This document shows, one piece after another, positions 1-64,000 of a DNA stretch of 64,000 bases. The notes under the pieces are model-generated. The model searched no databases and was not told where the DNA came from. It saw only the letters and a program-made list of their open reading frames with translations. The translations under genes and the position numbers were made by a program. Source of the stretch: Psychromonas sp. 14N.309.X.WAT.B.A12 (GTDB lineage: Bacteria > Pseudomonadota > Gammaproteobacteria > Enterobacterales > Psychromonadaceae); assembly GCF_030397575.1 (NCBI RefSeq), contig NZ_JAPNXS010000001.1, positions 372,001 through 436,000 of the forward strand, read 5' to 3'. The stretch's first letter is position 1, and every line of letters starts with the position of its first letter.

Positions 1-914
1 GACGAGATTTGTTTTTGGCTCATGCCATAGGGACAAAGTAGAGCACTAGGTTTATTACCGATCTGCCCGGTATGATGGTCGATCAAAAATAATGGGTGGG
101 CTGAAATATCAGTTTTTTGTTGTTGAATTAAGTGCTTTAAATAAATTTTAGAAAATAAACTAATCAAAATTTGACGTGATTGCTGCGTATTTGGGATATG
201 GCTTAAACTTGCTAAAATAGTAAATCCTAAGCTATTAGTTAGATCATATAACGCATGGCTTAAGTTAGCTTGCATTTTTCCATAGAGCATTAAAAAAGGG
301 CGTTGTTTAAGATTCATTAAGTTGTTTAAGACTTCCATTAAACGCAAGTTTGGCGTGTTTAAATCTATAATCAACAATTGTAAGTCATGAATATTAGTGA
401 GAGATTGTTCTGCTGTGTAAATATACAGGTTATCTAATCCCTGCAACTGTTTAGGCCTTTTTGCTGGTGGATACTCCGATATTAACCCTGTCTTGTAGTG
501 TTTTAACCAACGATTGAACAATGTAAGGCTATTATGCTGCCATTCTTCTGTTGCCTGCTGTAAGTGTTGGGTAGATTGACAATGATCAAAACTGGGTAGG
601 TCTATCGCCATACTAGGTAACTCACCTAGCCAAAATATTTGTAGGTCTTCACGTTCTTTTAATAGTTGTATTAGGGAGTCACATTGAACATGTGACTCAA
701 TACTATTATCCAAAATAACGGCACTGCCTAATGGCGATGAACTTAATTGTAAGATGAGAATAGAGAGGTCGCTGATCTTTTGTTTAATATCAATGTTTGC
801 CACAGCAATCAGGCTATAAAGGGGGAAAATACCTCCATAACCTGTCTGCTCAGAGCTTAATAAAAGGTGTAACTCTTGTTCACTTAATATAGAACTCTGT
901 TGAGAGTTAAACAT
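1..914 (-). CDS. Unrecognised protein, 5' part only (runs off the window)
   Basis: A continuous reading frame on the minus strand begins at the ATG at 914-912 and stays open for about 304 codons to the window edge, so the C-terminus is missing. The product begins MFNSQQSSILSEQELHLLL. The upstream DUF2913 gene stops at 916 and its TAA is separated from this ATG by one base, so the two are translationally coupled. A segment around residues 185-215 (LLIIDLNTPNLRLMEVL, then LMLYG) alternates hydrophobic strands and helices like a receiver-type fold, but I see no confident domain. It might be the N-terminal sensory part of a larger signalling protein; that is inference only. No function is assigned. 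Confidence 0.6.
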   Translation of the reverse strand, partial: MFNSQQSSILSEQELHLLLSSEQTGYGGIFPLYSLIAVANIDIKQKISDLSILILQLSSSPLGSAVILDNSIESHVQCDSLIQLLKEREDLQIFWLGELPSMAIDLPSFDHCQSTQHLQQATEEWQHNSLTLFNRWLKHYKTGLISEYPPAKRPKQLQGLDNLYIYTAEQSLTNIHDLQLLIIDLNTPNLRLMEVLNNLMNLKQRPFLMLYGKMQANLSHALYDLTNSLGFTILASLSHIPNTQQSRQILISLFSKIYLKHLIQQQKTDISAHPLFLIDHHTGQIGNKPSALLCPYGMSQKQIS

Positions 915-915
915 C

Positions 916-1560
916 TTATGCTTCTAGTAGCTCTGGTAAAAATTCGCCACTGTTTTCAGGGTATATAATATACTCGCCATGGTATTTCACTTTGGACTTA
1001 TAATCCGTCACCTTGTGTAATAACAGTGTATGTTGGTAAGCCGCAGCTAGCGCTTCAGGAATATCTCCTCGAATATATAAGCTTAATGGTTTCACTAGCA
1101 AGCCATCTTCAAAGTGCGATTCAAATTGTTCAGTGCAAATTATTAAAGATGCTTGGCCACCGCTATGACGATTTAGTTTTTCGCCAACAACAAGATCAGT
1201 ATTTACCATCCATTGTTGTGCAATCAATTGTTCACAGAGTGCAGAAACTTGTGTTTTATAAACAGGTTTTGCACTCAGGCTTTCATCAAACACATGTTCA
1301 TAGGTACGTTTAATCGCGGCGAAGGTCGTCACAAGAGCTGCATTTTTACCTAAACTACGAGCTTTGCGTTGCCAAATCGTCAAAGTGGGTAATACATCAC
1401 TTTCATAGCGTTTTTTCTTGATTGCATTGGTTGTCCATGCTGCTAAGAAATGTGTTTCACTAAGTGGGTTTTTAGGAATTTTTCCTTTCGTTTGTGCTTC
1501 GTTTAAATCTGCTAATGCATCGCTAACCACTTGATGAACTGATGTTGAAAAACTTGTCAT
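916..1560 (-). CDS. DUF2913 family protein
   Basis: A 214-residue soluble protein with no signal peptide or membrane segment. The N-terminal half (ETHFLAAWTTNAIKKKRY, then LTIWQRKARSLGKNA) has the pattern I associate with the DUF2913 family of Vibrio and relatives, whose members are about 200 residues and have no known function. It is the first gene of a coupled pair with the cut-off gene to its left: one base separates its stop from the next ATG. The 250 bp upstream, shared with the divergent patatin gene, must hold its promoter. The family call is from memory of the conserved block; the biochemical role is unknown. Confidence 0.6.
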   Translation of the reverse strand: MTSFSTSVHQVVSDALADLNEAQTKGKIPKNPLSETHFLAAWTTNAIKKKRYESDVLPTLTIWQRKARSLGKNAALVTTFAAIKRTYEHVFDESLSAKPVYKTQVSALCEQLIAQQWMVNTDLVVGEKLNRHSGGQASLIICTEQFESHFEDGLLVKPLSLYIRGDIPEALAAAYQHTLLLHKVTDYKSKVKYHGEYIIYPENSGEFLPELLEA

Positions 1561-1814
1561 GACGATCCTGCTATTAAAAAGTGTAATAACAAAATTATGA
1601 CAGGCTAACTAGAAACGAACAAGTAAAGTTAAAGTAAATTACACTCATATTCAGTATAAATACAGCTGATAGGGAGGTGATTGATTTGAGGGCAAAAAAA
1701 TCGTATAAAAAACAACTCTTTGATATGAAATAGGTGAATTTGCTTTAATAACATCAATGCAAAATAATGCAAACTTGATTACACTCTTACTATGTTCGAT
1801 TAACTAGGTTTTAT

Positions 1815-2738
1815 ATGTCTAATTTCAGTCTAAAATTGGTACCGCCTTCTAACAAGAAAATATCACTGGTTTTAGGTAGTGGTGGTGCTAGGGGAATGGT
1901 ACACATAGGTATTATTAAGTGGTTAGTTGAACATGGTTATGAAATTCAATCTATTTCTGGTTGTTCTATCGGTGCGTTGATCGGTGGGGTTTATGCCGCT
2001 GGAAAGTTAAAAGAGTTTGAACAATGGGTATGTGGATTAGATAAATTATCTATTATCTCGTTATTGGATATCTCATGGACCTCTAGTGGATTATTGCGTG
2101 GCGATAAAATCATTAATACCCTAGTCGGCTTATTAGGTGACCAAACGATTGAAGAGTTGCCTTTAAAGTATACTGCGGTGGCTGCTGATATTAAAAATGA
2201 AAAAGAGGTTTGGATTAATTCAGGTTGTTTGTTTGATGCGATCCGCGCCTCTATCTCATTGCCCTTATTTTTTACACCTGTAGAAAAAGATGGTGTGCAA
2301 TTGATAGATGGTGGTGTACTAAACCCTGTGCCGATTGCGCCAGTGTTTGGTGATAATACAGATGCTATTATTGCAGTGAACCTAGCTGGTGAGTTTAATT
2401 ATAATTGTGATGAAGTTGATACGTTAAATGATGTTATTAATGAGGTTGAAGATCTTGCTTTCCACCAAAAAATCGGTCACTACATTAAACAGTTAAGTGA
2501 GAATCTTAGTATCACAGAAGCTAAACCCTCGACAATTGCTGCCTACGATGTTGCCGACCAAGCTTTTGATGCGATGCAAGGCACCATTGCACGTTTAAAG
2601 TTAGCAGCTTATCCTGCCGATTATAATATCGTGATAGCACGTAACGCCTGTGGGACGTTAGAGTTCGATCGCGCCAAGGAGATGATTGACCTTGGCTATC
2701 GAAGTGCAGATAAAATATTAAAGAATATTCAACCCTAA
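1815..2738 (+). CDS. Patatin-like phospholipase (RssA-type)
   Basis: A 307-residue patatin-fold lipid acyl hydrolase. The oxyanion-hole loop GSGGARG lies at residues 21-27, the nucleophile elbow GCSIG has Ser51 as the probable catalytic serine, and the DGG motif has Asp165 as the other half of the Ser-Asp dyad. All catalytic elements are present. The size and the absence of a signal peptide match the bacterial RssA/YchK group of cytoplasmic or membrane-associated phospholipases; the exact substrate cannot be read from sequence. It is followed 33 bp later by a DUF1415 gene on the same strand, with no obvious terminator between, so the two are probably co-transcribed. Confidence 0.85.
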   Translation: MSNFSLKLVPPSNKKISLVLGSGGARGMVHIGIIKWLVEHGYEIQSISGCSIGALIGGVYAAGKLKEFEQWVCGLDKLSIISLLDISWTSSGLLRGDKIINTLVGLLGDQTIEELPLKYTAVAADIKNEKEVWINSGCLFDAIRASISLPLFFTPVEKDGVQLIDGGVLNPVPIAPVFGDNTDAIIAVNLAGEFNYNCDEVDTLNDVINEVEDLAFHQKIGHYIKQLSENLSITEAKPSTIAAYDVADQAFDAMQGTIARLKLAAYPADYNIVIARNACGTLEFDRAKEMIDLGYRSADKILKNIQP

Positions 2739-2771
2739 CCCCCTGATTAGTTACCGTTTAAAGGATAAAAA

Positions 2772-3311
2772 GTGAACGCCATTAGTAGTACTCAAGCTTG
2801 GGTAAATAAAGTCATCGTCAAATATAACATTTGTCCCTTCGCACGTAGGGAAGTTGATAGAGGCAGTATTCGTTATGTTGATGACAATAGTACAGATGTT
2901 GAAACGGTGTTAGATAAATTGTTAGAGGAGTGCCGGTATTTAGATGAGCACCCAGAAGTAGAAACAACCTTATTGATATTGAGTGAAGCTTGTAGTGATT
3001 TTGAAGCCTTTTTAGACTGCGTGTACTTAGCTAATCATTACTTACAAATGAATCGTTATGAAGGTGTTTATCAATTGGCTCATTTTCATCCTGATTATTG
3101 TTTCGAGGGAGACCCTGAAGAAGCAACCTCAAATTATAGTAATCGCTCGCCATTACCAACCTTGCATATTATTCGAGAAGCCAGTATGGAGAGAGCGATT
3201 GAAGCTCACCCTGATGTGGATGCTATACCTGAAAGAAACATTGAGTTTTTGAATAAAAAGGGGACTCCTTTTTTTGCTGATTTATTAGCTAGTTGTATGC
3301 TAGCTAAATAG
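2772..3311 (+). CDS. DUF1415 domain-containing protein
   Basis: A 179-residue soluble protein starting at GTG, supported by AAGGAT at about 2762 with good spacing. The opening block (TQAWVNKVIVKYNICPFAR) and the LAHFHPDYCFEG segment are typical of DUF1415, a widespread proteobacterial family of unknown activity. Conserved Cys, His and Asp residues in those blocks could bind a metal or form an active site, but this is inference. It follows the patatin-like gene closely. Its stop codon overlaps the first unit of a heptanucleotide tandem repeat, so changes in that repeat would alter the 3' untranslated region, not the protein. Confidence 0.75.
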   Translation: MNAISSTQAWVNKVIVKYNICPFARREVDRGSIRYVDDNSTDVETVLDKLLEECRYLDEHPEVETTLLILSEACSDFEAFLDCVYLANHYLQMNRYEGVYQLAHFHPDYCFEGDPEEATSNYSNRSPLPTLHIIREASMERAIEAHPDVDAIPERNIEFLNKKGTPFFADLLASCMLAK

Positions 3312-3359
3312 AAAATAGAAAATAGAAAATAGAAAATAGAAAATAGAAAATAAAAAATA
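3311..3359. repeat. Heptanucleotide tandem repeat (GAAAATA)n
   Basis: Six perfect tandem copies of GAAAATA followed by one AAAAATA copy, starting at the last base of the DUF1415 stop codon. It lies in the convergent intergenic region and codes for nothing. The 7-bp period is the same as in the larger array at 38110-38319. Confidence 0.95.
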
Positions 3360-3411
3360 GATAGATATGAGGGTATTGACTTAAGTCGAGCGAATGTTTT
3401 TTATTAAAAAT

Positions 3412-3451
3412 AAAGTCGAATGACATGCTTATTAAATATGTCATTCGACTT
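3412..3451 (-). terminator. Hairpin terminator between convergent genes
   Basis: A 14-bp perfect stem, AAGTCGAATGACAT at 3413-3426 paired with its complement at 3438-3451, encloses an 11-base loop. Read on the minus strand it is followed by TTTATTTTTAAT. It is therefore a good rho-independent terminator for the outer-membrane protein gene at 3480-4604 and possibly works in both directions. Confidence 0.75.
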
Positions 3452-3479
3452 AACTTAACCATTATAAATTACCGATATA

Positions 3480-4604
3480 TTAAAAAGTTAATGCTAAATT
3501 AGCAGATACACCCACTTGATTCTCACCGGCATAAGACCCTGCAATATCTAAACTCACAAGATCAAAGGGGCTAAAACCAATACCCGCGGTGATTGAGTTA
3601 TCAAGCGTCTCTTCTAAATCGATTTCATAACCTGCACGTAATTGAGCCCAACCCCAAGCATTACCTTCAAGACCTAAACGCACGAATTGAGTGTCATCGT
3701 CAGTACCAATGCCTTCGAAACGCTTTTGCTTAGTTAAGTCTGCATCAATGGCTGCAACAAAATAATCCGAACTGTAAGCAACACCAAGGGTTACTTGCGT
3801 ATCAAGATGATAGCTACCATTGATTGCACCACTTGTATCAATCACATCGATCTCTTGTGCTATAAGATCTTTAACCGCAATCGCAGTACGGAAGTTATCC
3901 AAATACCAAACGGCTCCTAAATCGAAGTTAAAGGCGCTCTCTGATGTTTCACTTTCATCGTAATCATCTAAATCAAAGTTTTCTACAGTTGCTATTTGTG
4001 CATAGGTTCGCATCTGTTGATATTTGGGAGTAATACCGAAGGAGAACTCTTGACCTGCTATTGTATATTGTTGAGCCAAGGCCAAACCGGCTTCTACATA
4101 ACCAAAAGCAACAAAATCAACGTTAGATGTTTCATAATCATTTGTAACGTCTGTTTGTGCAATTATTTCAGCATAACCACGCACAAATAAATTAGAAGAA
4201 ACAAGCTTAGTAGGTAAAGCAATGGCGATGCCTGTACCTGCACTCACTTGTACAGGCTGTGAGCCATCTAACTCAGTAAGATTGGCATCAATAGCCGTGG
4301 TGTCGTTTGAACCGGAATCATTTAGTTCATCAATATTATCTTGAAGATCATCAAGTTCACTGATCGCATCATCTTTGTCACTGGCAGCAACATCTATACC
4401 TATAAAAACACCAAAATCATCGTGATCACGATAATTGGCAGCTAATGCTGGGTTGTAAAAGGGAGCCGTCAAATAATCCGCGGATGCAACACCTGTGTTA
4501 CCCATGGCATTCCCTCGAGCATCTGCAATTTTATTTGATGCACTGGCATTCGATGCGGCTAATGAACTCAAAATAGCTAAAGCCAATAGTGATTTTTTAC
4601 TCAT
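3480..4604 (-). CDS. TraF_2-type outer-membrane beta-barrel protein
   Basis: A 374-residue exported protein. The N-terminus (MSKKSLLALAILSSLAASNA) is a clear signal peptide with likely cleavage after an Ala-Ser-Ala stretch near residue 23. The mature start (ARGNAMGNTGVASADYLTAP) resembles the TraF_2 / FadL-like family often named 'conjugal transfer protein TraF' in Shewanella and relatives. The remainder alternates short amphipathic strands and ends in Phe (ANLALTF), as expected of an outer-membrane barrel. A low-complexity acidic stretch near residues 78-110 (rich in D, E, N) is probably an extracellular loop or coil. No conjugation genes are nearby, so the conjugation label should not be taken literally. 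Function unknown. Confidence 0.7.
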   Translation of the reverse strand: MSKKSLLALAILSSLAASNASASNKIADARGNAMGNTGVASADYLTAPFYNPALAANYRDHDDFGVFIGIDVAASDKDDAISELDDLQDNIDELNDSGSNDTTAIDANLTELDGSQPVQVSAGTGIAIALPTKLVSSNLFVRGYAEIIAQTDVTNDYETSNVDFVAFGYVEAGLALAQQYTIAGQEFSFGITPKYQQMRTYAQIATVENFDLDDYDESETSESAFNFDLGAVWYLDNFRTAIAVKDLIAQEIDVIDTSGAINGSYHLDTQVTLGVAYSSDYFVAAIDADLTKQKRFEGIGTDDDTQFVRLGLEGNAWGWAQLRAGYEIDLEETLDNSITAGIGFSPFDLVSLDIAGSYAGENQVGVSANLALTF

Positions 4605-5102
4605 GTTTAGTTCCTTCTAATTTAAATAGCATCGTTAGCATGGCGCAAAGGCCTTGTTAGTGCTGTTAGTCCCAGTACGCTATAAGTTATATAACTTTAT
4701 GATTTAAATATAATAATACAATTAATTGAGGTGCATTATATTTTCTAAAATTTGCAGTGTATCCATAAATGAGTATTTAGTTTAATTTACATACCTAAAT
4801 AAGGGTAGTTTAATTTTCAATAAACTAGAAATAATTTAAAAATATTAATTAATCTAGTCGTTTGGTGGACAATGTTAAAAGTGCATTTGTATTGCATGAT
4901 GTCTGCGATTAGAATGCGCAACTCTGTCTGTTAATTCGATATGCTGTGAATATACTGGTTGGCACTGCATTAGTCTGAAAAGCAGTCGACAAAATAGTTT
5001 AACAACTATAAATTGTAGTCTTTTATGTTTTGCTTTTTCTCTGTACAGAATATCGCGTAATTTATCTTATTTTTAACCATTTCTCGTTAACAAGGAACCT
5101 TC
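4605..5102. other. Intergenic region between divergent genes
   Basis: About 500 bp separate the minus-strand outer-membrane protein gene from the SMC-like operon. The stretch is very AT-rich and has no credible ORF. It must contain the promoters of both genes. A good ribosome-binding site (AAGGAACC) precedes the ATG at 5103. I see no convincing LexA or CRP site and no RNA gene. Confidence 0.6.
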
Positions 5103-8100
5103 ATGGCACACCAAGCTTATCAATTATTACGTATTATTATTATCGATAGCTTTTGGAAGGGGCAAGTGAATGAACTGGATCTGTCTGGACATACTCAATT
5201 AGAAGGTACAAATGGTGCTGGTAAAACATCTTTGATGCGTTTATTGCCACTTTTTTACGGTATGCGCCCAAGTGATATAGTGAGTAAAGTAGATCAAGCT
5301 AAAAACTTTGCTGATTATTACTTACCAAGAGACTCAAGTATGTTGGTTTATGAATACCGACGTCCGGGCGGTCAAACCTGTATGGCATTAGCCAGTTCTG
5401 ACGGTCGTGGAGTACAGTTTAAATTTATCGACAGTGGATTTGATAGCAAGATTTTCATTGGCGAAAATAAAATACCGTTAAGCGTTGCAGAAGTAGAACG
5501 TGTATATCGTTCATTGGGTGTCGAGTGTTCAGTTTACTTGGGCGTCGATAAGTATCGCCAAGTCATTCAAAACCTGCGTATCGGTAGAAAGGTTAAAGAG
5601 ATTCGTCAGCTACAAAATCGTTTTTCATTCAGTGATTTGGCAACACCACACCTGGATAAAGTTGTGAACGGCACAATAGAGAAGAATCTTGACTTTGATG
5701 CTGTTAAACAAATGCTGGTGGCTATTGCGGGTGACCATATTGCACGTAGTGTAGGCCAGGAAAAAGAGCAGATAACACTGAATAAACAAGATATCAGTTT
5801 ATGGTTAGCGGATATTCAAGCTAGTCGTTCAATTCAAAAGGTCAGTGATAAAATCACACTATGGCAAACAGATTTTAATCAGTTAGATAACTTATTAATT
5901 AAGCTACAGCACTTACATGTTGAGATGTTAGCGCATCAAGAGAGCATTAATCTTAAACAAACAGAGCGTAGTCAACAGAAATCCCAACTTCGTGATGAAA
6001 TAACTCAATTAGATAAACAACTCAAAGATCAAACTTTATCATTACAAACCGATATCAATAAGTTATTGGTTAAAATTGAAGCTGATCAAAGTCGCATCGA
6101 TCTGTTAGATGAAGATAAGCTTAAGTTTGATGAAAATGATGCAGCAAGTTTTCAATTACAAGCTGATAATGCGCCACGTTACCAACAGGCTTTAAATGAT
6201 GTTAATGAGATCATTGAAGCTTTTGAAGGAAATTTAAACAAAGTACAGGCTAAGTTCGAATCCTTATTACAAACCTTAACCTTACAGAAAGTGAAAGATG
6301 AAGCACGTAACCACGAGCAGGTCGCTAACGTTAAAGAACAGGCTAATACCCAATTATCAATCATTTCTGAAACCTATCAAGGTCAACTAGGTAAGTTAAA
6401 TGAACAGTTGAATGATAGCTTTTTGAAACTCAATATGGATCTGCAGTTATTACAAAATGACTTGAAGATCACGGAGTCTGCACAGAAAAACATCAGTGTC
6501 GAGCCTGCTTTACAAGCAGAGATTGAGAGCAATCAACTTAATATGTCTGATGTCAAAGACCGTTTGAGCGACTTATTACAAGTGTTAAGTAGTGATAACG
6601 AGCAGCTCAATACTTTAGAGAAACAGCGTACTTTGGTCTTGGAGCAACATACTAAAAATAATCGCCAGTTAGATGAACATAAAAAATCACGTCAACAACT
6701 GCATTTACAATTGTTACCAGAAGCGAATTCATTACATCATTTCTTAAGCCATGAAAATGAAGCGCAAGGCTGGAAAGACAACATCGGTCGTGTCTTATCT
6801 GCAGAGCAGTTAGCACGTAAAGATCTCAATCCACAATGGGTAGCTGAACAAGGCGGTGTATCTAGTTTATTTGGTCTACAAATAGATTTAGATCAGTTAC
6901 AGGATAACGACCTGCAACTTAATGAAAATGAGTTACGCGAAAAGTTAACCAACATAGACGATAAAATAGCATCACTCAGTGATAAATCAGAGCAGTTTGT
7001 TAGTCAAATAAGTGATTTAACTAAACAAATTGAACAACAGAAATTAGTGATCAGTGAGCGTAAACAAGCATTACAAAAAACTGAATTACAACGTCAACAA
7101 TTTAAAACACAACAAGATAATCTTCTTATCAAGAAGCAACACTTTCTGAAACAAGCGGCTGCGTCCTATGAAGATGATATTAAAAAGTTAAATACCAAAA
7201 TTAAACAACAACAAGCCAAATTAACTGAGTTTAAAGAGTTGCAGCAGGAACAACGCTTTGAATTAAATAATCAAATGTTAGATCAACGTATGGTGGTTGA
7301 GTCAGATCGTGATAGTCAACTGGATCAATTGGCTGAACAGTTTGCTGCTATTCAAGAAAGTGCTAAAAATCGCCAAAAAGATTATAAGCAACAACGTGAC
7401 CAAGCTTTAGATAAATTAGACCCTGATGGCGAAGTAGATAAACGAATTAAACAACGTGCTGAATTAATGCAACAGCTTGAAGAGTGTGCGGTGTGGGCTC
7501 GTAAAGCGCGTGAATACGAAGACTTCATGAATAACCGTTATATCAATCGTGATCAATTGGTTGAACAAAATCAAAACCGTGAAGTACAAAAACGTAGTTT
7601 AGAAAATAGCTTGTCAGATTTAACCATTGAGAAAACAAGTTTAATTTCTGAAAAACAAAAACTATTGAAAAAAGTATCGCAGCAACTAAATGATGATGCG
7701 GACCTGCTACTGCAACTAAGTTTGGCACAACGAGAGTGTGAGCAATATGGTATTGAACCATTAGCGTCCAGTTCTGAGCCAAGTAATAATGCAGAATTAA
7801 CAGTGACTTTCTGTGGAGATTGGGTCAAGCAGTTTAAAACTATCGATAAACGTTTACAGTCGCAGATTACCCAATTTAATACTGCCTTTGCTAAAAATAA
7901 TGCAAATAGTGAACTATACGAAAACTGGATCAAGTTGGTAGCAGATAATGATATTTATAAAGGTGCAAGAAGTCTCTTTAAATACCAAAATCCTATTGCT
8001 GACTTGTTGAGTAGTGCTGCGCAAAAACAAAAAAATACTTATCAATTAGTGACAGTCAACGCCAATATGATCAATGAGTTTTACCAACATATTGAGCATT

Positions 8101-8825
8101 TTGCTCGCCGTATTAAAAGTATCGGTAAACAACTATCTAATAACGTTACCAAGCTTGCACATTTTGAAGCGCTTGCCGATATCAATGTAAACACGGTGAT
8201 GAAACAGGAAGAGTTAGATTATTGGGGACCGTTGCAACAGTTCGCTAAATTATTTGATAAATACCGCGATGATTTGCGCGAAGGAGTGGGTGATATTCCT
8301 GATGATTTGATTGTTGCTATGCAAAAACTATCAGCTTATTTACCAAGTGAAGGCTTTGCTTTAGCACATCACCAATTGTTTGATATTGAGTTTACAATCT
8401 CAGAAAAAGGGCAGTTAAAGCATGCGCGAAACGCAAGACAGCTTAAAAAGATCAGTTCAACAGGACTTTCTTACTTAGCGATGTTGTCGTTGTACGCAGG
8501 TATTCTTGGCATGTTACGTGGTGAGAGTGATGCTCAAACACAAATTATATTACCCGTAGATGAATTAGGTGAACTAGCCGCTGAAAATATCGACCTGCTA
8601 TTAACTATGTTTAATGACAATGCGATCACTATGTTATCAGCATCTCCTTCAACGGATCGTCATATATTATCGCTCTATGAACGACATTATAAGATTAAAG
8701 ATAACAAAATATTCCATGCGCATATTCCAACATCACGATTAGATGAGCTGTTAATGCAACGTAAACAAGTTGCAGAGCAAGCAAATCAGACACAAACAAC
8801 TGAATTGGAGAGCCAAGATGTTTAA
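5103..8825 (+). CDS. jetC: Wadjet-like SMC ATPase (JetC/MksB-like)
   Basis: A 1240-residue SMC-type ATPase. Residues 35-43 (GTNGAGKTS) are the Walker A loop. Near residues 1118-1125 SSTGLSYLA resembles an ABC signature, and near 1150 LPVDELGEL is the Walker B with its catalytic Glu. Between these lie two long Gln/Lys/Glu-rich coiled-coil arms, about residues 240-530 and 610-870. They are split by a globular segment at about 540-605 (GWKDNIGRVL...LFGLQIDLDQL) that fits an SMC hinge. It is the first gene of a four-gene operon; its stop overlaps the next start by 8 bp. Family knowledge: JetC/MksB ATPases extrude plasmid DNA loops for cleavage by a Toprim partner. Assignment to this family rests on the operon as a whole, and the gene order differs from canonical Wadjet. 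Confidence 0.8.
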   Translation: MAHQAYQLLRIIIIDSFWKGQVNELDLSGHTQLEGTNGAGKTSLMRLLPLFYGMRPSDIVSKVDQAKNFADYYLPRDSSMLVYEYRRPGGQTCMALASSDGRGVQFKFIDSGFDSKIFIGENKIPLSVAEVERVYRSLGVECSVYLGVDKYRQVIQNLRIGRKVKEIRQLQNRFSFSDLATPHLDKVVNGTIEKNLDFDAVKQMLVAIAGDHIARSVGQEKEQITLNKQDISLWLADIQASRSIQKVSDKITLWQTDFNQLDNLLIKLQHLHVEMLAHQESINLKQTERSQQKSQLRDEITQLDKQLKDQTLSLQTDINKLLVKIEADQSRIDLLDEDKLKFDENDAASFQLQADNAPRYQQALNDVNEIIEAFEGNLNKVQAKFESLLQTLTLQKVKDEARNHEQVANVKEQANTQLSIISETYQGQLGKLNEQLNDSFLKLNMDLQLLQNDLKITESAQKNISVEPALQAEIESNQLNMSDVKDRLSDLLQVLSSDNEQLNTLEKQRTLVLEQHTKNNRQLDEHKKSRQQLHLQLLPEANSLHHFLSHENEAQGWKDNIGRVLSAEQLARKDLNPQWVAEQGGVSSLFGLQIDLDQLQDNDLQLNENELREKLTNIDDKIASLSDKSEQFVSQISDLTKQIEQQKLVISERKQALQKTELQRQQFKTQQDNLLIKKQHFLKQAAASYEDDIKKLNTKIKQQQAKLTEFKELQQEQRFELNNQMLDQRMVVESDRDSQLDQLAEQFAAIQESAKNRQKDYKQQRDQALDKLDPDGEVDKRIKQRAELMQQLEECAVWARKAREYEDFMNNRYINRDQLVEQNQNREVQKRSLENSLSDLTIEKTSLISEKQKLLKKVSQQLNDDADLLLQLSLAQRECEQYGIEPLASSSEPSNNAELTVTFCGDWVKQFKTIDKRLQSQITQFNTAFAKNNANSELYENWIKLVADNDIYKGARSLFKYQNPIADLLSSAAQKQKNTYQLVTVNANMINEFYQHIEHFARRIKSIGKQLSNNVTKLAHFEALADINVNTVMKQEELDYWGPLQQFAKLFDKYRDDLREGVGDIPDDLIVAMQKLSAYLPSEGFALAHHQLFDIEFTISEKGQLKHARNARQLKKISSTGLSYLAMLSLYAGILGMLRGESDAQTQIILPVDELGELAAENIDLLLTMFNDNAITMLSASPSTDRHILSLYERHYKIKDNKIFHAHIPTSRLDELLMQRKQVAEQANQTQTTELESQDV

Positions 8826-9441
8826 GCAAACCGTTCAAAAACTATTAACAGGTGAAGTGATTTGTGAAACAGGTTTTGCAGATGAATTTTTATTCCTGCA
8901 GGCTCAAGATAACCAAGATCGTGTTAGTGACTTTTTAAGTAATTTAGATCGTCAATTAACCTTTTTGGATAGTGCTGATGCCTTTTATTGCACTTTTAAC
9001 GAAGTAGATAGTGACAACACGCCGGAATTAACCGCATTGTTCACTGACATTCGTGGCATGTTCCGTCCATTAGTTGAGTTTTTAGAGCTAATCCTAACGG
9101 CTAGTCAAACTGATTTACCAATCCATGCAAAGTCAATTATTAATATCAATGAATTATTTGACCCGTTCGAGCATGATCAAACCTTACGTGAGCAATTGCG
9201 CCACTTAACATCGATTCGACCTTTTAAAACTAATAAATTAGAAAGCCGTGAACAACTGGTATTCGTTTTTCATAAATTAGAAGAAATGGGGTATTTCGTA
9301 CGTAAAAATGCAGGGAGTAGCCGTTATTTTGCCACTGCTAAGTTTGATCTAATCTATCTGTTAATTGAATTTTTAAATGATTCTGAACGTATTGAATTAC
9401 CGGAAACAGTTGAGCAGCAACAAGAAGAGTTATTGTTCTAA
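8818..9441 (+). CDS. jetB: MksE/JetB-like subunit of the SMC complex
   Basis: A 207-residue protein starting at the ATG at 8818. GGAG lies just upstream, and the start overlaps the SMC gene's stop by 8 bp. A longer frame from 8770 is possible but sits entirely inside the SMC gene. The C-terminal part (residues about 140-195: KLESREQLVFVFHKLEEMGYF...SSRYFATAKFDLIYLL) looks like a winged-helix unit, as in MukE/MksE/JetB proteins. Those proteins bind the kleisin and DNA in bacterial condensin-like complexes. The size fits JetB/MksE. Sequence identity to named members is not obvious by eye, so the call depends on size, winged-helix pattern and position between an SMC ATPase and a Toprim gene. Confidence 0.6.
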   Translation: MFKQTVQKLLTGEVICETGFADEFLFLQAQDNQDRVSDFLSNLDRQLTFLDSADAFYCTFNEVDSDNTPELTALFTDIRGMFRPLVEFLELILTASQTDLPIHAKSIININELFDPFEHDQTLREQLRHLTSIRPFKTNKLESREQLVFVFHKLEEMGYFVRKNAGSSRYFATAKFDLIYLLIEFLNDSERIELPETVEQQQEELLF

Positions 9442-10682
9442 TGGCTGGTTACGATACGAAAGACGTTGCAGAGTTATTACGCCAGTTAGGAGCTCATGAC
9501 CAATTATTAGCAGAGGCTTATGTATTTGGCTCTGTACAGGGAGATGGTGATGAGGCAAGAAAGATTGCAGCCCTTCATAAGAAATCACTACTAAGACCAG
9601 ATGATGAGCCTGGTGATTATCGCGTCAGTGCTGAACTTAAACGAATGTTAAACCGTTTAATGCGCAAGCAGAGTAGTTACCGTCAGCTTACCGATATGGG
9701 TAAAGTGATTGATGTGTTGGCAGACACTGTTAACGATTATCGCTTGTCGGTGATCAATGACCAACAGGATGATGCTGAATATTACTTAGATCAGTTAGAT
9801 GATCTTCTCTATGAAGCAAAAGATAACCTGAATGTTAGTCTTGATAATATGCATTATGCTATCTCTAGTCAGTTTGGTTTTGTTACTACAATCAGTGCTA
9901 AAGTGCGAGAAAATGAACGTGCATTAAGCTACGCGCAAAAGCTATTGACGGAATTACAACAAATTGATCCTGAAACCTGTTATGAATGGATGGATTGGGC
10001 TTGTCCTGTTGAATTAGCCCGAAAAATAAGTGGTTTCATCTATTGGTTTAACCAAACGCTACCACGTTTACGTTATATCATTGATAGCATGCGATTGAGT
10101 CTATTTAAGCTAAGACGTGATGAGAAACAAGCGAGCCTGTTACGTAACATGGCACGTTACCTCCAAAAACACCCTGAGTTTGAAATTAACGAAAATATAT
10201 TCGAAGATAAAAACTTACCTGAAAGCTTACGGTTTGCACCCGCAATGCCGATCAAGTCATATATTAACGTTAAAGAAACGGCTCATGAATATGCCTTAGT
10301 GGGCATAGTTCAGTCATTACGCAAACTAAACTCGGTCACCAAACCGAGTGCACGTGAAACCTCGTCAGTGGAAGTGATTGAAAATGTCGCCATGAGTTTT
10401 AGTTATGATTACTTCGAAGAACAAACAGAGCGTTTGTTTGAAATGGCGATCACTACTGGTGATGCTGTTTCAGCAGTCTCATATTGGCAAAATGCTTTAG
10501 CTGATTGGCATCAATTACAACAACATATCGAACCTGTAGCTTGGGTTGAATTAGTGTTTAGTAGCTACTGTAAATTAACTAATGCACAACAAGCGTTAAT
10601 TGACATCAAGCCAAAAGGGAAGCAGCTTGAAGGTATTTCCCATAACTGGTCTTACAGTGACATTGTTGTCAAAGTGAAATAA
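9441..10682 (+). CDS. jetA: Probable kleisin subunit (MksF/JetA-like)
   Basis: A 413-residue, helix-rich soluble protein whose ATG overlaps the preceding stop by one base (TAATG). The N-terminal region has winged-helix-like segments (YDTKDVAELLRQLGAHDQLL). The middle is long amphipathic helices with many Asp, Gln and Leu residues, and the C-terminus ends in small helical/strand elements. This architecture and length match MukF/MksF/JetA kleisins, which bridge SMC heads. In canonical Wadjet operons the kleisin is encoded first; here it is third. I do not recognise a diagnostic motif, so an alternative is an unrelated accessory subunit that replaces JetA. The tight coupling implies production in stoichiometric amounts with its neighbours. 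Confidence 0.55.
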   Translation: MAGYDTKDVAELLRQLGAHDQLLAEAYVFGSVQGDGDEARKIAALHKKSLLRPDDEPGDYRVSAELKRMLNRLMRKQSSYRQLTDMGKVIDVLADTVNDYRLSVINDQQDDAEYYLDQLDDLLYEAKDNLNVSLDNMHYAISSQFGFVTTISAKVRENERALSYAQKLLTELQQIDPETCYEWMDWACPVELARKISGFIYWFNQTLPRLRYIIDSMRLSLFKLRRDEKQASLLRNMARYLQKHPEFEINENIFEDKNLPESLRFAPAMPIKSYINVKETAHEYALVGIVQSLRKLNSVTKPSARETSSVEVIENVAMSFSYDYFEEQTERLFEMAITTGDAVSAVSYWQNALADWHQLQQHIEPVAWVELVFSSYCKLTNAQQALIDIKPKGKQLEGISHNWSYSDIVVKVK

Positions 10683-10684
10683 CG

Positions 10685-11569
10685 ATGTCCGGGTATCTTT
10701 TTAATAAAATCCAATATAAGTTCTTTGCTGAACAACTAAGACAAGGTCTTAACCGGGTCAAAAAGAATAAATCCTGTGAATGGATTGTCGATGTCCATCG
10801 TTTAGGTAAGATTGAGTATGGAGATTGGGTTTACACTGAAAAAGAAAGATCTGCCATTATTGCTTTAGTGAAGTCGCAATTAAAAGTAGATCTATTGCAT
10901 GATGATTTTCCTGAGGATACCTCTCGTATTGCTCGAGCTAACACTTTTAATGAAGAAAAATCTCGCACTGTGGCTGTTAGCCATGATTTTGTTTTAGTTA
11001 ATAGCTTAACCATTTTGAAACTTAATCAACAAACTATCGAGATTAACGCATTTCAATCCCTAGGGTTTTATGTCAATGCAAACACTGTAGAGAGCGTAGA
11101 GCACGATTGTATTGTATTAGTAGAAAATTTAAGTGTAATGGCTAATTTATCATTACTAAAATTCAGTGCGAAATGTGCATTTTTAAAAAATGCGCTATGG
11201 GTATATCGAGGCGATATTAGAGCACAACAAACTACAGCGATGGCCTATCAGTTTTTCAGAGGTTTTAAAGAATCTCATCAATTAGTCTGTTTTGCTGACT
11301 TTGACCCTAAAGGTTTAGAAATTGCGTTAACGAGTGGTGCTGATTACGTTATAACTCCCACCGTTGATAGTATTAAAGCATTTCAGACTGATGGTGCCGA
11401 TACTGATTACTTTAAGCAGGCCAGCTCAAGAAACTATATTGCGGAACACCTAGTTGATTCATCAAAAATACAACAGCTATTCAGGTTAATGTCTGAACAA
11501 AGAAGAACAATCAAACAAGAGCACATGCTGGCAAAAGCGTTAACTTTGTCGGTATCTAAAATTAATTAA
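10685..11569 (+). CDS. jetD: Toprim-domain nuclease subunit (JetD/MksG-like)
   Basis: A 294-residue protein starting 2 bp after the preceding stop. The C-terminal half carries a Toprim core: Glu147 in IVLVENLS and the acidic pair Asp205/Asp207 in CFADFDPKG, which would bind the catalytic metal ions. This is the layout of JetD/MksG, the Wadjet subunit that cuts plasmid DNA after SMC loop extrusion. The N-terminal half (residues 1-130, including a short VHRLGKIEYGDW block) would be the arm that contacts the rest of the complex. It ends the operon; slyD follows after 49 bp with its own ribosome-binding site. An intact Toprim triad argues that the system is active. Family membership is inferred from motif plus context. 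Confidence 0.75.
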   Translation: MSGYLFNKIQYKFFAEQLRQGLNRVKKNKSCEWIVDVHRLGKIEYGDWVYTEKERSAIIALVKSQLKVDLLHDDFPEDTSRIARANTFNEEKSRTVAVSHDFVLVNSLTILKLNQQTIEINAFQSLGFYVNANTVESVEHDCIVLVENLSVMANLSLLKFSAKCAFLKNALWVYRGDIRAQQTTAMAYQFFRGFKESHQLVCFADFDPKGLEIALTSGADYVITPTVDSIKAFQTDGADTDYFKQASSRNYIAEHLVDSSKIQQLFRLMSEQRRTIKQEHMLAKALTLSVSKIN

Positions 11570-11618
11570 CATACAATAAAGACCAATTAACAAGTAAATA
11601 CAAAAAGCAGGAATAAAC

Positions 11619-12098
11619 ATGCAAATAGCAAAAAACAGTGTAGTTGAATTTCATTATCGCGTTAGTGAAGGTGAAACGTTATTAGAAAATAGTCAGGGTA
11701 ATCATCCATTGCTTTATCTCCACGGTCACGGTGGTTTATTTGAAACCATGGAAGCCGCTTTCGTGGGTAAGTCAGTAGGTGATGAATTCGAGGTGACATT
11801 AACACCGGAACAGTCATACGGTGAACGTCGAGAGTCTGCTATTCAACGCATTCCCTTAAAACACTTACAGGGCGCTAAAAAATGGTCTGCAGGCATGGTT
11901 GCAACGGTTGAGTCTAATCAAGGTAAACAAGAAGTAATGTTAATCAAAGTAGGTCGCTTTAACGCCGATTGTGATTTAAACCACCCATTTGCAGGTAAAA
12001 CACTAACATTTAATATTCAAGTTGCAAGTGTTCGTGAAGCAACAGCAGATGAAATTTCTCATGGTCATGCCCATGCTAAAGGTGGTTGTGGTCATTAA
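11619..12098 (+). CDS. slyD: FKBP-type peptidyl-prolyl isomerase SlyD
   Basis: A 159-residue FKBP-family protein with the SlyD layout. An N-terminal FKBP half (MQIAKNSVVEFHYRV, then ENSQGNHPLLYLHGHG) is interrupted by an insert-in-flap chaperone domain at about residues 70-125. A short C-terminal metal-binding tail rich in His and Cys follows (SHGHAHAKGGCGH). SlyD catalyses prolyl isomerisation in the cytoplasm, binds Ni/Zn and supports nickel enzyme maturation. The tail is much shorter than in E. coli SlyD, as in many marine relatives. The start is supported by AGGA nine bases upstream. The glutaredoxin gene follows closely, so the two probably form an operon. Confidence 0.9.
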   Translation: MQIAKNSVVEFHYRVSEGETLLENSQGNHPLLYLHGHGGLFETMEAAFVGKSVGDEFEVTLTPEQSYGERRESAIQRIPLKHLQGAKKWSAGMVATVESNQGKQEVMLIKVGRFNADCDLNHPFAGKTLTFNIQVASVREATADEISHGHAHAKGGCGH

Positions 12099-12115
12099 TC
12101 GTAAAGGTTAATCAA

Positions 12116-12343
12116 ATGAAACGTATTACGTTATATACCATGGCTAATTGTCCACACTGTAAAACAGCGAAACAATACCTTGAACAACAAAAAATTACTT
12201 TTCGTTCTGTGGACGTAAAAAGTCCGACAGGGCAAAAAGAGTTTGCTAAAACAGGCTTTAGAGGTGTTCCTATTTTAAAAATTGGCGATCAATTTTTAAA
12301 TGGCTTCAGCGTGAAAGGCTTTAATAATTTGTATAATAATTAA
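12116..12343 (+). CDS. Small glutaredoxin-like protein
   Basis: A 75-residue thioredoxin-fold protein with the redox-active CPHC motif at residues 11-14 and the cis-proline loop GVPIL near residue 50. I chose the ATG at 12116 because the product then begins KRITLYTMANCPHC, the usual glutaredoxin N-terminus. A longer frame starts inside slyD at 12086 but adds only non-family sequence. CPHC differs from the classical CPYC of glutaredoxins and the CVQC of NrdH, so the electron donor (glutathione or thioredoxin reductase) is uncertain. It lies 17 bp after slyD and is probably co-transcribed with it. Confidence 0.8.
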   Translation: MKRITLYTMANCPHCKTAKQYLEQQKITFRSVDVKSPTGQKEFAKTGFRGVPILKIGDQFLNGFSVKGFNNLYNN

Positions 12344-12543
12344 AGTAAATCCTGTGACTAATTGAGCGATTCAGTGGCACTGCAGATACTAAGTAGTGTC
12401 ACTTAGTGTTTAATAAAGCCTCCATATCAACTAACCCTTAATCATACCCGTAAAAAATGACACTTATGTGATACATTTTTCTTGCCAGAATCTGAATAAA
12501 TGCATAAAGTGAAATCATCATATTTTCTTGTTATGGAGTGCTA

Positions 12544-13323
12544 ATGAAAGTATTTGATTCAGTTGGCTTACCGCCTGCGCAAGTGATCACCTTACCCAAC
12601 GAAGTAGAAAACCATGATCATGATCATCATCAATTGGTGATTGCATTAAAAGGTTACTCCGAATTTTGTATTGAAGGAACACCCAACTTTATTGTGCCTG
12701 GCCAGGGTTGTATTGTAACGACTAGTTCGGAGCATGCCTTTAATGGTGTCGGAGAGTCGGAAATATTAACCTTAAACTTACCCTATGAGTTAAGTGTTGA
12801 TACTCAAATTGTAAAAAGAATCGAGCCCCTATTCAGCAGCAATCAATATTTTCGTTTAGATAGACAATTTCAATCAATTTTACAGTTACTTGTATTGGAG
12901 ATGAAGGAGTCACCTGACGATATCCTTTTAGCTGAAGCCTGTAAGAATACTGTTATAGCGATGCTTCATCGTCATATGCATTTAGATTTCCCAAATAAAC
13001 TCAGCTTAAAAAACAGAATAAATATGACTATTATTGATAATTATATTCTTCAACATATTGCTAACAAGATAACGGTTGCGCAATTGGCTGGCTGTGTTTT
13101 TCTGGGCGAAAGTCAATTTCACTTATTGTTTAAACAGCAAGTTGGAATGACACCACATCAATATATTTTACAAATGCGTTTAAACCTTGCTAAGAAGTTG
13201 TTAGCTGATCATTCAATGAGTCTTTCAGCTATTGCTACTGCCAGTGGTTTTGCCAATCAAAGTAGTTTTACACACAGTTTTACTAAAACACAGGGCACGT
13301 CTCCTTCTAAATATCGCCATTAA
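12544..13323 (+). CDS. AraC-family regulator, probably of putA
   Basis: A 259-residue transcription factor. The N-terminus is a cupin-type ligand-binding domain (ENHDHDHHQLVIALKGYSEF, residues about 25-80). The C-terminal 100 residues are an AraC double helix-turn-helix, ending in the family signature LSAIATASGFANQSSFTHSFTKTQGTSPSKYR. I prefer the ATG at 12544 to the GTG at 12538 because GGAG ends at 12538 with suitable spacing. It lies directly upstream of putA on the same strand, with a CRP site between them. Because this PutA has no ribbon-helix-helix DNA-binding domain, the AraC protein is the obvious candidate proline-responsive regulator. That role is inferred from context. Confidence 0.85.
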   Translation: MKVFDSVGLPPAQVITLPNEVENHDHDHHQLVIALKGYSEFCIEGTPNFIVPGQGCIVTTSSEHAFNGVGESEILTLNLPYELSVDTQIVKRIEPLFSSNQYFRLDRQFQSILQLLVLEMKESPDDILLAEACKNTVIAMLHRHMHLDFPNKLSLKNRINMTIIDNYILQHIANKITVAQLAGCVFLGESQFHLLFKQQVGMTPHQYILQMRLNLAKKLLADHSMSLSAIATASGFANQSSFTHSFTKTQGTSPSKYRH

Positions 13324-13350
13324 TTTGGCGCTCATCAACGCATATATTAT

Positions 13351-13366
13351 TGTGATCTAGATCACA
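13351..13366. promoter_or_regulatory. Perfect CRP-binding palindrome upstream of putA
   Basis: TGTGATCTAGATCACA is an exact match to the CRP consensus TGTGA-N6-TCACA and is fully palindromic. It lies about 138 bp upstream of the putA start and 28 bp after the AraC gene. It implies cAMP-dependent activation of proline catabolism. Confidence 0.85.
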
Positions 13367-13503
13367 TCGTAATTTCAGTCGTACTTTTTGACATATTAAT
13401 CGTAGTTTTTGATAAAGCGTTTTATACGATTTCGAAATACTATCGAGTTTTAATCACATTGCAAACATAGACCGATTAAGGTTATGTTTTTAGAGGGATA
13501 TCT

Positions 13504-16500
13504 ATGTCGTTATTGAATGCTGCAGACGTGCTACGTAAAGATTTTATGGATACAGAATTATCTGTGTTGTGGTCGTACATTTCGCCATTGTATATGGTAG
13601 ATGAAAGTGAATGGCTAAGTCAGCTATTACCTTTAGCGACACCAAGTACTGAACAAATGGCTAATATCGATCATGATGCAACTGACTTGATTGAGCGTGT
13701 ACGCAAAGATAAAAATGCAGTGCATATGATAGATGCGCTGTTAGCTGAATACAGTTTAGATACAAAAGAGGGCATTTTACTAATGTGCTTAGCTGAAGCG
13801 TTAATGCGTATCCCTGATAAGCAAACAGCAGATGCTCTGATCAAAGATAAATTAAGTGTAGCAGATTGGAAAGCACATTTAAAAAACTCTAGTTCACTGT
13901 TCGTTAATGCCTCAACGTGGGGATTATTATTAACGGGTAAAATTGTTAACTTAAAGAAAGCTAGTAAAAAGAACTCTGCACATCTCGTCAATGGTTTAGT
14001 GAATAAATTAACGGAGCCCGTTATACGAGAAGTGATGCAACAAGCGATGAAGATCATGGGACATCAGTTTGTTTTAGGTCGTAACATTAATGAAGCGCAA
14101 TCAAACGGCAAAACCTTTACCAACAAAGGCTGTAGTTACTCATTTGATATGCTTGGTGAATCGGCATTAACTGCAACCGATGCCAAAAAATACTTTGATG
14201 CGTACATGACCGCAATTGAGTCAGTGGGTAGTAAAGCACTAAATCAGAAAAACCAAGATAATGCAGCAACGGTTTCAATTAAATTATCGGCTTTACATCC
14301 TCGCTATGAAGTGGCAAATACTCAACGTGTTCTCACTGAAATGTACGACACAGTAATCCAACTGATTAAAAAAGCACGCGAAGTAAATGTAGGGTTAACC
14401 ATTGATGCAGAAGAAGCTGATCGCTTAGAACTATCTTTATTATTATTTGAGAAGTTACTCGCTGCACCAGAAACCAAAGGTTGGGGTAAATTAGGCATAG
14501 TGGTACAAGCATACAGCAAACGCGCTTTACCTGTACTTGCATGGTTAGCTGGGTTAGCAAAACAGCAAGGCGATATTATTCCATTACGCCTAGTAAAAGG
14601 TGCGTACTGGGATAGTGAAATTAAAATATCTCAACAAAATGGCTTTGCGGCTTATCCCGTTTATACTCGTAAAGAAGCGACAGATGTTTCATATTTAGCC
14701 TGTGCTAAATTCCTATTAAGTCCTGCAATAAAAGGATTAATCTTCCCGCAATTTGCGAGTCACAATGCACATACAGTAACGACTATTACGCATATTGCAG
14801 AACATCAAGAATACGAATTCCAACGTTTACACGGTATGGGTGATGCTTTGTATCACCACGTGATGAAAATGTTTAATAGCCATGTTCGAATTTACGCACC
14901 AGTAGGAAATCATAAAGATTTACTGCCTTACTTAGTGAGACGTTTATTAGAAAACGGTGCTAATAGTTCTTTTGTGCATCGTTTAGTTGACGCTAAATGT
15001 GCTATTTCAGAATTGACTGAGCATCCTGTCGTTACTTTATCTAAACGTAAAACTTTGCATAATAGCTTAATTGAATTACCACCGGCTATCTTTAAGGATC
15101 GTCAAAACTCGTTCAGCATCAATATTGATATTGAAAGTGAAGTCGCACCATTACACGAAGCTATCGAGAGCTTTAAAGGTTACTATTGGAAAGCGGGCCC
15201 GATAGTGAATGGGGTACATTACACTAATGCTCAGCAATTAGATGAGCCAGAAAGTGATATCACCTTACAAACTGTTACAGCACCCTATGATCGCTCTATT
15301 GAAGTTGGAAGCGTATTATTTTCAACACCTCAACTCATTGAAAATGCATTATTAAATGCACAGCAACACTTTTTAGAATGGGATACTACAGCGGTAACTG
15401 AAAGAGCTCAGTGTCTCTATAATCTAGCTGATCTACTTGAAAAGCATATGCCTGAATTAGTTGCACTTTGTCACCATGAAGCGGGTAAAACGATTCATGA
15501 TTGTATTGATGAAGTTCGTGAAGCAGTGGATTTCTGCCGCTACTACGCGCAACAAGCAACGGATATGTTAGTCGATAACGAAGCTAATGTAAGCTTTGAT
15601 AACATTATTCAGCAAGTAACGCATCAAGGTAAAGGTGTGTTTGTATGTATTAGTCCCTGGAACTTCCCATTAGCAATCTTTCTAGGGCAGATTACAGCCG
15701 CACTAGTCATGGGCAATACAGTCATTGCTAAACCTGCTGAACAAACCTCTTTAATCGCAGCACGTGCAGTGGAATTGATGCTAGAAGCAGGCTTCCATGA
15801 TCAAAGCATCCACTTATTAACTGGCAGTGGCGCAGAAATTGGTAATGCCTTAACCTCTGACGATCGTATCGCAGGTGTGGTCTTCACAGGTTCAACTAAC
15901 ACGGCACAAGTGATTAATCGAAGCCTAGCTAAACGTGATGTGTTACCTGCGACTTTTATCGCGGAAACTGGCGGTCAAAATGCAATGATCGTGGACAGTA
16001 CTGCATTACCCGAGCAAGTTGTAAGAGATGTAATACGCTCAGCATTTGCATCTGCGGGACAACGTTGTTCGGCACTACGCGTATTATTCATCCAACAGGA
16101 TATAGCGCCGCGTGTAATTGAGTTAATTCAAGGGGCAATGGATGAATTATCTGTTGGTTTGCCTTACTTACATAGTACAGATGTTGGGCCAGTAATTGAT
16201 AAAACAGCCAAAGATAAACTGACTGGTCATATTAATAAAATGATTGAACAACATAAACTATTGGCACAAGTATCATTAAGTGAAGCATGCCAAAAGGGGG
16301 ATTTTATAGCACCTACCGCAGTTGAAATAGACAGTTTAGATCAATTAAGTGAAGAGCAATTTGGTCCTGTTTTGCATGTTATTCGTTACAAGGCATCGCA
16401 GTTAGAGGAAGTGATTAATCAAATAAACGGTTCAGGTTACGGTTTAACCATGGGTATCCATAGTCGTAATGAGTCTACTTACACGCATATTGCAAAAGCG

Positions 16501-16677
16501 AGTCGAGTAGGCAACTGCTATATTAATCGCGATCAGGTCGGAGCCGTAGTTGGTGTGCAGCCATTTGGCGGACAAGGGTTATCAGGAACAGGTCCAAAAG
16601 CAGGTGGACCACGTTATTTACAACGTTTCAGCAAGCAAGTTGTGACCGTTGATGTTGAAATGAGTGAAGGGGTTTAA
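13504..16677 (+). CDS. putA: Bifunctional proline dehydrogenase / P5C dehydrogenase PutA
   Basis: A 1057-residue enzyme that oxidises proline to glutamate in two steps at the inner membrane. The FAD-dependent proline dehydrogenase barrel occupies roughly residues 170-500 (RLVKGAYWDSEIK; VGNHKDLLPYLVRRLLENGANSSFV). The aldehyde dehydrogenase half follows (NFPLAIFLGQITAALVMGN; AETGGQNAMIV with the general-base Glu; GQRCSALRVLF with the catalytic Cys). The E. coli-type N-terminal ribbon-helix-helix repressor domain is absent, so this PutA does not regulate itself. The chain is about 250 residues shorter than long PutAs, and the next gene encodes a protein of that size. The start has a strong GAGGG site. 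Confidence 0.95.
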   Translation: MSLLNAADVLRKDFMDTELSVLWSYISPLYMVDESEWLSQLLPLATPSTEQMANIDHDATDLIERVRKDKNAVHMIDALLAEYSLDTKEGILLMCLAEALMRIPDKQTADALIKDKLSVADWKAHLKNSSSLFVNASTWGLLLTGKIVNLKKASKKNSAHLVNGLVNKLTEPVIREVMQQAMKIMGHQFVLGRNINEAQSNGKTFTNKGCSYSFDMLGESALTATDAKKYFDAYMTAIESVGSKALNQKNQDNAATVSIKLSALHPRYEVANTQRVLTEMYDTVIQLIKKAREVNVGLTIDAEEADRLELSLLLFEKLLAAPETKGWGKLGIVVQAYSKRALPVLAWLAGLAKQQGDIIPLRLVKGAYWDSEIKISQQNGFAAYPVYTRKEATDVSYLACAKFLLSPAIKGLIFPQFASHNAHTVTTITHIAEHQEYEFQRLHGMGDALYHHVMKMFNSHVRIYAPVGNHKDLLPYLVRRLLENGANSSFVHRLVDAKCAISELTEHPVVTLSKRKTLHNSLIELPPAIFKDRQNSFSINIDIESEVAPLHEAIESFKGYYWKAGPIVNGVHYTNAQQLDEPESDITLQTVTAPYDRSIEVGSVLFSTPQLIENALLNAQQHFLEWDTTAVTERAQCLYNLADLLEKHMPELVALCHHEAGKTIHDCIDEVREAVDFCRYYAQQATDMLVDNEANVSFDNIIQQVTHQGKGVFVCISPWNFPLAIFLGQITAALVMGNTVIAKPAEQTSLIAARAVELMLEAGFHDQSIHLLTGSGAEIGNALTSDDRIAGVVFTGSTNTAQVINRSLAKRDVLPATFIAETGGQNAMIVDSTALPEQVVRDVIRSAFASAGQRCSALRVLFIQQDIAPRVIELIQGAMDELSVGLPYLHSTDVGPVIDKTAKDKLTGHINKMIEQHKLLAQVSLSEACQKGDFIAPTAVEIDSLDQLSEEQFGPVLHVIRYKASQLEEVINQINGSGYGLTMGIHSRNESTYTHIAKASRVGNCYINRDQVGAVVGVQPFGGQGLSGTGPKAGGPRYLQRFSKQVVTVDVEMSEGV

Positions 16678-16679
16678 TC

Positions 16680-17417
16680 ATGAGAGAAACAATCGAAGTA
16701 GCACCAAATGTAAGTGATTTACGTGTTATCAATCAAGCTGCCGATGCATGGTTACCATGGAATGCCATTGGTGTAGAGGAGAGACTGGCGGTACTAGACC
16801 AATGGAGCGCGTTATTAAAACTACAACAGGGCATTGATTTACTCGTGTCACAAGTGATCGAATATCACTGCCAACAAGCAGCTAAACTGATTGCTGAGCC
16901 ATTGAATATGCCAGGGCCAACGGGAGAAAGTAACATTTTAAGTACTTCTGGACGTGGTGTTTTTCTTATTATGGCTGAAGAAAACTCATCGGTTATCGCT
17001 TTTTCTGCCTTATTGAGTTGTGCATTAGTGGCTGGGAATAGTGTGATTGTCTCTGATACAGTAGAGCATAAAGCGTTATTTGATGTATTGCAGCAAGCCT
17101 GTGATCTATCTGCTGTTGCAATGCCTGTATGTTTTGTAAAGGATAATCAAGCATTAGAGAATCTATTAGATGACGATGTTGTTGCTGGTGTTGGTTACGT
17201 GGGAGATGAGCAAAAAGTAATTGAGTTAAATCGTGTCATTGCTGCAAGAACAGGGCAGATTGCAACTTTTATTACAGAGACGGATCTATTACAACTAGAA
17301 ACATCTCGTGATCAAAACCTAGTATTACGTTTTATTACTGAAAAGACCTTATCCACCAACGTCACTGCCGTAGGAGGCAATGCAACCTTATTAGCATTAG
17401 GTTGCGGTGATGAATAG
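16680..17417 (+). CDS. Stand-alone PutA C-terminal (ALDH-like) domain protein
   Basis: A 245-residue protein starting 2 bp after the putA stop, with its ribosome-binding site (GAAGGGG) inside the putA 3' end. It looks like a degenerate aldehyde dehydrogenase: SGRGVFLIMAEENSSVIAFSALLSCALVAGNSVIV parallels the NAD-binding region of the PutA ALDH half. It lacks the catalytic Cys region. Family knowledge: long PutAs carry a C-terminal ALDH-superfamily domain without catalytic activity that helps oligomerise the enzyme and seal the P5C channel. I infer this is that domain encoded separately. Annotation pipelines may call it a P5C dehydrogenase, but I see no intact active site. Confidence 0.65.
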   Translation: MRETIEVAPNVSDLRVINQAADAWLPWNAIGVEERLAVLDQWSALLKLQQGIDLLVSQVIEYHCQQAAKLIAEPLNMPGPTGESNILSTSGRGVFLIMAEENSSVIAFSALLSCALVAGNSVIVSDTVEHKALFDVLQQACDLSAVAMPVCFVKDNQALENLLDDDVVAGVGYVGDEQKVIELNRVIAARTGQIATFITETDLLQLETSRDQNLVLRFITEKTLSTNVTAVGGNATLLALGCGDE

Positions 17418-17446
17418 TCTATAGTGTTATCACTTAGTCATTAAAT

Positions 17447-17480
17447 AAAAACCCGTGCTAGACAACTAGCACGGGTTTTT
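17447..17480. terminator. Bidirectional rho-independent terminator
   Basis: A 15-bp perfect stem (AAAAACCCGTGCTAG and its complement) with an ACAA loop, A-tract on one side and T-tract on the other. It ends the putA operon on the plus strand and could also serve the convergent yeeN gene. Confidence 0.92.
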
Positions 17481-17569
17481 ATATTTAAACTGATGTTTTA
17501 CTAATCCATACTCATATTATTAACTAAGTTATTTTAACAACGAAAATAGCTTAGTTAATTGGTACTAGA

Positions 17570-18292
17570 TTATTCAGGTAAAATAGCGTTGTGGTAGATG
17601 TTTTGCACATCATCACAATCTTCAAGCATCTCTAAGAATTTTTCAAACTTCTCAACATGCTCTTCAGTAACTTCAGTATCTGTTTGCGGTACGTAAGTGA
17701 TCTCTTCCACTTCTAATTCAACATCTGGGTAACTTGCATGTAATGCAATTTTAGCGTTGTTAAATTCTGTATGAGGACAAAATACTGAGATTTTACCGTC
17801 TTCACTCACTACATCAACAACGTCAACGTCTGCCATCATTAACTCTTCTAATACTGCTTCATCATCTTCACCAGCGAAAACAAATACGGCTTGATGTTCA
17901 AACATGTGAGCAACAGTACCTGGAGAGCCAATTTTAGCACCAGTTTTGTTGAAACAGTTACGTACTTCAGTCCAAGTACGGTTACCATTATCTGTTAAAC
18001 AGTCAACGATAACAGAACAACCACCTGGGCCAAAACCTTCATAGCTAGCGCGTTCATAATCTTCACCGCCACCACCTTTTGCTTTTTCAATAGCACGTTC
18101 AATAACATGTGCTGGTACTTGATCTTTTTTTGCACTATCGATTAAACGGCGAAGTGATAAGTTACCATCTGGGTCAAAACCACCATTTTTTGCACAAACA
18201 TATATTTCTTTACCGTATTTTGAGTAAATTTTAGTTTTAGCGCCGGCTGTTTTTGCCATGTCTAATTTTTTGTTCTGATATGCTCTTCCCAT
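17570..18292 (-). CDS. YebC/PmpR-family protein, YeeN-like
   Basis: A 240-residue member of the YebC/PmpR family (DUF28), with the typical [18 protein letters not shown] opening and the [23 protein letters not shown] core. Family members act either as DNA-binding regulators or, as shown more recently, as translation factors that ease ribosome stalling at proline-rich stretches. The opening ([21 protein letters not shown]) and length match the YeeN branch better than canonical YebC, and there is no ruvC neighbour here. The start has an AGAGAG ribosome-binding site. It is a single-gene unit. Confidence 0.85.
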
Positions 18293-18476
18293 CTGAATGC
18301 TCTCTTTTTTTGAAATGGATTGTCCGGAAAAAATAATGGTCAGGATTTTAGCCTGTAATGAGTCTTGGCGCTAGAGGGCGTAAGGGATTTTACTGAGATA
18401 AGTCATTAAAATGTTGTATGAAGCTTGGGTTTTGACCAAAATTTTCTATTCATAAAACAGTTTAGCTGTCAGAAAC

Positions 18477-20165
18477 TTAATTATTTTCAAAGCCATTAAA
18501 CACTGTAACACCTAAGACATGGTTGTTCATTGAGACTTTACTAGGACCTAGTTCTGTATTGCTACACCATTCTTGACCGGCAGAGTGAACAATGGTTTCA
18601 CTGAATAATGTTTTAGTCGCAATTAAATAAAGATTTTCATATCCTTTAATTAATTTCGCTTTGATGGCTTTTAATTTTGTTTGAGCCAGGTCGCTTTGAT
18701 TTCGGTATAGCTGTTTTTCTTGGGCTAAGTGTGATTTTTTTTGTTTGCGTAACTTAACATCAGCAATTGCATCCGCTTTAGTTTCTGCTTGTTTAAACTG
18801 ATTAATCATCTTATCGAGTGTTTGTATCTCTTTGATACGTTTTGTTTTGTCTTTTTCTAATTGTTTGACATTACCGGTCAAATGAATTTCTGTTCTTGTA
18901 TTGCCAGAAGTACCTACACTAACAGAGGTAATACCATGGTTACTTGAAGTAATACCACCGATAATCGCACCTTGAGAGAATGTTTCATTATGTACATCAA
19001 TGGTTCCTTGGCACTCAGTTAAACAGTGTATTAATTGACTACTAAGGGTAATGTTTTTGGCAATAGTAAGGTTTGCATATTGAGCAATAGTACCGGTGAG
19101 ATTACCACCACAAATAATATCGCAACTATAAGTACCGTCATCCTTATTTAAATGACCAATTATTGGCATTTCTACTGTTAGGTCACCACCACACGTTACA
19201 TGCGCTGATTCGATAACCCCCATTACGGTAATATCACCACTAGCATTGACTTTCATATGGTCATGGATATCACCACTGATGACAACAGTACCATCATAAA
19301 TAATATTGCCGGTTTTATTATTTACGTGTTCTAACAACATCACATCGTCTACTTTAATAAAATCATCTTGATCAATTGGAATTCCGTAACTGGTTGCGAT
19401 TAGTTGTAATGGATTGTTAGGGTCGATACACACGTTTTTATGGACAACAAATTGTGCATCTTTACCTTCTATTTGTGGGATAACCTCTGCAGTCACTGTC
19501 TTACCTGGCGTACCGGTTTGCATAGGAATTTTTTTCATAAGCACTGTGCCAGCTTTAACAGTAATTGATTGACCTAAATCATGCATATCAACTTTTCCAT
19601 TAGGCAAAAGTTTAGGCGCTGGTTTACGGTGAGATTCTGTATCGACTGCCTTTATGAAAGCGGCATCCTTACCATTAATCGGAGGAACACCATGAGCTAT
19701 GGCTATCTTTAGAGTTTCTCCTGGTTTGGCATTTTTGCTGGCATTTAATAGACCTAAGACATTTTTAGTCGCTAGTCCATATTTTAAACCTAATTCTGTA
19801 CACTTAGCTTTGACCATATCTAGTGAAATATTTTGGCCGCCATAAGCAGATGTGATTGTTGCAAACGCATCCATTTTGTCATCAGAAATAAGAATATTTA
19901 ATTGTGCGTCTTGTTTTTCAGCAACCATGACCAGCTCAACTACCGGTTGTGAGTCGACACCACTCTCTAGCAGTATTGCAAAAGCATCAACTGCTTTATT
20001 GATACCATCAAGGTTGAGTTTGAAAGAAGGTAAAGAGGGGGTTTTTAACAGGGCAATGATATCTTCTGCACTAATCTCTGCATATAAATGACTAATTTTT
20101 AATAACAGGGATTCACTATCGTTAGATAGCACAACATGTTCAATACTTAGCTTGCCCTGAGCCAT
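18477..20165 (-). CDS. DUF342 / FapA-family polymer-like protein
   Basis: A 562-residue protein with a long beta-helical central region (about residues 290-420). There short strands repeat as VxxSGDIxDHMKVNASGDITVMG and VTCGGDLTVE, typical of DUF342 (FapA) domains. A Lys/Gln/Glu-rich coiled-coil (about residues 430-510) and a small C-terminal domain follow. No signal peptide is present. Family members occur in Vibrio, Shewanella and spirochaetes; FapA in Vibrio vulnificus links flagellar pole assembly to glucose signalling. No flagellar genes are in this window, so a flagellar role here is speculative. The start is supported by GGGG before ATG. Confidence 0.8.
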   Translation of the reverse strand: MAQGKLSIEHVVLSNDSESLLLKISHLYAEISAEDIIALLKTPSLPSFKLNLDGINKAVDAFAILLESGVDSQPVVELVMVAEKQDAQLNILISDDKMDAFATITSAYGGQNISLDMVKAKCTELGLKYGLATKNVLGLLNASKNAKPGETLKIAIAHGVPPINGKDAAFIKAVDTESHRKPAPKLLPNGKVDMHDLGQSITVKAGTVLMKKIPMQTGTPGKTVTAEVIPQIEGKDAQFVVHKNVCIDPNNPLQLIATSYGIPIDQDDFIKVDDVMLLEHVNNKTGNIIYDGTVVISGDIHDHMKVNASGDITVMGVIESAHVTCGGDLTVEMPIIGHLNKDDGTYSCDIICGGNLTGTIAQYANLTIAKNITLSSQLIHCLTECQGTIDVHNETFSQGAIIGGITSSNHGITSVSVGTSGNTRTEIHLTGNVKQLEKDKTKRIKEIQTLDKMINQFKQAETKADAIADVKLRKQKKSHLAQEKQLYRNQSDLAQTKLKAIKAKLIKGYENLYLIATKTLFSETIVHSAGQEWCSNTELGPSKVSMNNHVLGVTVFNGFENN

Positions 20166-20268
20166 ATAACCCCATTAAATAAGTAATTAAATTAATATCA
20201 AATAAACCTTGTTTAGTTATCTCAGAAGCACTTGTAAAAAGCAAGGTTTTGTTAATAATATCATGTTA

Positions 20269-21894
20269 TTAAGAGCTACATGACAATGCAGAACAACCAA
20301 ATTTATTTCTCGCCCAGTCAGGACGTTTCATTTCAAATTGTTGATATTCTGCTTGCTGCCTATAAGGAGATTTTATTAGTTCAGCAAGTACTAATACTTT
20401 TGAATAATCACCTTGTTCTGCTGACTCTATTGCTTCCTGCACCTGGAAATTGCGTAAAATATAACAAGGATTGACAGCATCCATATGTATTTTACGTTGT
20501 TGATCATCCAGCTCCGTCAATAACAATCTTTTCTGGTAACGTATTAACCACTCTGATAGTTGTTGCAGATAACTTTCCGTTACCTCTTCTTGATTATAAA
20601 AGCAGTTACTGAAATGCGCTTGTAATTGTTGTGAGTTTTGTGGGCAAGCACGCATTGGGTAATCTGCCAGTGTACGATAAAAAAGTGTCATATCAGTATT
20701 AATGGCTGAAAGCAGTGTTTCTAGGTCTTTACAAAGCTCTTGGTCAGATTTTATTAATGTGCTGTCATTAATATTTGTATTTTTAACAATACCTAATTTT
20801 TCACGCATCATCTTCAACCATTTTACGTTGTATAAGTGGTTATAATGATTAAAAATATTTTGTAACGGTTCAGCCTCATTAATAAGTGGATAAATAGCAT
20901 TCGCTAATTGAAATAAATTCCATTGTCCTATGTAGGCCTGTTGTCCGAAACGATATCTACCTTCAGTGGCGTCTGAAGTGTTTGGTGTCCAATCCAAATC
21001 GAAGTTATCTATCCAACCATAAGGCCCGTAATCAATAGTTTCGCCTATTAACGACATATTGTCAGTATTGAGTACACCATGAACAAAACCCACACGCATC
21101 CACTCAACAATCAAATGTGCCGTACGTTTACAAAGCTGTTCGAACCAAGCTAAATAAACATCTTTGTCAATGATTCCTGACTTTGGGACTAATGCTGCAT
21201 AGTCATGTCGAATACAATAGTCTAATGTTTGCTGTAACGTTTCTATATCACCACGAGAAGCCGGTAGTTGAAGTGAACCAAAGCGTAGGAAAGAAGAGGA
21301 AACTCTAGCAACAATGGCACAAGGCTCATACGCTGCATGACCATCATAAAGCTTGTCTCTAATCACTTCTTCACCGGTAAGTGTTAAGGTCAGTGCTCGT
21401 GTGGTTGGTATACCTAAGTGATACATAGCTTCTGAACATAAGTATTCACGTATAGAAGAACGCAATACGGCCTTGCCATCACCGCGACGGGAATAGGGCG
21501 TTTTACCTGCACCTTTTAATTGTAAGGTGACATGTTGCTGGCTATCGAGTAATTGATATTGACCAAGGTTGATTGCTCGACCATCTCCTAACTGTCCAGC
21601 CCATTGGCCAAATTGATGACCACCATAATTCATAGCGTAAGATTTTATGTTTGGATCGCGAAGATTCCCAGAGACTAAGTCGGCAAAGTTTTGTGATTTA
21701 GTTGCTTGTTGATCAAATCCTAATGATGTTGCTAGAACTTGGTTACAACAAATAATCTGTGTGGCTTTGGTGGTACAAGGAGTTACCCAAGAATAAGCTG
21801 CTTTTTCTATGCTTCGGCAGCTATTACTGCCATCTGGATCCGCTGGTAATTCCGAAACAAATGTCGTAAGCGGGATGGGTAATAAATGATTCAT
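20269..21894 (-). CDS. selO: Protein adenylyltransferase SelO (YdiU)
   Basis: A 541-residue pseudokinase that transfers AMP from ATP to protein substrates. Visible family blocks are YGGHQFGQWAGQLGDGRA, QLKGAGKTPYSRRGDGKAVLRSSIREYLCSEAM with the ATP-contacting Lys and Arg residues, and GVLNTDNMSLIGETIDYGPYGWID with the metal-binding Asn and Asp of the inverted kinase fold. The C-terminus carries Cys residues (GCSALSCSS) where eukaryotic SelO has selenocysteine. I start at the ATG at 21894 (MNHLLPIPLT); the frame extends five codons further to a TTG, which is less likely. The RidA gene lies just upstream on the same strand with a short gap, so both may be one transcript. Confidence 0.93.
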   Translation of the reverse strand: MNHLLPIPLTTFVSELPADPDGSNSCRSIEKAAYSWVTPCTTKATQIICCNQVLATSLGFDQQATKSQNFADLVSGNLRDPNIKSYAMNYGGHQFGQWAGQLGDGRAINLGQYQLLDSQQHVTLQLKGAGKTPYSRRGDGKAVLRSSIREYLCSEAMYHLGIPTTRALTLTLTGEEVIRDKLYDGHAAYEPCAIVARVSSSFLRFGSLQLPASRGDIETLQQTLDYCIRHDYAALVPKSGIIDKDVYLAWFEQLCKRTAHLIVEWMRVGFVHGVLNTDNMSLIGETIDYGPYGWIDNFDLDWTPNTSDATEGRYRFGQQAYIGQWNLFQLANAIYPLINEAEPLQNIFNHYNHLYNVKWLKMMREKLGIVKNTNINDSTLIKSDQELCKDLETLLSAINTDMTLFYRTLADYPMRACPQNSQQLQAHFSNCFYNQEEVTESYLQQLSEWLIRYQKRLLLTELDDQQRKIHMDAVNPCYILRNFQVQEAIESAEQGDYSKVLVLAELIKSPYRQQAEYQQFEMKRPDWARNKFGCSALSCSS

Positions 21895-21916
21895 GGGTAA
21901 CCCTAACAAATCGCTA

Positions 21917-22267
21917 TTATTTAACTGCAGCGATAACTGAGATTTCTACTAATAATGCTTCTCTTGCCATGCTTGCTTCAACACAGGCACGAGCAGGTGC
22001 ATGACCTTCTGGTACCCAAGCATCCCAAACTTCATTCATACCAGCAAAGTGTAATGCCATATCTTTAACATAGACTGTTGCAGATAAGATATGTTCACGT
22101 GAACTGCCTGATTCGATTAACAGCTCATCGACTTTATCTAACATCGTTTGAGTTTGTTCTTTAATCTCTTTAGTCGCATCTGCGCATACTTGACCACATA
22201 AGTAGATAGTACCGTTATGTTTTACTACGCGGCTCATACGTTGTTTAGTTTGTTGACGTTCAATCAT
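21917..22267 (-). CDS. RidA-family protein
   Basis: A 116-residue Rid-family protein (YjgF/YER057c/UK114) resembling the E. coli YoaB/YjgH branch. Recognisable parts are [11 protein letters not shown], the [10 protein letters not shown] segment and [27 protein letters not shown] at the end, including the conserved Arg that contacts the substrate carboxylate in RidA enzymes. RidA proteins hydrolyse reactive enamine/imine intermediates. I chose the second ATG (22267) because GAGAG precedes it at good spacing; the first ATG at 22282 would add five residues. Confidence 0.85.
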
Positions 22268-22426
22268 TGTTTCTCTCTTCATTAGTTATTTAAAAAGAAA
22301 TAATTGTAACGTGTCAGTATAAAAAGGCGAGTGTTTTAGTTTAACTGGCTGAATTACTGAATAAGTTTAAGTAAGAAATACTATAAAAATTCTTACTAAG
22401 TAGGATACGCAATAACGTTCATTTAC

Positions 22427-23116
22427 TTATCCGTTTTTAACGTAAACCCTTTCTGGTCGTCCTACTTTTCCATATTCATTTTCTGCGGTTAATAAACCAT
22501 TTGCAGAACAATACTCTAAATAACGGCGAGCTGTAGTTTTACTAATACCTGTCTCAGTCACTAAACGATCTACCGTATATCGAACGCCGATATGTTGAGA
22601 AAATACGCGTTTAATGGTTTCTAAAGTTATGCTTTCTATTCCTTTAGGAAGTGATTGTTGGTGTTTATCGCGTAATTGGATATTAAATAGCTCATCAATA
22701 TGTCGTTGCTCAAGGTTATCGTATGCTCTCATCGCAGTATTGAGTGTTATGTAACGATCAAGCGTTTCTTGTAAACGTTCATAGGAGACTGGTTTAAGTA
22801 AGTAGTCAAAGCAACCTAATTTCATCGCTGTTTTGATGGTGTCTATTTCATCTGATGCCGTTACTAATACCACGTTGGTTTTATGACTTGATTTGTCTGC
22901 GATAATTTCTCGAAATAAATCAATGCCTGTACCATCTGGTAAATAGTTATCTAATATAATCACGCTAGGTTTGTGAATTTTAATCATAGTGCGAGCCATT
23001 TGTAGTGTCTCAGCAATACCGATCGGATTAAAGCGTGTTGTTTGACGTAATATCTCACTGTGTGTTTGTGCGATTTTGGCATCATCTTCAACAATTAATA
23101 CATCAATTAAATCCAT
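22427..23116 (-). CDS. CitB/DcuR-type response regulator
   Basis: A 229-residue response regulator. The receiver domain (residues 1-120) has the acidic pocket (VEDD at 9-12), phospho-acceptor Asp56 in VIILDNYLPDGTG and the conserved Lys in YLLKPVS. The C-terminal part is a winged helix-turn-helix of the CitB/DcuR type (YTVDRLVTETGISKTTARRYLEYC). It lies 9 bp after the sensor kinase gene and faces the tctCBA transporter on the same strand, so it probably activates tctCBA in response to citrate or another tricarboxylate. The ligand is inferred from context only. Confidence 0.9.
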   Translation of the reverse strand: MDLIDVLIVEDDAKIAQTHSEILRQTTRFNPIGIAETLQMARTMIKIHKPSVIILDNYLPDGTGIDLFREIIADKSSHKTNVVLVTASDEIDTIKTAMKLGCFDYLLKPVSYERLQETLDRYITLNTAMRAYDNLEQRHIDELFNIQLRDKHQQSLPKGIESITLETIKRVFSQHIGVRYTVDRLVTETGISKTTARRYLEYCSANGLLTAENEYGKVGRPERVYVKNG

Positions 23117-23125
23117 TGTTTACCT

Positions 23126-24730
23126 TTAACCTTTATTTGGGATAAATACAGAGAAAATACAACCTAATGTGTCGCCGTTATCTACGATGATAAAACCATT
23201 TGCGTGCGTGACATGACGATGTACTAGATATAAACCAATGCCATGGCTATGATTATCATGCTTAATCGTGACGCCTTTTTTCCAAATATCATCAATTAAA
23301 TCAAGAGCAATCCCTGGGCCATTATCAGTAACCTCAATCACTAAATCATTCCCAGCATCGGTTATTAATATATTGACCACTGATTCAACATCCGGGTTTT
23401 GTTGCGTCGCTTCAAAGGCATTGTCTATTAAGTTACCAATGATCGCACACAGCTCAGTTTCACTTAACTTTGAGTGAAGTGGGGATAATTGGCAAGTTGG
23501 ATCAAGAGTTAATGAGACGTTTAACTCTTTTGCCCTCAAAGACTTACCTAATAATAAACCGGCCACTTGAGGTAAATGTATTTTCTGATGAATAAAATCC
23601 AGTAGTTTTTGTTTATTGGTATTTTCATTAGTTATGAGTTGTTGAACTTCATCAAATCGTTGCAGTTGAATCAGGCCAGAAATTGTCGCCAGTCGATTCG
23701 AGAATTCATGGCGCAGGACACGTAACGTATCTGTGTGTTGTTGAACTTGGCTAAGTTCATAAGTCAGAGCATCGATGTCACTTTTTTCCCTAAAGCTGAT
23801 CACCCAGCCAATCAGCTCTTTTTGTTCAAAAATCGCAACGCGATTAGCAATTAAATAGTGTTCATTAAAAAGAAACATTTCATCTTTAATATTTTCAACT
23901 AATGGATGTCGAAAAAAGAACTCTGAGTTTGAAACGTATTCAATAATATTTCTGGTTTTAAGATAGGTAATATCATGCTCTATGTTAAGTAATTGGCGGG
24001 CGGAGTGGTTAATAGTTAGAAAATTACCTTTAAGATCAATAGCAATCACTCCTTCGTATACAGATCTTAAAATAGATTTTTGTAAATTCAGCGCAAGCGT
24101 TATAGCTTCTGGTTCCATGTTATTCATTTTCTTCTGGATATGGCGTGAAAATCCCCATGCAGCGAATAACGTTAGTACAAGAATACTGAGTATTTCAATC
24201 AATAATGGCGTCATATACACATCGATCCATTGGTCGAATCGATTAAGTAAATAACCGACAGAGACCACACCAATAATCTTTTGGTTCTGATCAAAAATAG
24301 GCGTTTTACCACGGAACCCATAGCCTAAACTACCTTTTCTCAAACTAGTATAAGATTCGCCGCGTTCTAATACTCCTGCATTATCGCCACCTGTCATAGG
24401 AAAACCAATACGTTTTTTTACCGGGTGAGCGAGGCGAATACCATTTTTATCACCTATCACAATAAAACTGGCATCTGATATTGTTGATAAACGGTCTATA
24501 TTTTTTTGTAATGCAGTTAAATCGTTGCTTTGAATTTGTTTGATTAATGAAGGATCACTGGAAATTTCTTTTGCTTGTATTAGTGCTCGAGTACCAACTT
24601 GATGCTTAATTGACTCATATAAAGTACTTTCAAAATGCCATACCATCACAGACATTTGAAGAATCACTAATCCAAATAACAGTAGGAAAATTTTAATGCG
24701 AAAACTTAATTTAGATAATGGAAAGTACAT
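23126..24730 (-). CDS. CitA/DcuS-type sensor histidine kinase
   Basis: A 534-residue membrane sensor. Transmembrane helix 1 (about residues 13-32) and helix 2 (about 175-197) flank a periplasmic PDC-type sensor domain with the GFRGKTPIFDQNQKIIGVVSVGYLL pattern of CitA/DcuS. A cytoplasmic PAS domain (about 215-320), a dimerisation helix with phospho-accepting His near residue 341 (LRHEFSNRLATISGL) and a HATPase domain (IGNLIDNAFEAT; ITDAGNDLVIEVTDNGPGI; SHGIGLYLVH) follow. Such kinases detect C4- or tricarboxylates directly. Its position between the regulator and tctCBA supports control of tricarboxylate uptake. Confidence 0.9.
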   Translation of the reverse strand: MYFPLSKLSFRIKIFLLLFGLVILQMSVMVWHFESTLYESIKHQVGTRALIQAKEISSDPSLIKQIQSNDLTALQKNIDRLSTISDASFIVIGDKNGIRLAHPVKKRIGFPMTGGDNAGVLERGESYTSLRKGSLGYGFRGKTPIFDQNQKIIGVVSVGYLLNRFDQWIDVYMTPLLIEILSILVLTLFAAWGFSRHIQKKMNNMEPEAITLALNLQKSILRSVYEGVIAIDLKGNFLTINHSARQLLNIEHDITYLKTRNIIEYVSNSEFFFRHPLVENIKDEMFLFNEHYLIANRVAIFEQKELIGWVISFREKSDIDALTYELSQVQQHTDTLRVLRHEFSNRLATISGLIQLQRFDEVQQLITNENTNKQKLLDFIHQKIHLPQVAGLLLGKSLRAKELNVSLTLDPTCQLSPLHSKLSETELCAIIGNLIDNAFEATQQNPDVESVVNILITDAGNDLVIEVTDNGPGIALDLIDDIWKKGVTIKHDNHSHGIGLYLVHRHVTHANGFIIVDNGDTLGCIFSVFIPNKG

Positions 24731-24872
24731 GTTTTCATTGTGCCTAATGGATGTATATAAATAATGATGTGAAAAGTGTGTTAATGAATCGAATGAACAA
24801 TGTTAAATGTAAACGTTAATTAAACAATGCTGCTTTGTCTGATTTTACAACCTCCATCAATATTTTTACTTT

Positions 24873-24903
24873 AAAAAAAGAAGCATACAATTAAGTATGC
24901 TTC
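24873..24903 (-). terminator. Terminator of the tctCBA operon
   Basis: Stem GAAGCATAC with loop AATTAA and its complement; on the minus strand it is followed by seven or more T residues. It lies 50 bp after the tctA stop and separates tctCBA from the two-component genes, which therefore need their own promoter. Confidence 0.88.
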
Positions 24904-24952
24904 ATAAGCCATTGTTATAAATAATTATTTCCTAAAATAGCATTTACACATG

Positions 24953-26452
24953 TTAAGCGGGTTTAGTTGTCGTTTTAGACCGGATTGCCTTTATAAGTGG
25001 CAGCAGCACAGATAATACAGTGACCGCTAATAACCCTTGGGCAATACCTGAATCCATAAACACACCTAAATCTTGATTAGAGATTCGGTAACCTTGTCGA
25101 AATGATTGCTCCATTTGGCCGCCAACAATAGCGGCTAAAATCATTGGTGAAGTTGGTATATCAACACGCGCCATAAGTACACCAGCAACACCTAGGATGA
25201 TTAAAATATAAAAGTCGACGACCGAGGCACTAATCGCAAAACAACCTACAAAAGCCAAACTGAGTACAATCGGGTAGAGAATCTTTGGTGGAATCGCTAA
25301 TAATCTAACCAACACACCAGCTAGGGGTAAATTAACAACCGCAAGGATCACATTAGCAACAAACATACTAGCAATCAGTCCCCAAGCAGTGTCTGGGTGT
25401 TGAGCAAATAATAATGGCCCAGGTTGTATACCAAGCATTAGTAATGCACCCATCATTACCGCGGTAGTACCTGAACCAGGAACGCCGAGAGATAACATTG
25501 GGATCATCGCACCAATAGACGCTGCATTATTAGCAGACTCTGGAGCTGCTAATCCTTCGATAGCGCCATGACCAAACTCTTCTTTATTTTTAGATAATTG
25601 TTTCTCATTGTTGTAACACATTAACGAAGCCATTGTGCCGCCTGCACCGGGTAATGCGCCTATGATAAAACCAACAGGTGCACTACGAAGAATAGGCCAT
25701 TTAGAGCGTTTCCAATCGTCTTTACTTATCCAAATCTTTTTAAATTTAGTTTGTGCTTTTTTGCCGCCTTCTCCTAGTGTACTGAAACTTTTAAATACTT
25801 CTCCAAGTGCATAAATACCAATGATAACCACCAAGAAATCAATACCTGTTTGAAGTTCTAACACACCAAAAGTAAAACGTTGCAAACCAGATTGCCCATC
25901 AATGCCAACGGTAGAAATAGCCAAGCCAATGCACATTGATAAAAAGCCTTTAAGCATGTTTCCCTTTGACATCGACACCGTCATAGAAAGCGCTGCTACC
26001 ATTAATAAACAATATTCGGCTGGACCAAATTTAATCGCTAATCCTGCAACGGGCTCAGCCATTAATGTCATCAATATTGCGGCAATAGTGCCGCCAATTA
26101 ATGAAGCAATTGCGGATATTGCTAATGCCGACTCAGCACGGCCTTTCATTGCCATTGGGTAACCATCAAAGGTTGCTGCTAATGCAGCGCCATCACCGGG
26201 AGTGTTAATCAATATTGAGCTTCGAGAACCGCCGAACATAGCGCCAATATATACGCCCATCATAGTAATCAGAGATGCAGTAGGGCCCATAGAAAAAGTC
26301 ATAGGTAATAAGATAGCAACACCTGTCGCAGGACCAAGACCGGGTAACATACCGATAACGGTTCCTAAAATGCCACCGACTAGAATTAAAAATAAGTAAT
26401 ACGGTTGAAGTGCGACACTAAAACCGTCCATCAAACTGTTTAAAATATCCAT
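24953..26452 (-). CDS. tctA: Tripartite tricarboxylate transporter, large permease TctA
   Basis: A 499-residue integral membrane protein with about 11-12 hydrophobic segments. The TctA signature blocks are visible: GTVIGMLPGLGPATGVAILLP near residue 30, GSRSSILINTPGDGAA near 75, and the second half's GALPGAGGTMASLMCYNNE and GVPGSGTTAVMMGALLMLG. These repeats form the two pseudosymmetric halves of the substrate pathway. It is the last gene of tctCBA and starts 14 bp after the TctB stop. Transport is driven by an ion gradient, with the periplasmic TctC delivering the substrate. Confidence 0.95.
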   Translation of the reverse strand: MDILNSLMDGFSVALQPYYLFLILVGGILGTVIGMLPGLGPATGVAILLPMTFSMGPTASLITMMGVYIGAMFGGSRSSILINTPGDGAALAATFDGYPMAMKGRAESALAISAIASLIGGTIAAILMTLMAEPVAGLAIKFGPAEYCLLMVAALSMTVSMSKGNMLKGFLSMCIGLAISTVGIDGQSGLQRFTFGVLELQTGIDFLVVIIGIYALGEVFKSFSTLGEGGKKAQTKFKKIWISKDDWKRSKWPILRSAPVGFIIGALPGAGGTMASLMCYNNEKQLSKNKEEFGHGAIEGLAAPESANNAASIGAMIPMLSLGVPGSGTTAVMMGALLMLGIQPGPLLFAQHPDTAWGLIASMFVANVILAVVNLPLAGVLVRLLAIPPKILYPIVLSLAFVGCFAISASVVDFYILIILGVAGVLMARVDIPTSPMILAAIVGGQMEQSFRQGYRISNQDLGVFMDSGIAQGLLAVTVLSVLLPLIKAIRSKTTTKPA

Positions 26453-26466
26453 AGTTGTTCGACCTT

Positions 26467-26955
26467 TTAATTAAAAAATGGGAATGGAGGAAGGTTAACT
26501 GACAGCATCTCATTAAAAGTTATGAATATGCTCACCGCGAAAATCAGTGAAATTAAAAGGCTTTTTTTCCAAAAAACTAACCCACAAGTGACGGTTAACA
26601 TCGCAAACATAAATACAGATGTACTCACCACATAACCAGCATGCTCAAAAAACATGGCATAAAAAAGACAAATAATAGCCGTTATTGCAACTTTTCTACG
26701 GTCACTTTTACGTTTTGGATTCTCGTTTAATAGTGCTTTAACTGCATTGATAGAAGGTGCCATTCCACCCGTAATGATAAGTAACACTCCAATGAATATC
26801 GCAATAGCCGATACAGTCAACGGGAGGAATATTGCTTCTAATGGGTTGCCAAACATAGGCTGAGGTAAACTGTAGGCATACCCGCCGTAGGCCAAACCAA
26901 ATACGATACTAAATAACCCTGTTAGGCCATCCCAATTAGATTTTATATTTGACAT
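26467..26955 (-). CDS. tctB: Tripartite tricarboxylate transporter, small subunit TctB
   Basis: A 162-residue membrane protein with four predicted transmembrane helices (around residues 13-30, 40-65, 88-125 as two close segments, and 130-150). Sequence in this family is poorly conserved. The call rests on topology, on the ending GLVFWKKSLLISLIFAVSIF...LPPFPFFN, which is typical of TctB, and on its place between tctC and tctA. It forms the small membrane component with TctA. It is separated from tctC by 242 bp of structured intergenic sequence. Confidence 0.88.
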   Translation of the reverse strand: MSNIKSNWDGLTGLFSIVFGLAYGGYAYSLPQPMFGNPLEAIFLPLTVSAIAIFIGVLLIITGGMAPSINAVKALLNENPKRKSDRRKVAITAIICLFYAMFFEHAGYVVSTSVFMFAMLTVTCGLVFWKKSLLISLIFAVSIFITFNEMLSVNLPPFPFFN

Positions 26956-27197
26956 TTTTCACCTCTACCAAATAATTGAGTTTATTAACTTATACCGATA
27001 TTCACGCGTCGTTTAAGATTTGCGGATACATGATTCGATATACTTTCAGGAAGTAAGCTTTGCTTTTTACACAAAGCTTTAATGCGTTTTGAATGAAACT
27101 AATATTGAATAAACAGCAATATCTTGTAATACACCTTGTTGGTGAAGTCCTAAGTAGATGGATTGCTGTTTATATCGTTAAATAGCGTTACAGTCAT
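26956..27197. other. Structured intergenic region inside tctCBA
   Basis: Two hairpin elements lie between tctC and tctB. One is the inverted repeat AAGCTTTG...CAAAGCTT at about 27056-27079. The other is an 11-bp pair TAAACAGCAAT (27110-27120) / ATTGCTGTTTA (27162-27172) enclosing a small CACC/GGTG hairpin. No ORF is present. It could be a partial terminator or an mRNA stabiliser giving more TctC than TctBA; this is inference. Confidence 0.55.
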
Positions 27198-28190
27198 TTA
27201 TCGGCCAAATACACTTTTAATCAGTGTTTTGTATTGAGTATTAGTGTCACCTAAAAATTCAGTGAATGCTTTTTCATCTTGGTAAGCGTCATCCCAACCG
27301 TTACGTTTTAATGCGGCTTTCCATTCTGGAGTAGCGACCATTTTTTGTAGCGCATCGTGCCAATATGCAACCGCTTCTTCAGGCATATCTTTAGGTCCAA
27401 ACAGACCACGCCAGTTTTCAAAGATCACATCAATACCTTGTTCTTTTACTGTCGGAATTTCACCTATCAATCCAGTGCCGATACGTTTGTCTGCTGTTTG
27501 TGCTAATGCGTGTAATTTTCCACTTTGTACAAGACCGGCAACATCACCTAAACCAGTAGATATAAGATCAACATGCCCGCCTAATGCTTGTGCGATTAAA
27601 CTCCCGTTTTGAAATGAGACATAATCAATATTGCGAAGGTTTTCAACACCAGCAGCTTTAGCGACGAGCAAAAATTGAATGTGATCCATTGAACCTGCGG
27701 CAGAAGTGCCACCAATTTTAACGGATTTAGGATCTTCCTTAAGGGCGTCCATTACATCTTTAATGGTTTTATATTTTGAATTTTCAGGCACTACAAAAGC
27801 GGCATAATCAGTGATCAGACGTGCCAGAGGAGTTGTATCTTTATAACTGTATTGCGTTAAGCCAGTTAAGTTAGTTAATAAAATAGGTGGGGAGTAAACA
27901 GAGATAAGATCACCTTTACCCGTTTGCGTTTGCATGTATGAAAGGTTAACAGCGCCACCGCCGCCAGGTCGATTAACCACCGGCATATTAGATTCGACAA
28001 GGCCTGTATCTTTTAACGTTTTAGCAACCGTACGAATAGTTAAATCCCAGCCACCGCCAGCACCAGCAGGAGCGACCATATTTATAGTATGCGGAGGATA
28101 ATCTGACGCTATAGCAGCATTGATCGAAATAAGTGAAGTGGTCGCAATCACCATACCGGTGAACATTCTTTTTAATCTAATCATTAACAT
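27198..28190 (-). CDS. tctC: Tricarboxylate-binding protein TctC (BugT family)
   Basis: A 330-residue periplasmic solute-binding protein. A signal peptide covers about the first 28 residues (MFTGMVIATTSLISINAAIA, cleavage near ASD). The mature protein starts with the family pattern YPPHTINMVAPAGAGGGWDLTIRTVAKTL. Further blocks include VNRPGGGGAVNLSYMQ and VKIGGTSAAGSMDHIQF, which line the carboxylate-binding cleft of Bug/TctC proteins. It is the first gene of tctCBA. Two ATGs (28190 and 28184) are possible; the first is used here. Citrate is the classical ligand but Bug proteins vary widely, so the true ligand is open. Confidence 0.93.
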   Translation of the reverse strand: MLMIRLKRMFTGMVIATTSLISINAAIASDYPPHTINMVAPAGAGGGWDLTIRTVAKTLKDTGLVESNMPVVNRPGGGGAVNLSYMQTQTGKGDLISVYSPPILLTNLTGLTQYSYKDTTPLARLITDYAAFVVPENSKYKTIKDVMDALKEDPKSVKIGGTSAAGSMDHIQFLLVAKAAGVENLRNIDYVSFQNGSLIAQALGGHVDLISTGLGDVAGLVQSGKLHALAQTADKRIGTGLIGEIPTVKEQGIDVIFENWRGLFGPKDMPEEAVAYWHDALQKMVATPEWKAALKRNGWDDAYQDEKAFTEFLGDTNTQYKTLIKSVFGR

Positions 28191-28794
28191 ACATCCTTTG
28201 CTTATTTTCTAAAATAATGAGTTTGAGTTAACAGAAGCTCATTCTCACCTTGTGTTTTGTGTTCAGTTGACTTGAGGGGGGAACCTCTATTTCATCAGTT
28301 TTGTTAAAATAGTGTTTTGCATTTGTTAAATGAAATAACTGAGGGGCTAGCATACTGATCGTGGAATATTGGAAGTGTGAATTGAAACAATTAAACGTGA
28401 TTAATCAATGGTGCTTATGGTTTTTATGACGTTAATTATTTTAAAGAGCAACTGTAATACTATTTATTTTCAATAAAAACAATTGCTTATGATTTTATTT
28501 TTTCAGTTTATAATCAGGCGTATTCGGCAATGAACTTAGTTGGATATGATTAACTCTGTGCACAGCTACACATTTATTGACTTTTATTTAAGGATTAAAA
28601 GGGCAGGTTCAAAATTAATAACAAAATAGCTTTTTGAGTTAATTGTAAAATTTTAGACAGAATTTTTACCTAGTTATCGAATAGCATTATTTAACCTCTT
28701 TTTTGATATAAACTATCCAAATTTTAAATAGTGGTTCGGACTAACATTCTTCAAGCCACTCACAAATTAGAGCGTTACTTTAAGGAAAATTATT
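28191..28794. other. Divergent promoter region, no gene seen
   Basis: About 600 bp between tctC (minus) and the DinB-like gene (plus). Very AT-rich, no credible ORF or RNA gene. It should hold the tctC promoter and the binding sites of the CitB-type regulator, and the promoter of the DinB-like gene. I see no clear repeat or terminator. Confidence 0.5.
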
Positions 28795-29337
28795 ATGAAA
28801 CTGCAAGAGCATGTTTATTTGATGGCTGATTATAATCAATGGATGAACCAGAAGATCTACGAAGCGGTGAGTGCATTGCCACCAGAAATATTGCATGAAG
28901 ATAAAAAATCGTTCTTTGGTTCAATATTTGCCACCTTAAATCATATTTGCGTGGGCGATACTATGTGGTTAAAAAGGTTTAATAGTGTGTTGAGTCATTA
29001 TGATGCCTATACACCCATCGCCGAGTTGCCTATGCCTGAATCGCTTGATGTATTCCTTGCTAATAACTTTAATGATCTTAAAGATAGACGTGTAATACTT
29101 GATGAAGCATTACTTGAGTTAGCTGGTATGTTAAGCGATGAAGAATTATTACAGCCTGTTACTTATCAAAATAGTAAAGGTGTGACAGCAAGCAAAACAT
29201 TGTTCAACCTATTAATGCACCTTTTTAACCATCAAACACATCACCGAGGTCAAATTACCACGTTATTAAGTCAATCAGGTGTTGATGTTGGGATCACTGA
29301 CTTAGTCTTCATACAGCCTAATGTGGAGATACATTAA
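28795..29337 (+). CDS. DinB-family metal-binding four-helix protein
   Basis: A 180-residue DinB/YfiT-like protein. The fold's three metal-binding histidines are visible: one in TLNHICVGDTMWLKRF near residue 50 and two in the FNHQTHHRGQITTLLSQSG segment near residues 143-149. Family members are divalent-metal four-helix bundles, several of them thiol transferases (mycothiol or bacillithiol dependent). In Gammaproteobacteria the cofactor thiol and substrate are unknown. It is monocistronic: it has its own AAGGAAAA site upstream and a strong terminator directly after. Confidence 0.88.
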   Translation: MKLQEHVYLMADYNQWMNQKIYEAVSALPPEILHEDKKSFFGSIFATLNHICVGDTMWLKRFNSVLSHYDAYTPIAELPMPESLDVFLANNFNDLKDRRVILDEALLELAGMLSDEELLQPVTYQNSKGVTASKTLFNLLMHLFNHQTHHRGQITTLLSQSGVDVGITDLVFIQPNVEIH

Positions 29338-29343
29338 ACCCTT

Positions 29344-29383
29344 AAAACCGAGCTAAATTAGTTGATTAACTTAGCTCGGTTTT
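29344..29383. terminator. Terminator after the DinB-like gene
   Basis: A 13-bp perfect stem, AAAACCGAGCTAA at 29344-29356 and its complement at 29371-29383, with A and T tracts at the outer ends. It can work in both directions and also serves the convergent NicO gene. Confidence 0.85.
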
Positions 29384-29421
29384 AACTGAGAGCAAATATT
29401 TAATGAGTGGAGTTGTAGTTA

Positions 29422-30462
29422 TTAGAATATTGGAGACATTCCAACAGGTTGAGATTGTAATAAAATAGCCCCCGTTAACACGATTAAAATACCACCGGTA
29501 AACTTAACAAATACTTTAATGTTCTCTCCGCTGATACCGGTTGAAATACTACTTTTTGACGTTTTACTGTTTTTATCACCAACAGTTAGGTATCCCTGTA
29601 TTAACTTCGTGCCTAACGTTGTCATAACCGCAATACTTGATGTGGTTAATGCAGTCCCAATCGACATGAAAAATGCACTTACAATACCCAGCCAGTACAA
29701 ACCCAAGGTATTAGAAAATAGCAATACCATGATTGCACCAGTACAAGGGCGTAATCCCACACTAAAAATAATCGCTAAATATTCTTTAAGTGAAGAGGCC
29801 CTATTAACTTCTGCAGCGCCTGCAAAATGTACATGACCACAACCACAGACGTTATAAGACCCATGGTGATGAACGTGTTTGGTTGGCTGACTTTTATTAA
29901 CACTAGTGATAATAGGTTTAATCGTATTTATTTTGATAGGAGTAGGACGAGAATAAAAAGACTTAATTAACGATTTACCATTACGCCAAATAACGATCAA
30001 ACCTAATATAACCACTGAGTAAAAACTTAAAGAGATTAAATTGTTTGCTTCATCATTCACTTCACGCATGGTTGAATTAAACAGCATTAACAATACAGAA
30101 ACGACAACAATGGCGACGATCGCTTGTAATAACGCCGATAAAATAGTTAGTACTAAGCTAATTTTTACCTTTGTTGGGTGAGTTGCAAGATAGGTAGTCA
30201 CAATTAATTTGCCGTGACCTGGGCCAAGAGAATGCAATATCCCATATATAAAGGCTAAAGAAACCAAAGATATGCCCGAAGCTAACAATTCAGTTTGTGC
30301 GGAATACAAAAGCTCAATGATCTGCTCATTGATGCCTTTTTGCCATTGCATACTAGTAATGATCAACGAAGGCCAAGCTTGCCAGATAGCATATCCAGCA
30401 CTAATAAAAATCAAGCTTACAAAATATAACCAATGCTTGTTGAACCTAATGTTACTTGTCAC
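29422..30462 (-). CDS. NicO/RcnA-type nickel-cobalt (or zinc) transporter
   Basis: A 346-residue membrane protein with about six transmembrane helices. The first NicO motif (GILHSLGPGHGKLIVTTYL) and the second half's SVGLRPCTGAIMVLLF are typical of the NicO/RcnA superfamily. A cytoplasmic or periplasmic loop between helices 3 and 4 has a metal-binding cluster (KHVHHHGSYNVCGCGHVHFAG). Family members move Ni2+ or Co2+, and members paired with DUF1007 proteins are often zinc-associated. Its 5' end is 9 bp from the DUF1007 gene stop, so they are one operon. The operator-like palindrome upstream of that operon suggests metal regulation. Confidence 0.85.
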   Translation of the reverse strand: MTSNIRFNKHWLYFVSLIFISAGYAIWQAWPSLIITSMQWQKGINEQIIELLYSAQTELLASGISLVSLAFIYGILHSLGPGHGKLIVTTYLATHPTKVKISLVLTILSALLQAIVAIVVVSVLLMLFNSTMREVNDEANNLISLSFYSVVILGLIVIWRNGKSLIKSFYSRPTPIKINTIKPIITSVNKSQPTKHVHHHGSYNVCGCGHVHFAGAAEVNRASSLKEYLAIIFSVGLRPCTGAIMVLLFSNTLGLYWLGIVSAFFMSIGTALTTSSIAVMTTLGTKLIQGYLTVGDKNSKTSKSSISTGISGENIKVFVKFTGGILIVLTGAILLQSQPVGMSPIF

Positions 30463-30471
30463 TATGAGTCC

Positions 30472-31113
30472 TTATTTAAGGCAATTAATGATAACCGTTT
30501 GCGTAAATAGCTGACCAAGAGCATCATCTGGATCTTCATCAACACCTAACGACATCGCATAAGAGACTTGCTCTGGTGATGGGTTTGGAGGAATGAGTTC
30601 AAAAGAACAACGTTTACTTAATGCTGATGATAATTGAATATCGTTTTTACTATCCCAACTCATATCGACATAATAACTTGGCTCAAAGATAGCAAGCTTT
30701 AAAGGGCGGTCAGATATGGCTTTAGGTTTTGAAAGAGGAACGTAAAAGTCCAGCGTCAATTTTGAACCCTTTTGCGTTAATGTACCTTTGTTAGAAAAGG
30801 CATATTTGATCGGAGTCTCACCATCATAAAAGTAGGTAAAGTAATGCTCTACATTGATATTTTCCATTACCGAATCTTTTATTTTATTTAACGTCGCCAC
30901 TTTATTTTCCGCTGATAAATCTTCTCCATCAAGCATGTAAGCAGAGGTAATTGAATCAAAAGTCCAAGACATGGTAAAGCCAGTGATTTGGCTTTCATCA
31001 CCTTCGATTTTTGTTTTCATGTCGATCCATGAGTGAGGGTGAGCTTGTGCATTGATTGGAGCAAATAGACTAACAATGAGAATAAAAGGTAAGAGCTTAA
31101 GATTTGTTTTCAT
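30472..31113 (-). CDS. DUF1007 periplasmic protein, partner of NicO transporter
   Basis: A 213-residue exported protein. The signal peptide (LLPFILIVSLFAPINAQA) is followed at once by HPHSWIDM, the conserved metal-ligand-like start of DUF1007 proteins. DUF1007 genes commonly sit beside NicO-type permeases, and the protein probably handles metal in the periplasm. The Asp/His pattern at the mature N-terminus would be the binding site. Specificity (Zn, Ni or Co) is not decidable from sequence. It is the first gene of the two-gene unit. The palindrome at 31162-31177 lies about 50 bp upstream of its start. Confidence 0.85.
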   Translation of the reverse strand: MKTNLKLLPFILIVSLFAPINAQAHPHSWIDMKTKIEGDESQITGFTMSWTFDSITSAYMLDGEDLSAENKVATLNKIKDSVMENINVEHYFTYFYDGETPIKYAFSNKGTLTQKGSKLTLDFYVPLSKPKAISDRPLKLAIFEPSYYVDMSWDSKNDIQLSSALSKRCSFELIPPNPSPEQVSYAMSLGVDEDPDDALGQLFTQTVIINCLK

Positions 31114-31161
31114 GTTGTTTCATTCTTTTTAACTATTACGTATTTATATCACTAACAAAAA

Positions 31162-31177
31162 TTATGTTATAACATAA
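31162..31177. promoter_or_regulatory. Zur-like operator palindrome
   Basis: TTATGTTATAACATAA is a perfect 16-bp palindrome 49 bp upstream of the DUF1007 start. Its core, TGTTATAACATAAC, resembles the gammaproteobacterial Zur box (GTTATA...TATAAC). This would place the DUF1007-NicO operon under zinc control. The match is by eye only. Confidence 0.6.
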
Positions 31178-31296
31178 CAAATAAAGGAGGCGATTTAAAT
31201 ACTAATTTTAATGAGGCAGTTTATTAACTCGACATTAACACATTAATGTAGCGGAAAAGTTAAGCGTTACACCGCAATATAAGCTCTGACTTAATA

Positions 31297-31347
31297 TAAA
31301 AAACACCCCTATACAGCTATGTATAAATCACAAAGTGAAATAGGGGC
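31297..31347 (-). terminator. Terminator of sbmA
   Basis: A CCCCTAT/ATAGGGG stem encloses smaller nested inverted repeats; on the minus strand it ends in a run of T residues. It lies directly after the sbmA stop and before the divergent region of the metal operon. Confidence 0.7.
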
Positions 31348-31355
31348 TAATAATA

Positions 31356-32588
31356 TTAATTTTCTAATGTTGATTCAAATGCAGTAAGACGCTTGCGCAC
31401 TGATAAAAGTTCAACAATGGTGGTCCAAGAATTGACCAAATATTGGAAGGAACTACTTACTTGGCCGAAGGCCGTTAGAATTTGTTGCAAAATACCGAAG
31501 GTGATGGCACCAACAACAATAGTAGGGACTAACAGTATAAACACAAAGATATTATCCGCTTGTAAATACAACATACGCGCTACATTAAAGTACATATAAT
31601 GGAAGTATAAACGGAAGTAGTTTTTACGGACATTGGCAAACAACTCGTTTAAAGCGATAGGTGACGCGCGATCTGCATTATCCTCACCATAAACTAACTC
31701 TTTACGGAAAGCAGCTTCAACTTTCTGATTATTAAATTCTAAGCCTGGTAATTTGATGCCAATTAACGCTAATAATCCTGTGCCAAATATTGACCAGAAT
31801 AAAGCTGCATAGAAAAGAGGATGTGCAATTTCACCAACGATGGGTAATTCAGAAACATATTCAGACAGCGCCCATAATACAGGTAAGAAGGCAAATAAGG
31901 TCATAATCGCTTCCACTAATGCCACACCTAAGCTTTCCATAATAGACGCAAAGCGCATCGTATCTTCTTGAATACGTTGTGAAGCACCTTCAACATGTCT
32001 TAACTTTTGCCAATGTGCTGTGTAGTAATCATTCATCGCTGTACGCCAGCGGAAAATGTAGTGGCTGACCAAGAAACGGGTTGCCACATAGATGAAGATA
32101 GCCAAGAAAGCGATTTCACCAAACACAATTAACAGGTCAAACAACTGAGTTGTTGCAGAGCTGGCTGCTTCTGCATCGACGGCTCCCGGTACAGTATCGT
32201 TGCCTATAGGCTTCAATAAAGATTGGATCAAATCGAAGAAAGGGCGACGCCAATTATTAATGGCAACGGATACTTGTACTGAAAAGTACGTAGAGAATAA
32301 AATAGTCGACGAACCAATGATCGACCACCACTGCCATTTATGTGGCGATACCTTAAACCACACCAAGGCAAACAGCGCAGTACAAGCAAAGTAGTAAGCA
32401 TAAAACAGTAAAAATGAATCGGTTACAAAATGCTTAAGCCCGATAACAGGTTCAGACTGCGATATATCTAAGCCAAGTAACGCCGCCATTTGTTCATTGT
32501 ATCCATACCAAATAGCGCAAGTAAGCCCAGCAAAAATCAATGCCGAGATGAAGAAAATCTTAGGATTGGGAAAGAACGATTTAAACAT
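31356..32588 (-). CDS. sbmA: SbmA/BacA peptide antibiotic transporter
   Basis: A 410-residue inner-membrane protein with about seven to eight transmembrane helices, close in length to E. coli SbmA (406). Recognisable parts are [21 protein letters not shown] at the start, [16 protein letters not shown] near residue 110, [25 protein letters not shown] near 320 and the end [21 protein letters not shown]. SbmA imports proline-rich antimicrobial peptides and microcins using the proton gradient and lacks ATPase motifs, as here. It is monocistronic and lies just left of the cassette island. Confidence 0.92.
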
Positions 32589-32860
32589 AGAAGTGTAAGC
32601 CCTTTATTATTTTTTCACTGATTGTACATTGATACCCAAATTCATCATTATGTTTTCAATAAAAAATAAGTAAAAGAAGATGATAGAAGTAAGGACTTAG
32701 CTTGCCCTAGATGTGTAGAAACCTCATAAAGTTAATTTGAATAAATAACTGAGGGCGTTAAGTGTCCACTCATTGCAGTAGATAATGTTAGAAGAATATA
32801 TGAATTGTTATTCCAATGTTCGATATCAGTGAGTGGGGTGTCTTTTTATACAGCGCTCTC

Positions 32861-33055
32861 TATTTGCCATCTTTCCGCCGTAAATATTGCATTCTGTCGT
32901 CTTTCTACATGACTTATATTTCACTTTTTATTTTAAATCGTTGATTAAAATGATAATTGCAGTAATCTAAGTCTATTATTAATCATTAGATATTTGCCAT
33001 CTTTCCACGCGAAAGGTGACATTTTGTTATCTAATATGCTGTTATATTTTACTTA
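32861..33055 (+). repeat. Diverged direct repeat upstream of the nuclease gene
   Basis: TATTTGCCATCTTTCC occurs at 32861-32876 and again at 32991-33006, 130 bp apart. The similarity continues in weaker form for about 50 bp after each copy (CATTCTGTCGTCT / CATTTTGTTATCT, then TTATATTTCACTT / TTATATTTTACTT). They lie upstream of the cassette gene, so they may be a duplicated promoter or operator. Confidence 0.7.
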
Positions 33056-33084
33056 CATTAGCTTTTCACATTTAGGAATGTTTT

Positions 33085-35154
33085 ATGAGCAGTAATGCAG
33101 GAGGCGCGGCTACAAATGGTGGCATTGATTTTCAACAAAGAGTATCAGCTCTATTCTTAACCCATATGTTTATGGACGTTGTCTTCATTGATGACTTGGG
33201 TTTAGTAAGAAACTCGAAAATCATAGATCTTAAATTTGAATCTTCTCATGATATAGATGACTTAGTCGTAAGCACTGATAAAGCTAATATTTTTATACAG
33301 GCTAAAAGGTCGATAAGTCTATCTACCTCTAAAACCTCAGAGTTTTATAAGGTAATCAAACAATTTGTTTCCCAGTATCTTTCAGGTGTAAATGGAAATG
33401 ATAGGTTTGTACTTGCGACATCCTCAAAAGCATCTTCGCCAATAACTAAAGATCTGAAAAAAATATTAGAAAGCATAAAACTCAACGGAGGAGGTTTTGA
33501 TGAGAACCCCCTAAATCAGGCTGAGGAAAGAGCTTTTAACGTTATTAAAGATTCAATCGAAATAAATTATGAAGATTTATCAGGCAATAAAGCTTCAAAT
33601 GAAGTTACCAATGAAATTTTAGAAAAAATACATATTTCTGTAATAGATATTGAAGCAGGAATGCCTCTTGAAAAGGCCATATTAACCTTGTTGTCTGGCA
33701 AGGCCATCAATGCCCCTGAGTTACTTTGGGCTAATTTAATTAGCATAGGGTTAACACTATCTAAAAATAGATCGTCAATAGATGAAAAAGGTTTAAGAGA
33801 TAGAGTCGGTCGGTTTATAGATGAAACAGTGAGTGATAAAAAGGAATTAGATCAAACAAACCTTTTTGATATTGAGGTTAAAAGAAGCCTGTCTTCTGGT
33901 AGGGAAGTGTTAGTCATTGAATCTTTTTCTGATGATGCTGATTATATGATCGTGGAATTAATTAGATTCGAAGAAGATGGTAAGAAAAGACTCTCTTTTC
34001 ATAATGGAAAAGTTGAACTGCTTAATGGAGAGACTTGGAATTTAATATATCGATCCGCAACATATGTTGGAGTTGAAAGATATATTACAGAAAACCAAGA
34101 GATATTTAGAGATACTCGAATAGCGATTCTCGAAATTAACTCTGATGAAGATTTCGATGAAATGAGTTTTTCAAAAAGTCACTCTGAATTATGCCTTCAT
34201 CTAATACATGAAAATGAAGAACCTTTTAATTGTATACATTGTGGCGAACACATATCGGATGATAGCTCCCCTTTAGTAGAAGTTGATGAAATCGGTGTCA
34301 CGCATCAAGTTGGTTGTATTCACAATAATTGTCTGAATATAACAGATAGGGTCATAGGTATAATTGATTCCGAATTATTCCGATCAAATACGAACTTGAA
34401 TAATTTTGATTATGAAGGCTGGTATAAGGCTATTTGTAAAGGTCAAGCTCTAATTTCAGGTATTGCAACTTTACCTAGAGGTGTCAATCCAGTCTTTTGG
34501 AAACCAGATTATAGTGATATATCTAAAGGTCGATATTGCGTAAAAATAAATTTAAGTGATGGCAGTTCGAGGTATGTTCAAGATAGAGGGCGTGTCGCTA
34601 GGGAAAGTAATGATAGTGCACTTGAAAAGTGTATTTTTTTCAACGAATCTTTTGAAAAGGCAGCTAAAAATAAAGATCCACATTGCTACACATCTGAAAG
34701 TAATTTGTTTACAACTTACTCACAAGGTCTGGAGTATAAGGATGCTGATGAAGAGCTTCTTATATGTGAGGTAGCTGAACCTGCCTTATTTACTCGTGCG
34801 ATAGACAAAACATATTCAATTTTTGAGAATTATTATGCTCCATTATTAGTATTTCTTGACCAAGAAAGTGGTCTTCCACTTTTGATTGAAGGTGCAATGA
34901 TTTTCATATCAAACCCATTGAGGTTAGACAATTTTATCAATAACTGGAAACGTGCTGGTGTAGATTTACCTTTATTTACCACTTCAATCATTAAGAATGA
35001 TGATGCGTTTGATAAATTAGTTTCTGAACTTAAATCTGATGATATTGAAGTAATGATTGACCCAGAAATGGATATGAAAGGACAACTCGTGTCCTGTCTT
35101 ATTATTGAAGACTTTAATGATAAGGAAAATATAATAGCTAGATATGCATCATAA
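33085..35154 (+). CDS. Putative defence nuclease (DUF4297/Cap4-like N-terminus)
   Basis: A 689-residue protein encoded alone in an integron cassette. The N-terminus (GGAATNGGIDFQQRVSALFL) followed by Glu52, Asp58/Asp59 (SSHDIDDLVV) and Gln72/Lys74 (FIQAKRS) forms a PD-(D/E)xK-type nuclease core like the DUF4297/Cap4 dsDNA nuclease group. Near residues 383-415 a CxxC...H...C...C cluster (FNCIHCGEH; THQVGCIHNNCL) could bind zinc. The C-terminal 270 residues are unrecognised and may be the sensor. AGA and ATA codons are frequent, unlike the neighbouring housekeeping genes, suggesting transfer. An anti-phage or anti-plasmid role is inferred from domain and context; no partner gene is adjacent. 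Confidence 0.65.
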   Translation: MSSNAGGAATNGGIDFQQRVSALFLTHMFMDVVFIDDLGLVRNSKIIDLKFESSHDIDDLVVSTDKANIFIQAKRSISLSTSKTSEFYKVIKQFVSQYLSGVNGNDRFVLATSSKASSPITKDLKKILESIKLNGGGFDENPLNQAEERAFNVIKDSIEINYEDLSGNKASNEVTNEILEKIHISVIDIEAGMPLEKAILTLLSGKAINAPELLWANLISIGLTLSKNRSSIDEKGLRDRVGRFIDETVSDKKELDQTNLFDIEVKRSLSSGREVLVIESFSDDADYMIVELIRFEEDGKKRLSFHNGKVELLNGETWNLIYRSATYVGVERYITENQEIFRDTRIAILEINSDEDFDEMSFSKSHSELCLHLIHENEEPFNCIHCGEHISDDSSPLVEVDEIGVTHQVGCIHNNCLNITDRVIGIIDSELFRSNTNLNNFDYEGWYKAICKGQALISGIATLPRGVNPVFWKPDYSDISKGRYCVKINLSDGSSRYVQDRGRVARESNDSALEKCIFFNESFEKAAKNKDPHCYTSESNLFTTYSQGLEYKDADEELLICEVAEPALFTRAIDKTYSIFENYYAPLLVFLDQESGLPLLIEGAMIFISNPLRLDNFINNWKRAGVDLPLFTTSIIKNDDAFDKLVSELKSDDIEVMIDPEMDMKGQLVSCLIIEDFNDKENIIARYAS

Positions 35155-35194
35155 TAATGTTAAAACTCTTAAATAAAATTGCTGTAGACGTAAA

Positions 35195-35296
35195 ATATAA
35201 CAAGGCGCTTAAAACGGAACTAAAACAGTGGGTTAGGTTTCGCTTCGCTACACATTATAACCCACTGCTTTAGTCCGCTTAGCGCGGCGTTAAGTT
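35195..35296 (+). repeat. attC site 1
   Basis: Starts TATAACAAGGCGCTTAA and ends AGCGCGGCGTTAAG. The arms fold into a long imperfect hairpin: GCGCTT..CGG-A-ACTAAAACAGTGGGTTA pairs with TAACCCACTGCTTTAGT-CCG..AGCGC. It keeps one unpaired A in the left arm, as the extrahelical bases of true attC sites, and a roughly 20-base loop. The crossover triplet is at 35289^35290. It resembles Vibrio-type (VCR) attC ends. Confidence 0.85.
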
Positions 35297-36098
35297 TTAA
35301 GTAATCTAAAGAGTATAATATGGAAAAAATTGGTGGTGGATGGTCAAAAGTAACAGTTTTAGAGCCAGATACAAAAAAGTTTTATAATAGATATTTTTAT
35401 AAAAAAAAGCCGGCTCATCGTGTTTTAGTAGAAACACCCAAAGCTAATATTCTTTCTGGTTATACTTTAATTGAAAAAGATCTTCGAACTGTATTGGTGT
35501 GGTTGGAAAATATTAATGAATTATTAGCGGAAGATGAAAATGAGAAGTCTATTAAAGGAAATAGAAAATCTACTTCAGATCGGAAGAAATATAATATTAT
35601 AAAAGGGTTATTTGTAGCTGCTCTTACATTTTATGGTAAAAGTTTTGCTAGTTGTGAAGGAAGAAAAGTTAAGCTTGAAAAATCAAATTTAGATACTGAT
35701 TTTCATGAAGATCATAATGATGTAATCGAAATGCGTCATAACTTTGCCGCACATAGTGGTGCTAAAAAAGTTGAACAGGTGCATGTGGTATTAGCTTTAG
35801 ACAAAAAAAAGAATAAAGGTACATCTCCGTATTTTGGTAGAGAACTTGCACAACCAGATTCAATGGTTGCAGATGATATCGAGAAGTTTATTAACCTTGT
35901 TAACCACGTTAAAACATTTGTTGATAATAAAATTGAAGTATTAGCTAAAAAAATCTTTAAAGATGATGTCGTAGCTAAAGGCATTGATTATTGGTATGAA
36001 AAAACTTAACAAGCGCTTCAAAACGGAACAAAAATAGCGGGCTATGTTTCGTTCCTCAACAAATTTTAGCCCACTATTTTAGTCCGCTTAAGCGGGCG
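35290..36098 (+). mobile_element. Integron gene cassette 2
   Basis: An 809-bp unit from the crossover of attC site 1 to the G^TT of attC site 2. It has one ORF (35320-36009) beginning 30 bp after the boundary and ending inside the start of its attC. This is the classical compact cassette layout, with no room for a promoter, so expression probably depends on read-through from cassette 1. Confidence 0.8.
35320..36009 (+). CDS. Cassette protein with HEPN-like RHNFAAH motif
   Basis: A 229-residue soluble, Lys-rich, mainly helical protein with no signal peptide. Residues 139-145 (RHNFAAH, followed by SG) fit the R-x4-6-H active-site pattern of HEPN ribonucleases, and the preceding EDHNDVIEM is a polar helix as expected. 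HEPN proteins are common in abortive-infection and toxin systems, so a defence RNase is a reasonable guess. The motif alone is weak and the family is not recognised. The stop codon lies within attC site 2. There is no antitoxin-like gene in the cassette. Codon use is AT-rich like cassette 1. Confidence 0.6.
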   Translation: MEKIGGGWSKVTVLEPDTKKFYNRYFYKKKPAHRVLVETPKANILSGYTLIEKDLRTVLVWLENINELLAEDENEKSIKGNRKSTSDRKKYNIIKGLFVAALTFYGKSFASCEGRKVKLEKSNLDTDFHEDHNDVIEMRHNFAAHSGAKKVEQVHVVLALDKKKNKGTSPYFGRELAQPDSMVADDIEKFINLVNHVKTFVDNKIEVLAKKIFKDDVVAKGIDYWYEKT

Positions 36099-36104
36099 TT
36101 AACT
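36003..36104 (+). repeat. attC site 2
   Basis: Starts ACTTAACAAGCGCTTCAA and ends AAGCGGGCGTTAACTG. The arms pair over ATAGCGGGCTA / TAGCCCACTAT and CGG-A-AC / GTCCG, with an unpaired A at the same place as in site 1. The crossover is at 36098^36099. The arms are close to those of site 1 while the loops differ, so both come from the same integron lineage. Confidence 0.85.
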
Positions 36105-36133
36105 GTCATCTAGGAGTCTCGTGAAATAAAGTC

Positions 36134-36145
36134 GTGGACAGCCAT
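36134..36145 (+). repeat. REP-like inverted repeat, left copy
   Basis: GTGGACAGCCAT upstream of the transposase gene is the inverted partner (11 of 12 bases) of the two ATGGATGTCCAC copies at 37415 and 37440. Such inverted flanks are typical of RAYT genes. Confidence 0.6.
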
Positions 36146-36216
36146 TAATTTTGACGAATCATAATTACTCTTCTACTTTTTAGTGATGTAGTTTTACACG
36201 TTAAGAGGTCATTGTT

Positions 36217-37221
36217 ATGACGCAGTCACGCCAATCTCAAGTATCGTTATCTGATACCCCTTATTACCATTGTATTTCTCGCTGTGTTCGTCGAGCTTAT
36301 CTGTGTGGAGAAGATAAATACACGGGAAAATCATTTGAGCATAGACGCCAATGGGTTGTTGAGCGTATGCATTACCTAGCCTCTCTGTTTAATATCGACA
36401 TTTGCGCTTACGCTATCATGTCGAATCATTATCACCTTGTACTACATATCGACGAAGCGCTTAACGAAAGCTTAAGTCATGAAGAGGTTTGTGAACGTTG
36501 GTGTTTGCTTTATTCAAAACCTATACTCGTTGAACGTTGGCAATCAGAGCAAACAACCTCTGAGGCTGAAAAGAAAGCTGCATTAGCTATTATCGAAGGG
36601 TGGAGAGGGAGATTAGCGGATATCTCATGGTTTATGCGTTGTTTAAACGAATTCATTGCGCGTAAAGCCAATAAAGAAGATGAGTGCTCTGGGCGCTTTT
36701 GGGAAGGTCGATTTAAATCTCAAGCACTATTAGACGAAGATGCGCTATTAACTTGCATGGCTTATGTTGATTTGAATCCAGTGCGAGCAAAAATGAGTGT
36801 CAGTATAGAAACGTCAGAATATACATCCGCTTACGAACGCATTCATGGTGTTGCCCAACAGCAAGAAAAGCCACTAGAATACACTTTTACTAAAAAGCCC
36901 TTATTTGGCTTTGTGGGTGATGAAAGCCAACATAATGCTGAAAACAACATTCAAGGTCTTCCATTTTCATTATTAGATTATATTGAATTAGTAGATTGGA
37001 GCGGGCGAATAATAAGGGAAGATAAACGTGGTGCAATATCAAATCAACGGCCTAGGCTATTGTCAATGCTTGCTTTAGACGATGAGACTTGGTTATCACT
37101 AGCGAGTAGTTTTGGTAAAGATTATCACGGGGCAGTGGGTTCGCTAGAAGCATTAGCGGCTTATGCAAGTAACACAGGTAAACGCTGGATAGCGAGTAAG
37201 AATCAATTACGACTGCATTAA
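36217..37221 (+). CDS. REP-associated tyrosine transposase (RAYT), Y1 family
   Basis: A 334-residue Y1-transposase-like (IS200/IS605 superfamily) protein of the REP-associated group. The N-terminal PYYHCISRCVRRAYLCGED, the metal-binding HUH motif in AIMSNHYHLVLHID (residues about 66-79) and the ENEFIARKAN-type helix before the RFWEGRFKSQALLDEDALLTCMAYVDLNPVRA block are diagnostic. RAYTs are usually single, vertically kept genes that mobilise short palindromic REP sequences, not complete insertion sequences. Inverted GTGGACA-type repeats lie on both sides. It follows attC site 2 by about 110 bp in the same orientation but has no attC of its own, so it is not part of a cassette. Confidence 0.9.
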   Translation: MTQSRQSQVSLSDTPYYHCISRCVRRAYLCGEDKYTGKSFEHRRQWVVERMHYLASLFNIDICAYAIMSNHYHLVLHIDEALNESLSHEEVCERWCLLYSKPILVERWQSEQTTSEAEKKAALAIIEGWRGRLADISWFMRCLNEFIARKANKEDECSGRFWEGRFKSQALLDEDALLTCMAYVDLNPVRAKMSVSIETSEYTSAYERIHGVAQQQEKPLEYTFTKKPLFGFVGDESQHNAENNIQGLPFSLLDYIELVDWSGRIIREDKRGAISNQRPRLLSMLALDDETWLSLASSFGKDYHGAVGSLEALAAYASNTGKRWIASKNQLRLH

Positions 37222-37578
37222 CCAGTGCACTTTTTTTATTCACAACATAATAAACGCTTCATTTAGCTATCGCTAAAACTTTGCATATTTGAAAAAGCCA
37301 TTATTTGCCTTAAACACCCTCAAATTTATCTATTTTACGATTAAATAAACTATTTTCTCATTTATTTTATTTTTCACTCATAAAAATAGCTTTGTTTTTT
37401 GGTTGTATAAATAAATGGATGTCCACATATATTATAATTATGGATGTCCACATATATTATAATGTGTTGTTATAATGTAACATTAATTTAATGGTTTTTG
37501 TGCAACGCTATAAACAATTCCTAATCATTTAAAGCATCTGAGTTATAATCTTTACTCATTTTTATTCAAGAAGTTATT
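37222..37578. other. Intergenic region after the RAYT gene
   Basis: 357 bp, AT-rich and without an ORF. Its main content is the REP-like direct repeat at 37415-37463. The last 100 bp should contain the promoter of the metallopeptidase gene. Confidence 0.55.
37415..37463 (-). repeat. REP-like repeat, right copies (tandem pair)
   Basis: Two exact 24-bp copies, at 37415-37438 and 37440-37463, each starting ATGGATGTCCAC and followed by an AT-rich half (ATATATTATAAT), spaced one base apart. The first half is the inverted form of the GTGGACAGCCAT copy left of the RAYT gene. Confidence 0.9.
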
Positions 37579-38103
37579 ATGTCCAAGCCTCAAAACAACC
37601 TTAACCAACTTAAATATCTTTCTGCTTATTCACCACAAGTACAGACGCAAATTCAAACCTTATTGGATCAGGATAAGTTAGGGGATTTTTTACTTAAAAA
37701 ATATCCTAAACAACATTCTATTAATAACGATAAGTTGTTACGTGATTATGTTATGGATATTAAGAACCGTTATTTACGTAAATCATCACCACTAAGCAAA
37801 ATTACTTACGATAAAAAGATTCATGTAGTGAATAACGCGCTTGGTTTACATACCTTTGTGTCGAGAGTGCAGGGTAGTAAGTTAAAGAGTAAAAATGAAA
37901 TTCGCATTAGTGAGATGTTTAAAGTTGCACCTGAACCTTTTCTAGAAATGATCGTGGTTCATGAGTTGGCGCATATACGTGAAAAAAATCACGATAAAGC
38001 TTTTTATCAACTTTGTGAGCATATGCTGCCTGACTATCATCAGTTAGAGTTTGAGATGCGTTTGTATTTAACGCAGTTGGAACTTAAAGGTGGGATTTAT
38101 TAG
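37579..38103 (+). CDS. YgjP-like zinc metallopeptidase
   Basis: A 174-residue protein with the zinc-protease motif HELAH (within MIVVHELAHIREKNHDKAFYQLCEHMLPD, about residues 128-156). A third His (KNHDKAF) follows in the arrangement of the YgjP/DUF45 (M48-like) family. The SRVQGSKLKSKNEIRIS segment before it is the usual substrate-side strand. YgjP proteins are presumed intracellular metallohydrolases with no firmly known substrate. There is no signal peptide. It stands alone; the stop codon runs straight into the heptamer array. Confidence 0.82.
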   Translation: MSKPQNNLNQLKYLSAYSPQVQTQIQTLLDQDKLGDFLLKKYPKQHSINNDKLLRDYVMDIKNRYLRKSSPLSKITYDKKIHVVNNALGLHTFVSRVQGSKLKSKNEIRISEMFKVAPEPFLEMIVVHELAHIREKNHDKAFYQLCEHMLPDYHQLEFEMRLYLTQLELKGGIY

Positions 38104-38109
38104 GTTGGT

Positions 38110-38319
38110 AGGTGTTAGATACGAGATGCTAGGTGTAAAGTACAAGGTGCTAGATGATAGGTACAAGGTACAAGGTACAAGGTACAAGGTACTAGATGAT
38201 AGATATTAGATGCAAGGTGTAAGGTACAAGATGTTAGATACTAGATACTAGGTACTAGGTACAAGGTACTAGATGTTAGATGTAAGGTGCTAGGTACAAG
38301 GTGCTAGATGTTAGATGCC
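38110..38319. repeat. Thirty-unit heptamer array
   Basis: Exactly 30 contiguous 7-base units (210 bp) with the degenerate form A-R-R-T-R-Y-N, for example AGGTACA, AGGTACT, AGATGTT, AGATGCT, AGGTGCT. The phase is never broken from 38110 to 38319. Four adjacent AGGTACA units sit at 38159-38186. The array fills the gap between two convergent genes and codes for nothing obvious. Confidence 0.9.
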
Positions 38320-38325
38320 TCGCGA

Positions 38326-39405
38326 TTAGCTATCGTTTTTTGTTTGTAAAGCGTGTTTTAAGTGCTTCATGCCTTGATCCATTGATACTAATACTTGGTA
38401 ATTAAAGTCTTGTTTTGCGGCGTCTAGGTTAAAGTAATGGCTGGTGGATAATTGCTTTGCTACGAAGCGGGTCATGATTGGTTCATCCTGCTTACCTGTT
38501 TTTAAATACCACCATTCTAAAATAGTACCCACAAAGTAAGCGAGGCCACTTGGTACACGCGCAGTTACTTTGTTTAAATCAGCTACAGCTAAGATGTTAT
38601 TTAACATCTCGGCCATTAAAATAGGTTGGTCATTACTGATAAAGTAGGCTTTTCCTGCACAGGCTGCATTGTCTTCACTGAGTGTGACCGCCGCCATCAG
38701 GTGTGCATATACGGCATTGTCGATATAAGTGGTGTCCACTAGTTTATCTTTCTTGCCTACCAGCTTAAGTTTACCAGCTTTTGCTCTTTCGATAACACGC
38801 GGTACAAGATGTGGATCGCCTGGGCCCCAAATAAGGTGAGGTCTTAAAGCTACGGTTTTGAGTTTTCCACTGTTAGCCTCTAACACTTTTTGCTCAGCAA
38901 CTGCTTTTGATAGCCCATAGAAGTTTAAGAATTGTTTGGCGTAGGGCTGAGATTCATCGATATAGTCTTCATCTTCACCTGCAAAGGTTACACTGGGCGT
39001 GCTGGTGTAAATAAATTTGTCGATATTATGGTGATGACAGGCTGCAATGGCGTTCTCTGTACCTACTACATTTGGCTTGAAATAACTGGCTTTATCTCCC
39101 CAAACGCCGGCTTTAGAGGCAACATGAAAAACCATATCGCAACCTTGCATAGCATTGATGACAGCTTGTTTATCTTGAAGGTCACCTTTGATCACGGTGA
39201 CACCTAACTCTTTGAGGTGAGGGTAGTCACTACGGGCAAAACCAACCACTTTAATATCTGCCGCACGTAAAAAACGGCATAAAGCGGTCCCTAAGAATCC
39301 ACCTGCACCTGTGACAAACACACATTTGACTTGTGAGGCTAAAAACTTGAGTACCGTTTGTTGTTCTATCAATAGGTCAGAAAAGTTCAAGTCGGGTGTT
39401 TGCAT
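38326..39405 (-). CDS. oleD: OleD, 2-alkyl-3-oxoalkanoate reductase
   Basis: A 359-residue short-chain dehydrogenase of the 3-beta-HSD/epimerase type. It has a Rossmann NAD(P)-binding motif (VTGAGGFLGTALCRFL) and the catalytic YxxxK (YGLSKAVAE). In the olefin pathway OleD reduces the beta-keto acid from OleA to a beta-hydroxy acid. The start is the ATG at 39405, two bases after the OleC stop; the frame extends upstream to a TTG inside oleC, which is unlikely. It is the last gene of oleABCD. The heptamer array lies right after its stop. Confidence 0.88.
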   Translation of the reverse strand: MQTPDLNFSDLLIEQQTVLKFLASQVKCVFVTGAGGFLGTALCRFLRAADIKVVGFARSDYPHLKELGVTVIKGDLQDKQAVINAMQGCDMVFHVASKAGVWGDKASYFKPNVVGTENAIAACHHHNIDKFIYTSTPSVTFAGEDEDYIDESQPYAKQFLNFYGLSKAVAEQKVLEANSGKLKTVALRPHLIWGPGDPHLVPRVIERAKAGKLKLVGKKDKLVDTTYIDNAVYAHLMAAVTLSEDNAACAGKAYFISNDQPILMAEMLNNILAVADLNKVTARVPSGLAYFVGTILEWWYLKTGKQDEPIMTRFVAKQLSTSHYFNLDAAKQDFNYQVLVSMDQGMKHLKHALQTKNDS

Positions 39406-39407
39406 AG

Positions 39408-41105
39408 TTAACTCTGTTGTTGTGCCCAAATGGCTAATTTTTCGCGGAATATTTTAGCGTTGTGGCGAATATCCATAGGAAACTGCTTATGGATATAAAA
39501 TAGGTCAATCCCTTGGGTATGGCTATGCTTCTCAGCTAACTCTTGTAATTCAAAGAACAAACGGGTGTTATCTAACCTATTTTCTTTATTCACTTCGATG
39601 CAGATTGCGGGTGTTGATTTTCCGTTACGTTGAACGGTTACTAATGCACTGCGTTTGATGCTGTTATGTGTATTGAATATACGCTCACAAGGAATCGAAT
39701 AATAAGTTTTATTTGTTTGGAGGTGGTTAGAGTCAACACGATGTGCTTTTCGACCACACATCCAGAGTTTTCCTTGGTCATCAATATAACCTAAGTCACC
39801 CATACGATGTCTAATGACATCGCCATCTTTAATTTTTGCTAATTCAGTAGCACTTTCACGACGATAATAAGCAGCACTGACTTGTGGCCCTTTAACTACT
39901 ATCTCACCAATTTCAAAAGCGGGTAAGGTTAAGTCCGAATGCCAATCTTGAATAATCTCTTCATCTATATTGATAATCTTGATTTCAACATTATCAATAG
40001 CATAGCCGACACAAATACCGCCACCTTGTTCGGTAATTTGAGACGTTTTAAGCATTTGTTTACTGCCAATTTTACTGATCGGTAATGACTCTGTAGCACC
40101 ATAGGAGTTAATCACTTCTGCATTGCCAGTTAGCATTTCACTGAAACGATTTATCGCCTCTAATGAAGCCGGCGCGCCTGCCGATATCACTCGTTTTAGG
40201 CTGGGTAAACTATGTTGTTTGCTTTGACCTGATTTACCTAATACTTCTAACAATGCAGGATTCGCAAATAGGTTAGTACATTGGTATTTTTCAATGGCAG
40301 CAAAGATGAAATCTGGATTAGCTTTAATCGGCTGACTGGCATCCATATCTGGCACAATGGAAGCCATGCCTAATGCAGGGCCAAATAAAGAAAATAGTGG
40401 AAAAGTGGCTAAATCCATTTCACCGGATTTTATTTGGTAGTCGTGCTTTAGCACTTTGATTTGTGCTTCAAACATTCTATGAGTATAAACCACACCTTTT
40501 GGTGTACCTGTACTACCGCTAGTAAATAAAATCGCCGCTAGTTTATCTAATGGCAGTTCCTGCATTTTAAAACGTGCAGTACGTGGGTATTTTTTTAACA
40601 AGCTGGTCAGTTGTTTGCCGCCGGCAAGTACAGTGCCACCAACATTAATCACATGCTTAATGGTTTGTTTACCCCAAGCAAATAACAAGCGTGCTATTTG
40701 TGCCTTAGGAATGCCAATAAAGGCTTCAGGCTGCGATTCTTCAAAACATTGTTTTAAGTTTTTTATACCCATGCCTGGGTCAACTAAAATAGGTACAATA
40801 CCAGCTTTAAATAGCGCAAAGGTCAGATTAAAAAAAGCAATACTGGGTGTCACCATCAACACGGCTTTAGTGCCCGGTTTTAGTCCAAACTCGGTTAAAG
40901 CAAAAGCGATATCGTCACTTTGTTGGTGCAGTGTTTTGAAGTCTATCTCTTGATAAGTGAGGCCACTGCGTGTGCTTTTTTGTACACTTACTGCCAATTT
41001 ATCGGGGATTTTTTGTGATGCTATAACTAAGTGGCGACACAAGTTTCCTTTTGTCGCCTTAGCTTGTTTTTTAAGACTTCGTTTAGAAGGTTTGGTGTTG
41101 GCCAT
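39408..41105 (-). CDS. oleC: OleC, olefin beta-lactone synthetase
   Basis: A 565-residue member of the acyl-adenylate-forming superfamily. The phosphate-binding loop [18 protein letters not shown], the [11 protein letters not shown] motif and the late [23 protein letters not shown] hinge region are all visible. In the Ole pathway OleC uses ATP to turn the beta-hydroxy acid into a beta-lactone. The N-terminal 20 residues are very basic ([16 protein letters not shown]), unusual for OleC. The ATG follows the OleB stop with no gap (TAAATG), so translation is coupled. Confidence 0.88.
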
Positions 41106-41987
41106 TTATGGGTTAGTCGTCATAAACTTTTGTACAATATTAATCACTTCATTACTCGCATCTTCGAGAATGTAGTGCCCGCAGTCTGCAAATTCATGGA
41201 CATCTGCATGAGGCATTTTTTGTTTCCAAACGGCTAAGAAGTGCTTATCAAATACAAAGTCTTGCAACCCCCAGCAGATCACTGTCGGTATGTTTTGAAA
41301 ATGTTGTAAACTATGATCAATACTTTCCACTAACTTATAGTTTCGGTCTGTTTTTACTAATGGAATATCTTGCACAAAGCGTAATGTGGAGATACGGTTT
41401 TTCCAAGAGTTGAATGGTGCAACATAAGCTTCACGGATCGTTTTCGACATCGGTTTACGTTTTACACCGACATAAGAAGCGATTGAAGAGAAGGCGTTTA
41501 ATCCTCGAACTAATACGGTACCTAAATAAGTATTACGACAAATCCATAATGGAATTGGGAATTTTTTAGTCTTTGGTAGATTAAAGGCTGCAGTATTTAA
41601 TATCACTAAACGTTTAATTCTCTCTGGGTACCGAGCTGCATAGCCCATTCCAATCATGCCTCCCCAGTCGTGAACCACTAAGGTGATGTTTTGTTTGATA
41701 TCAAGATGGTCTAATAAAGACTCTAGATCATTAATACGCTGATTTAAGGTGTAATCGTAATCTTTATCTGAGGGTTTATCAGATAAACCACAACCGATGT
41801 GATCAGGCACGATACATTGGTATTGATGACTAAGTTCCGTCACTAAGTTTCGGTAGTAGAATGACCAACTTGGATTACCATGTACCATTACAACAGGCTC
41901 GCCTTTACCTTCGTTAAGGTAGTGGTATTGCTGTCCATTAAGTGTTAAAAAGTTACGTCTAAAAGGGAATAAACTATCAAAATTCAT
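41106..41987 (-). CDS. oleB: OleB, beta-lactone decarboxylase (alpha/beta hydrolase)
   Basis: A 293-residue alpha/beta-hydrolase of the haloalkane-dehalogenase type. HGNPSWSFYYRNL carries the oxyanion region, VVHDWGGMIGMGYA has Asp as the nucleophile in place of the usual Ser, and the late FADCGHYILEDA carries the catalytic His. OleB opens the beta-lactone made by OleC, giving the cis-olefin and CO2. I start at the ATG at 41987 (MNFDSLFPFRRNF), one base after the OleA stop, with GGAG upstream. A TTG six codons earlier is possible but unlikely. Confidence 0.88.
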   Translation of the reverse strand: MNFDSLFPFRRNFLTLNGQQYHYLNEGKGEPVVMVHGNPSWSFYYRNLVTELSHQYQCIVPDHIGCGLSDKPSDKDYDYTLNQRINDLESLLDHLDIKQNITLVVHDWGGMIGMGYAARYPERIKRLVILNTAAFNLPKTKKFPIPLWICRNTYLGTVLVRGLNAFSSIASYVGVKRKPMSKTIREAYVAPFNSWKNRISTLRFVQDIPLVKTDRNYKLVESIDHSLQHFQNIPTVICWGLQDFVFDKHFLAVWKQKMPHADVHEFADCGHYILEDASNEVINIVQKFMTTNP

Positions 41988-41988
41988 C

Positions 41989-43038
41989 TTACCACTCCAA
42001 TCCAAGCATCATGCAGTTTAATCCACTGCCTATTCCTAAAAAGCTGACGTTGTCGCCTTTTTGTAAAAATCCATTTTCATCGGCTAATGCTGCTGTCACA
42101 GGAAGCGATACAGTGCCCATATTGCCCAAATATTGATAAGTTGGGTACTCTTTTTCAGCTGGGATATTAAGTGCAGTTAACACTTGTTTTTGATTTGCTG
42201 AGCCTACTTGGTGACAAATCACTTTATCAACACTGTCTACTGACCATTGTTGTTGTGATAAAAAGTCTTTCCAAGTATCTAATGCTAACGCAACACCTTC
42301 TTTAAGTAGTGGTACGGCATTAGTACGCATGAACTCACGATGCAATTTAAGTCCTACTTCCTGCAGGCCCCATTTACACAGGTCATGATGCTCTGGTGCA
42401 GATAGGTGGCTTGCACCTAGTAATTTATGTTGGCGTTGATTTTTTAAAGGTAGGCTACCATCTGTAAGTAATACAGCAATCGCGCCTGAACCACCGGTTA
42501 ATGTTGCCAGTGATTGAGAAAAATTTTGGATCGTTTGGTCTGACAGCATGTTGTCGATAGTGATATCAACAATGTGGCGTGCTGATTCACAAGAAACCAC
42601 TAAGCCAGCTTTAATTTGACCAAGTTCGATACGGTTAGCAATATCTAATATGCCTGATAACACGCCCAAACATGCATTACTAATATCGTAAATAGCTGTG
42701 CTTTTATTAACCCCTAATTCAGCGGCAATACGACAAGCTGTTGCTGGCTCATGTTGGTCGCGACATACGCCGGTATAAACGACAGCACCAATATCATCAA
42801 CATTAACACCTGTTTCATCTAATGATTTTTTAGCGGCTTCGATTGCACCGTCAGAAAGACGATGGTCTTTTGGCCACCATCTTCTTTGTTCAATACCCGT
42901 TAACGCAGCAAGTTGACCTGTTGGAATGCGCAATTTTTGATACAAAGGTGCAAGTCTAGATTCTAGCTCTGTACTTGAGACCACTTCAGGGGCTAATTCA
43001 TAAGCCATACTATTGATATAAACGCGGGAATATTTCAT
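41989..43038 (-). CDS. oleA: OleA, acyl-CoA head-to-head condensing thiolase
   Basis: A 349-residue thiolase-superfamily enzyme, related to 3-oxoacyl-ACP synthase III. The nucleophile Cys123 lies in ISNACLGVLSG. Glu97 in DQHEPATACRIA lies 26 residues before it, the same spacing as Glu117 and Cys143 of Xanthomonas OleA; that Glu is what separates OleA from FabH. The His of VICHQVGSANQ completes the active site. OleA joins two acyl chains head to head to give a beta-keto acid. It is the first gene of oleABCD. In marine Gammaproteobacteria this route makes very long polyunsaturated hydrocarbons. Confidence 0.9.
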   Translation of the reverse strand: MKYSRVYINSMAYELAPEVVSSTELESRLAPLYQKLRIPTGQLAALTGIEQRRWWPKDHRLSDGAIEAAKKSLDETGVNVDDIGAVVYTGVCRDQHEPATACRIAAELGVNKSTAIYDISNACLGVLSGILDIANRIELGQIKAGLVVSCESARHIVDITIDNMLSDQTIQNFSQSLATLTGGSGAIAVLLTDGSLPLKNQRQHKLLGASHLSAPEHHDLCKWGLQEVGLKLHREFMRTNAVPLLKEGVALALDTWKDFLSQQQWSVDSVDKVICHQVGSANQKQVLTALNIPAEKEYPTYQYLGNMGTVSLPVTAALADENGFLQKGDNVSFLGIGSGLNCMMLGLEW

Positions 43039-43192
43039 TAAGCTGTAATTTTTCTCTTTAATTTTTTAAAAAGGACTTTTTAAATCAACCCTCAAACCGG
43101 AGCGCTAGATTACCGTAATTTATCCGGTTAACAAAGTCCAATAGAGGTTGTGTTTCTAATAACTACTGATTTTTTGCAAAAGCGTTTGTTTT

Positions 43193-45208
43193 TTACTCTT
43201 TTAAGGGCTTATTTTTAGCCATGTAATTGAGCCATTGACGCGGTATTTGCATCTTTTTATAGATTTTATTGGCAATGGGCAAGCTTTCATAGTTTATTCT
43301 ACTGGCTAAGATTTCAGCTAACAGAGGTGCACTACATAATCCTCTCGAACCTAAGCCGGTAATTAGATAGGCGTTGGGTAACGTAGGTAGATTTGAATGC
43401 GACACTGTGCCAGCCTGATAATCTTTCTTGAGCTGATCATAGTCTGTTAACTCACCTAAATAAGGGAAATGATCTCGGGTTGTTGTTCGCGTAGCAATAT
43501 GAGCTTGGTCATTAGTTAGAATAGTGTCTACCCAAGCTTTACCTGCGATACACTTTTTAAGTTTTTGATGATTTTCTTGTTGTTCACTTTCTCGGTAATC
43601 AATATTTTCATCATGACGTTTGAAAGTTGCGCCCATGCAATGTTCACCTTGCATTGCTGGTGTTAAATATCCTTCATGGCACAGGGGTAATTTTAACGTA
43701 GTTAAAGCGTCGTTACTTGGAACATGACTGACTTGTCCTCTTGTTGCGGACAAAGGTACTGCTCTGCATTGTTTAAACTTGAGTGTGTCCATACCAGCCG
43801 CAATTACAATGTATTGATGATTAAATGTCGATGCTTGATGTTGACCTGTAGTGACGGTGGTTAATGTCCAATTACTTGAGGTATCCGATGTTTGCAGTTC
43901 AACATTATCAACACGACGATCGCAATGTATTTGCACATTAGGATATGTCGCTAATAGTGCACTCAGGGAGTTGATTAACTCTCTTGGGCTTAACCAACCT
44001 GCATTTGGATAATATAAACTTTGGTGGCCAATATCTAAGCCTGCTAATACATCTGTTTGCTGCTCTGTTAACCATTTTACTAGCGTGCTAGGCAGTTGCG
44101 CTTGGTTGATTTTATTTAATTTCCGATGTGAAGTCTGGTCGTAAGCAAGTTGCAGCAGTCCATTAAATTGGTGAGAAAAGGGAACCTGTGAATCAATGTC
44201 TTTATAAAAATTTAATGCATACAGGTAGGCATTAGCAAATAACTGACTGAGTTCATCATGTTGCTGATTAAGCAATGGATACAATGCACCTTGTAAGTTA
44301 CCAGAAGCTCCAGAACCTAGCGTCTTATCAGCACAATATACAGTGACTTTGTTATCTCGTTTGGCAAGAGACAATGCTGTGCATAATCCTGCAATGCCAC
44401 CACCTATAATTGCCACATCGGTTTGTTGAGTTTGTGCTTTTTTAGTTTTTTCAACTTCGGTTGGCTGAACAACTCCCACTAACATTTCACGCTTTTTACC
44501 ATAGCCTTTTCGTTTTGACATGATGAAGCCGGATTCGATTAATGCGCGCCTTACAAAACCTGCTGCAGTAAAAGTTGCTAATGTGGCTTCAGGTTTACTT
44601 AAGTTAAACATTTTTTGAAACAAAACCTGATGCCACATCTCTGGATTTTTATGTGGATTAAATCCATCTAAATACCACGCATCAACAATGCCTTTTGGGT
44701 CACCAATTATGTTGTCTAGTTGCTGGTTAACATCACCAAACCATAGGTCTAGTAGTATTTGCCCATGGTTAAATGAGAGACGATGACAACCTACTAACGG
44801 TAAAGGATATTGGTCGACCAGTTGCGTTGATAGATCGGAAAATTGTCTAAACTGACTAAGAGTAGTGCGTAATGCTTCTATCTCTAAAGGATATAATTCG
44901 AAGCTGATAAAGTGTAAACGTTGTAGCTTAACTTCCTTGTTATTGGCTTTAAATTCATTGAATTTTAATGCTGTAGTGAGGAAATTAAGTCCTGAACCAA
45001 ATCCAGTCTCTGCGATACAAAATTCTTCAGAATTAGAGGCTTGCCATCTATTTAATAGATCATTGCCTGAAAAAAACACATATTCTGATTCATCTGCACC
45101 ATGGTCATTATTGAAGTAAATATCATCAAATTGTGTAGAAAATGGCTCAGACTGATCTGACCAGTCAAGTTGTGCATGGTTAATTATATTGTTTTTGTCT
45201 TGAGACAA
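43193..45208 (-). CDS. mnmC: MnmC, bifunctional tRNA U34 modification enzyme
   Basis: A 671-residue two-domain protein that completes mnm5s2U34 in the wobble position of several tRNAs. The N-terminal third (to about residue 245) is a SAM-dependent methyltransferase with the FCIAETGFGSGLNFL motif and the DAWYLDGFNPHKNPEMW block. The C-terminal two thirds is a FAD-dependent oxidase with VAIIGGGIAGLCTALSLAKR near residue 265 that removes the carboxymethyl group. Length matches E. coli MnmC (668). It is encoded alone, divergent from fabB. Confidence 0.93.
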   Translation of the reverse strand: MSQDKNNIINHAQLDWSDQSEPFSTQFDDIYFNNDHGADESEYVFFSGNDLLNRWQASNSEEFCIAETGFGSGLNFLTTALKFNEFKANNKEVKLQRLHFISFELYPLEIEALRTTLSQFRQFSDLSTQLVDQYPLPLVGCHRLSFNHGQILLDLWFGDVNQQLDNIIGDPKGIVDAWYLDGFNPHKNPEMWHQVLFQKMFNLSKPEATLATFTAAGFVRRALIESGFIMSKRKGYGKKREMLVGVVQPTEVEKTKKAQTQQTDVAIIGGGIAGLCTALSLAKRDNKVTVYCADKTLGSGASGNLQGALYPLLNQQHDELSQLFANAYLYALNFYKDIDSQVPFSHQFNGLLQLAYDQTSHRKLNKINQAQLPSTLVKWLTEQQTDVLAGLDIGHQSLYYPNAGWLSPRELINSLSALLATYPNVQIHCDRRVDNVELQTSDTSSNWTLTTVTTGQHQASTFNHQYIVIAAGMDTLKFKQCRAVPLSATRGQVSHVPSNDALTTLKLPLCHEGYLTPAMQGEHCMGATFKRHDENIDYRESEQQENHQKLKKCIAGKAWVDTILTNDQAHIATRTTTRDHFPYLGELTDYDQLKKDYQAGTVSHSNLPTLPNAYLITGLGSRGLCSAPLLAEILASRINYESLPIANKIYKKMQIPRQWLNYMAKNKPLKE

Positions 45209-45321
45209 GTTATATTCCTTGTATATTAGATCATAATTTAGAGCAGTCAGGTTGATTTAGGATAAATCACTTCACACTTGATGATCATATAATTAGTCCC
45301 TCAAGCAATAAAGGCTTAATA

Positions 45322-46536
45322 ATGAAAAGAGCAGTAATTACAGGTATTGGCATTGTTTCTAGTATTGGTAACAATAAAGATGAAGTTTTAGCATCACTCA
45401 AAAGTGGCCAGTCAGGCATCACATTTTCTGAGCAATTTAAAGAAATTGGTATGCGCAGCCAAGTTTGGGGTGATTTAAAAATCAATCCTTCAGAGCACAT
45501 TGACCGTAAAGTAATGCGTTTCATGGGTGATGCAGCAGCATACACATATCTTTCAATGCAGGAAGCTATTGAAGATGCGAAACTACCTGAAGAGATGGTT
45601 TCTAACATTCGTACTGGTTTAGTTGCTGGTTCTGGTGGTGGTTCTTCAAAAAACCAAGTTGACGCATGTCAAATCATGAAAGACAAAGGCGTTCGCCGTG
45701 TTGGCCCTTACATGGTGCCACGTACTATGGCGAGCACTACATCAGCATGTGTAGCAACACCTTTTAAAATCAAAGGTATTAACTACTCAATGAGTTCGGC
45801 TTGTGCGACAAGTTCACACTGTATTGGCCACGCTCTAGAGCAAATCCAACTGGGTAAACAAGACATCGTTTTCGCTGGCGGTGGTGAAGAGCTAGATTGG
45901 ACAATGGCCTGTGAGTTTGATGCGATGGGTGCATTATCAAGCAAATATAACGAAACGCCTGAAAAAGCGTCTCGTACTTATGATCAAAACCGTGATGGTT
46001 TTGTTATTTCTGGCGGCGGCGGTATGGTTGTTGTTGAAGAGTTAGAGCATGCACTTGCTCGTGGCGCTAAAATCTATGCTGAAATCGTAGGTTACGGTGC
46101 AACTTCAGACGGTTACGACATGGTTGCTCCATCAGGTGAAGGTGCAGTTCGTTGTATGCAACAAGCATTATCTACTGTTGAAGGTAAAGTTGACTACCTA
46201 AATACACACGGTACTTCTACTCCTGTAGGTGACGTGAAAGAGTTAGAAGCAATTAACATCGTATTCGGTGATGACGCTCCTAAGATTAGTGCGACTAAAT
46301 CACAAACTGGTCATGCACTAGGTGCAGCAGGTGTGCACGAAGCTATTTACAGCATGTTAATGATGGAAAATGACTTCATCTCTGCTTCTTGTAACATTGA
46401 AGAAGTTGACGAGAAAGCGGTTAATCTACCTATCGTTAAGAACAAACCTGAGCCTGCAAAACTAAACATTGTGATGTCTAACAGTTTTGGTTTTGGTGGT
46501 ACAAATGCAACATTAGTATTTAAACGTTACGAATAA
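45322..46536 (+). CDS. fabB: FabB, 3-oxoacyl-ACP synthase I
   Basis: A 404-residue elongating condensing enzyme of fatty acid synthesis, needed to extend the unsaturated chain started by FabA. The catalytic Cys is in [15 protein letters not shown] (about residue 162), and the two His are in [11 protein letters not shown] and [12 protein letters not shown]; all are intact. The start has AAAGG upstream. Codon use is strongly biased toward common codons, as in highly expressed genes. A terminator follows directly, so it is monocistronic and separate from pdxB. Confidence 0.96.
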
Positions 46537-46554
46537 GTTTTAATTATTGATGTT

Positions 46555-46580
46555 AAAAAGGAGCCTTGGCTCCTTTTTTT
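46555..46580 (+). terminator. Terminator of fabB
   Basis: GGAGC/GCTCC stem with flanking A and T tracts and a seven-base T run, 19 bp after the fabB stop. Rho-independent type. Confidence 0.88.
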
Positions 46581-46627
46581 GGTTCTATGATAATAGAACT
46601 AATATAATTGGGATAAGTAGAAACAAG

Positions 46628-47767
46628 ATGAAGATTTATATCGACGAAAACATGCCGCATGGTAAATCGTTCTTTGAATCATTTGGTGAAGTCACTACCT
46701 TCTCTGGTCGTGATGTTACAGCTGAACAAATTCAAGATGCAGATATATTATTAGTACGTTCTATTACCAAAGTGAATCAATCTTTATTGGCGTTAAACAA
46801 TAAAATTCAATTTGTTGGCACCGCGACCATTGGAACCGATCATATTGATATTGAGTATCTACGATCTAGAAACATCGCATTCAGTAGTGCCCCTGGTTGT
46901 AACAAAATATCAGTCGCTGATTATGTGTTAAGCGCTTTGTTAGTGGTGATCGAACAACGACAATTAGTATTGTTAAATCAAACTGTCGCGATTGTTGGTG
47001 CAGGTAATACGGGGACAGCGGTTTATGATTGCTTAACGGCGATTGGCATTAATTGTTTATTATATGATCCACCTTTGCAGGATGCTGGAGACCCTCGTCC
47101 ATTTTGTAGCTTTGAAGAGGTGCTGTCTGCAGGTATCATTTCATTACATGTTCCCAAGACCATGGTTGGGCTTCATAAAACATTCCACTTATTTAATCAG
47201 TCAGTATTGGAAAAATTAACTCCACAACAAATTTTGATTAACGCATGTCGTGGTGAAGTGATCGATAATAAAGCCTTATTAAAGCTAGCAATTGAAGGGA
47301 AAGTACCGACACTAGTCCTTGATGTATGGGAAAATGAACCCGATATAGACAAACAATTGTTGTCTTATGTCACGCTAGCAACACCTCACATTGCAGGATA
47401 CAGTTTAGATGGCCGAGCTCGCGGCACTGAAATGTTGTACATTGCACTTTGTGAAAAATTACAGGCGCCAGTGATGTTAAAAAGTACTGACTTTACTGAG
47501 AAGCCAAATATTAGTGATATCACCTTAAGTGGTGATTTGACACCAGAATTATTAAAATCATTAGTCCATTTGATATATGATGTGCGTAGAGATGATGCTT
47601 TATTTAGAAAAAAAGTAAATGAAGTGAACGGCTTTGATAATATGCGCAAAAATTACCCAGAAAGACGAGAATTGTCTACTTTAACGGTGGCAACCTCTGA
47701 TAAGCGGCAAATTTCGCCACAAATAATCGATTTAAAGAAAATTGGTTTTACTGTTAAAAACAAATAA
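46628..47767 (+). CDS. pdxB: PdxB, erythronate-4-phosphate dehydrogenase
   Basis: A 379-residue D-2-hydroxyacid dehydrogenase of pyridoxal 5'-phosphate synthesis, oxidising 4-phosphoerythronate. Visible are MKIYIDENMPHG at the N-terminus, the NAD-binding AIVGAGNTGTAVYDCLTAIG, the catalytic Arg in NACRGEVIDNKAL and the His in ATPHIAGYSLDGRARG. I chose the ATG at 46628 because the family starts there; the open frame upstream covers the fabB terminator. It is followed 9 bp later by usg, the order seen in E. coli (pdxB-usg). Confidence 0.94.
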   Translation: MKIYIDENMPHGKSFFESFGEVTTFSGRDVTAEQIQDADILLVRSITKVNQSLLALNNKIQFVGTATIGTDHIDIEYLRSRNIAFSSAPGCNKISVADYVLSALLVVIEQRQLVLLNQTVAIVGAGNTGTAVYDCLTAIGINCLLYDPPLQDAGDPRPFCSFEEVLSAGIISLHVPKTMVGLHKTFHLFNQSVLEKLTPQQILINACRGEVIDNKALLKLAIEGKVPTLVLDVWENEPDIDKQLLSYVTLATPHIAGYSLDGRARGTEMLYIALCEKLQAPVMLKSTDFTEKPNISDITLSGDLTPELLKSLVHLIYDVRRDDALFRKKVNEVNGFDNMRKNYPERRELSTLTVATSDKRQISPQIIDLKKIGFTVKNK

Positions 47768-47776
47768 AAGGTCAAC

Positions 47777-48790
47777 ATGAACAAAGAATACAATATTGCA
47801 TTAATCGGTGAGATTGATGGTTGCATCGAAACAACGTTAGAAGTGTTATTAAAACGTGATTTCGCAATTAATAATATTTTTCCAATCAGTAGCAGTGAGT
47901 GTGATACCACTTCGGTTATGTATTCAGGTAAGCCTGTTGACGTTGTTGAGCTAGAGACATTTGATTGGCAACAAGCTGATATCGCGCTATTCCTATCGGA
48001 TAGAGAAGTCGCACAAGCTTGGATCCCTATTGCGAAAGAACATTGTGTTGTTATCGATATCAGTGGTTATTATCTTGAGTCGCCAGAAGTGCCTTTAGTA
48101 CAAGTTGGTGTGAATGATGAAGATATCGCTCGTTATAGTGATGCGAATATTATCGCAATACCAAGTCCAGAAACTGCGCAGCTAACACTTGCGATTAAGC
48201 AAATTCACCAAGAAGTGGGTATCAAGCGAGTAACTGTTGCTGGTTACCAATCTGCATCTACTATCGGTAAAAAAGGTGTTTCGGCATTAGCTGGCGAAAC
48301 GGCACGTTTATTGAATGCTAAAAGTGTTGAGCAACACAAATTTAAACAGCAAATTGCGTTTAATGTGGTGCCACAAATTGACGAGTTTAATGAAGATGGT
48401 ATCGACTTTTCTGAATTACGTTTAGCTGCTGAAACACGCCGCTTATTAAATGACCCTGAAATGGTAGTGTCTACAACACAAGTGGTTGTGCCTATGTTTT
48501 ACGGTTGTTCACAGGCGGTTCATATTGTTACTCATTACCCAGTAGAGCTAGAGGAAGTCGCTAATGCACTTCATCATAGTGATAACATTGTATTAGCAGG
48601 TTCAGTCACTGAATATGCAAATATGATTGATGATGTAGTGGGTAATGTTGAAGTACACGTAGGTCGTTTACGTAAAGACACATGTGATGCCGCTGGTATT
48701 AACATGTGGGTATCTGCAGATAATGTACATTATGGTATTGCGACGAACGCAGTGCTGGTAATGGAAAAGTTGGCCTATACCTATTTATAG
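47777..48790 (+). CDS. usg: Usg, aspartate-semialdehyde dehydrogenase-like protein
   Basis: A 337-residue homologue of aspartate-semialdehyde dehydrogenase. It has the family's YNIALIGEIDGCIETTLEVLL start, GYQSASTIGKKGVSALAGET and the late VRVxxGH-type region (NVEVHVGRLRKDTCDAAGINMWVSADN). The usual active-site block (N-x-N-C-S/T-T) reads IIAIPSPETAQ here, so the catalytic Cys is absent. This is typical of Usg proteins and implies no dehydrogenase activity. Its role is unknown. It lies in the pdxB-usg-fimV order known from E. coli. Confidence 0.88.
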   Translation: MNKEYNIALIGEIDGCIETTLEVLLKRDFAINNIFPISSSECDTTSVMYSGKPVDVVELETFDWQQADIALFLSDREVAQAWIPIAKEHCVVIDISGYYLESPEVPLVQVGVNDEDIARYSDANIIAIPSPETAQLTLAIKQIHQEVGIKRVTVAGYQSASTIGKKGVSALAGETARLLNAKSVEQHKFKQQIAFNVVPQIDEFNEDGIDFSELRLAAETRRLLNDPEMVVSTTQVVVPMFYGCSQAVHIVTHYPVELEEVANALHHSDNIVLAGSVTEYANMIDDVVGNVEVHVGRLRKDTCDAAGINMWVSADNVHYGIATNAVLVMEKLAYTYL

Positions 48791-48922
48791 TAAGATAGTT
48801 TAGGTATTACAGTGGGCTAGGTCTCAATTCTAGCCTACACGTTTGTTTTAAAAGATCTGCTATTGCTTGTCCTGGTTTATTATAATTAATATTATTTTGC
48901 AATTCCCTTACAAGGATCGTTT

Positions 48923-51334
48923 ATGAATCGCATGTTGCTTGCTGTTGTTTCTTGTCTTCCATTATTACTTACAGCTCATAATGTACAAAGTGTTGAGTTA
49001 GTGGGCCCAAATGAAGAGCCTGAACTTATTCGATCACCAACTCCGGTGACGGCTTCAAATACAACATCACCCGTATCACCATCTCGATATGGTCCGGTAT
49101 CGGCCAATGAAACATTATGGTCAATTTCAAATAAGTTGCGTCCTAATACCGATGTCAGTGTTTATCAAACATTAGTTGCTATCTACAAAACTAATCCAAG
49201 TGCTTTCCGCAACGGTGACATTAATAAAATAATCGCATCTTCTGTAATTGACGTACCTAGTTTATCGGTTATTTCTCAACAAACTAACGCAGAGGCTTTT
49301 CGTTTACTAAGAATAACCAATACCCCAGCTCCTAGTACGCCTAGAAATCCAACACCTAAACCTGTAGCAACTGAAGTAGAAAAACAGGTAGAGACGGCGA
49401 AAGCAGAACAAACAAAAATAGAACCTGAAGTTGAAGAAAAAGCATCAATTGCTCAACAAATTGAACAGCCAACTAACGATCAATTGCAAAAATTAGAAGC
49501 AGAATACGCGCTACTTAATGAGCAATTAATTGTCGCTACTGAATCTAACCAACGTTTAAAACTCAAATTACAACCGTTAAGCGATCAAATAAATACTTTG
49601 TCTGATCAAGTAGAGCAAGATATCAATGTTCAAATTCAACTACAGGCATTAATTGATCAATACAAAGCTGAAATAGATGCATTCGAAGAGCCACCATTTA
49701 GCGGCCCTGGTTTATTAAATAAGATTCTAAGTTCTATTACAGGATCTGCCTCTACGCTATTATTAACGATTCTAAGTCCATTATTGCTATTAACAGCACT
49801 TTTTCTTTTAATATTACGTATCAAATCTAAACGTGAATTAGCATTAAAAGAACAAGAGCTTGCTGAATCAACCTCTATCATGGATGAAGATGAAAATGAA
49901 TTTGATTCTTTATTTGCCGCTGAAATTGCTAATGAAGAAGTACCGGTTGCAGAGGATGAGTCAGCAACAGCTGAAGAAGAAAGTAACCTGACTATTATCG
50001 AAGAGGAAGTAGATAATAGCGAAACAATCACTGCAAATGCAGAAACAGAATTAATCGAAGATAACGACGAACCATCAGTAAATGATGATGTTGATATGGA
50101 TGCCGTTATCAATGGTGATGAAGAAGTTATTGAGTTATTAGAGTCTGATTTAGTACTAGATGATGATATTTCTCAAAAAGACCTGGATCTTGCAGCGCAA
50201 TGGGAATCAGAACTTGCAGGTTTAGAGGATAAACAAGAAGATCAAGTTGATCTGGATGACTTCCAATTTGATGCTCCAGAAGTCACACCTTTAGAGCCAA
50301 TTCAATTAGATGATATTGAGCCTGAGTCAGTTGATCAAGACGTTACTATTGAAGAAGATAGCTCACCAGAAGCCATTCCCGAAGTAGAAGAGTTATTAAC
50401 TGAAGAACCAGTTGAATCTGATGAAACAACTAGCGCTCAAGATGATACAGATATTGACCAGATACTAGCTGAAACACCACCTGATATTGAAGAGGATCAA
50501 ATACCTGAAGCGATCCCTGAAGTAGAAGAGTTACTGGCAGAGCCTCCTGTTAAAACAGCTGAACAAGTTATTACTGAGACCGCTGATGTTGATGAACCTT
50601 TAGCTGAAGCTAGCTCAAAGTCTACACCTGACGTTGAAGAGTTACTTGCAGAAACAGACTCTGAACAAGCAGTATCGGCTGATGACCAAACAGATATTGA
50701 TGAAATATCGGAAGAGACCGATTCTGAATCTGAAGCAGTTATTGATATAGATGAGTTGTTATCGGAATCAACAAATGAGATTGAACAAGAAAATCTAGAT
50801 GAAGTTTTAGCAGAAACTGATATTCAAGATGTTGAGAAAGATGAAGAACTTGAGTTGATTGACGAAGAGCCACTGACACTCGAATCAGACAATGATGTTG
50901 AAGATGTTGTACCTGAGCAAGATGCTACAACGAAGGAAGCCGATGAAGAATTTGATTTTACTGACCCAGATTCACTCGCTAAGCAATTAAGTAGTAATGC
51001 CTTTAATGAAGATGCTGAACTACCTAAGTTTGATAAAACGGACGATAAGGGATTCATTGATATCGATACATTGTTGACTAATGAAGAAGGTAAAGAACTG
51101 ACTGAAGAAGAGTTTGACCTTGATTTTGGTTTAGATGAGTTTCCTGATGTTGTTGATTCATTTACAGACTTTGATACTGATGCGGATGGAGTTGCAGCGC
51201 AATTAGACCTAGCTAGAGCGTATTTGGAAATAGATGAAAAAGAAGGTGCAAAAACAATATTAACTCAACTGTTGGAAACTGCACCGGAAGATAAATTAAA
51301 AGAGGTAAAAAAACTGTACGATAGAATCAGTTAA
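48923..51334 (+). CDS. fimV: FimV/HubP-type polar hub protein
   Basis: An 803-residue protein that anchors at the cell pole and supports type IV pili and chemotaxis machinery in relatives. Signal peptide, residues 1-23. Then a LysM-like peptidoglycan-binding part (RYGPVSANETLWSISNKLRP...). A Gln/Glu coiled coil follows at about 180-260 and a transmembrane helix at about 275-298. A very acidic cytoplasmic region (about 310-730) contains repeated xx-EVEELLAE units (AIPEVEELLTEEP, AIPEVEELLAEPP, TPDVEELLAETD). The conserved C-terminal FimV domain has a TPR-like helix pair (QLDLARAYLEIDEKEGAKTIL). All expected FimV parts are present. Confidence 0.92.
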   Translation: MNRMLLAVVSCLPLLLTAHNVQSVELVGPNEEPELIRSPTPVTASNTTSPVSPSRYGPVSANETLWSISNKLRPNTDVSVYQTLVAIYKTNPSAFRNGDINKIIASSVIDVPSLSVISQQTNAEAFRLLRITNTPAPSTPRNPTPKPVATEVEKQVETAKAEQTKIEPEVEEKASIAQQIEQPTNDQLQKLEAEYALLNEQLIVATESNQRLKLKLQPLSDQINTLSDQVEQDINVQIQLQALIDQYKAEIDAFEEPPFSGPGLLNKILSSITGSASTLLLTILSPLLLLTALFLLILRIKSKRELALKEQELAESTSIMDEDENEFDSLFAAEIANEEVPVAEDESATAEEESNLTIIEEEVDNSETITANAETELIEDNDEPSVNDDVDMDAVINGDEEVIELLESDLVLDDDISQKDLDLAAQWESELAGLEDKQEDQVDLDDFQFDAPEVTPLEPIQLDDIEPESVDQDVTIEEDSSPEAIPEVEELLTEEPVESDETTSAQDDTDIDQILAETPPDIEEDQIPEAIPEVEELLAEPPVKTAEQVITETADVDEPLAEASSKSTPDVEELLAETDSEQAVSADDQTDIDEISEETDSESEAVIDIDELLSESTNEIEQENLDEVLAETDIQDVEKDEELELIDEEPLTLESDNDVEDVVPEQDATTKEADEEFDFTDPDSLAKQLSSNAFNEDAELPKFDKTDDKGFIDIDTLLTNEEGKELTEEEFDLDFGLDEFPDVVDSFTDFDTDADGVAAQLDLARAYLEIDEKEGAKTILTQLLETAPEDKLKEVKKLYDRIS

Positions 51335-51380
51335 TCACCTTTTTACAAAACCATTACATCGGTTTTTACATGTTTTACCT

Positions 51381-51402
51381 AAGCCAGCATTGCTGGCTTT
51401 TT
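51381..51402 (+). terminator. Terminator of fimV
   Basis: AGCCAGC/GCTGGCT stem with an ATT loop followed by T residues, 46 bp after the fimV stop. Confidence 0.85.
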
Positions 51403-51419
51403 AAATTGGAAGAAGATAT

Positions 51420-52436
51420 ATGCGCCCGATTATTTTGGATGTTGCTGGATATCAGTTAACAACCGTTGAACAAGAGTACTTAGCTCATCCGTTAGTGGCA
51501 GGAGTTATTTTATTTACCCGTAATTTTGACAATGTGGTGCAATTAAAAGAGTTAGTACAGCAAATTAGATTACATGCTAAACAACCGATACTGATAGGTG
51601 TAGATCACGAAGGAGGGCGAGTACAACGCTTTCGTAATGGCTTCACGACCTTACCTGCTTGTGGTGATTTATTAAATAAAGCAGATTCATTTGAGCAAAC
51701 TTTATCATTAGCTAAAGCGAGCGCCTTTGTAATGGCAAGCGAACTGCTATCCTGCGATATCGATTTAAGTTTTGCACCCGTATTAGACATTAATGGCATT
51801 TCAGATGTCATCAAAGAGCGTGCGTTTAGTAGTGATAAACAGCAAGTAACAAAAATTGCTATTGCTTATATAGAAGGGATGAAACAAGCTGGTATGGCAT
51901 CAACAGGGAAACACTTCCCTGGTCATGGAAGTGTTAAAGCTGATTCGCACATTGCATTACCTGTTGATGCTCGTCCTAAAGAGGAAATATTCAAGCAGGA
52001 TATGTTGCCTTTCATTGAATTAATAAACGCCAATAAATTAGATGCCATTATGCCATCACATGTTGTTTATTCTGATTGTGATAGTTTGCCTTGTGGTTTT
52101 TCAGACTATTGGTTGCAACAGATTTTAAAATCTAAATTAGGTTTTAAGGGCGCGATAATTAGTGATGATATTTCCATGCATGGCGCTAGTTTTGTAGGTA
52201 ATCATCTTTCTCGTGCTGAAGGTGCACTTAAAGCTGGTTGTGATTTCATTTTAGCCTGTAATGATGCACCGGCAGCGATGACTATTTTAGATGGATTATC
52301 CGCCCAGGCTAAAAATAGTGTATCTTTAATCAAGCGCTTAGCCGCAGATAAAGGTAAGTTAGCACAGCCTTTAGCAAATAATACTCTGTGGCAGCAGTCT
52401 AAGCATATGATTGAACAGTTTAACGATACAATCTAA
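51420..52436 (+). CDS. nagZ: NagZ, beta-N-acetylhexosaminidase
   Basis: A 338-residue family 3 glycoside hydrolase of peptidoglycan recycling, removing GlcNAc from GlcNAc-anhydroMur peptides in the cytoplasm. The TIM barrel starts RPIILDVAGYQL. GVDHEGGRVQRF and the long KHFPGHGSVKADSHIALP loop, with the catalytic Asp-His pair, are NagZ marks. AIISDDISMHGA carries the nucleophile Asp. It has its own ribosome-binding site (GGAAGA) and is followed after 100 bp by ycfP, the same neighbour as in E. coli. Confidence 0.95.
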   Translation: MRPIILDVAGYQLTTVEQEYLAHPLVAGVILFTRNFDNVVQLKELVQQIRLHAKQPILIGVDHEGGRVQRFRNGFTTLPACGDLLNKADSFEQTLSLAKASAFVMASELLSCDIDLSFAPVLDINGISDVIKERAFSSDKQQVTKIAIAYIEGMKQAGMASTGKHFPGHGSVKADSHIALPVDARPKEEIFKQDMLPFIELINANKLDAIMPSHVVYSDCDSLPCGFSDYWLQQILKSKLGFKGAIISDDISMHGASFVGNHLSRAEGALKAGCDFILACNDAPAAMTILDGLSAQAKNSVSLIKRLAADKGKLAQPLANNTLWQQSKHMIEQFNDTI

Positions 52437-52538
52437 GGTTTCGTCTTAAGCGTGTTCATTTAGCAGTGACTGATAATAGAATAAACAAGACTGAATGACT
52501 TGTTTGCATAGTTTTAAAATATAAAGGTGGATAATAAG

Positions 52539-53078
52539 ATGATCATCTATTTACATGGCTTTGATGCAACAAGCCCAGGTAATCATGAGAAAGTGATGCA
52601 ATTAAAATCGATTGATCCAGATGTGCGTTTTGTACATTACAGTACCATTCACCCTAAACAAGATATGGCTCATATTCTTAAGGAAGTTAATCAACATATT
52701 AATTCTACTGATGATTCGGCACCGCTAATTTGTGGTGTGGGTTTAGGTGGATATTGGAGTGAACGAATTGGTTTTTTATCGGGTATTAAACAAGTGATTT
52801 TTAACCCTAACTTACACCCTGAAGATAATATGGTTGGACGTATTGAATGGCCTGAAGAGTACTTTGATATAGACACTAAATGTGTTGATGATTTTAGACG
52901 AGAAAATGCAGCAAACTGTATTTGTATTCTTTCTACAGTGGATGATGTTTTAGATAGTGAAGTCAGTAATCATGAACTAGCAAATTATTATCCAATCATT
53001 TTTGATCAAACCCAGGGTCATAAATTCAAAGATATCACTGAGCACTTACCAACAATTAAACAATTTAAAGCTGGATAG
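52539..53078 (+). CDS. ycfP: YcfP (UPF0227) esterase-like protein
   Basis: A 179-residue alpha/beta-fold protein of the UPF0227 family. [21 protein letters not shown] and [30 protein letters not shown] are the typical blocks; the nucleophile-elbow serine of true esterases is replaced (GVGLGG). Activity unknown. The ATG at 52539 fits the family start and the AAAGGTGG site; a GTG four codons earlier is less likely. Downstream of nagZ as in E. coli. Confidence 0.9.
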
Positions 53079-53096
53079 TGTTACCCATTTGTTAAA

Positions 53097-53137
53097 TCGA
53101 TCAGATTTATGTCTGTATAAATAGCTAATCTGATCGA
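53097..53137. repeat. Inverted repeat after ycfP
   Basis: An 11-bp perfect pair, TCGATCAGATT at 53097-53107 and AATCTGATCGA at 53127-53137, with a 19-base loop. There is no T tract on the plus strand, so it is not a standard rho-independent terminator, but it may stabilise or attenuate the ycfP transcript. Confidence 0.7.
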
Positions 53138-53335
53138 AAACCCCTATATTTAATCTGGTAAATTCCAACAACCTTACTTCATTCACATTCAAAGATAAAA
53201 AAAGGTGACTTGAAGCCCATTTTTTTATAACCTTTGTTTTCTAAAAGTGCAACCTAGATCAATTTTTTTATAAAGATGATATTTGACAGCCCGTTAAGCA
53301 TCTTTTTTGTAAAAAATTTAATTTATGAGGACGTT

Positions 53336-54622
53336 ATGAAAAAGATAGTAATAGTTGGTGGTGGTGCAGGTGGTCTAGAGTTAGCTACAAAATTAGGTAA
53401 CAAATTAGGTCGCAAAGAAAAAGCACATATCACTTTACTTGATAAAAACAGCACCCATTTATGGAAACCTTTACTGCATGAAGTCGCTGCAGGATCGTTA
53501 GATGATGGTATCGATGCAGTGAGTTACCGTGCTCATGCTACGAATCATGCTTTCCACTTTAAACTAGGTGCAATGCGCAACCTAGATCGTGTTAATAAAA
53601 CAATTACTATTGACCCTTTATATGATGCTGAAGGTTGCATGATTTTGCCTGAAAGCCATCTTCACTACGATATTCTAGTGATGGCTCTAGGAAGTGTTAG
53701 TAACGACTTTAATACCAAAGGTGTTGGCGAGCATTGTATCTTCTTAGACAGCCCGCAACAGGCGAAAAAATTCCATCACCGTATGTTGAATAAATACTTG
53801 CAACTTGGTGTTAAGGAAACAAACTCAGTTAATGTTTCTATCATTGGAGCTGGTGCAACAGGTGTTGAACTATCTGCTGAGTTATATAATTCACTTAAGC
53901 AAGTTTCTAGTTATGGTTTCTCACATATTAAAAGTGCAGACTTACGTGTTAGCTTAATTGAAGCGGGTGACCGTATACTGCCTGCTTTACCAAAACGTAT
54001 CTCTGCGTCTGCACATCAAGAGCTAGTCAAGTTAGGTGTTGATGTTCGTACTAATACTATGGTGACTGAAGCAAACGAAGAAGGTCTATTAACTAAGTCT
54101 GGTGAATTGATTAAAGCTGACTTAATCGTTTGGGCTGCAGGTATTAAAGCCCCAGATTATTTAAAAGACTTAGCAGGCTTAGAAACTAATCGTATTAATC
54201 AGTTGATCGTTAAACCAACATTACAAACTACACTTGATGATGACATTTATGCGATTGGTGATTGTGCAAGTTGTGCGTTACCTGATGGTGGTTTTGTACC
54301 TCCTCGTGCTCAATCTGCGCATCAAATGGCCACACAAGTTGGTAAGAACATTATTGCAACTTTAAATGGTAAAGAGTTAAGCGATTACAAATATACTGAT
54401 TACGGTTCATTAGTCTCTTTAAGTAACTACAGCACGGTAGGTAGCTTAATGGGTAACTTGATGAAAGGGTCGATGATGATTGAAGGGCGTTTAGCGAAAG
54501 TAGTTTACGTTTCTTTATACCGTATGCATCAGGTTGCTTTACACGGTTATATCCGTACTGGATTAATGACAGTAGTAGAAAAAATTAATCGCGTATTACG
54601 TCCGCGTTTAAAATTACACTAA
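53336..54622 (+). CDS. ndh: Type II NADH dehydrogenase
   Basis: A 428-residue FAD-dependent NADH:quinone oxidoreductase of the inner membrane that does not pump protons. Two dinucleotide-binding folds are visible: [19 protein letters not shown] at the N-terminus (FAD) and [19 protein letters not shown] near residue 165 (NADH). The second FAD contact is [14 protein letters not shown]-terminal amphipathic stretch anchors the protein. I chose the ATG at 53336, which has GAGG at the right distance; a frame from 53276 adds 20 residues unlike the family. Confidence 0.93.
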
Positions 54623-54649
54623 TTCACTTAGTTGGTTAGTTAAGTACTG

Positions 54650-54677
54650 AAAATGCCTCACTTGTTGAGGCATTTTT
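54650..54677 (+). terminator. Terminator of ndh
   Basis: AAAATGCCTCA / TGAGGCATTTTT stem with a short loop and T run, 27 bp after the ndh stop. Confidence 0.88.
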
Positions 54678-54813
54678 GTATGCATCATATTAATGGGATT
54701 GTTGATAACAACGACACTAATTAATAGAGATATTTTATTTTTAAAAATAATTTATTTCTTGGTCACTTCTCCGGTTACTGATTAACCAAGTTACGCTTAA
54801 AGTGGCCCTATGT

Positions 54814-54873
54814 GCGCCTTAAATTATGTGATTTTTGCTACGTAAAATGTAATCTAATTGGTATTAAAACTGT
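54814..54873 (+). repeat. Dispersed intergenic repeat, copy A
   Basis: GCGCCTTAAATTATGTGATTTTT...TACGTAAAATGTA followed by TAATTGGTA. A similar stretch is at 57455-57525 (copy B). Its right end overlaps the 3' end of the DUF2919 gene. Function unknown. Confidence 0.5.
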
Positions 54874-55312
54874 CCTTCAAGTGTTTACTCTTAAACACGT
54901 AAATCGTTGCCCAGCACACCATCACTAATTGAATTGATGCTGACAGTGAATATTGAAAATGCTCTATATTCAAGTAGTACAGTTGTAATCCAAAGTCTGC
55001 CAGTAAACTGGCCACGATAAAATAATAGCAAATTGGCCAACTTTTAATTGCCCAGTGCTTTTGCGCATGGCGACGCCCGGATATTAAAAATACAATGATT
55101 GGTAATAGCCCAATGATCAACCCAGTGTAAAAATGAAATTTTTCAGGATAAAAAAGCATCAGTAATTTATCACCGGTTTGTTGTGATGCCAGTGAAATAA
55201 TTAGTAACATCCAAGTACGTGATAGAAACAAAAGAAGGTAAAGAAAAATAGGAGGGGATTTCAAATCGCCAGCTTCAGTATAATGCTGAAGTGCATATAA
55301 ACGTGTTTTCAT
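54854..55312 (-). CDS. DUF2919 membrane protein (YfeZ-like)
   Basis: A 152-residue protein with four transmembrane helices (roughly residues 22-42, 60-77, 90-110 and 122-140). The hydrophilic start (YTEAGDLKSPPIFLYLLLFLSRTW) is typical of DUF2919 / YfeZ proteins, whose function is unknown. It lies between ndh and sppA, is monocistronic and stops within the copy A repeat region. Confidence 0.8.
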   Translation of the reverse strand: MKTRLYALQHYTEAGDLKSPPIFLYLLLFLSRTWMLLIISLASQQTGDKLLMLFYPEKFHFYTGLIIGLLPIIVFLISGRRHAQKHWAIKSWPICYYFIVASLLADFGLQLYYLNIEHFQYSLSASIQLVMVCWATIYVFKSKHLKDSFNTN

Positions 55313-55453
55313 TGAGTTACTCGTTTTAAAATTGTATTTAGTTTATTCGGTATTAGAAATAAAAATGCCATTTTACATGCTTCATATTAAGAATATTAAC
55401 AGTTGCAATCGCTCAATGGCATAATGAATATTTTGACTAGCTACTGATACATT

Positions 55454-57319
55454 TTATTCAACATAGCATTGGGTACAGTATACAAAACGACTTTGTGGAT
55501 CATTAATCCTAGCAATAAAATTGCTCTGCTTTTCAATTGTTTCAAAAATGCTGAATATAGCAGGTTGTGTGATTAACCCGCTTGGTAAAAACTGAATCGT
55601 TTTCGTAAATAACTGATTAAAGAAAACTTGTTTAGAAGATAATCTTGGCTCAATAGAGATTACATCAAAATCTTCAATATTCGCTAATTCAGCAGCTTTT
55701 AGCACAGCTGAATGCAGATCACCTAACTCATCTACTAATCCATTATTTAAACCGTCTGCACCAGTCCATACACGACCTTGGGCAACCTTATCTACTTCTT
55801 CTATAGTCATGCCACGACCTTCTGCTACTATTTGTAAGAAATTAGCGTAACCATTCTCTATACCCATTTGGAATATTTCTGCTAATTCAGGGGTTAATGC
55901 TTGAGTCACACCAATATTAGACAAGGGGTTTGTAGCTACGCCATCTTGTTGTATGCCAATTTTATCGAGTGATTTATCAAAGGTAGCAAACATACCGAAG
56001 ATGCCAATTGAGCCTGTGAGAGTGGTTGGTGAAGCAATAATTTGGTCTGCTGCTGAGGCAATCCAATAGCCACCAGATGCGGTGACAGCGCCCATTGAAA
56101 CGACAACTTTCTTACCCGCGTCTTTCAATGCTAATACTTGTTGTCTGATGTTCTCTGAGGCAAAGGCACTACCACCAGGTGTATCAAGACGAATTACTAC
56201 GGCTTTGATTCGAGGATTATTTTTTGCCTCTCTTAATAGAGTATTAAAGCTTTTATCAGCAATCGATGTTCCATCATTAACACCTGAAATGATTTCACCT
56301 GTGCCATGAATAACGGCAATTTGTGAGTCCGCACCTGTGTATTGATATAATAAAGGTAAAGTCGCCTGATAAGCACGGTAATCAATCATGTTCGGCAAGT
56401 CATTACTTTCTTGTTGCGCATCTTCTGATAACTCATTGATGAATTGGTCGTGGAAGGCTAACTGGTCAACTAATCCCATTGATAATGCGTATTGGCTAGT
56501 ATCTCCACTCACTGCTTTTAGGTTTTCTTTGACCTGCTGCAATGTTGGGTTAATTGATTCCGCAGTTAGTTTTGGATTGTCTTTACGTTGTGTTAACACA
56601 CGGTCAATATAGGTTTGCCATAATTGATTTAACCAATGTTGGTTTGCTGTTTTACTGTATTCAGACATGCGTGTTTCAGTGAAGGGTTCAACAAATGATT
56701 TATAAGTACCAACTTTAAAGATATGTGGCGTTACTAATAGTTTGTCCAGTAAGTTTTTAAAGTATAAACGATTGACCGCGTAACCTTGCAGCAATACAAA
56801 ACCATTGGGTGGTAAGGTAATTTTATCTGCATAAGAAGCTAAATAATATTGAGATTGAGAGTAATTATCTGCATATGCGTACACCGGCTTACCTGAATCT
56901 TTAAAGTGATTAATGGATGCGCCAATATCAGTTAATTGATTTAGATTTGCAGACTGTAATCCTGTTAATTCGAGCACCAACCCTGTTATTTTTGGATCAT
57001 CCTCTGCAAACTGAATTGCTTTAATTATCTCTTGTGCCTCAAACTCTTGCGGTGCCTCATTATCCATACCTGAAAGTTGTTTTGATATTTCTTGAGAGAG
57101 GTTCATTGGTCGTTTCTTTTCGACAATGAAACCATTTAAATCGAGTCGTAGGTAAGAGTTGTCAGCTACTTCTACCTCCATTTCATCGGTATCGTAGGAA
57201 GCTACTATGAATAGCACTATCATAATAAAAATGACATTGAGTAAAACTAAGCGTATTGCGTTAATAAATTTAAAACTGTTGACCAGTATTGATTTAATGA
57301 GTCGAAATAAGAAGGCCAT
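55454..57319 (-). CDS. sppA: SppA, signal peptide peptidase (protease IV)
   Basis: A 621-residue tandem-domain Ser/Lys protease that degrades released signal peptides in the inner membrane. An N-terminal transmembrane helix (about residues 22-42) is followed by an N-terminal domain with VYAYADNYSQSQYYLASYADKI, which provides the catalytic Lys, and a C-terminal domain with GAVTASGGYWIASAADQIIASPTTLTGSIGIFG, which provides the nucleophile Ser. The length equals E. coli SppA (618). Monocistronic, with no sohB-like shortening. Confidence 0.93.
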   Translation of the reverse strand: MAFLFRLIKSILVNSFKFINAIRLVLLNVIFIMIVLFIVASYDTDEMEVEVADNSYLRLDLNGFIVEKKRPMNLSQEISKQLSGMDNEAPQEFEAQEIIKAIQFAEDDPKITGLVLELTGLQSANLNQLTDIGASINHFKDSGKPVYAYADNYSQSQYYLASYADKITLPPNGFVLLQGYAVNRLYFKNLLDKLLVTPHIFKVGTYKSFVEPFTETRMSEYSKTANQHWLNQLWQTYIDRVLTQRKDNPKLTAESINPTLQQVKENLKAVSGDTSQYALSMGLVDQLAFHDQFINELSEDAQQESNDLPNMIDYRAYQATLPLLYQYTGADSQIAVIHGTGEIISGVNDGTSIADKSFNTLLREAKNNPRIKAVVIRLDTPGGSAFASENIRQQVLALKDAGKKVVVSMGAVTASGGYWIASAADQIIASPTTLTGSIGIFGMFATFDKSLDKIGIQQDGVATNPLSNIGVTQALTPELAEIFQMGIENGYANFLQIVAEGRGMTIEEVDKVAQGRVWTGADGLNNGLVDELGDLHSAVLKAAELANIEDFDVISIEPRLSSKQVFFNQLFTKTIQFLPSGLITQPAIFSIFETIEKQSNFIARINDPQSRFVYCTQCYVE

Positions 57320-57454
57320 AAAATTTCCTTGTCAGAGAGGGGTATTATGCTAATCACACTAATGAACTAATCTATTTTACTTGTTAAAATAACTTCTTTT
57401 TGGCGCATTCCCCGATAGATTATTATCGGAGTTAATCTTTGAAAGGCTTAAATT

Positions 57455-57525
57455 ACGCCTTAAATTAAGTCATTTTTTTTACGCAAAATTTAGTTCACTT
57501 ATTGAATGTAATTGGTAATACAAAA
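57455..57525 (+). repeat. Dispersed intergenic repeat, copy B
   Basis: ACGCCTTAAATTAAGTCATTTTT...TACGCAAAATTTA, then GTAATTGGTAATA. Shares most of about 35 bases with copy A at 54814, with a short extra segment. It lies in the gap between sppA and fabA. Confidence 0.5.
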
Positions 57526-57531
57526 TTTAAG

Positions 57532-57570
57532 CAAAAAAAAAGCACTGATTACAAACATAATCAGTGCTTT
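57532..57570 (-). terminator. Terminator of fabA
   Basis: A 13-bp stem, AAAGCACTGATTA and its complement, with a six-base loop. On the minus strand it is followed by eight T residues. It lies 25 bp after the fabA stop. Confidence 0.92.
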
Positions 57571-57594
57571 CTAAGGAATAATCAATCTTTAAGT

Positions 57595-58134
57595 TTAAAA
57601 GCTTGATGTATCAACAAATAGGCCAACTTTAAGATCTTCAGCGGTGTAAATAACTTTACCGTCAACTTCCACAACACCATCAGCAATACCCATTACTAAT
57701 TTACGCATGATTAAACGCTTCATCGTGATGCGGTAAGTTACTTTCTTAGCTGTTGGTAATACTTGGCCAGTAAATTTAACATTACCTACACCTAGTGCAC
57801 GACCTTTACCAGGACCACCGCTCCAACCTAGGAAGAAGCCAACTAATTGCCACATTGCATCTAGACCTAGACAACCAGGCATTACAGGGTCATTAGGGAA
57901 ATGACATTCGAAGAACCATAATGCTTTGTCGATATCTAGCTCAGCGATTAATTCGCCTTTACCATGTTCGCCACCATCTTCTGTAATAGAGATGATACGA
58001 TCTAACATTAACATATTGTCTACTGGTAATTGACAATTGCCTTCACCAAATAGCTCACCTTGACCACATTTGATTAATTCTTCTTTATTGTAAGAGTTTT
58101 TACCCAACTCTTTTTGGGATACGGTTTTAGTCAT
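57595..58134 (-). CDS. fabA: FabA, 3-hydroxydecanoyl-ACP dehydratase/isomerase
   Basis: A 179-residue enzyme that makes the cis double bond of unsaturated fatty acids. The catalytic His is in [24 protein letters not shown], and the Asp is in the same block's [30 protein letters not shown] and the C-terminal [10 protein letters not shown] are characteristic. I start at the ATG at 58134 ([10 protein letters not shown]); the frame runs two codons further to a GTG. The ycbZ-type Lon gene lies just upstream in the same orientation, as in E. coli, so they may be co-transcribed. Confidence 0.95.
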
Positions 58135-58276
58135 AATCACTTTTCTTAAGATAATTGATAAGGTGAGGCATTAAAATGCATATAATTAACACCACGAAAT
58201 AATGAGCGCCATACTTTATATGAGGCGCTATGAACAATCAAGAATAATAAAAACCTTGTCGTTTGTTTTAACTATC

Positions 58277-60007
58277 CTAATGAAAGATAGAATGTTTTAG
58301 CCTAGAAAACAAGCTAGACGATGATTCTTCCATCTCTTCCTTGTTCGCTAACTCAATTCTGCAATTAATTACTTTAATTACATCTTCAAACTGTTTGTTT
58401 AACAATAAAGGAAAAGCTTGATGGCAGTGTGCAATTGCATGAATCAGTATTTTTCCTTGCTCAATTAAGCGTAATGTTTGATCGTTTAAGGTTAAGTTAA
58501 TGATATTTGCCTTAGGCATCACAATCGTCACTGAATCGGTTATTAAACCTAATTCAAATAAACGAGAAACAGATTCAATTTTTTGATTGATACCGCCAAT
58601 TGGTAACACGTTGCCATGTTGATCTAATGAACCTGTCACGAATACATTCTGCTTAACCGGAAACTTAGCGTAACAAGAGCTAACAGCTAACAAGATGGCT
58701 AAGGAAGCACTATCACCATCACTTTCTTGATATGATTGTTCGAATACAAGATTACAAGAGTAGGGGAACGCATTAATATGGCTAAAAAAGTGATTTAGAT
58801 AGCCTTGAACAATATGCGTGCTCTTAGCGTGAATGTTACCTGCTAATTCGACTTTTCGTTCTACATCAATAATTTCACCGTCGCCAATCATATCACTGGC
58901 TGAAATCCTAAATATCTCTCCAAATTCGCAAGGATACCCCAACAATTCAACGACAGATAAACCATTAATTTGGCCAATTTTTTCGCCGCTTAATTGTAAG
59001 TTAACTTGGCCTTCTAGAAGAGATTGTTCACTGTATTTACGGGCTAAAGACTGTGCTTCATTTATCTCTTGAAAATAGTCTGTTAGATCTGTTTTGGTAA
59101 TTTTTTTATCGCTACAAAACAAGTTAGCATAACGTATTGTTTGTTGAATAAACTCAGGGTCAAACAATAGCTGTTGTTGATGCTGACACTCCACTGCCAA
59201 GGCTTTAAAAAGTGTGTTTAATGTTTCGTTATCAAGTGGTTCAATTGCTAGTTGTTGAGTTACTTGATGGCAATAATTGATGATGGTATCAGCTGCATTT
59301 TGTGTTGCAGGTACCTGACTTGCTAATTCACAGAATAACGATGAAATTTGCGTATACTCAGGGTCTATCTGGATCAATTCTTCTAATTGCAAACGTGTCG
59401 CTACTAAAATTAATTTGATATTTACTGGTTGTGATTGCAGGTCGGGTAAGACTTGTTTTATTTTTTCAGCATTAACTGCATCGCTGGCTAGTAGATAACC
59501 ACGCTGTAATACTGATTTAAGTTTAAACCATAAACTAGGCTCAACTAATACGGGGCTAATATTTAACACTAGCGCACCATTATTTAGTTTAGTTAATAAA
59601 CCTTCTGATAGTGTGAGATCATCATTACCAGTAAGAGATAATCGACCAAACAAACTTTCTTGATTATAACTTAACAAATAATCAGCAGGTAAATCACTAG
59701 GGATGACTTCCTTCAATACTTGTTGAGCATTTAACCAGTAGCGACTATTTACCAATAATAAAGGTGTCGGCAGCTTAAGATATTTGGATACAATAGCCGT
59801 TGCGTTTGGAAATAATTGAGAAAATGAGAGTCCCTTAGATGGCGAATATTGCTTTATATACTCGCTAAAATCAGTACTACATTGTGATACTGACAAAGGT
59901 AAAGTTTTCTCAAGTTCATTATGTTTGGTGCTAGAGGCATTATCTAAAGTTACAGGGGAAATATTATCGGTCAAAATCTCAGCTCTAGTTAAGTAAAAGG
60001 AAGGCAA
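58277..60007 (-). CDS. ycbZ: YcbZ/LonH-type Lon-family protease
   Basis: A 576-residue protein whose C-terminal domain is a Lon-type Ser/Lys protease. SYQESDGDSASLAILLAVSS carries the nucleophile Ser and LPIGGINQKIESVSRLFELG the Lys. The N-terminal part is a weak, degenerate AAA-like region with no clear Walker A (no GxxxxGKT found), so ATP use is doubtful. E. coli YcbZ (LonH) has the same layout and the same place next to fabA. Substrates are unknown. Length agrees with the E. coli protein (586). Confidence 0.88.
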   Translation of the reverse strand: MPSFYLTRAEILTDNISPVTLDNASSTKHNELEKTLPLSVSQCSTDFSEYIKQYSPSKGLSFSQLFPNATAIVSKYLKLPTPLLLVNSRYWLNAQQVLKEVIPSDLPADYLLSYNQESLFGRLSLTGNDDLTLSEGLLTKLNNGALVLNISPVLVEPSLWFKLKSVLQRGYLLASDAVNAEKIKQVLPDLQSQPVNIKLILVATRLQLEELIQIDPEYTQISSLFCELASQVPATQNAADTIINYCHQVTQQLAIEPLDNETLNTLFKALAVECQHQQQLLFDPEFIQQTIRYANLFCSDKKITKTDLTDYFQEINEAQSLARKYSEQSLLEGQVNLQLSGEKIGQINGLSVVELLGYPCEFGEIFRISASDMIGDGEIIDVERKVELAGNIHAKSTHIVQGYLNHFFSHINAFPYSCNLVFEQSYQESDGDSASLAILLAVSSCYAKFPVKQNVFVTGSLDQHGNVLPIGGINQKIESVSRLFELGLITDSVTIVMPKANIINLTLNDQTLRLIEQGKILIHAIAHCHQAFPLLLNKQFEDVIKVINCRIELANKEEMEESSSSLFSRLKHSIFH

Positions 60008-60049
60008 TTTAGCATATACCTTCCTATAAAGTTAACAATAAATTATCTT

Positions 60050-60439
60050 TTATAACTTATATCCCTTAACTTTTTGCTGTTGGTATTTTAATTCGCAAGC
60101 TGAACAGCGTTGCTGAGTAGGGCATTCAAATAGTTCTTCGGCAGATAGCTCTATTTCACAATCTGAGCATAACCCGTATAAACCAAGTTCAATACCCTGT
60201 AGTGCAGCATCAATGCTCTTTATTTGCATTTTATAAATATTAAGAGAGTGGCTTTCACTATGCACTAAACTTTCAATTAACAAATCAGCATTCATTGCAT
60301 CAACTTTGTTAACAAGCTCATTCAAGTAAGGTTTGGAAGAGACTGCAAGGCGAGTTTTTACCTTTTCTTTCACTTGTGAAAATTCAGCAAGTAAATGCGT
60401 TTTTAATTGTTGTTGTTGTTCTGAAGTGATGGATTGCAT
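60050..60439 (-). CDS. DksA/TraR-type zinc-finger protein
   Basis: A 129-residue protein. A helical first half (SEQQQQLKTHLLAEFSQVKEKVKTRL) is followed by a GLYGLCSDCEIELSAEELFECPTQQRCSACE block. It has the four-Cys zinc finger (CSDC ... CSAC) of the DksA/TraR family, which bind the RNA polymerase secondary channel. The acidic DxxDA tip motif of DksA is not evident, so it is a DksA-like paralogue, not DksA itself. Its role in transcription is inferred from the family. Confidence 0.82.
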   Translation of the reverse strand: MQSITSEQQQQLKTHLLAEFSQVKEKVKTRLAVSSKPYLNELVNKVDAMNADLLIESLVHSESHSLNIYKMQIKSIDAALQGIELGLYGLCSDCEIELSAEELFECPTQQRCSACELKYQQQKVKGYKL

Positions 60440-60552
60440 AACTGATGCCTCATTATTATGATGATATTTTATAATAATGAGGATGTGATTAAAGTTATTG
60501 ATTTATATCAAAATTATATACGTTAATAATTATCAAGCAAATGTTTACAGGG

Positions 60553-61332
60553 TTACCATTTTTGTTTGTCGGCAAATAATCTTTCTAGGTCTTTCTTTTT
60601 ACTATCTTCTTTTTTGTTCTGTTGTTGATTATCCATAGCAGCATTTTGCTCACTGGTTAAATAAGAAGAAACTTCAATTTTTACATTTTCTAATAATGCT
60701 TGTTTATTCTCTAAATCATTATCTTTGTGTGGAATATTACTTAAGATCTTGAGAATCTTGTCGGTCATTTGTCTTGCTGTATTATATTGTTTTTGATTTT
60801 TTGCATCATTAATACGTTTAATACTGATTTCGATATTAATTTTTAACTGCATCATTTCTAGCTGTTGGTTCTCAGAAACAAATAGGTCTGTATTAATTTT
60901 TTGTTTTGCATGCTCAGATCGCAACACTGCACGTATTTTTTTAGTCGCTTGTACCAATGCTAAGGCATCTTTATCATTCGGCGGTACTTGTAAACTGCTT
61001 GGTGATGGTGCGACATAATTTTCTTTGATTTGTTTTATTTGCGCTTCAGTATCAGCAAAGTGTTCTCTGTAGCTGGCAGTGGTTGGCGATATATTAATCA
61101 TGATATATAAGGCATTACGAATTCTATTTTTTAGAATTAATAATAACGCTTTACTGAACGGAATTTTAGTTGAAAACAACAACAATTCGTCAACTTCTGT
61201 AATAGTGGCGTGCTGTTTGGAAACCGAGATACGTCGCTCTGTTTCCGCTTTTTGTTTGTATTGTTGAATGATGTTATAACCGATCATAACAATCAATAAT
61301 AAACCGACTAAAGATATAATTAATGGATACAA
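60553..61332 (-). CDS. Unrecognised single-pass membrane protein
   Basis: A 259-residue protein with one N-terminal transmembrane helix (residues about 3-22, PLIISLVGLLLIVMIGYNII), then a long charged, helix-rich cytoplasmic part. The end is strongly polar (QQNKKEDSKKKDLERLFADKQKW). Nothing in it matches a domain I know. The helices around residues 150-200 look coiled-coil-like. It lies 66 bp downstream of a soluble histidine kinase gene on the same strand, so the two may be functionally linked, for example as a membrane anchor or receptor partner. That is inference from position only. Confidence 0.6.
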   Translation of the reverse strand: MYPLIISLVGLLLIVMIGYNIIQQYKQKAETERRISVSKQHATITEVDELLLFSTKIPFSKALLLILKNRIRNALYIMINISPTTASYREHFADTEAQIKQIKENYVAPSPSSLQVPPNDKDALALVQATKKIRAVLRSEHAKQKINTDLFVSENQQLEMMQLKINIEISIKRINDAKNQKQYNTARQMTDKILKILSNIPHKDNDLENKQALLENVKIEVSSYLTSEQNAAMDNQQQNKKEDSKKKDLERLFADKQKW

Positions 61333-61398
61333 GTTAGATGCTCTTTTATATGATTAAAGTAAAGCAGGGTATCTTAAACTGACCATGCCATTAAAAAA

Positions 61399-62085
61399 TT
61401 AAGGTAATCGTAAAGTGAATATACTGCCACTTTGTTCAGGTTTATTGGTCAAAGTAATATTCCCAGACAGAGCTTTAAGCTTATGGGCTGCAGCGATTTT
61501 TTTAGCAAATAGTAAACCCAATCCACTTCGCCCTTTATTTGCATTAAATGATGCAAACTCATCATCATTCACATTCAACATATAATGCGGGTATCCTTCG
61601 CCATCATCTTCTATTTCAAATATTAAATAGGGATCTTGATGATGGGCTGAAATAATGACTTCACTTTTTGCATGACGTAATGCATTAATTAAAATATCAC
61701 TTAATAAATAACTGATTAAGTCAACATCATAATAGCCGTATAGGTTATTTTCAACTTTAACACTTAACTTGATATGATGACTGTTTAAATATAAGCGATT
61801 GCGCTCCAATACATCTGTTAATAATTCATTTACTGAATTTTCTTCAATTAATACAGGTAACTGTTTTCGCTCATCCCTATATAGAGCCAACAATTGCATC
61901 AAGGTACTGTTGATACGTGATGTTTGATAATGTAAGTTAGATACTGATTTATGTTGCAGACTCGTCAAATTGTCTGCTAGATCTAAATCTTCAATCGATT
62001 GCAACACCATTGCCAGTGAGTTTTTCATATCGTGTATGCTAGTAGCTAATATAGTACTGAAATCAAGTTGATCACTATTTTTCAT
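61399..62085 (-). CDS. Soluble histidine kinase lacking a sensor domain
   Basis: A 228-residue protein with only the catalytic core of a sensor kinase. A HisKA-type helix carries the phospho-acceptor near residue 18 (SIHDMKNSLAMVL). The HATPase has an N box (LLSDILINALRHAKSE), G1 (FEIEDDGEGYP) and G2 (GRSGLGLLFAKKIA). No transmembrane, PAS or HAMP segment precedes it. No response regulator gene is adjacent, so it is an orphan. The membrane protein gene just downstream could supply localisation or input. The start has an AGAAA-type site. Confidence 0.85.
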   Translation of the reverse strand: MKNSDQLDFSTILATSIHDMKNSLAMVLQSIEDLDLADNLTSLQHKSVSNLHYQTSRINSTLMQLLALYRDERKQLPVLIEENSVNELLTDVLERNRLYLNSHHIKLSVKVENNLYGYYDVDLISYLLSDILINALRHAKSEVIISAHHQDPYLIFEIEDDGEGYPHYMLNVNDDEFASFNANKGRSGLGLLFAKKIAAAHKLKALSGNITLTNKPEQSGSIFTLRLP

Positions 62086-62332
62086 TATTTCTCCATCAGC
62101 GTAAATGCTATGTACCTCATTCTAACTATAAAAATGCGAAGGTGTTAGCATTGCTTTTATTTGCTCGCCTTTTAGAAAATAGTTGAATATTTATTGTTTT
62201 GTATCATTTTAAGAGCGATTTAGACACTTTGATTACTTTTATACAGGTATAGTGCTATGTGTTAAAAGTATGACTTTGTAAATTTTAGAAGTCTGATAGA
62301 ATAAAATGGAATAAGCATTAACCTAAACATAA

Positions 62333-63313
<981 letters not shown>

Positions 63314-63357
63314 GGTTAGAACAACAATATTACATTCTGTCACAAAAGACATTAAAC

Positions 63358-63386
63358 AAAAAACCAACTTTTACAGTTGGTTTTTT
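63358..63386. terminator. Terminator between cysB and pabB
   Basis: AAAAAACCAAC / GTTGGTTTTTT, an 11-bp perfect stem with a seven-base loop and T/A tracts on both sides. It can end both convergent genes. Confidence 0.92.
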
Positions 63387-63419
63387 ATTGTCTGAATGCT
63401 TGCTATTACTTTTTGTAAA

Positions 63420-64000
63420 TTATTGATTCAATGAAGCCAAGAGAGGTAATATTTTACTGACTTTATCAAAACACTCTTTGTATTCACTCTGAGCATTCGA
63501 ATCCGCTACAATGCCTCCGCCTGCCCAACAATAAATTTTTTGCTGATGACATACTAAGGTACGAATCGTAATACTGCTGTCCATATCCCCGTTACCATTA
63601 ATATATGCGATACTGCCACAGTAGATTTGACGTTGAAATTTTTCTAATTCACATATCACTTCCATGGAGCGGATTTTAGGAGCTCCAGTGATAGAACCTC
63701 CCGGGAAACAGGCCCTGAGTAAATCTTCCGTAGTATATTGCTCTGCTAATTTACCTGTTACTGTGCTGACTAAGTGATGTACTGCTGGGAAACTTTCTAT
63801 ATCAAATAATTTAGGAACAGCAACGCTGCCAGCTTCACTTACACGACCTATATCGTTACGCAATAGATCCACAATCATTAAGTTTTCAGCTTGATCTTTT
63901 TCTGAGTTGATTAGCTTTTGCTTGTTGGCTAAATCTTCAGCTTGGCTCAAGCTTCTAGGCATAGTACCTTTAATCGGTTTTGTTTGGATAATTTGATTTT
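63420..64000 (-). CDS. pabB: PabB, aminodeoxychorismate synthase component I (3' part)
   Basis: The C-terminal 193 or so codons of a chorismate-utilising enzyme; the reading frame runs past the window edge, with IIQTKPIKGTMPRS before the first in-frame ATG at 63962. Visible family blocks are AENLMIVDLLRNDIGRV, VHHLVSTVTGKL and RACFPGGSITGAPKIRSMEVI, with catalytic residues and the Mg-binding Glu region intact, then YCWAGGGIVADSNAQSEYKECFDK. The VDLLRNDIGR and GSITGAPK patterns point to PabB (folate pathway), not TrpE. The 5' part lies beyond 64000. Confidence 0.92.
   Translation of the reverse strand, partial: NQIIQTKPIKGTMPRSLSQAEDLANKQKLINSEKDQAENLMIVDLLRNDIGRVSEAGSVAVPKLFDIESFPAVHHLVSTVTGKLAEQYTTEDLLRACFPGGSITGAPKIRSMEVICELEKFQRQIYCGSIAYINGNGDMDSSITIRTLVCHQQKIYCWAGGGIVADSNAQSEYKECFDKVSKILPLLASLNQ

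What the first reader, a model, noticed from the sequence alone, without database searches (positions are those of the whole stretch)
5103..11569. Wadjet/MksBEFG-like operon in the unusual order C-B-A-D
Seen: four genes overlapping or 2 bp apart. The first is a 1240-residue SMC ATPase (GTNGAGKTS Walker A, late signature and Walker B, central hinge-like segment). Then come a 207-residue winged-helix-like protein, a 413-residue helical protein and a Toprim protein with E147 and D205xD207. Family knowledge: Wadjet (JetABCD) and MksBEFG use these four functions to extrude and cut plasmid DNA, and known operons usually run kleisin, MukE-like, SMC, nuclease. Here the SMC gene is first and the kleisin-like gene third. 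The small subunits are not recognisable by eye from named families. It could be an under-described Wadjet type.
Basis: partly seen in the sequence, partly recalled or inferred. Interest (0 to 1): 0.85.

Follow-up and report, generated by a model that had tools for sequence, protein, structure and literature searches.

The report
Sole condensin carrying an optional nuclease
A Wadjet-like four-gene machine appears to be the only chromosome-organising (SMC) complex that the marine genus Psychromonas has; it carries a removable DNA-cutting subunit and ends in a sequence that looks like a hook for the replication clamp.

Summary
In detail: four tight genes, SMC (DUF3584) - KITE - kleisin - Toprim nuclease (DUF7281). 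Predicted folds support the middle two: E matches JetB/MukE well, F matches MukF/JetA more weakly. (2) The nuclease is removable: 20 of 79 assessable genome loci lack an intact copy while SMC-E-F stay, and it evolves several times faster. (3) E ends, after a disordered linker, in Q-x-x-L-[LIV] in 81 of 81 genome-assembly proteins, 5 of 14 plasmid- or phage-record proteins, 0 of 22 JetB and 0 of 9 MukE; this resembles the bacterial sliding-clamp-binding motif. Best reading: a Wadjet/MksBEF-superfamily complex serving as the housekeeping condensin, probably tied to replication, and usually armed with a Wadjet-type nuclease. No function was tested. New variant of a known kind.

The parts
5103..8825 (+). 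SMC ATPase (DUF3584 family), 1240 aa; JetC/MksB-like
   Evidence: PF12128 1040.5 bits, residues 12-1200; GTNxxGKT, SSxG and DELG conserved at >=90% in 78 aligned SMC proteins; hhalign to type I JetC 97.8% probability, best aligned part residues 574-761
5205..5231 (+). Walker A GTNGAGKTS (residues 35-43)
   Evidence: sequence; conservation
8544..8567 (+). Walker B region IILPVDEL (residues 1148-1155)
   Evidence: sequence; conservation
8818..9441 (+). KITE subunit (MksE/JetB/MukE-like), 207 aa
   Evidence: AlphaFold pLDDT 86.8; the 15 best Foldseek PDB matches are chains of Wadjet JetABC, MukEF or MukBEF structures, best E 1.3e-4, TM 0.38-0.47 (that they are the KITE chains is inferred from their size); VIA Z 9.9 to 8dk1_E and 8.8 to 3euh_F; 31 of 51 relatives match PF21980 MksE, the window protein does not
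9421..9438 (+). C-terminal QEELLF: candidate sliding-clamp-binding motif after a disordered linker
   Evidence: Q..L[LIVMF][FL]? ending in 81 of 81 E proteins (positions); residues 194-207 pLDDT < 50; published consensus QL[S/D]LF or QxxLF (PMC12309361, passages)
9441..10682 (+). kleisin (MukF/JetA-like), 413 aa
   Evidence: the 10 best Foldseek PDB matches are chains of MukBEF, MukEF, MukF or JetABC structures, but only the first (3.1e-4) is below 0.001 and TM is 0.12-0.24; model pLDDT 76, pTM 0.39; no sequence-profile match
10685..11569 (+). Toprim nuclease (DUF7281; JetD/MksG-like), 294 aa; optional module
   Evidence: PF23947 155 bits; hhalign to JetD 92%; weak profile matches to TopoVI-A 0.04 and Spo11 0.043; no intact copy in 20 of 79 assessable loci
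11123..11125 (+). predicted catalytic Glu codon, E147
   Evidence: invariant
11297..11305 (+). predicted catalytic DxD codons, D205-F-D207
   Evidence: invariant
11619..12098 (+). FKBP-type isomerase gene: frequent downstream neighbour that marks the empty site of G
   Evidence: gap F to FKBP 112 bases in L057, which lacks G; 927 to 2159 in ten Psychromonas loci with G; 6896 in L064, which has an insertion

Best explanation
The operon encodes a loop-extruding SMC-KITE-kleisin complex of the Wadjet/MksBEF superfamily that in Psychromonas does the housekeeping condensin job, because no SMC-ScpAB or MukBEF is left. The C-terminal tail of the KITE subunit E probably binds the replication clamp, bringing the complex to newly replicated DNA. 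The fourth subunit G is a Wadjet-type Toprim endonuclease that rides on the same motor and cuts small circular DNA (plasmids) when extrusion completes; it can be lost without losing the condensin. Shown here: gene content and order, predicted folds of E and (weaker) F, the Toprim residues of G, no other condensin detected, optionality and fast evolution of G, conservation of the tail. Inferred: loop extrusion, chromosome role, clamp binding, plasmid cutting.
For: Sole condensin: DUF3584 SMC in 24 of 24 Psychromonas genomes, one match each; SMC_prok_B in 0 of 24 at 1e-20; ScpA 0 of 13; MukB 0 of 13 apart from one partial 8.3e-5 match in G125; DUF4194/JetB 0 in the own genome and 0 in 3 further Psychromonas. 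In the order, E is in 74 of 197 genomes, strong MukB in 69, both in 1. Shared flanks among 11 Psychromonas loci: FKBP in 9, patatin in 8, DUF1415 in 7, none of these in L042. SMC-E-F without G at empty sites: 8 Shewanella loci with 494-621 bases between F and the symporter gene, against 1156-1470 in 14 with G and 6674 in L095; two loci (L070, L111) keep a short G remnant after F, so G was lost there. G dN 0.17 against 0.014-0.035 for SMC, E, F at similar dS (window-L052). Tail: 81 of 81 genome-assembly E against 0 of 22 JetB, 0 of 9 MukE and 5 of 14 plasmid/phage-record E. G with E147, D205, D207 in 14 of 14 such mobile copies. Independent parallel: P. aeruginosa MksBEF clusters at the site of replication (PMC7485682, abstract and passages).
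Against: No activity was measured. Absence rests on HMM searches; an unrecognised SMC could exist, and MukB was tested by its N-terminal model only. The tail has L/I/V at position 5 where the commonest clamp motif has F, and could bind something else. Two of 9 MukE tails (L184, L188) hold QLEL or QLGL within their last 22 residues, though not at the very end, so such strings also arise in a KITE with no known clamp role. Nine of 14 mobile copies lack the strict motif. In the rest of the order 57 of 74 E-bearing genomes also have SMC, so the sole-condensin state is a Psychromonas feature (plus G070, G088, G104), not a family feature. One Psychromonas locus (L042) has none of the flanks. Deep nodes of the SMC tree are weakly supported, so the direction defence-to-condensin is not established.
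Confidence: 0.6

Rival explanations
1. A plain Wadjet-type plasmid defence system of a new type, with no chromosomal duty; Psychromonas manages without a condensin.
For: Four-subunit complement with intact Toprim; JetB/JetC/JetD profile similarity; 14 of 14 mobile copies read keep G, 13 of them plasmid records, 4 typed conjugative and 2 mobilizable; G changes fast, as conflict proteins do.
Against: 24 of 24 genomes of the genus keep it and no other condensin was found; SMC-E-F persist without G, which a pure defence system would not explain; shared core flanks in most Psychromonas loci.
Confidence: 0.2
2. A condensin whose Toprim subunit serves the chromosome (for instance decatenation or topology control like TopoVI-A/Spo11), not defence.
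For: Weak profile matches of G to TopoVI-A and Spo11; close linkage to a likely housekeeping complex; 12 of 13 Psychromonas in the order draw keep G.
Against: No intact G in 20 of 79 assessable loci, including Psychromonas L057 and L063; its fast amino-acid change is unlike a chromosomal topoisomerase; no ATPase partner for it in the operon other than the SMC.
Confidence: 0.12
3. It is one of the MksBEF(G) subfamilies already listed by Petrushenko et al. 2011, so nothing but the Psychromonas distribution and the tail is new.
For: 31 of 51 E relatives match the Pfam MksE model, best 1.3e-9; a later paper says several distantly related MksBEF families were found (PMC7485682, passage).
Against: The window E and F match neither MksE nor any JetA/JetB model; the order reported for mksFEBG (PMC10123090, passage) is F-E-B-G; two genomes carry both this system and a separate DUF4194 operon. 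The 2011 paper was not held.
Confidence: 0.3
4. The conserved E tail is a contact inside the complex (SMC neck, kleisin or G) and not a clamp-binding motif.
For: The clamp partner is only inferred; position 5 is L/I/V, not F.
Against: It follows a linker that AlphaFold leaves disordered; it is kept in loci without G; copies with the same four genes live without it (9 of 14 mobile), so assembly does not seem to need it.
Confidence: 0.35

Closest known systems
Wadjet type I (JetABCD, MksBEFG)
   Same: Same four functions; E, SMC and G show profile similarity to JetB, JetC and JetD; E fold like JetB; Toprim residues kept.
   Different: Order SMC-KITE-kleisin-nuclease instead of kleisin-KITE-SMC-nuclease; PADLOC models give no hit for E and F, only AriA for the SMC and 0.028 for G, while a control operon scores 9e-104 or better on all four; G is shorter (294 against about 400 aa); tail motif on E; nuclease optional; sole condensin in its genus.
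MksBEF of Pseudomonas aeruginosa
   Same: A three-subunit condensin without nuclease exists in both; reported to act on the chromosome and to cluster at the replication site (PMC7485682, passages); many E relatives match Pfam MksE.
   Different: There it works beside SMC-ScpAB; the P. aeruginosa sequences themselves were not compared here.
MukBEF
   Same: KITE and kleisin folds; usually the only condensin of its hosts; near mutual exclusion with this system in the order.
   Different: No MukB domain; ORF order kleisin-KITE-SMC by size in nine of ten MukB loci, one unresolved; no nuclease; no MukE ends in the tail motif.
Wadjet type II (Neobacillus vireti JetABC)
   Same: Same complement; appears among fold matches.
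   Different: The two loci found with a JetD2 model have a 1377-1380 aa SMC directly before the nuclease and ORFs of kleisin and KITE size before it (in L144 only one such ORF was resolved).

Membership tests
Wadjet (JetABCD) | SMC + KITE + kleisin + Toprim nuclease in one operon | tested here: met
   the kleisin assignment is the weakest
Wadjet (JetABCD) | Operon order kleisin-KITE-SMC-nuclease of type I | tested here: not met
   SMC-KITE-kleisin-nuclease here and in relatives; control loci
Wadjet (JetABCD) | Recognition by curated JetA/B/C/D models | tested here: not met
   window: none for E and F, AriA 6.7e-9 for SMC, JetD2 0.028 for G; control positive. Relatives: 15 of 48 G reach the most frequent JetD1 model at E <= 0.1, best 3e-9; a Shewanella SMC reaches JetC1 at 9.1e-5 and its G JetD1 at 3.9e-6
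Wadjet (JetABCD) | Restriction of circular plasmids | not testable with these tools
   needs transformation or cleavage assay
Wadjet type III | Type III gene order and subunits | not tested
   no type III locus was fetched; PADLOC JetD3 models match some G relatives weakly
MksBEF(G) | MksE family (PF21980) | tested here: inconclusive
   31 of 51 E relatives match, the window protein not
MksBEF(G) | Operon order mksF-mksE-mksB(-mksG) | tested here: not met
   order reported in PMC10123090 (passage)
MukBEF | MukB N-terminal domain PF04310 | tested here: not met
   not among the matches; none in the own genome
Smc-ScpAB | SMC_prok equivalog score and ScpA | tested here: not met
   TIGR02169 7.7 bits against cut-off 729; best TIGR02168 match in the own genome 31.7 bits against 567; ScpA absent from the own genome
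Sliding-clamp-binding protein | Q-x-x-L-F type motif in a flexible end | tested here: inconclusive
   Q1 and L4 81 of 81, position 5 L/I/V; consensus from PMC12309361 (passages); binding not testable here

The most novel reading that the evidence does not exclude
Psychromonas keeps its chromosome in order with a single, nuclease-armed condensin that is hooked to the replication clamp through its KITE subunit: the same motor loads behind every fork, folds the chromosome, and cuts any circle small enough to be extruded completely, so that immunity and chromosome organisation are one replication-coupled machine.
Probability: 0.3. Interest if true: 0.92.

Novelty: new variant of a known kind. Interest (0 to 1): 0.74.

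Why it matters
[quoted passage not shown] A genus whose only condensin still carries the nuclease would be a natural test of both points, and of how such a machine spares its own chromosome. A clamp-binding tail on a KITE subunit would give a concrete, testable link between replication and SMC loading.

Tried and rejected
Considered and rejected: a defence-island setting (flanks are patatin, DUF1415, FKBP, glutaredoxin, PutA, shared by most but not all Psychromonas loci: FKBP 9, patatin 8, PutA 6 of 11, none in L042); a phage-borne family (viral-contig scan with A3 confirmed none; one record deposited as a phage carries it); strict mutual exclusion with SMC-ScpAB (57 of 74 E-bearing genomes have SMC); replacement of G by another effector in loci without it (of seven neighbours scanned, two of which are the FKBP and symporter references or their like, matches are SDF symporter, PhoU, MaoC, FKBP; two had none). 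Led nowhere: sequence profiles of E and F against the PDB; profile comparison of F with JetA and MukF; literature on DUF3584 (5 papers, listing only, none about this system by title) and DUF7281 (none); MksBEF with sliding clamp (3 papers, listing only; I saw passages of one of them, PMC12153180); Psychromonas with condensin terms (listing only: 854 papers hold two of the five terms, none of the 15 shown contains Psychromonas). VIA-align matches of F include unrelated helical bundles at equal Z, so the kleisin call rests on the Foldseek ranking, the domain layout and the operon context. The P. aeruginosa MksE sequence was never obtained. MutS as an example of an L at motif position 5 is recalled, from no call, and not used.

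Full report
What is there. The four ORFs are exactly as described. The SMC belongs to Pfam DUF3584 (1040 bits) and the last protein to DUF7281 (155 bits); E and F match no Pfam family above noise, nothing useful in NCBIfam and no Jet model in PADLOC. A control type I operon from another genome scores 9.8e-253, 9.1e-104, 0 and 5.8e-172 against its best JetA, JetB, JetC and JetD models in the same library, so the blank is informative. PADLOC labels its JetC1 models 'DUF3584 domain; MukB-like', so a distant kinship of such SMCs with JetC was already implied there; a Shewanella relative of the window SMC reaches a JetC1 model at 9.1e-5.

Folds. AlphaFold with 51 sequences gives E a confident model (pLDDT 86.8); the fifteen best Foldseek matches in the PDB are chains of Wadjet JetABC, MukEF or MukBEF structures (TM 0.38-0.47), VIA Z 9.9 to 8dk1_E of JetABC (154 residues, rmsd 4.2) and 8.8 to 3euh_F of MukE-MukF (154, 5.4). 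F gives a poorer model (pLDDT 76, pTM 0.39): a helical N-terminal part with two short strands, a long helical middle, a disordered linker and a C-terminal helix-strand end; its ten best Foldseek matches are chains of MukF-containing or JetABC structures, one of them below E 0.001, with TM 0.12-0.24. Profile comparison joins E to JetB (86%, 4.8e-6), G to JetD (92%) and the SMC to JetC (97.8%) and MukB (76.6%), not E to MukE and not F to anything; five unrelated control pairs scored at or below 0.2%. Among relatives, 31 of 51 E proteins match Pfam MksE (best 1.3e-9). So the complex belongs to the Wadjet/MksBEF superfamily but the window's members lie outside the modelled Jet families.

Order. 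SMC-E-F-G (G absent in some) holds in the 20 loci (for L048 and L049 an ORF of G size follows F, aligned) and in the 80 (L062 and L111 have broken or mis-called ORFs), and in the 13 plasmid loci and one phage-record locus read (L207 from ORFs, as its record is unannotated; in L200 the SMC and kleisin genes are in pieces). In the loci fetched with the DUF4194 (JetB) model the order is kleisin-KITE-SMC-nuclease wherever the parts were recognised by size and place (18 SMC, 16 kleisin, 14 nuclease); L166 shows no nuclease ORF and L167 ends early. The two JetD2-type loci have the nuclease after a long SMC. In nine of ten MukB loci ORFs of kleisin and KITE size precede MukB in that order; L190 was not resolved.

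Distribution. The genus is Psychromonas (named loci). In 197 genomes of the order: E in 74, SMC in 100 at 1e-60 (98 over the cut-off), MukB in 69 at E < 1e-60 (72 over the cut-off), ScpA in 95 over cut-off. Combinations: E+SMC 57, E alone 16, E+MukB 1, SMC alone 35, MukB alone 60, SMC+MukB 8, none 20. The 16 'E alone' genomes are the 13 Psychromonas of the draw plus G070, G088 and G104. In the 24 genomes of the genus held, DUF3584 SMC is in 24 and SMC_prok_B in 0. That makes this complex the only condensin found in Psychromonas.

The nuclease is a module. In the order, 43 of 74 E-bearing genomes have DUF7281 over its cut-off, one more a weak match, 30 none; over the cut-off it occurs without E once (G113). 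Of 79 assessable loci, 20 have no intact G by BLAST or by a G profile; tblastn finds a short remnant directly after F in two of them (L070, 22 residues, 5.3e-6; L111, 30 residues, 2.5e-7) and nothing convincing in the other 18, so at least some are losses. The site is otherwise clean: 8 Shewanella loci with the same downstream symporter have 494-621 bases after F, against 1156-1470 in 14 with G and 6674 in L095; in Psychromonas L057 the FKBP gene starts 112 bases after F. G diverges faster: for 60 locus pairs with SMC identity 90-99.5% the medians are 94.8, 96.4, 95.6 and 74.8% for SMC, E, F and G; window against L052, dN 0.035, 0.014, 0.027 and 0.170 at dS 1.5-1.6, near saturation. All 92 G rows aligned keep E147, D205 and D207.

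The tail. The last residues of E are disordered in the model (194-207), yet Q202 and L205 are invariant in 51 sequences. The ending Q..L[LIVMF][FL]? fits 81 of 81 E proteins (window plus 80 loci of genome assemblies, taken as chromosomal though draft contigs do not prove it). Among ORFs of 150 aa or more in the fetched loci, shadow ORFs included, it fits 100 of 100 E ORFs (some duplicates) and 2 of 1396 others. Position 3 is E, D, S, Q, N or H and position 5 L, I or V. The published clamp motif is QL[S/D]LF, more generally QxxLF, with positions 1, 4 and 5 most important (PMC12309361, passages), often at the C terminus (PMC4549789, passages). None of the 22 JetB tails (20, 2) and none of the 9 MukE tails ends so, although two MukE have QLEL or QLGL close to the end. 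Of 14 mobile copies 5 fit strictly (Fisher p 1.7e-9 against the 81, ignoring relatedness), while all 14 keep G (against 59 of 79, p 0.035). Seven of the 13 plasmids are typed non-mobilizable and some are of 0.9-1.2 Mb, so 'mobile' is loose. The contrast - tail universal and nuclease optional in genome assemblies, nuclease universal and tail optional on plasmids - is the strongest hint that the tail serves a chromosomal duty.

Mechanism. Most likely the SMC-E-F motor extrudes DNA loops as its relatives do (inferred from family), acts as the chromosomal condensin in Psychromonas (inferred from lack of any other), is brought to replicated DNA through E and the clamp (inferred from the motif), and, with G, cuts circles that it can extrude completely, as Wadjet does (inferred; Wadjet mechanism from PMC12647877, passages). 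P. aeruginosa MksBEF, probably a cousin, clusters at the site of replication (PMC7485682, abstract and passages); I could not obtain its E sequence, so whether it has the tail is open.

Evolution. An SMC tree of 89 sequences, four of them JetC, shows two separate genome-assembly clades (39 leaves each; support 1.0 and 0.66) with seven plasmid- or phage-record sequences scattered between them; deep support is low. Fifteen of 16 Psychromonas leaves (window included) group together (support 1.0); L064 falls near Shewanella and Pseudoalteromonas. This fits a mobile defence-like family taken over more than once by chromosomes, but does not prove the direction.

Limits. Genome draws are samples; the genomes are assemblies; absence is by models. 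Loci overlap between (for example L033 and L052), so counts are not independent events. Papers were seen as listings or passages, none in full. No experiment was run.

Noticed in passing
window 33085-35154 (+): 689-aa protein whose N-terminal part matches PADLOC candidate defence family PDC-M54A (7.4e-36) and, weakly, LmuA (2.8e-6); followed by an unmatched 229-aa ORF.
   Followed up: no
window 36217-37221 (+): 334-aa protein weakly like IS200/Y1 transposases (PF01797, 8.7e-4, below cut-off).
   Followed up: no
L032 7911-12767 and L064 10865-16269: About 5 kb of other genes lie between F and G in two Psychromonas; by eye they look like ordinary metabolic and envelope genes. G has stayed upstream of FKBP.
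   Followed up: partly
L064: This Psychromonas SMC groups near Shewanella and Pseudoalteromonas copies and not with the other 15 Psychromonas: possible exchange of the only condensin between genera.
   Followed up: no
L205 2810-9165 (Dolichospermum phage Dfl-JY45 record): A complete SMC-E-F-G set with a clamp-like tail (QGLLL) in a 209-kb record deposited as a phage.
   Followed up: partly
G070, G088, G104: Three genomes of another family of the order have E but neither SMC nor MukB; possibly a second case of the sole-condensin state.
   Followed up: no
L032 14896-17343 and L044 2222-3883: The only two non-E ORFs in the background set that end in a clamp-like motif (QMRLF, QQPLL).
   Followed up: no
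L042 7484-7951 (-) and L032 13633-14208 (+): Unmatched small ORFs beside G: a 155-aa, apparently hydrophobic one between F and G, and a 191-aa one after G.
   Followed up: no
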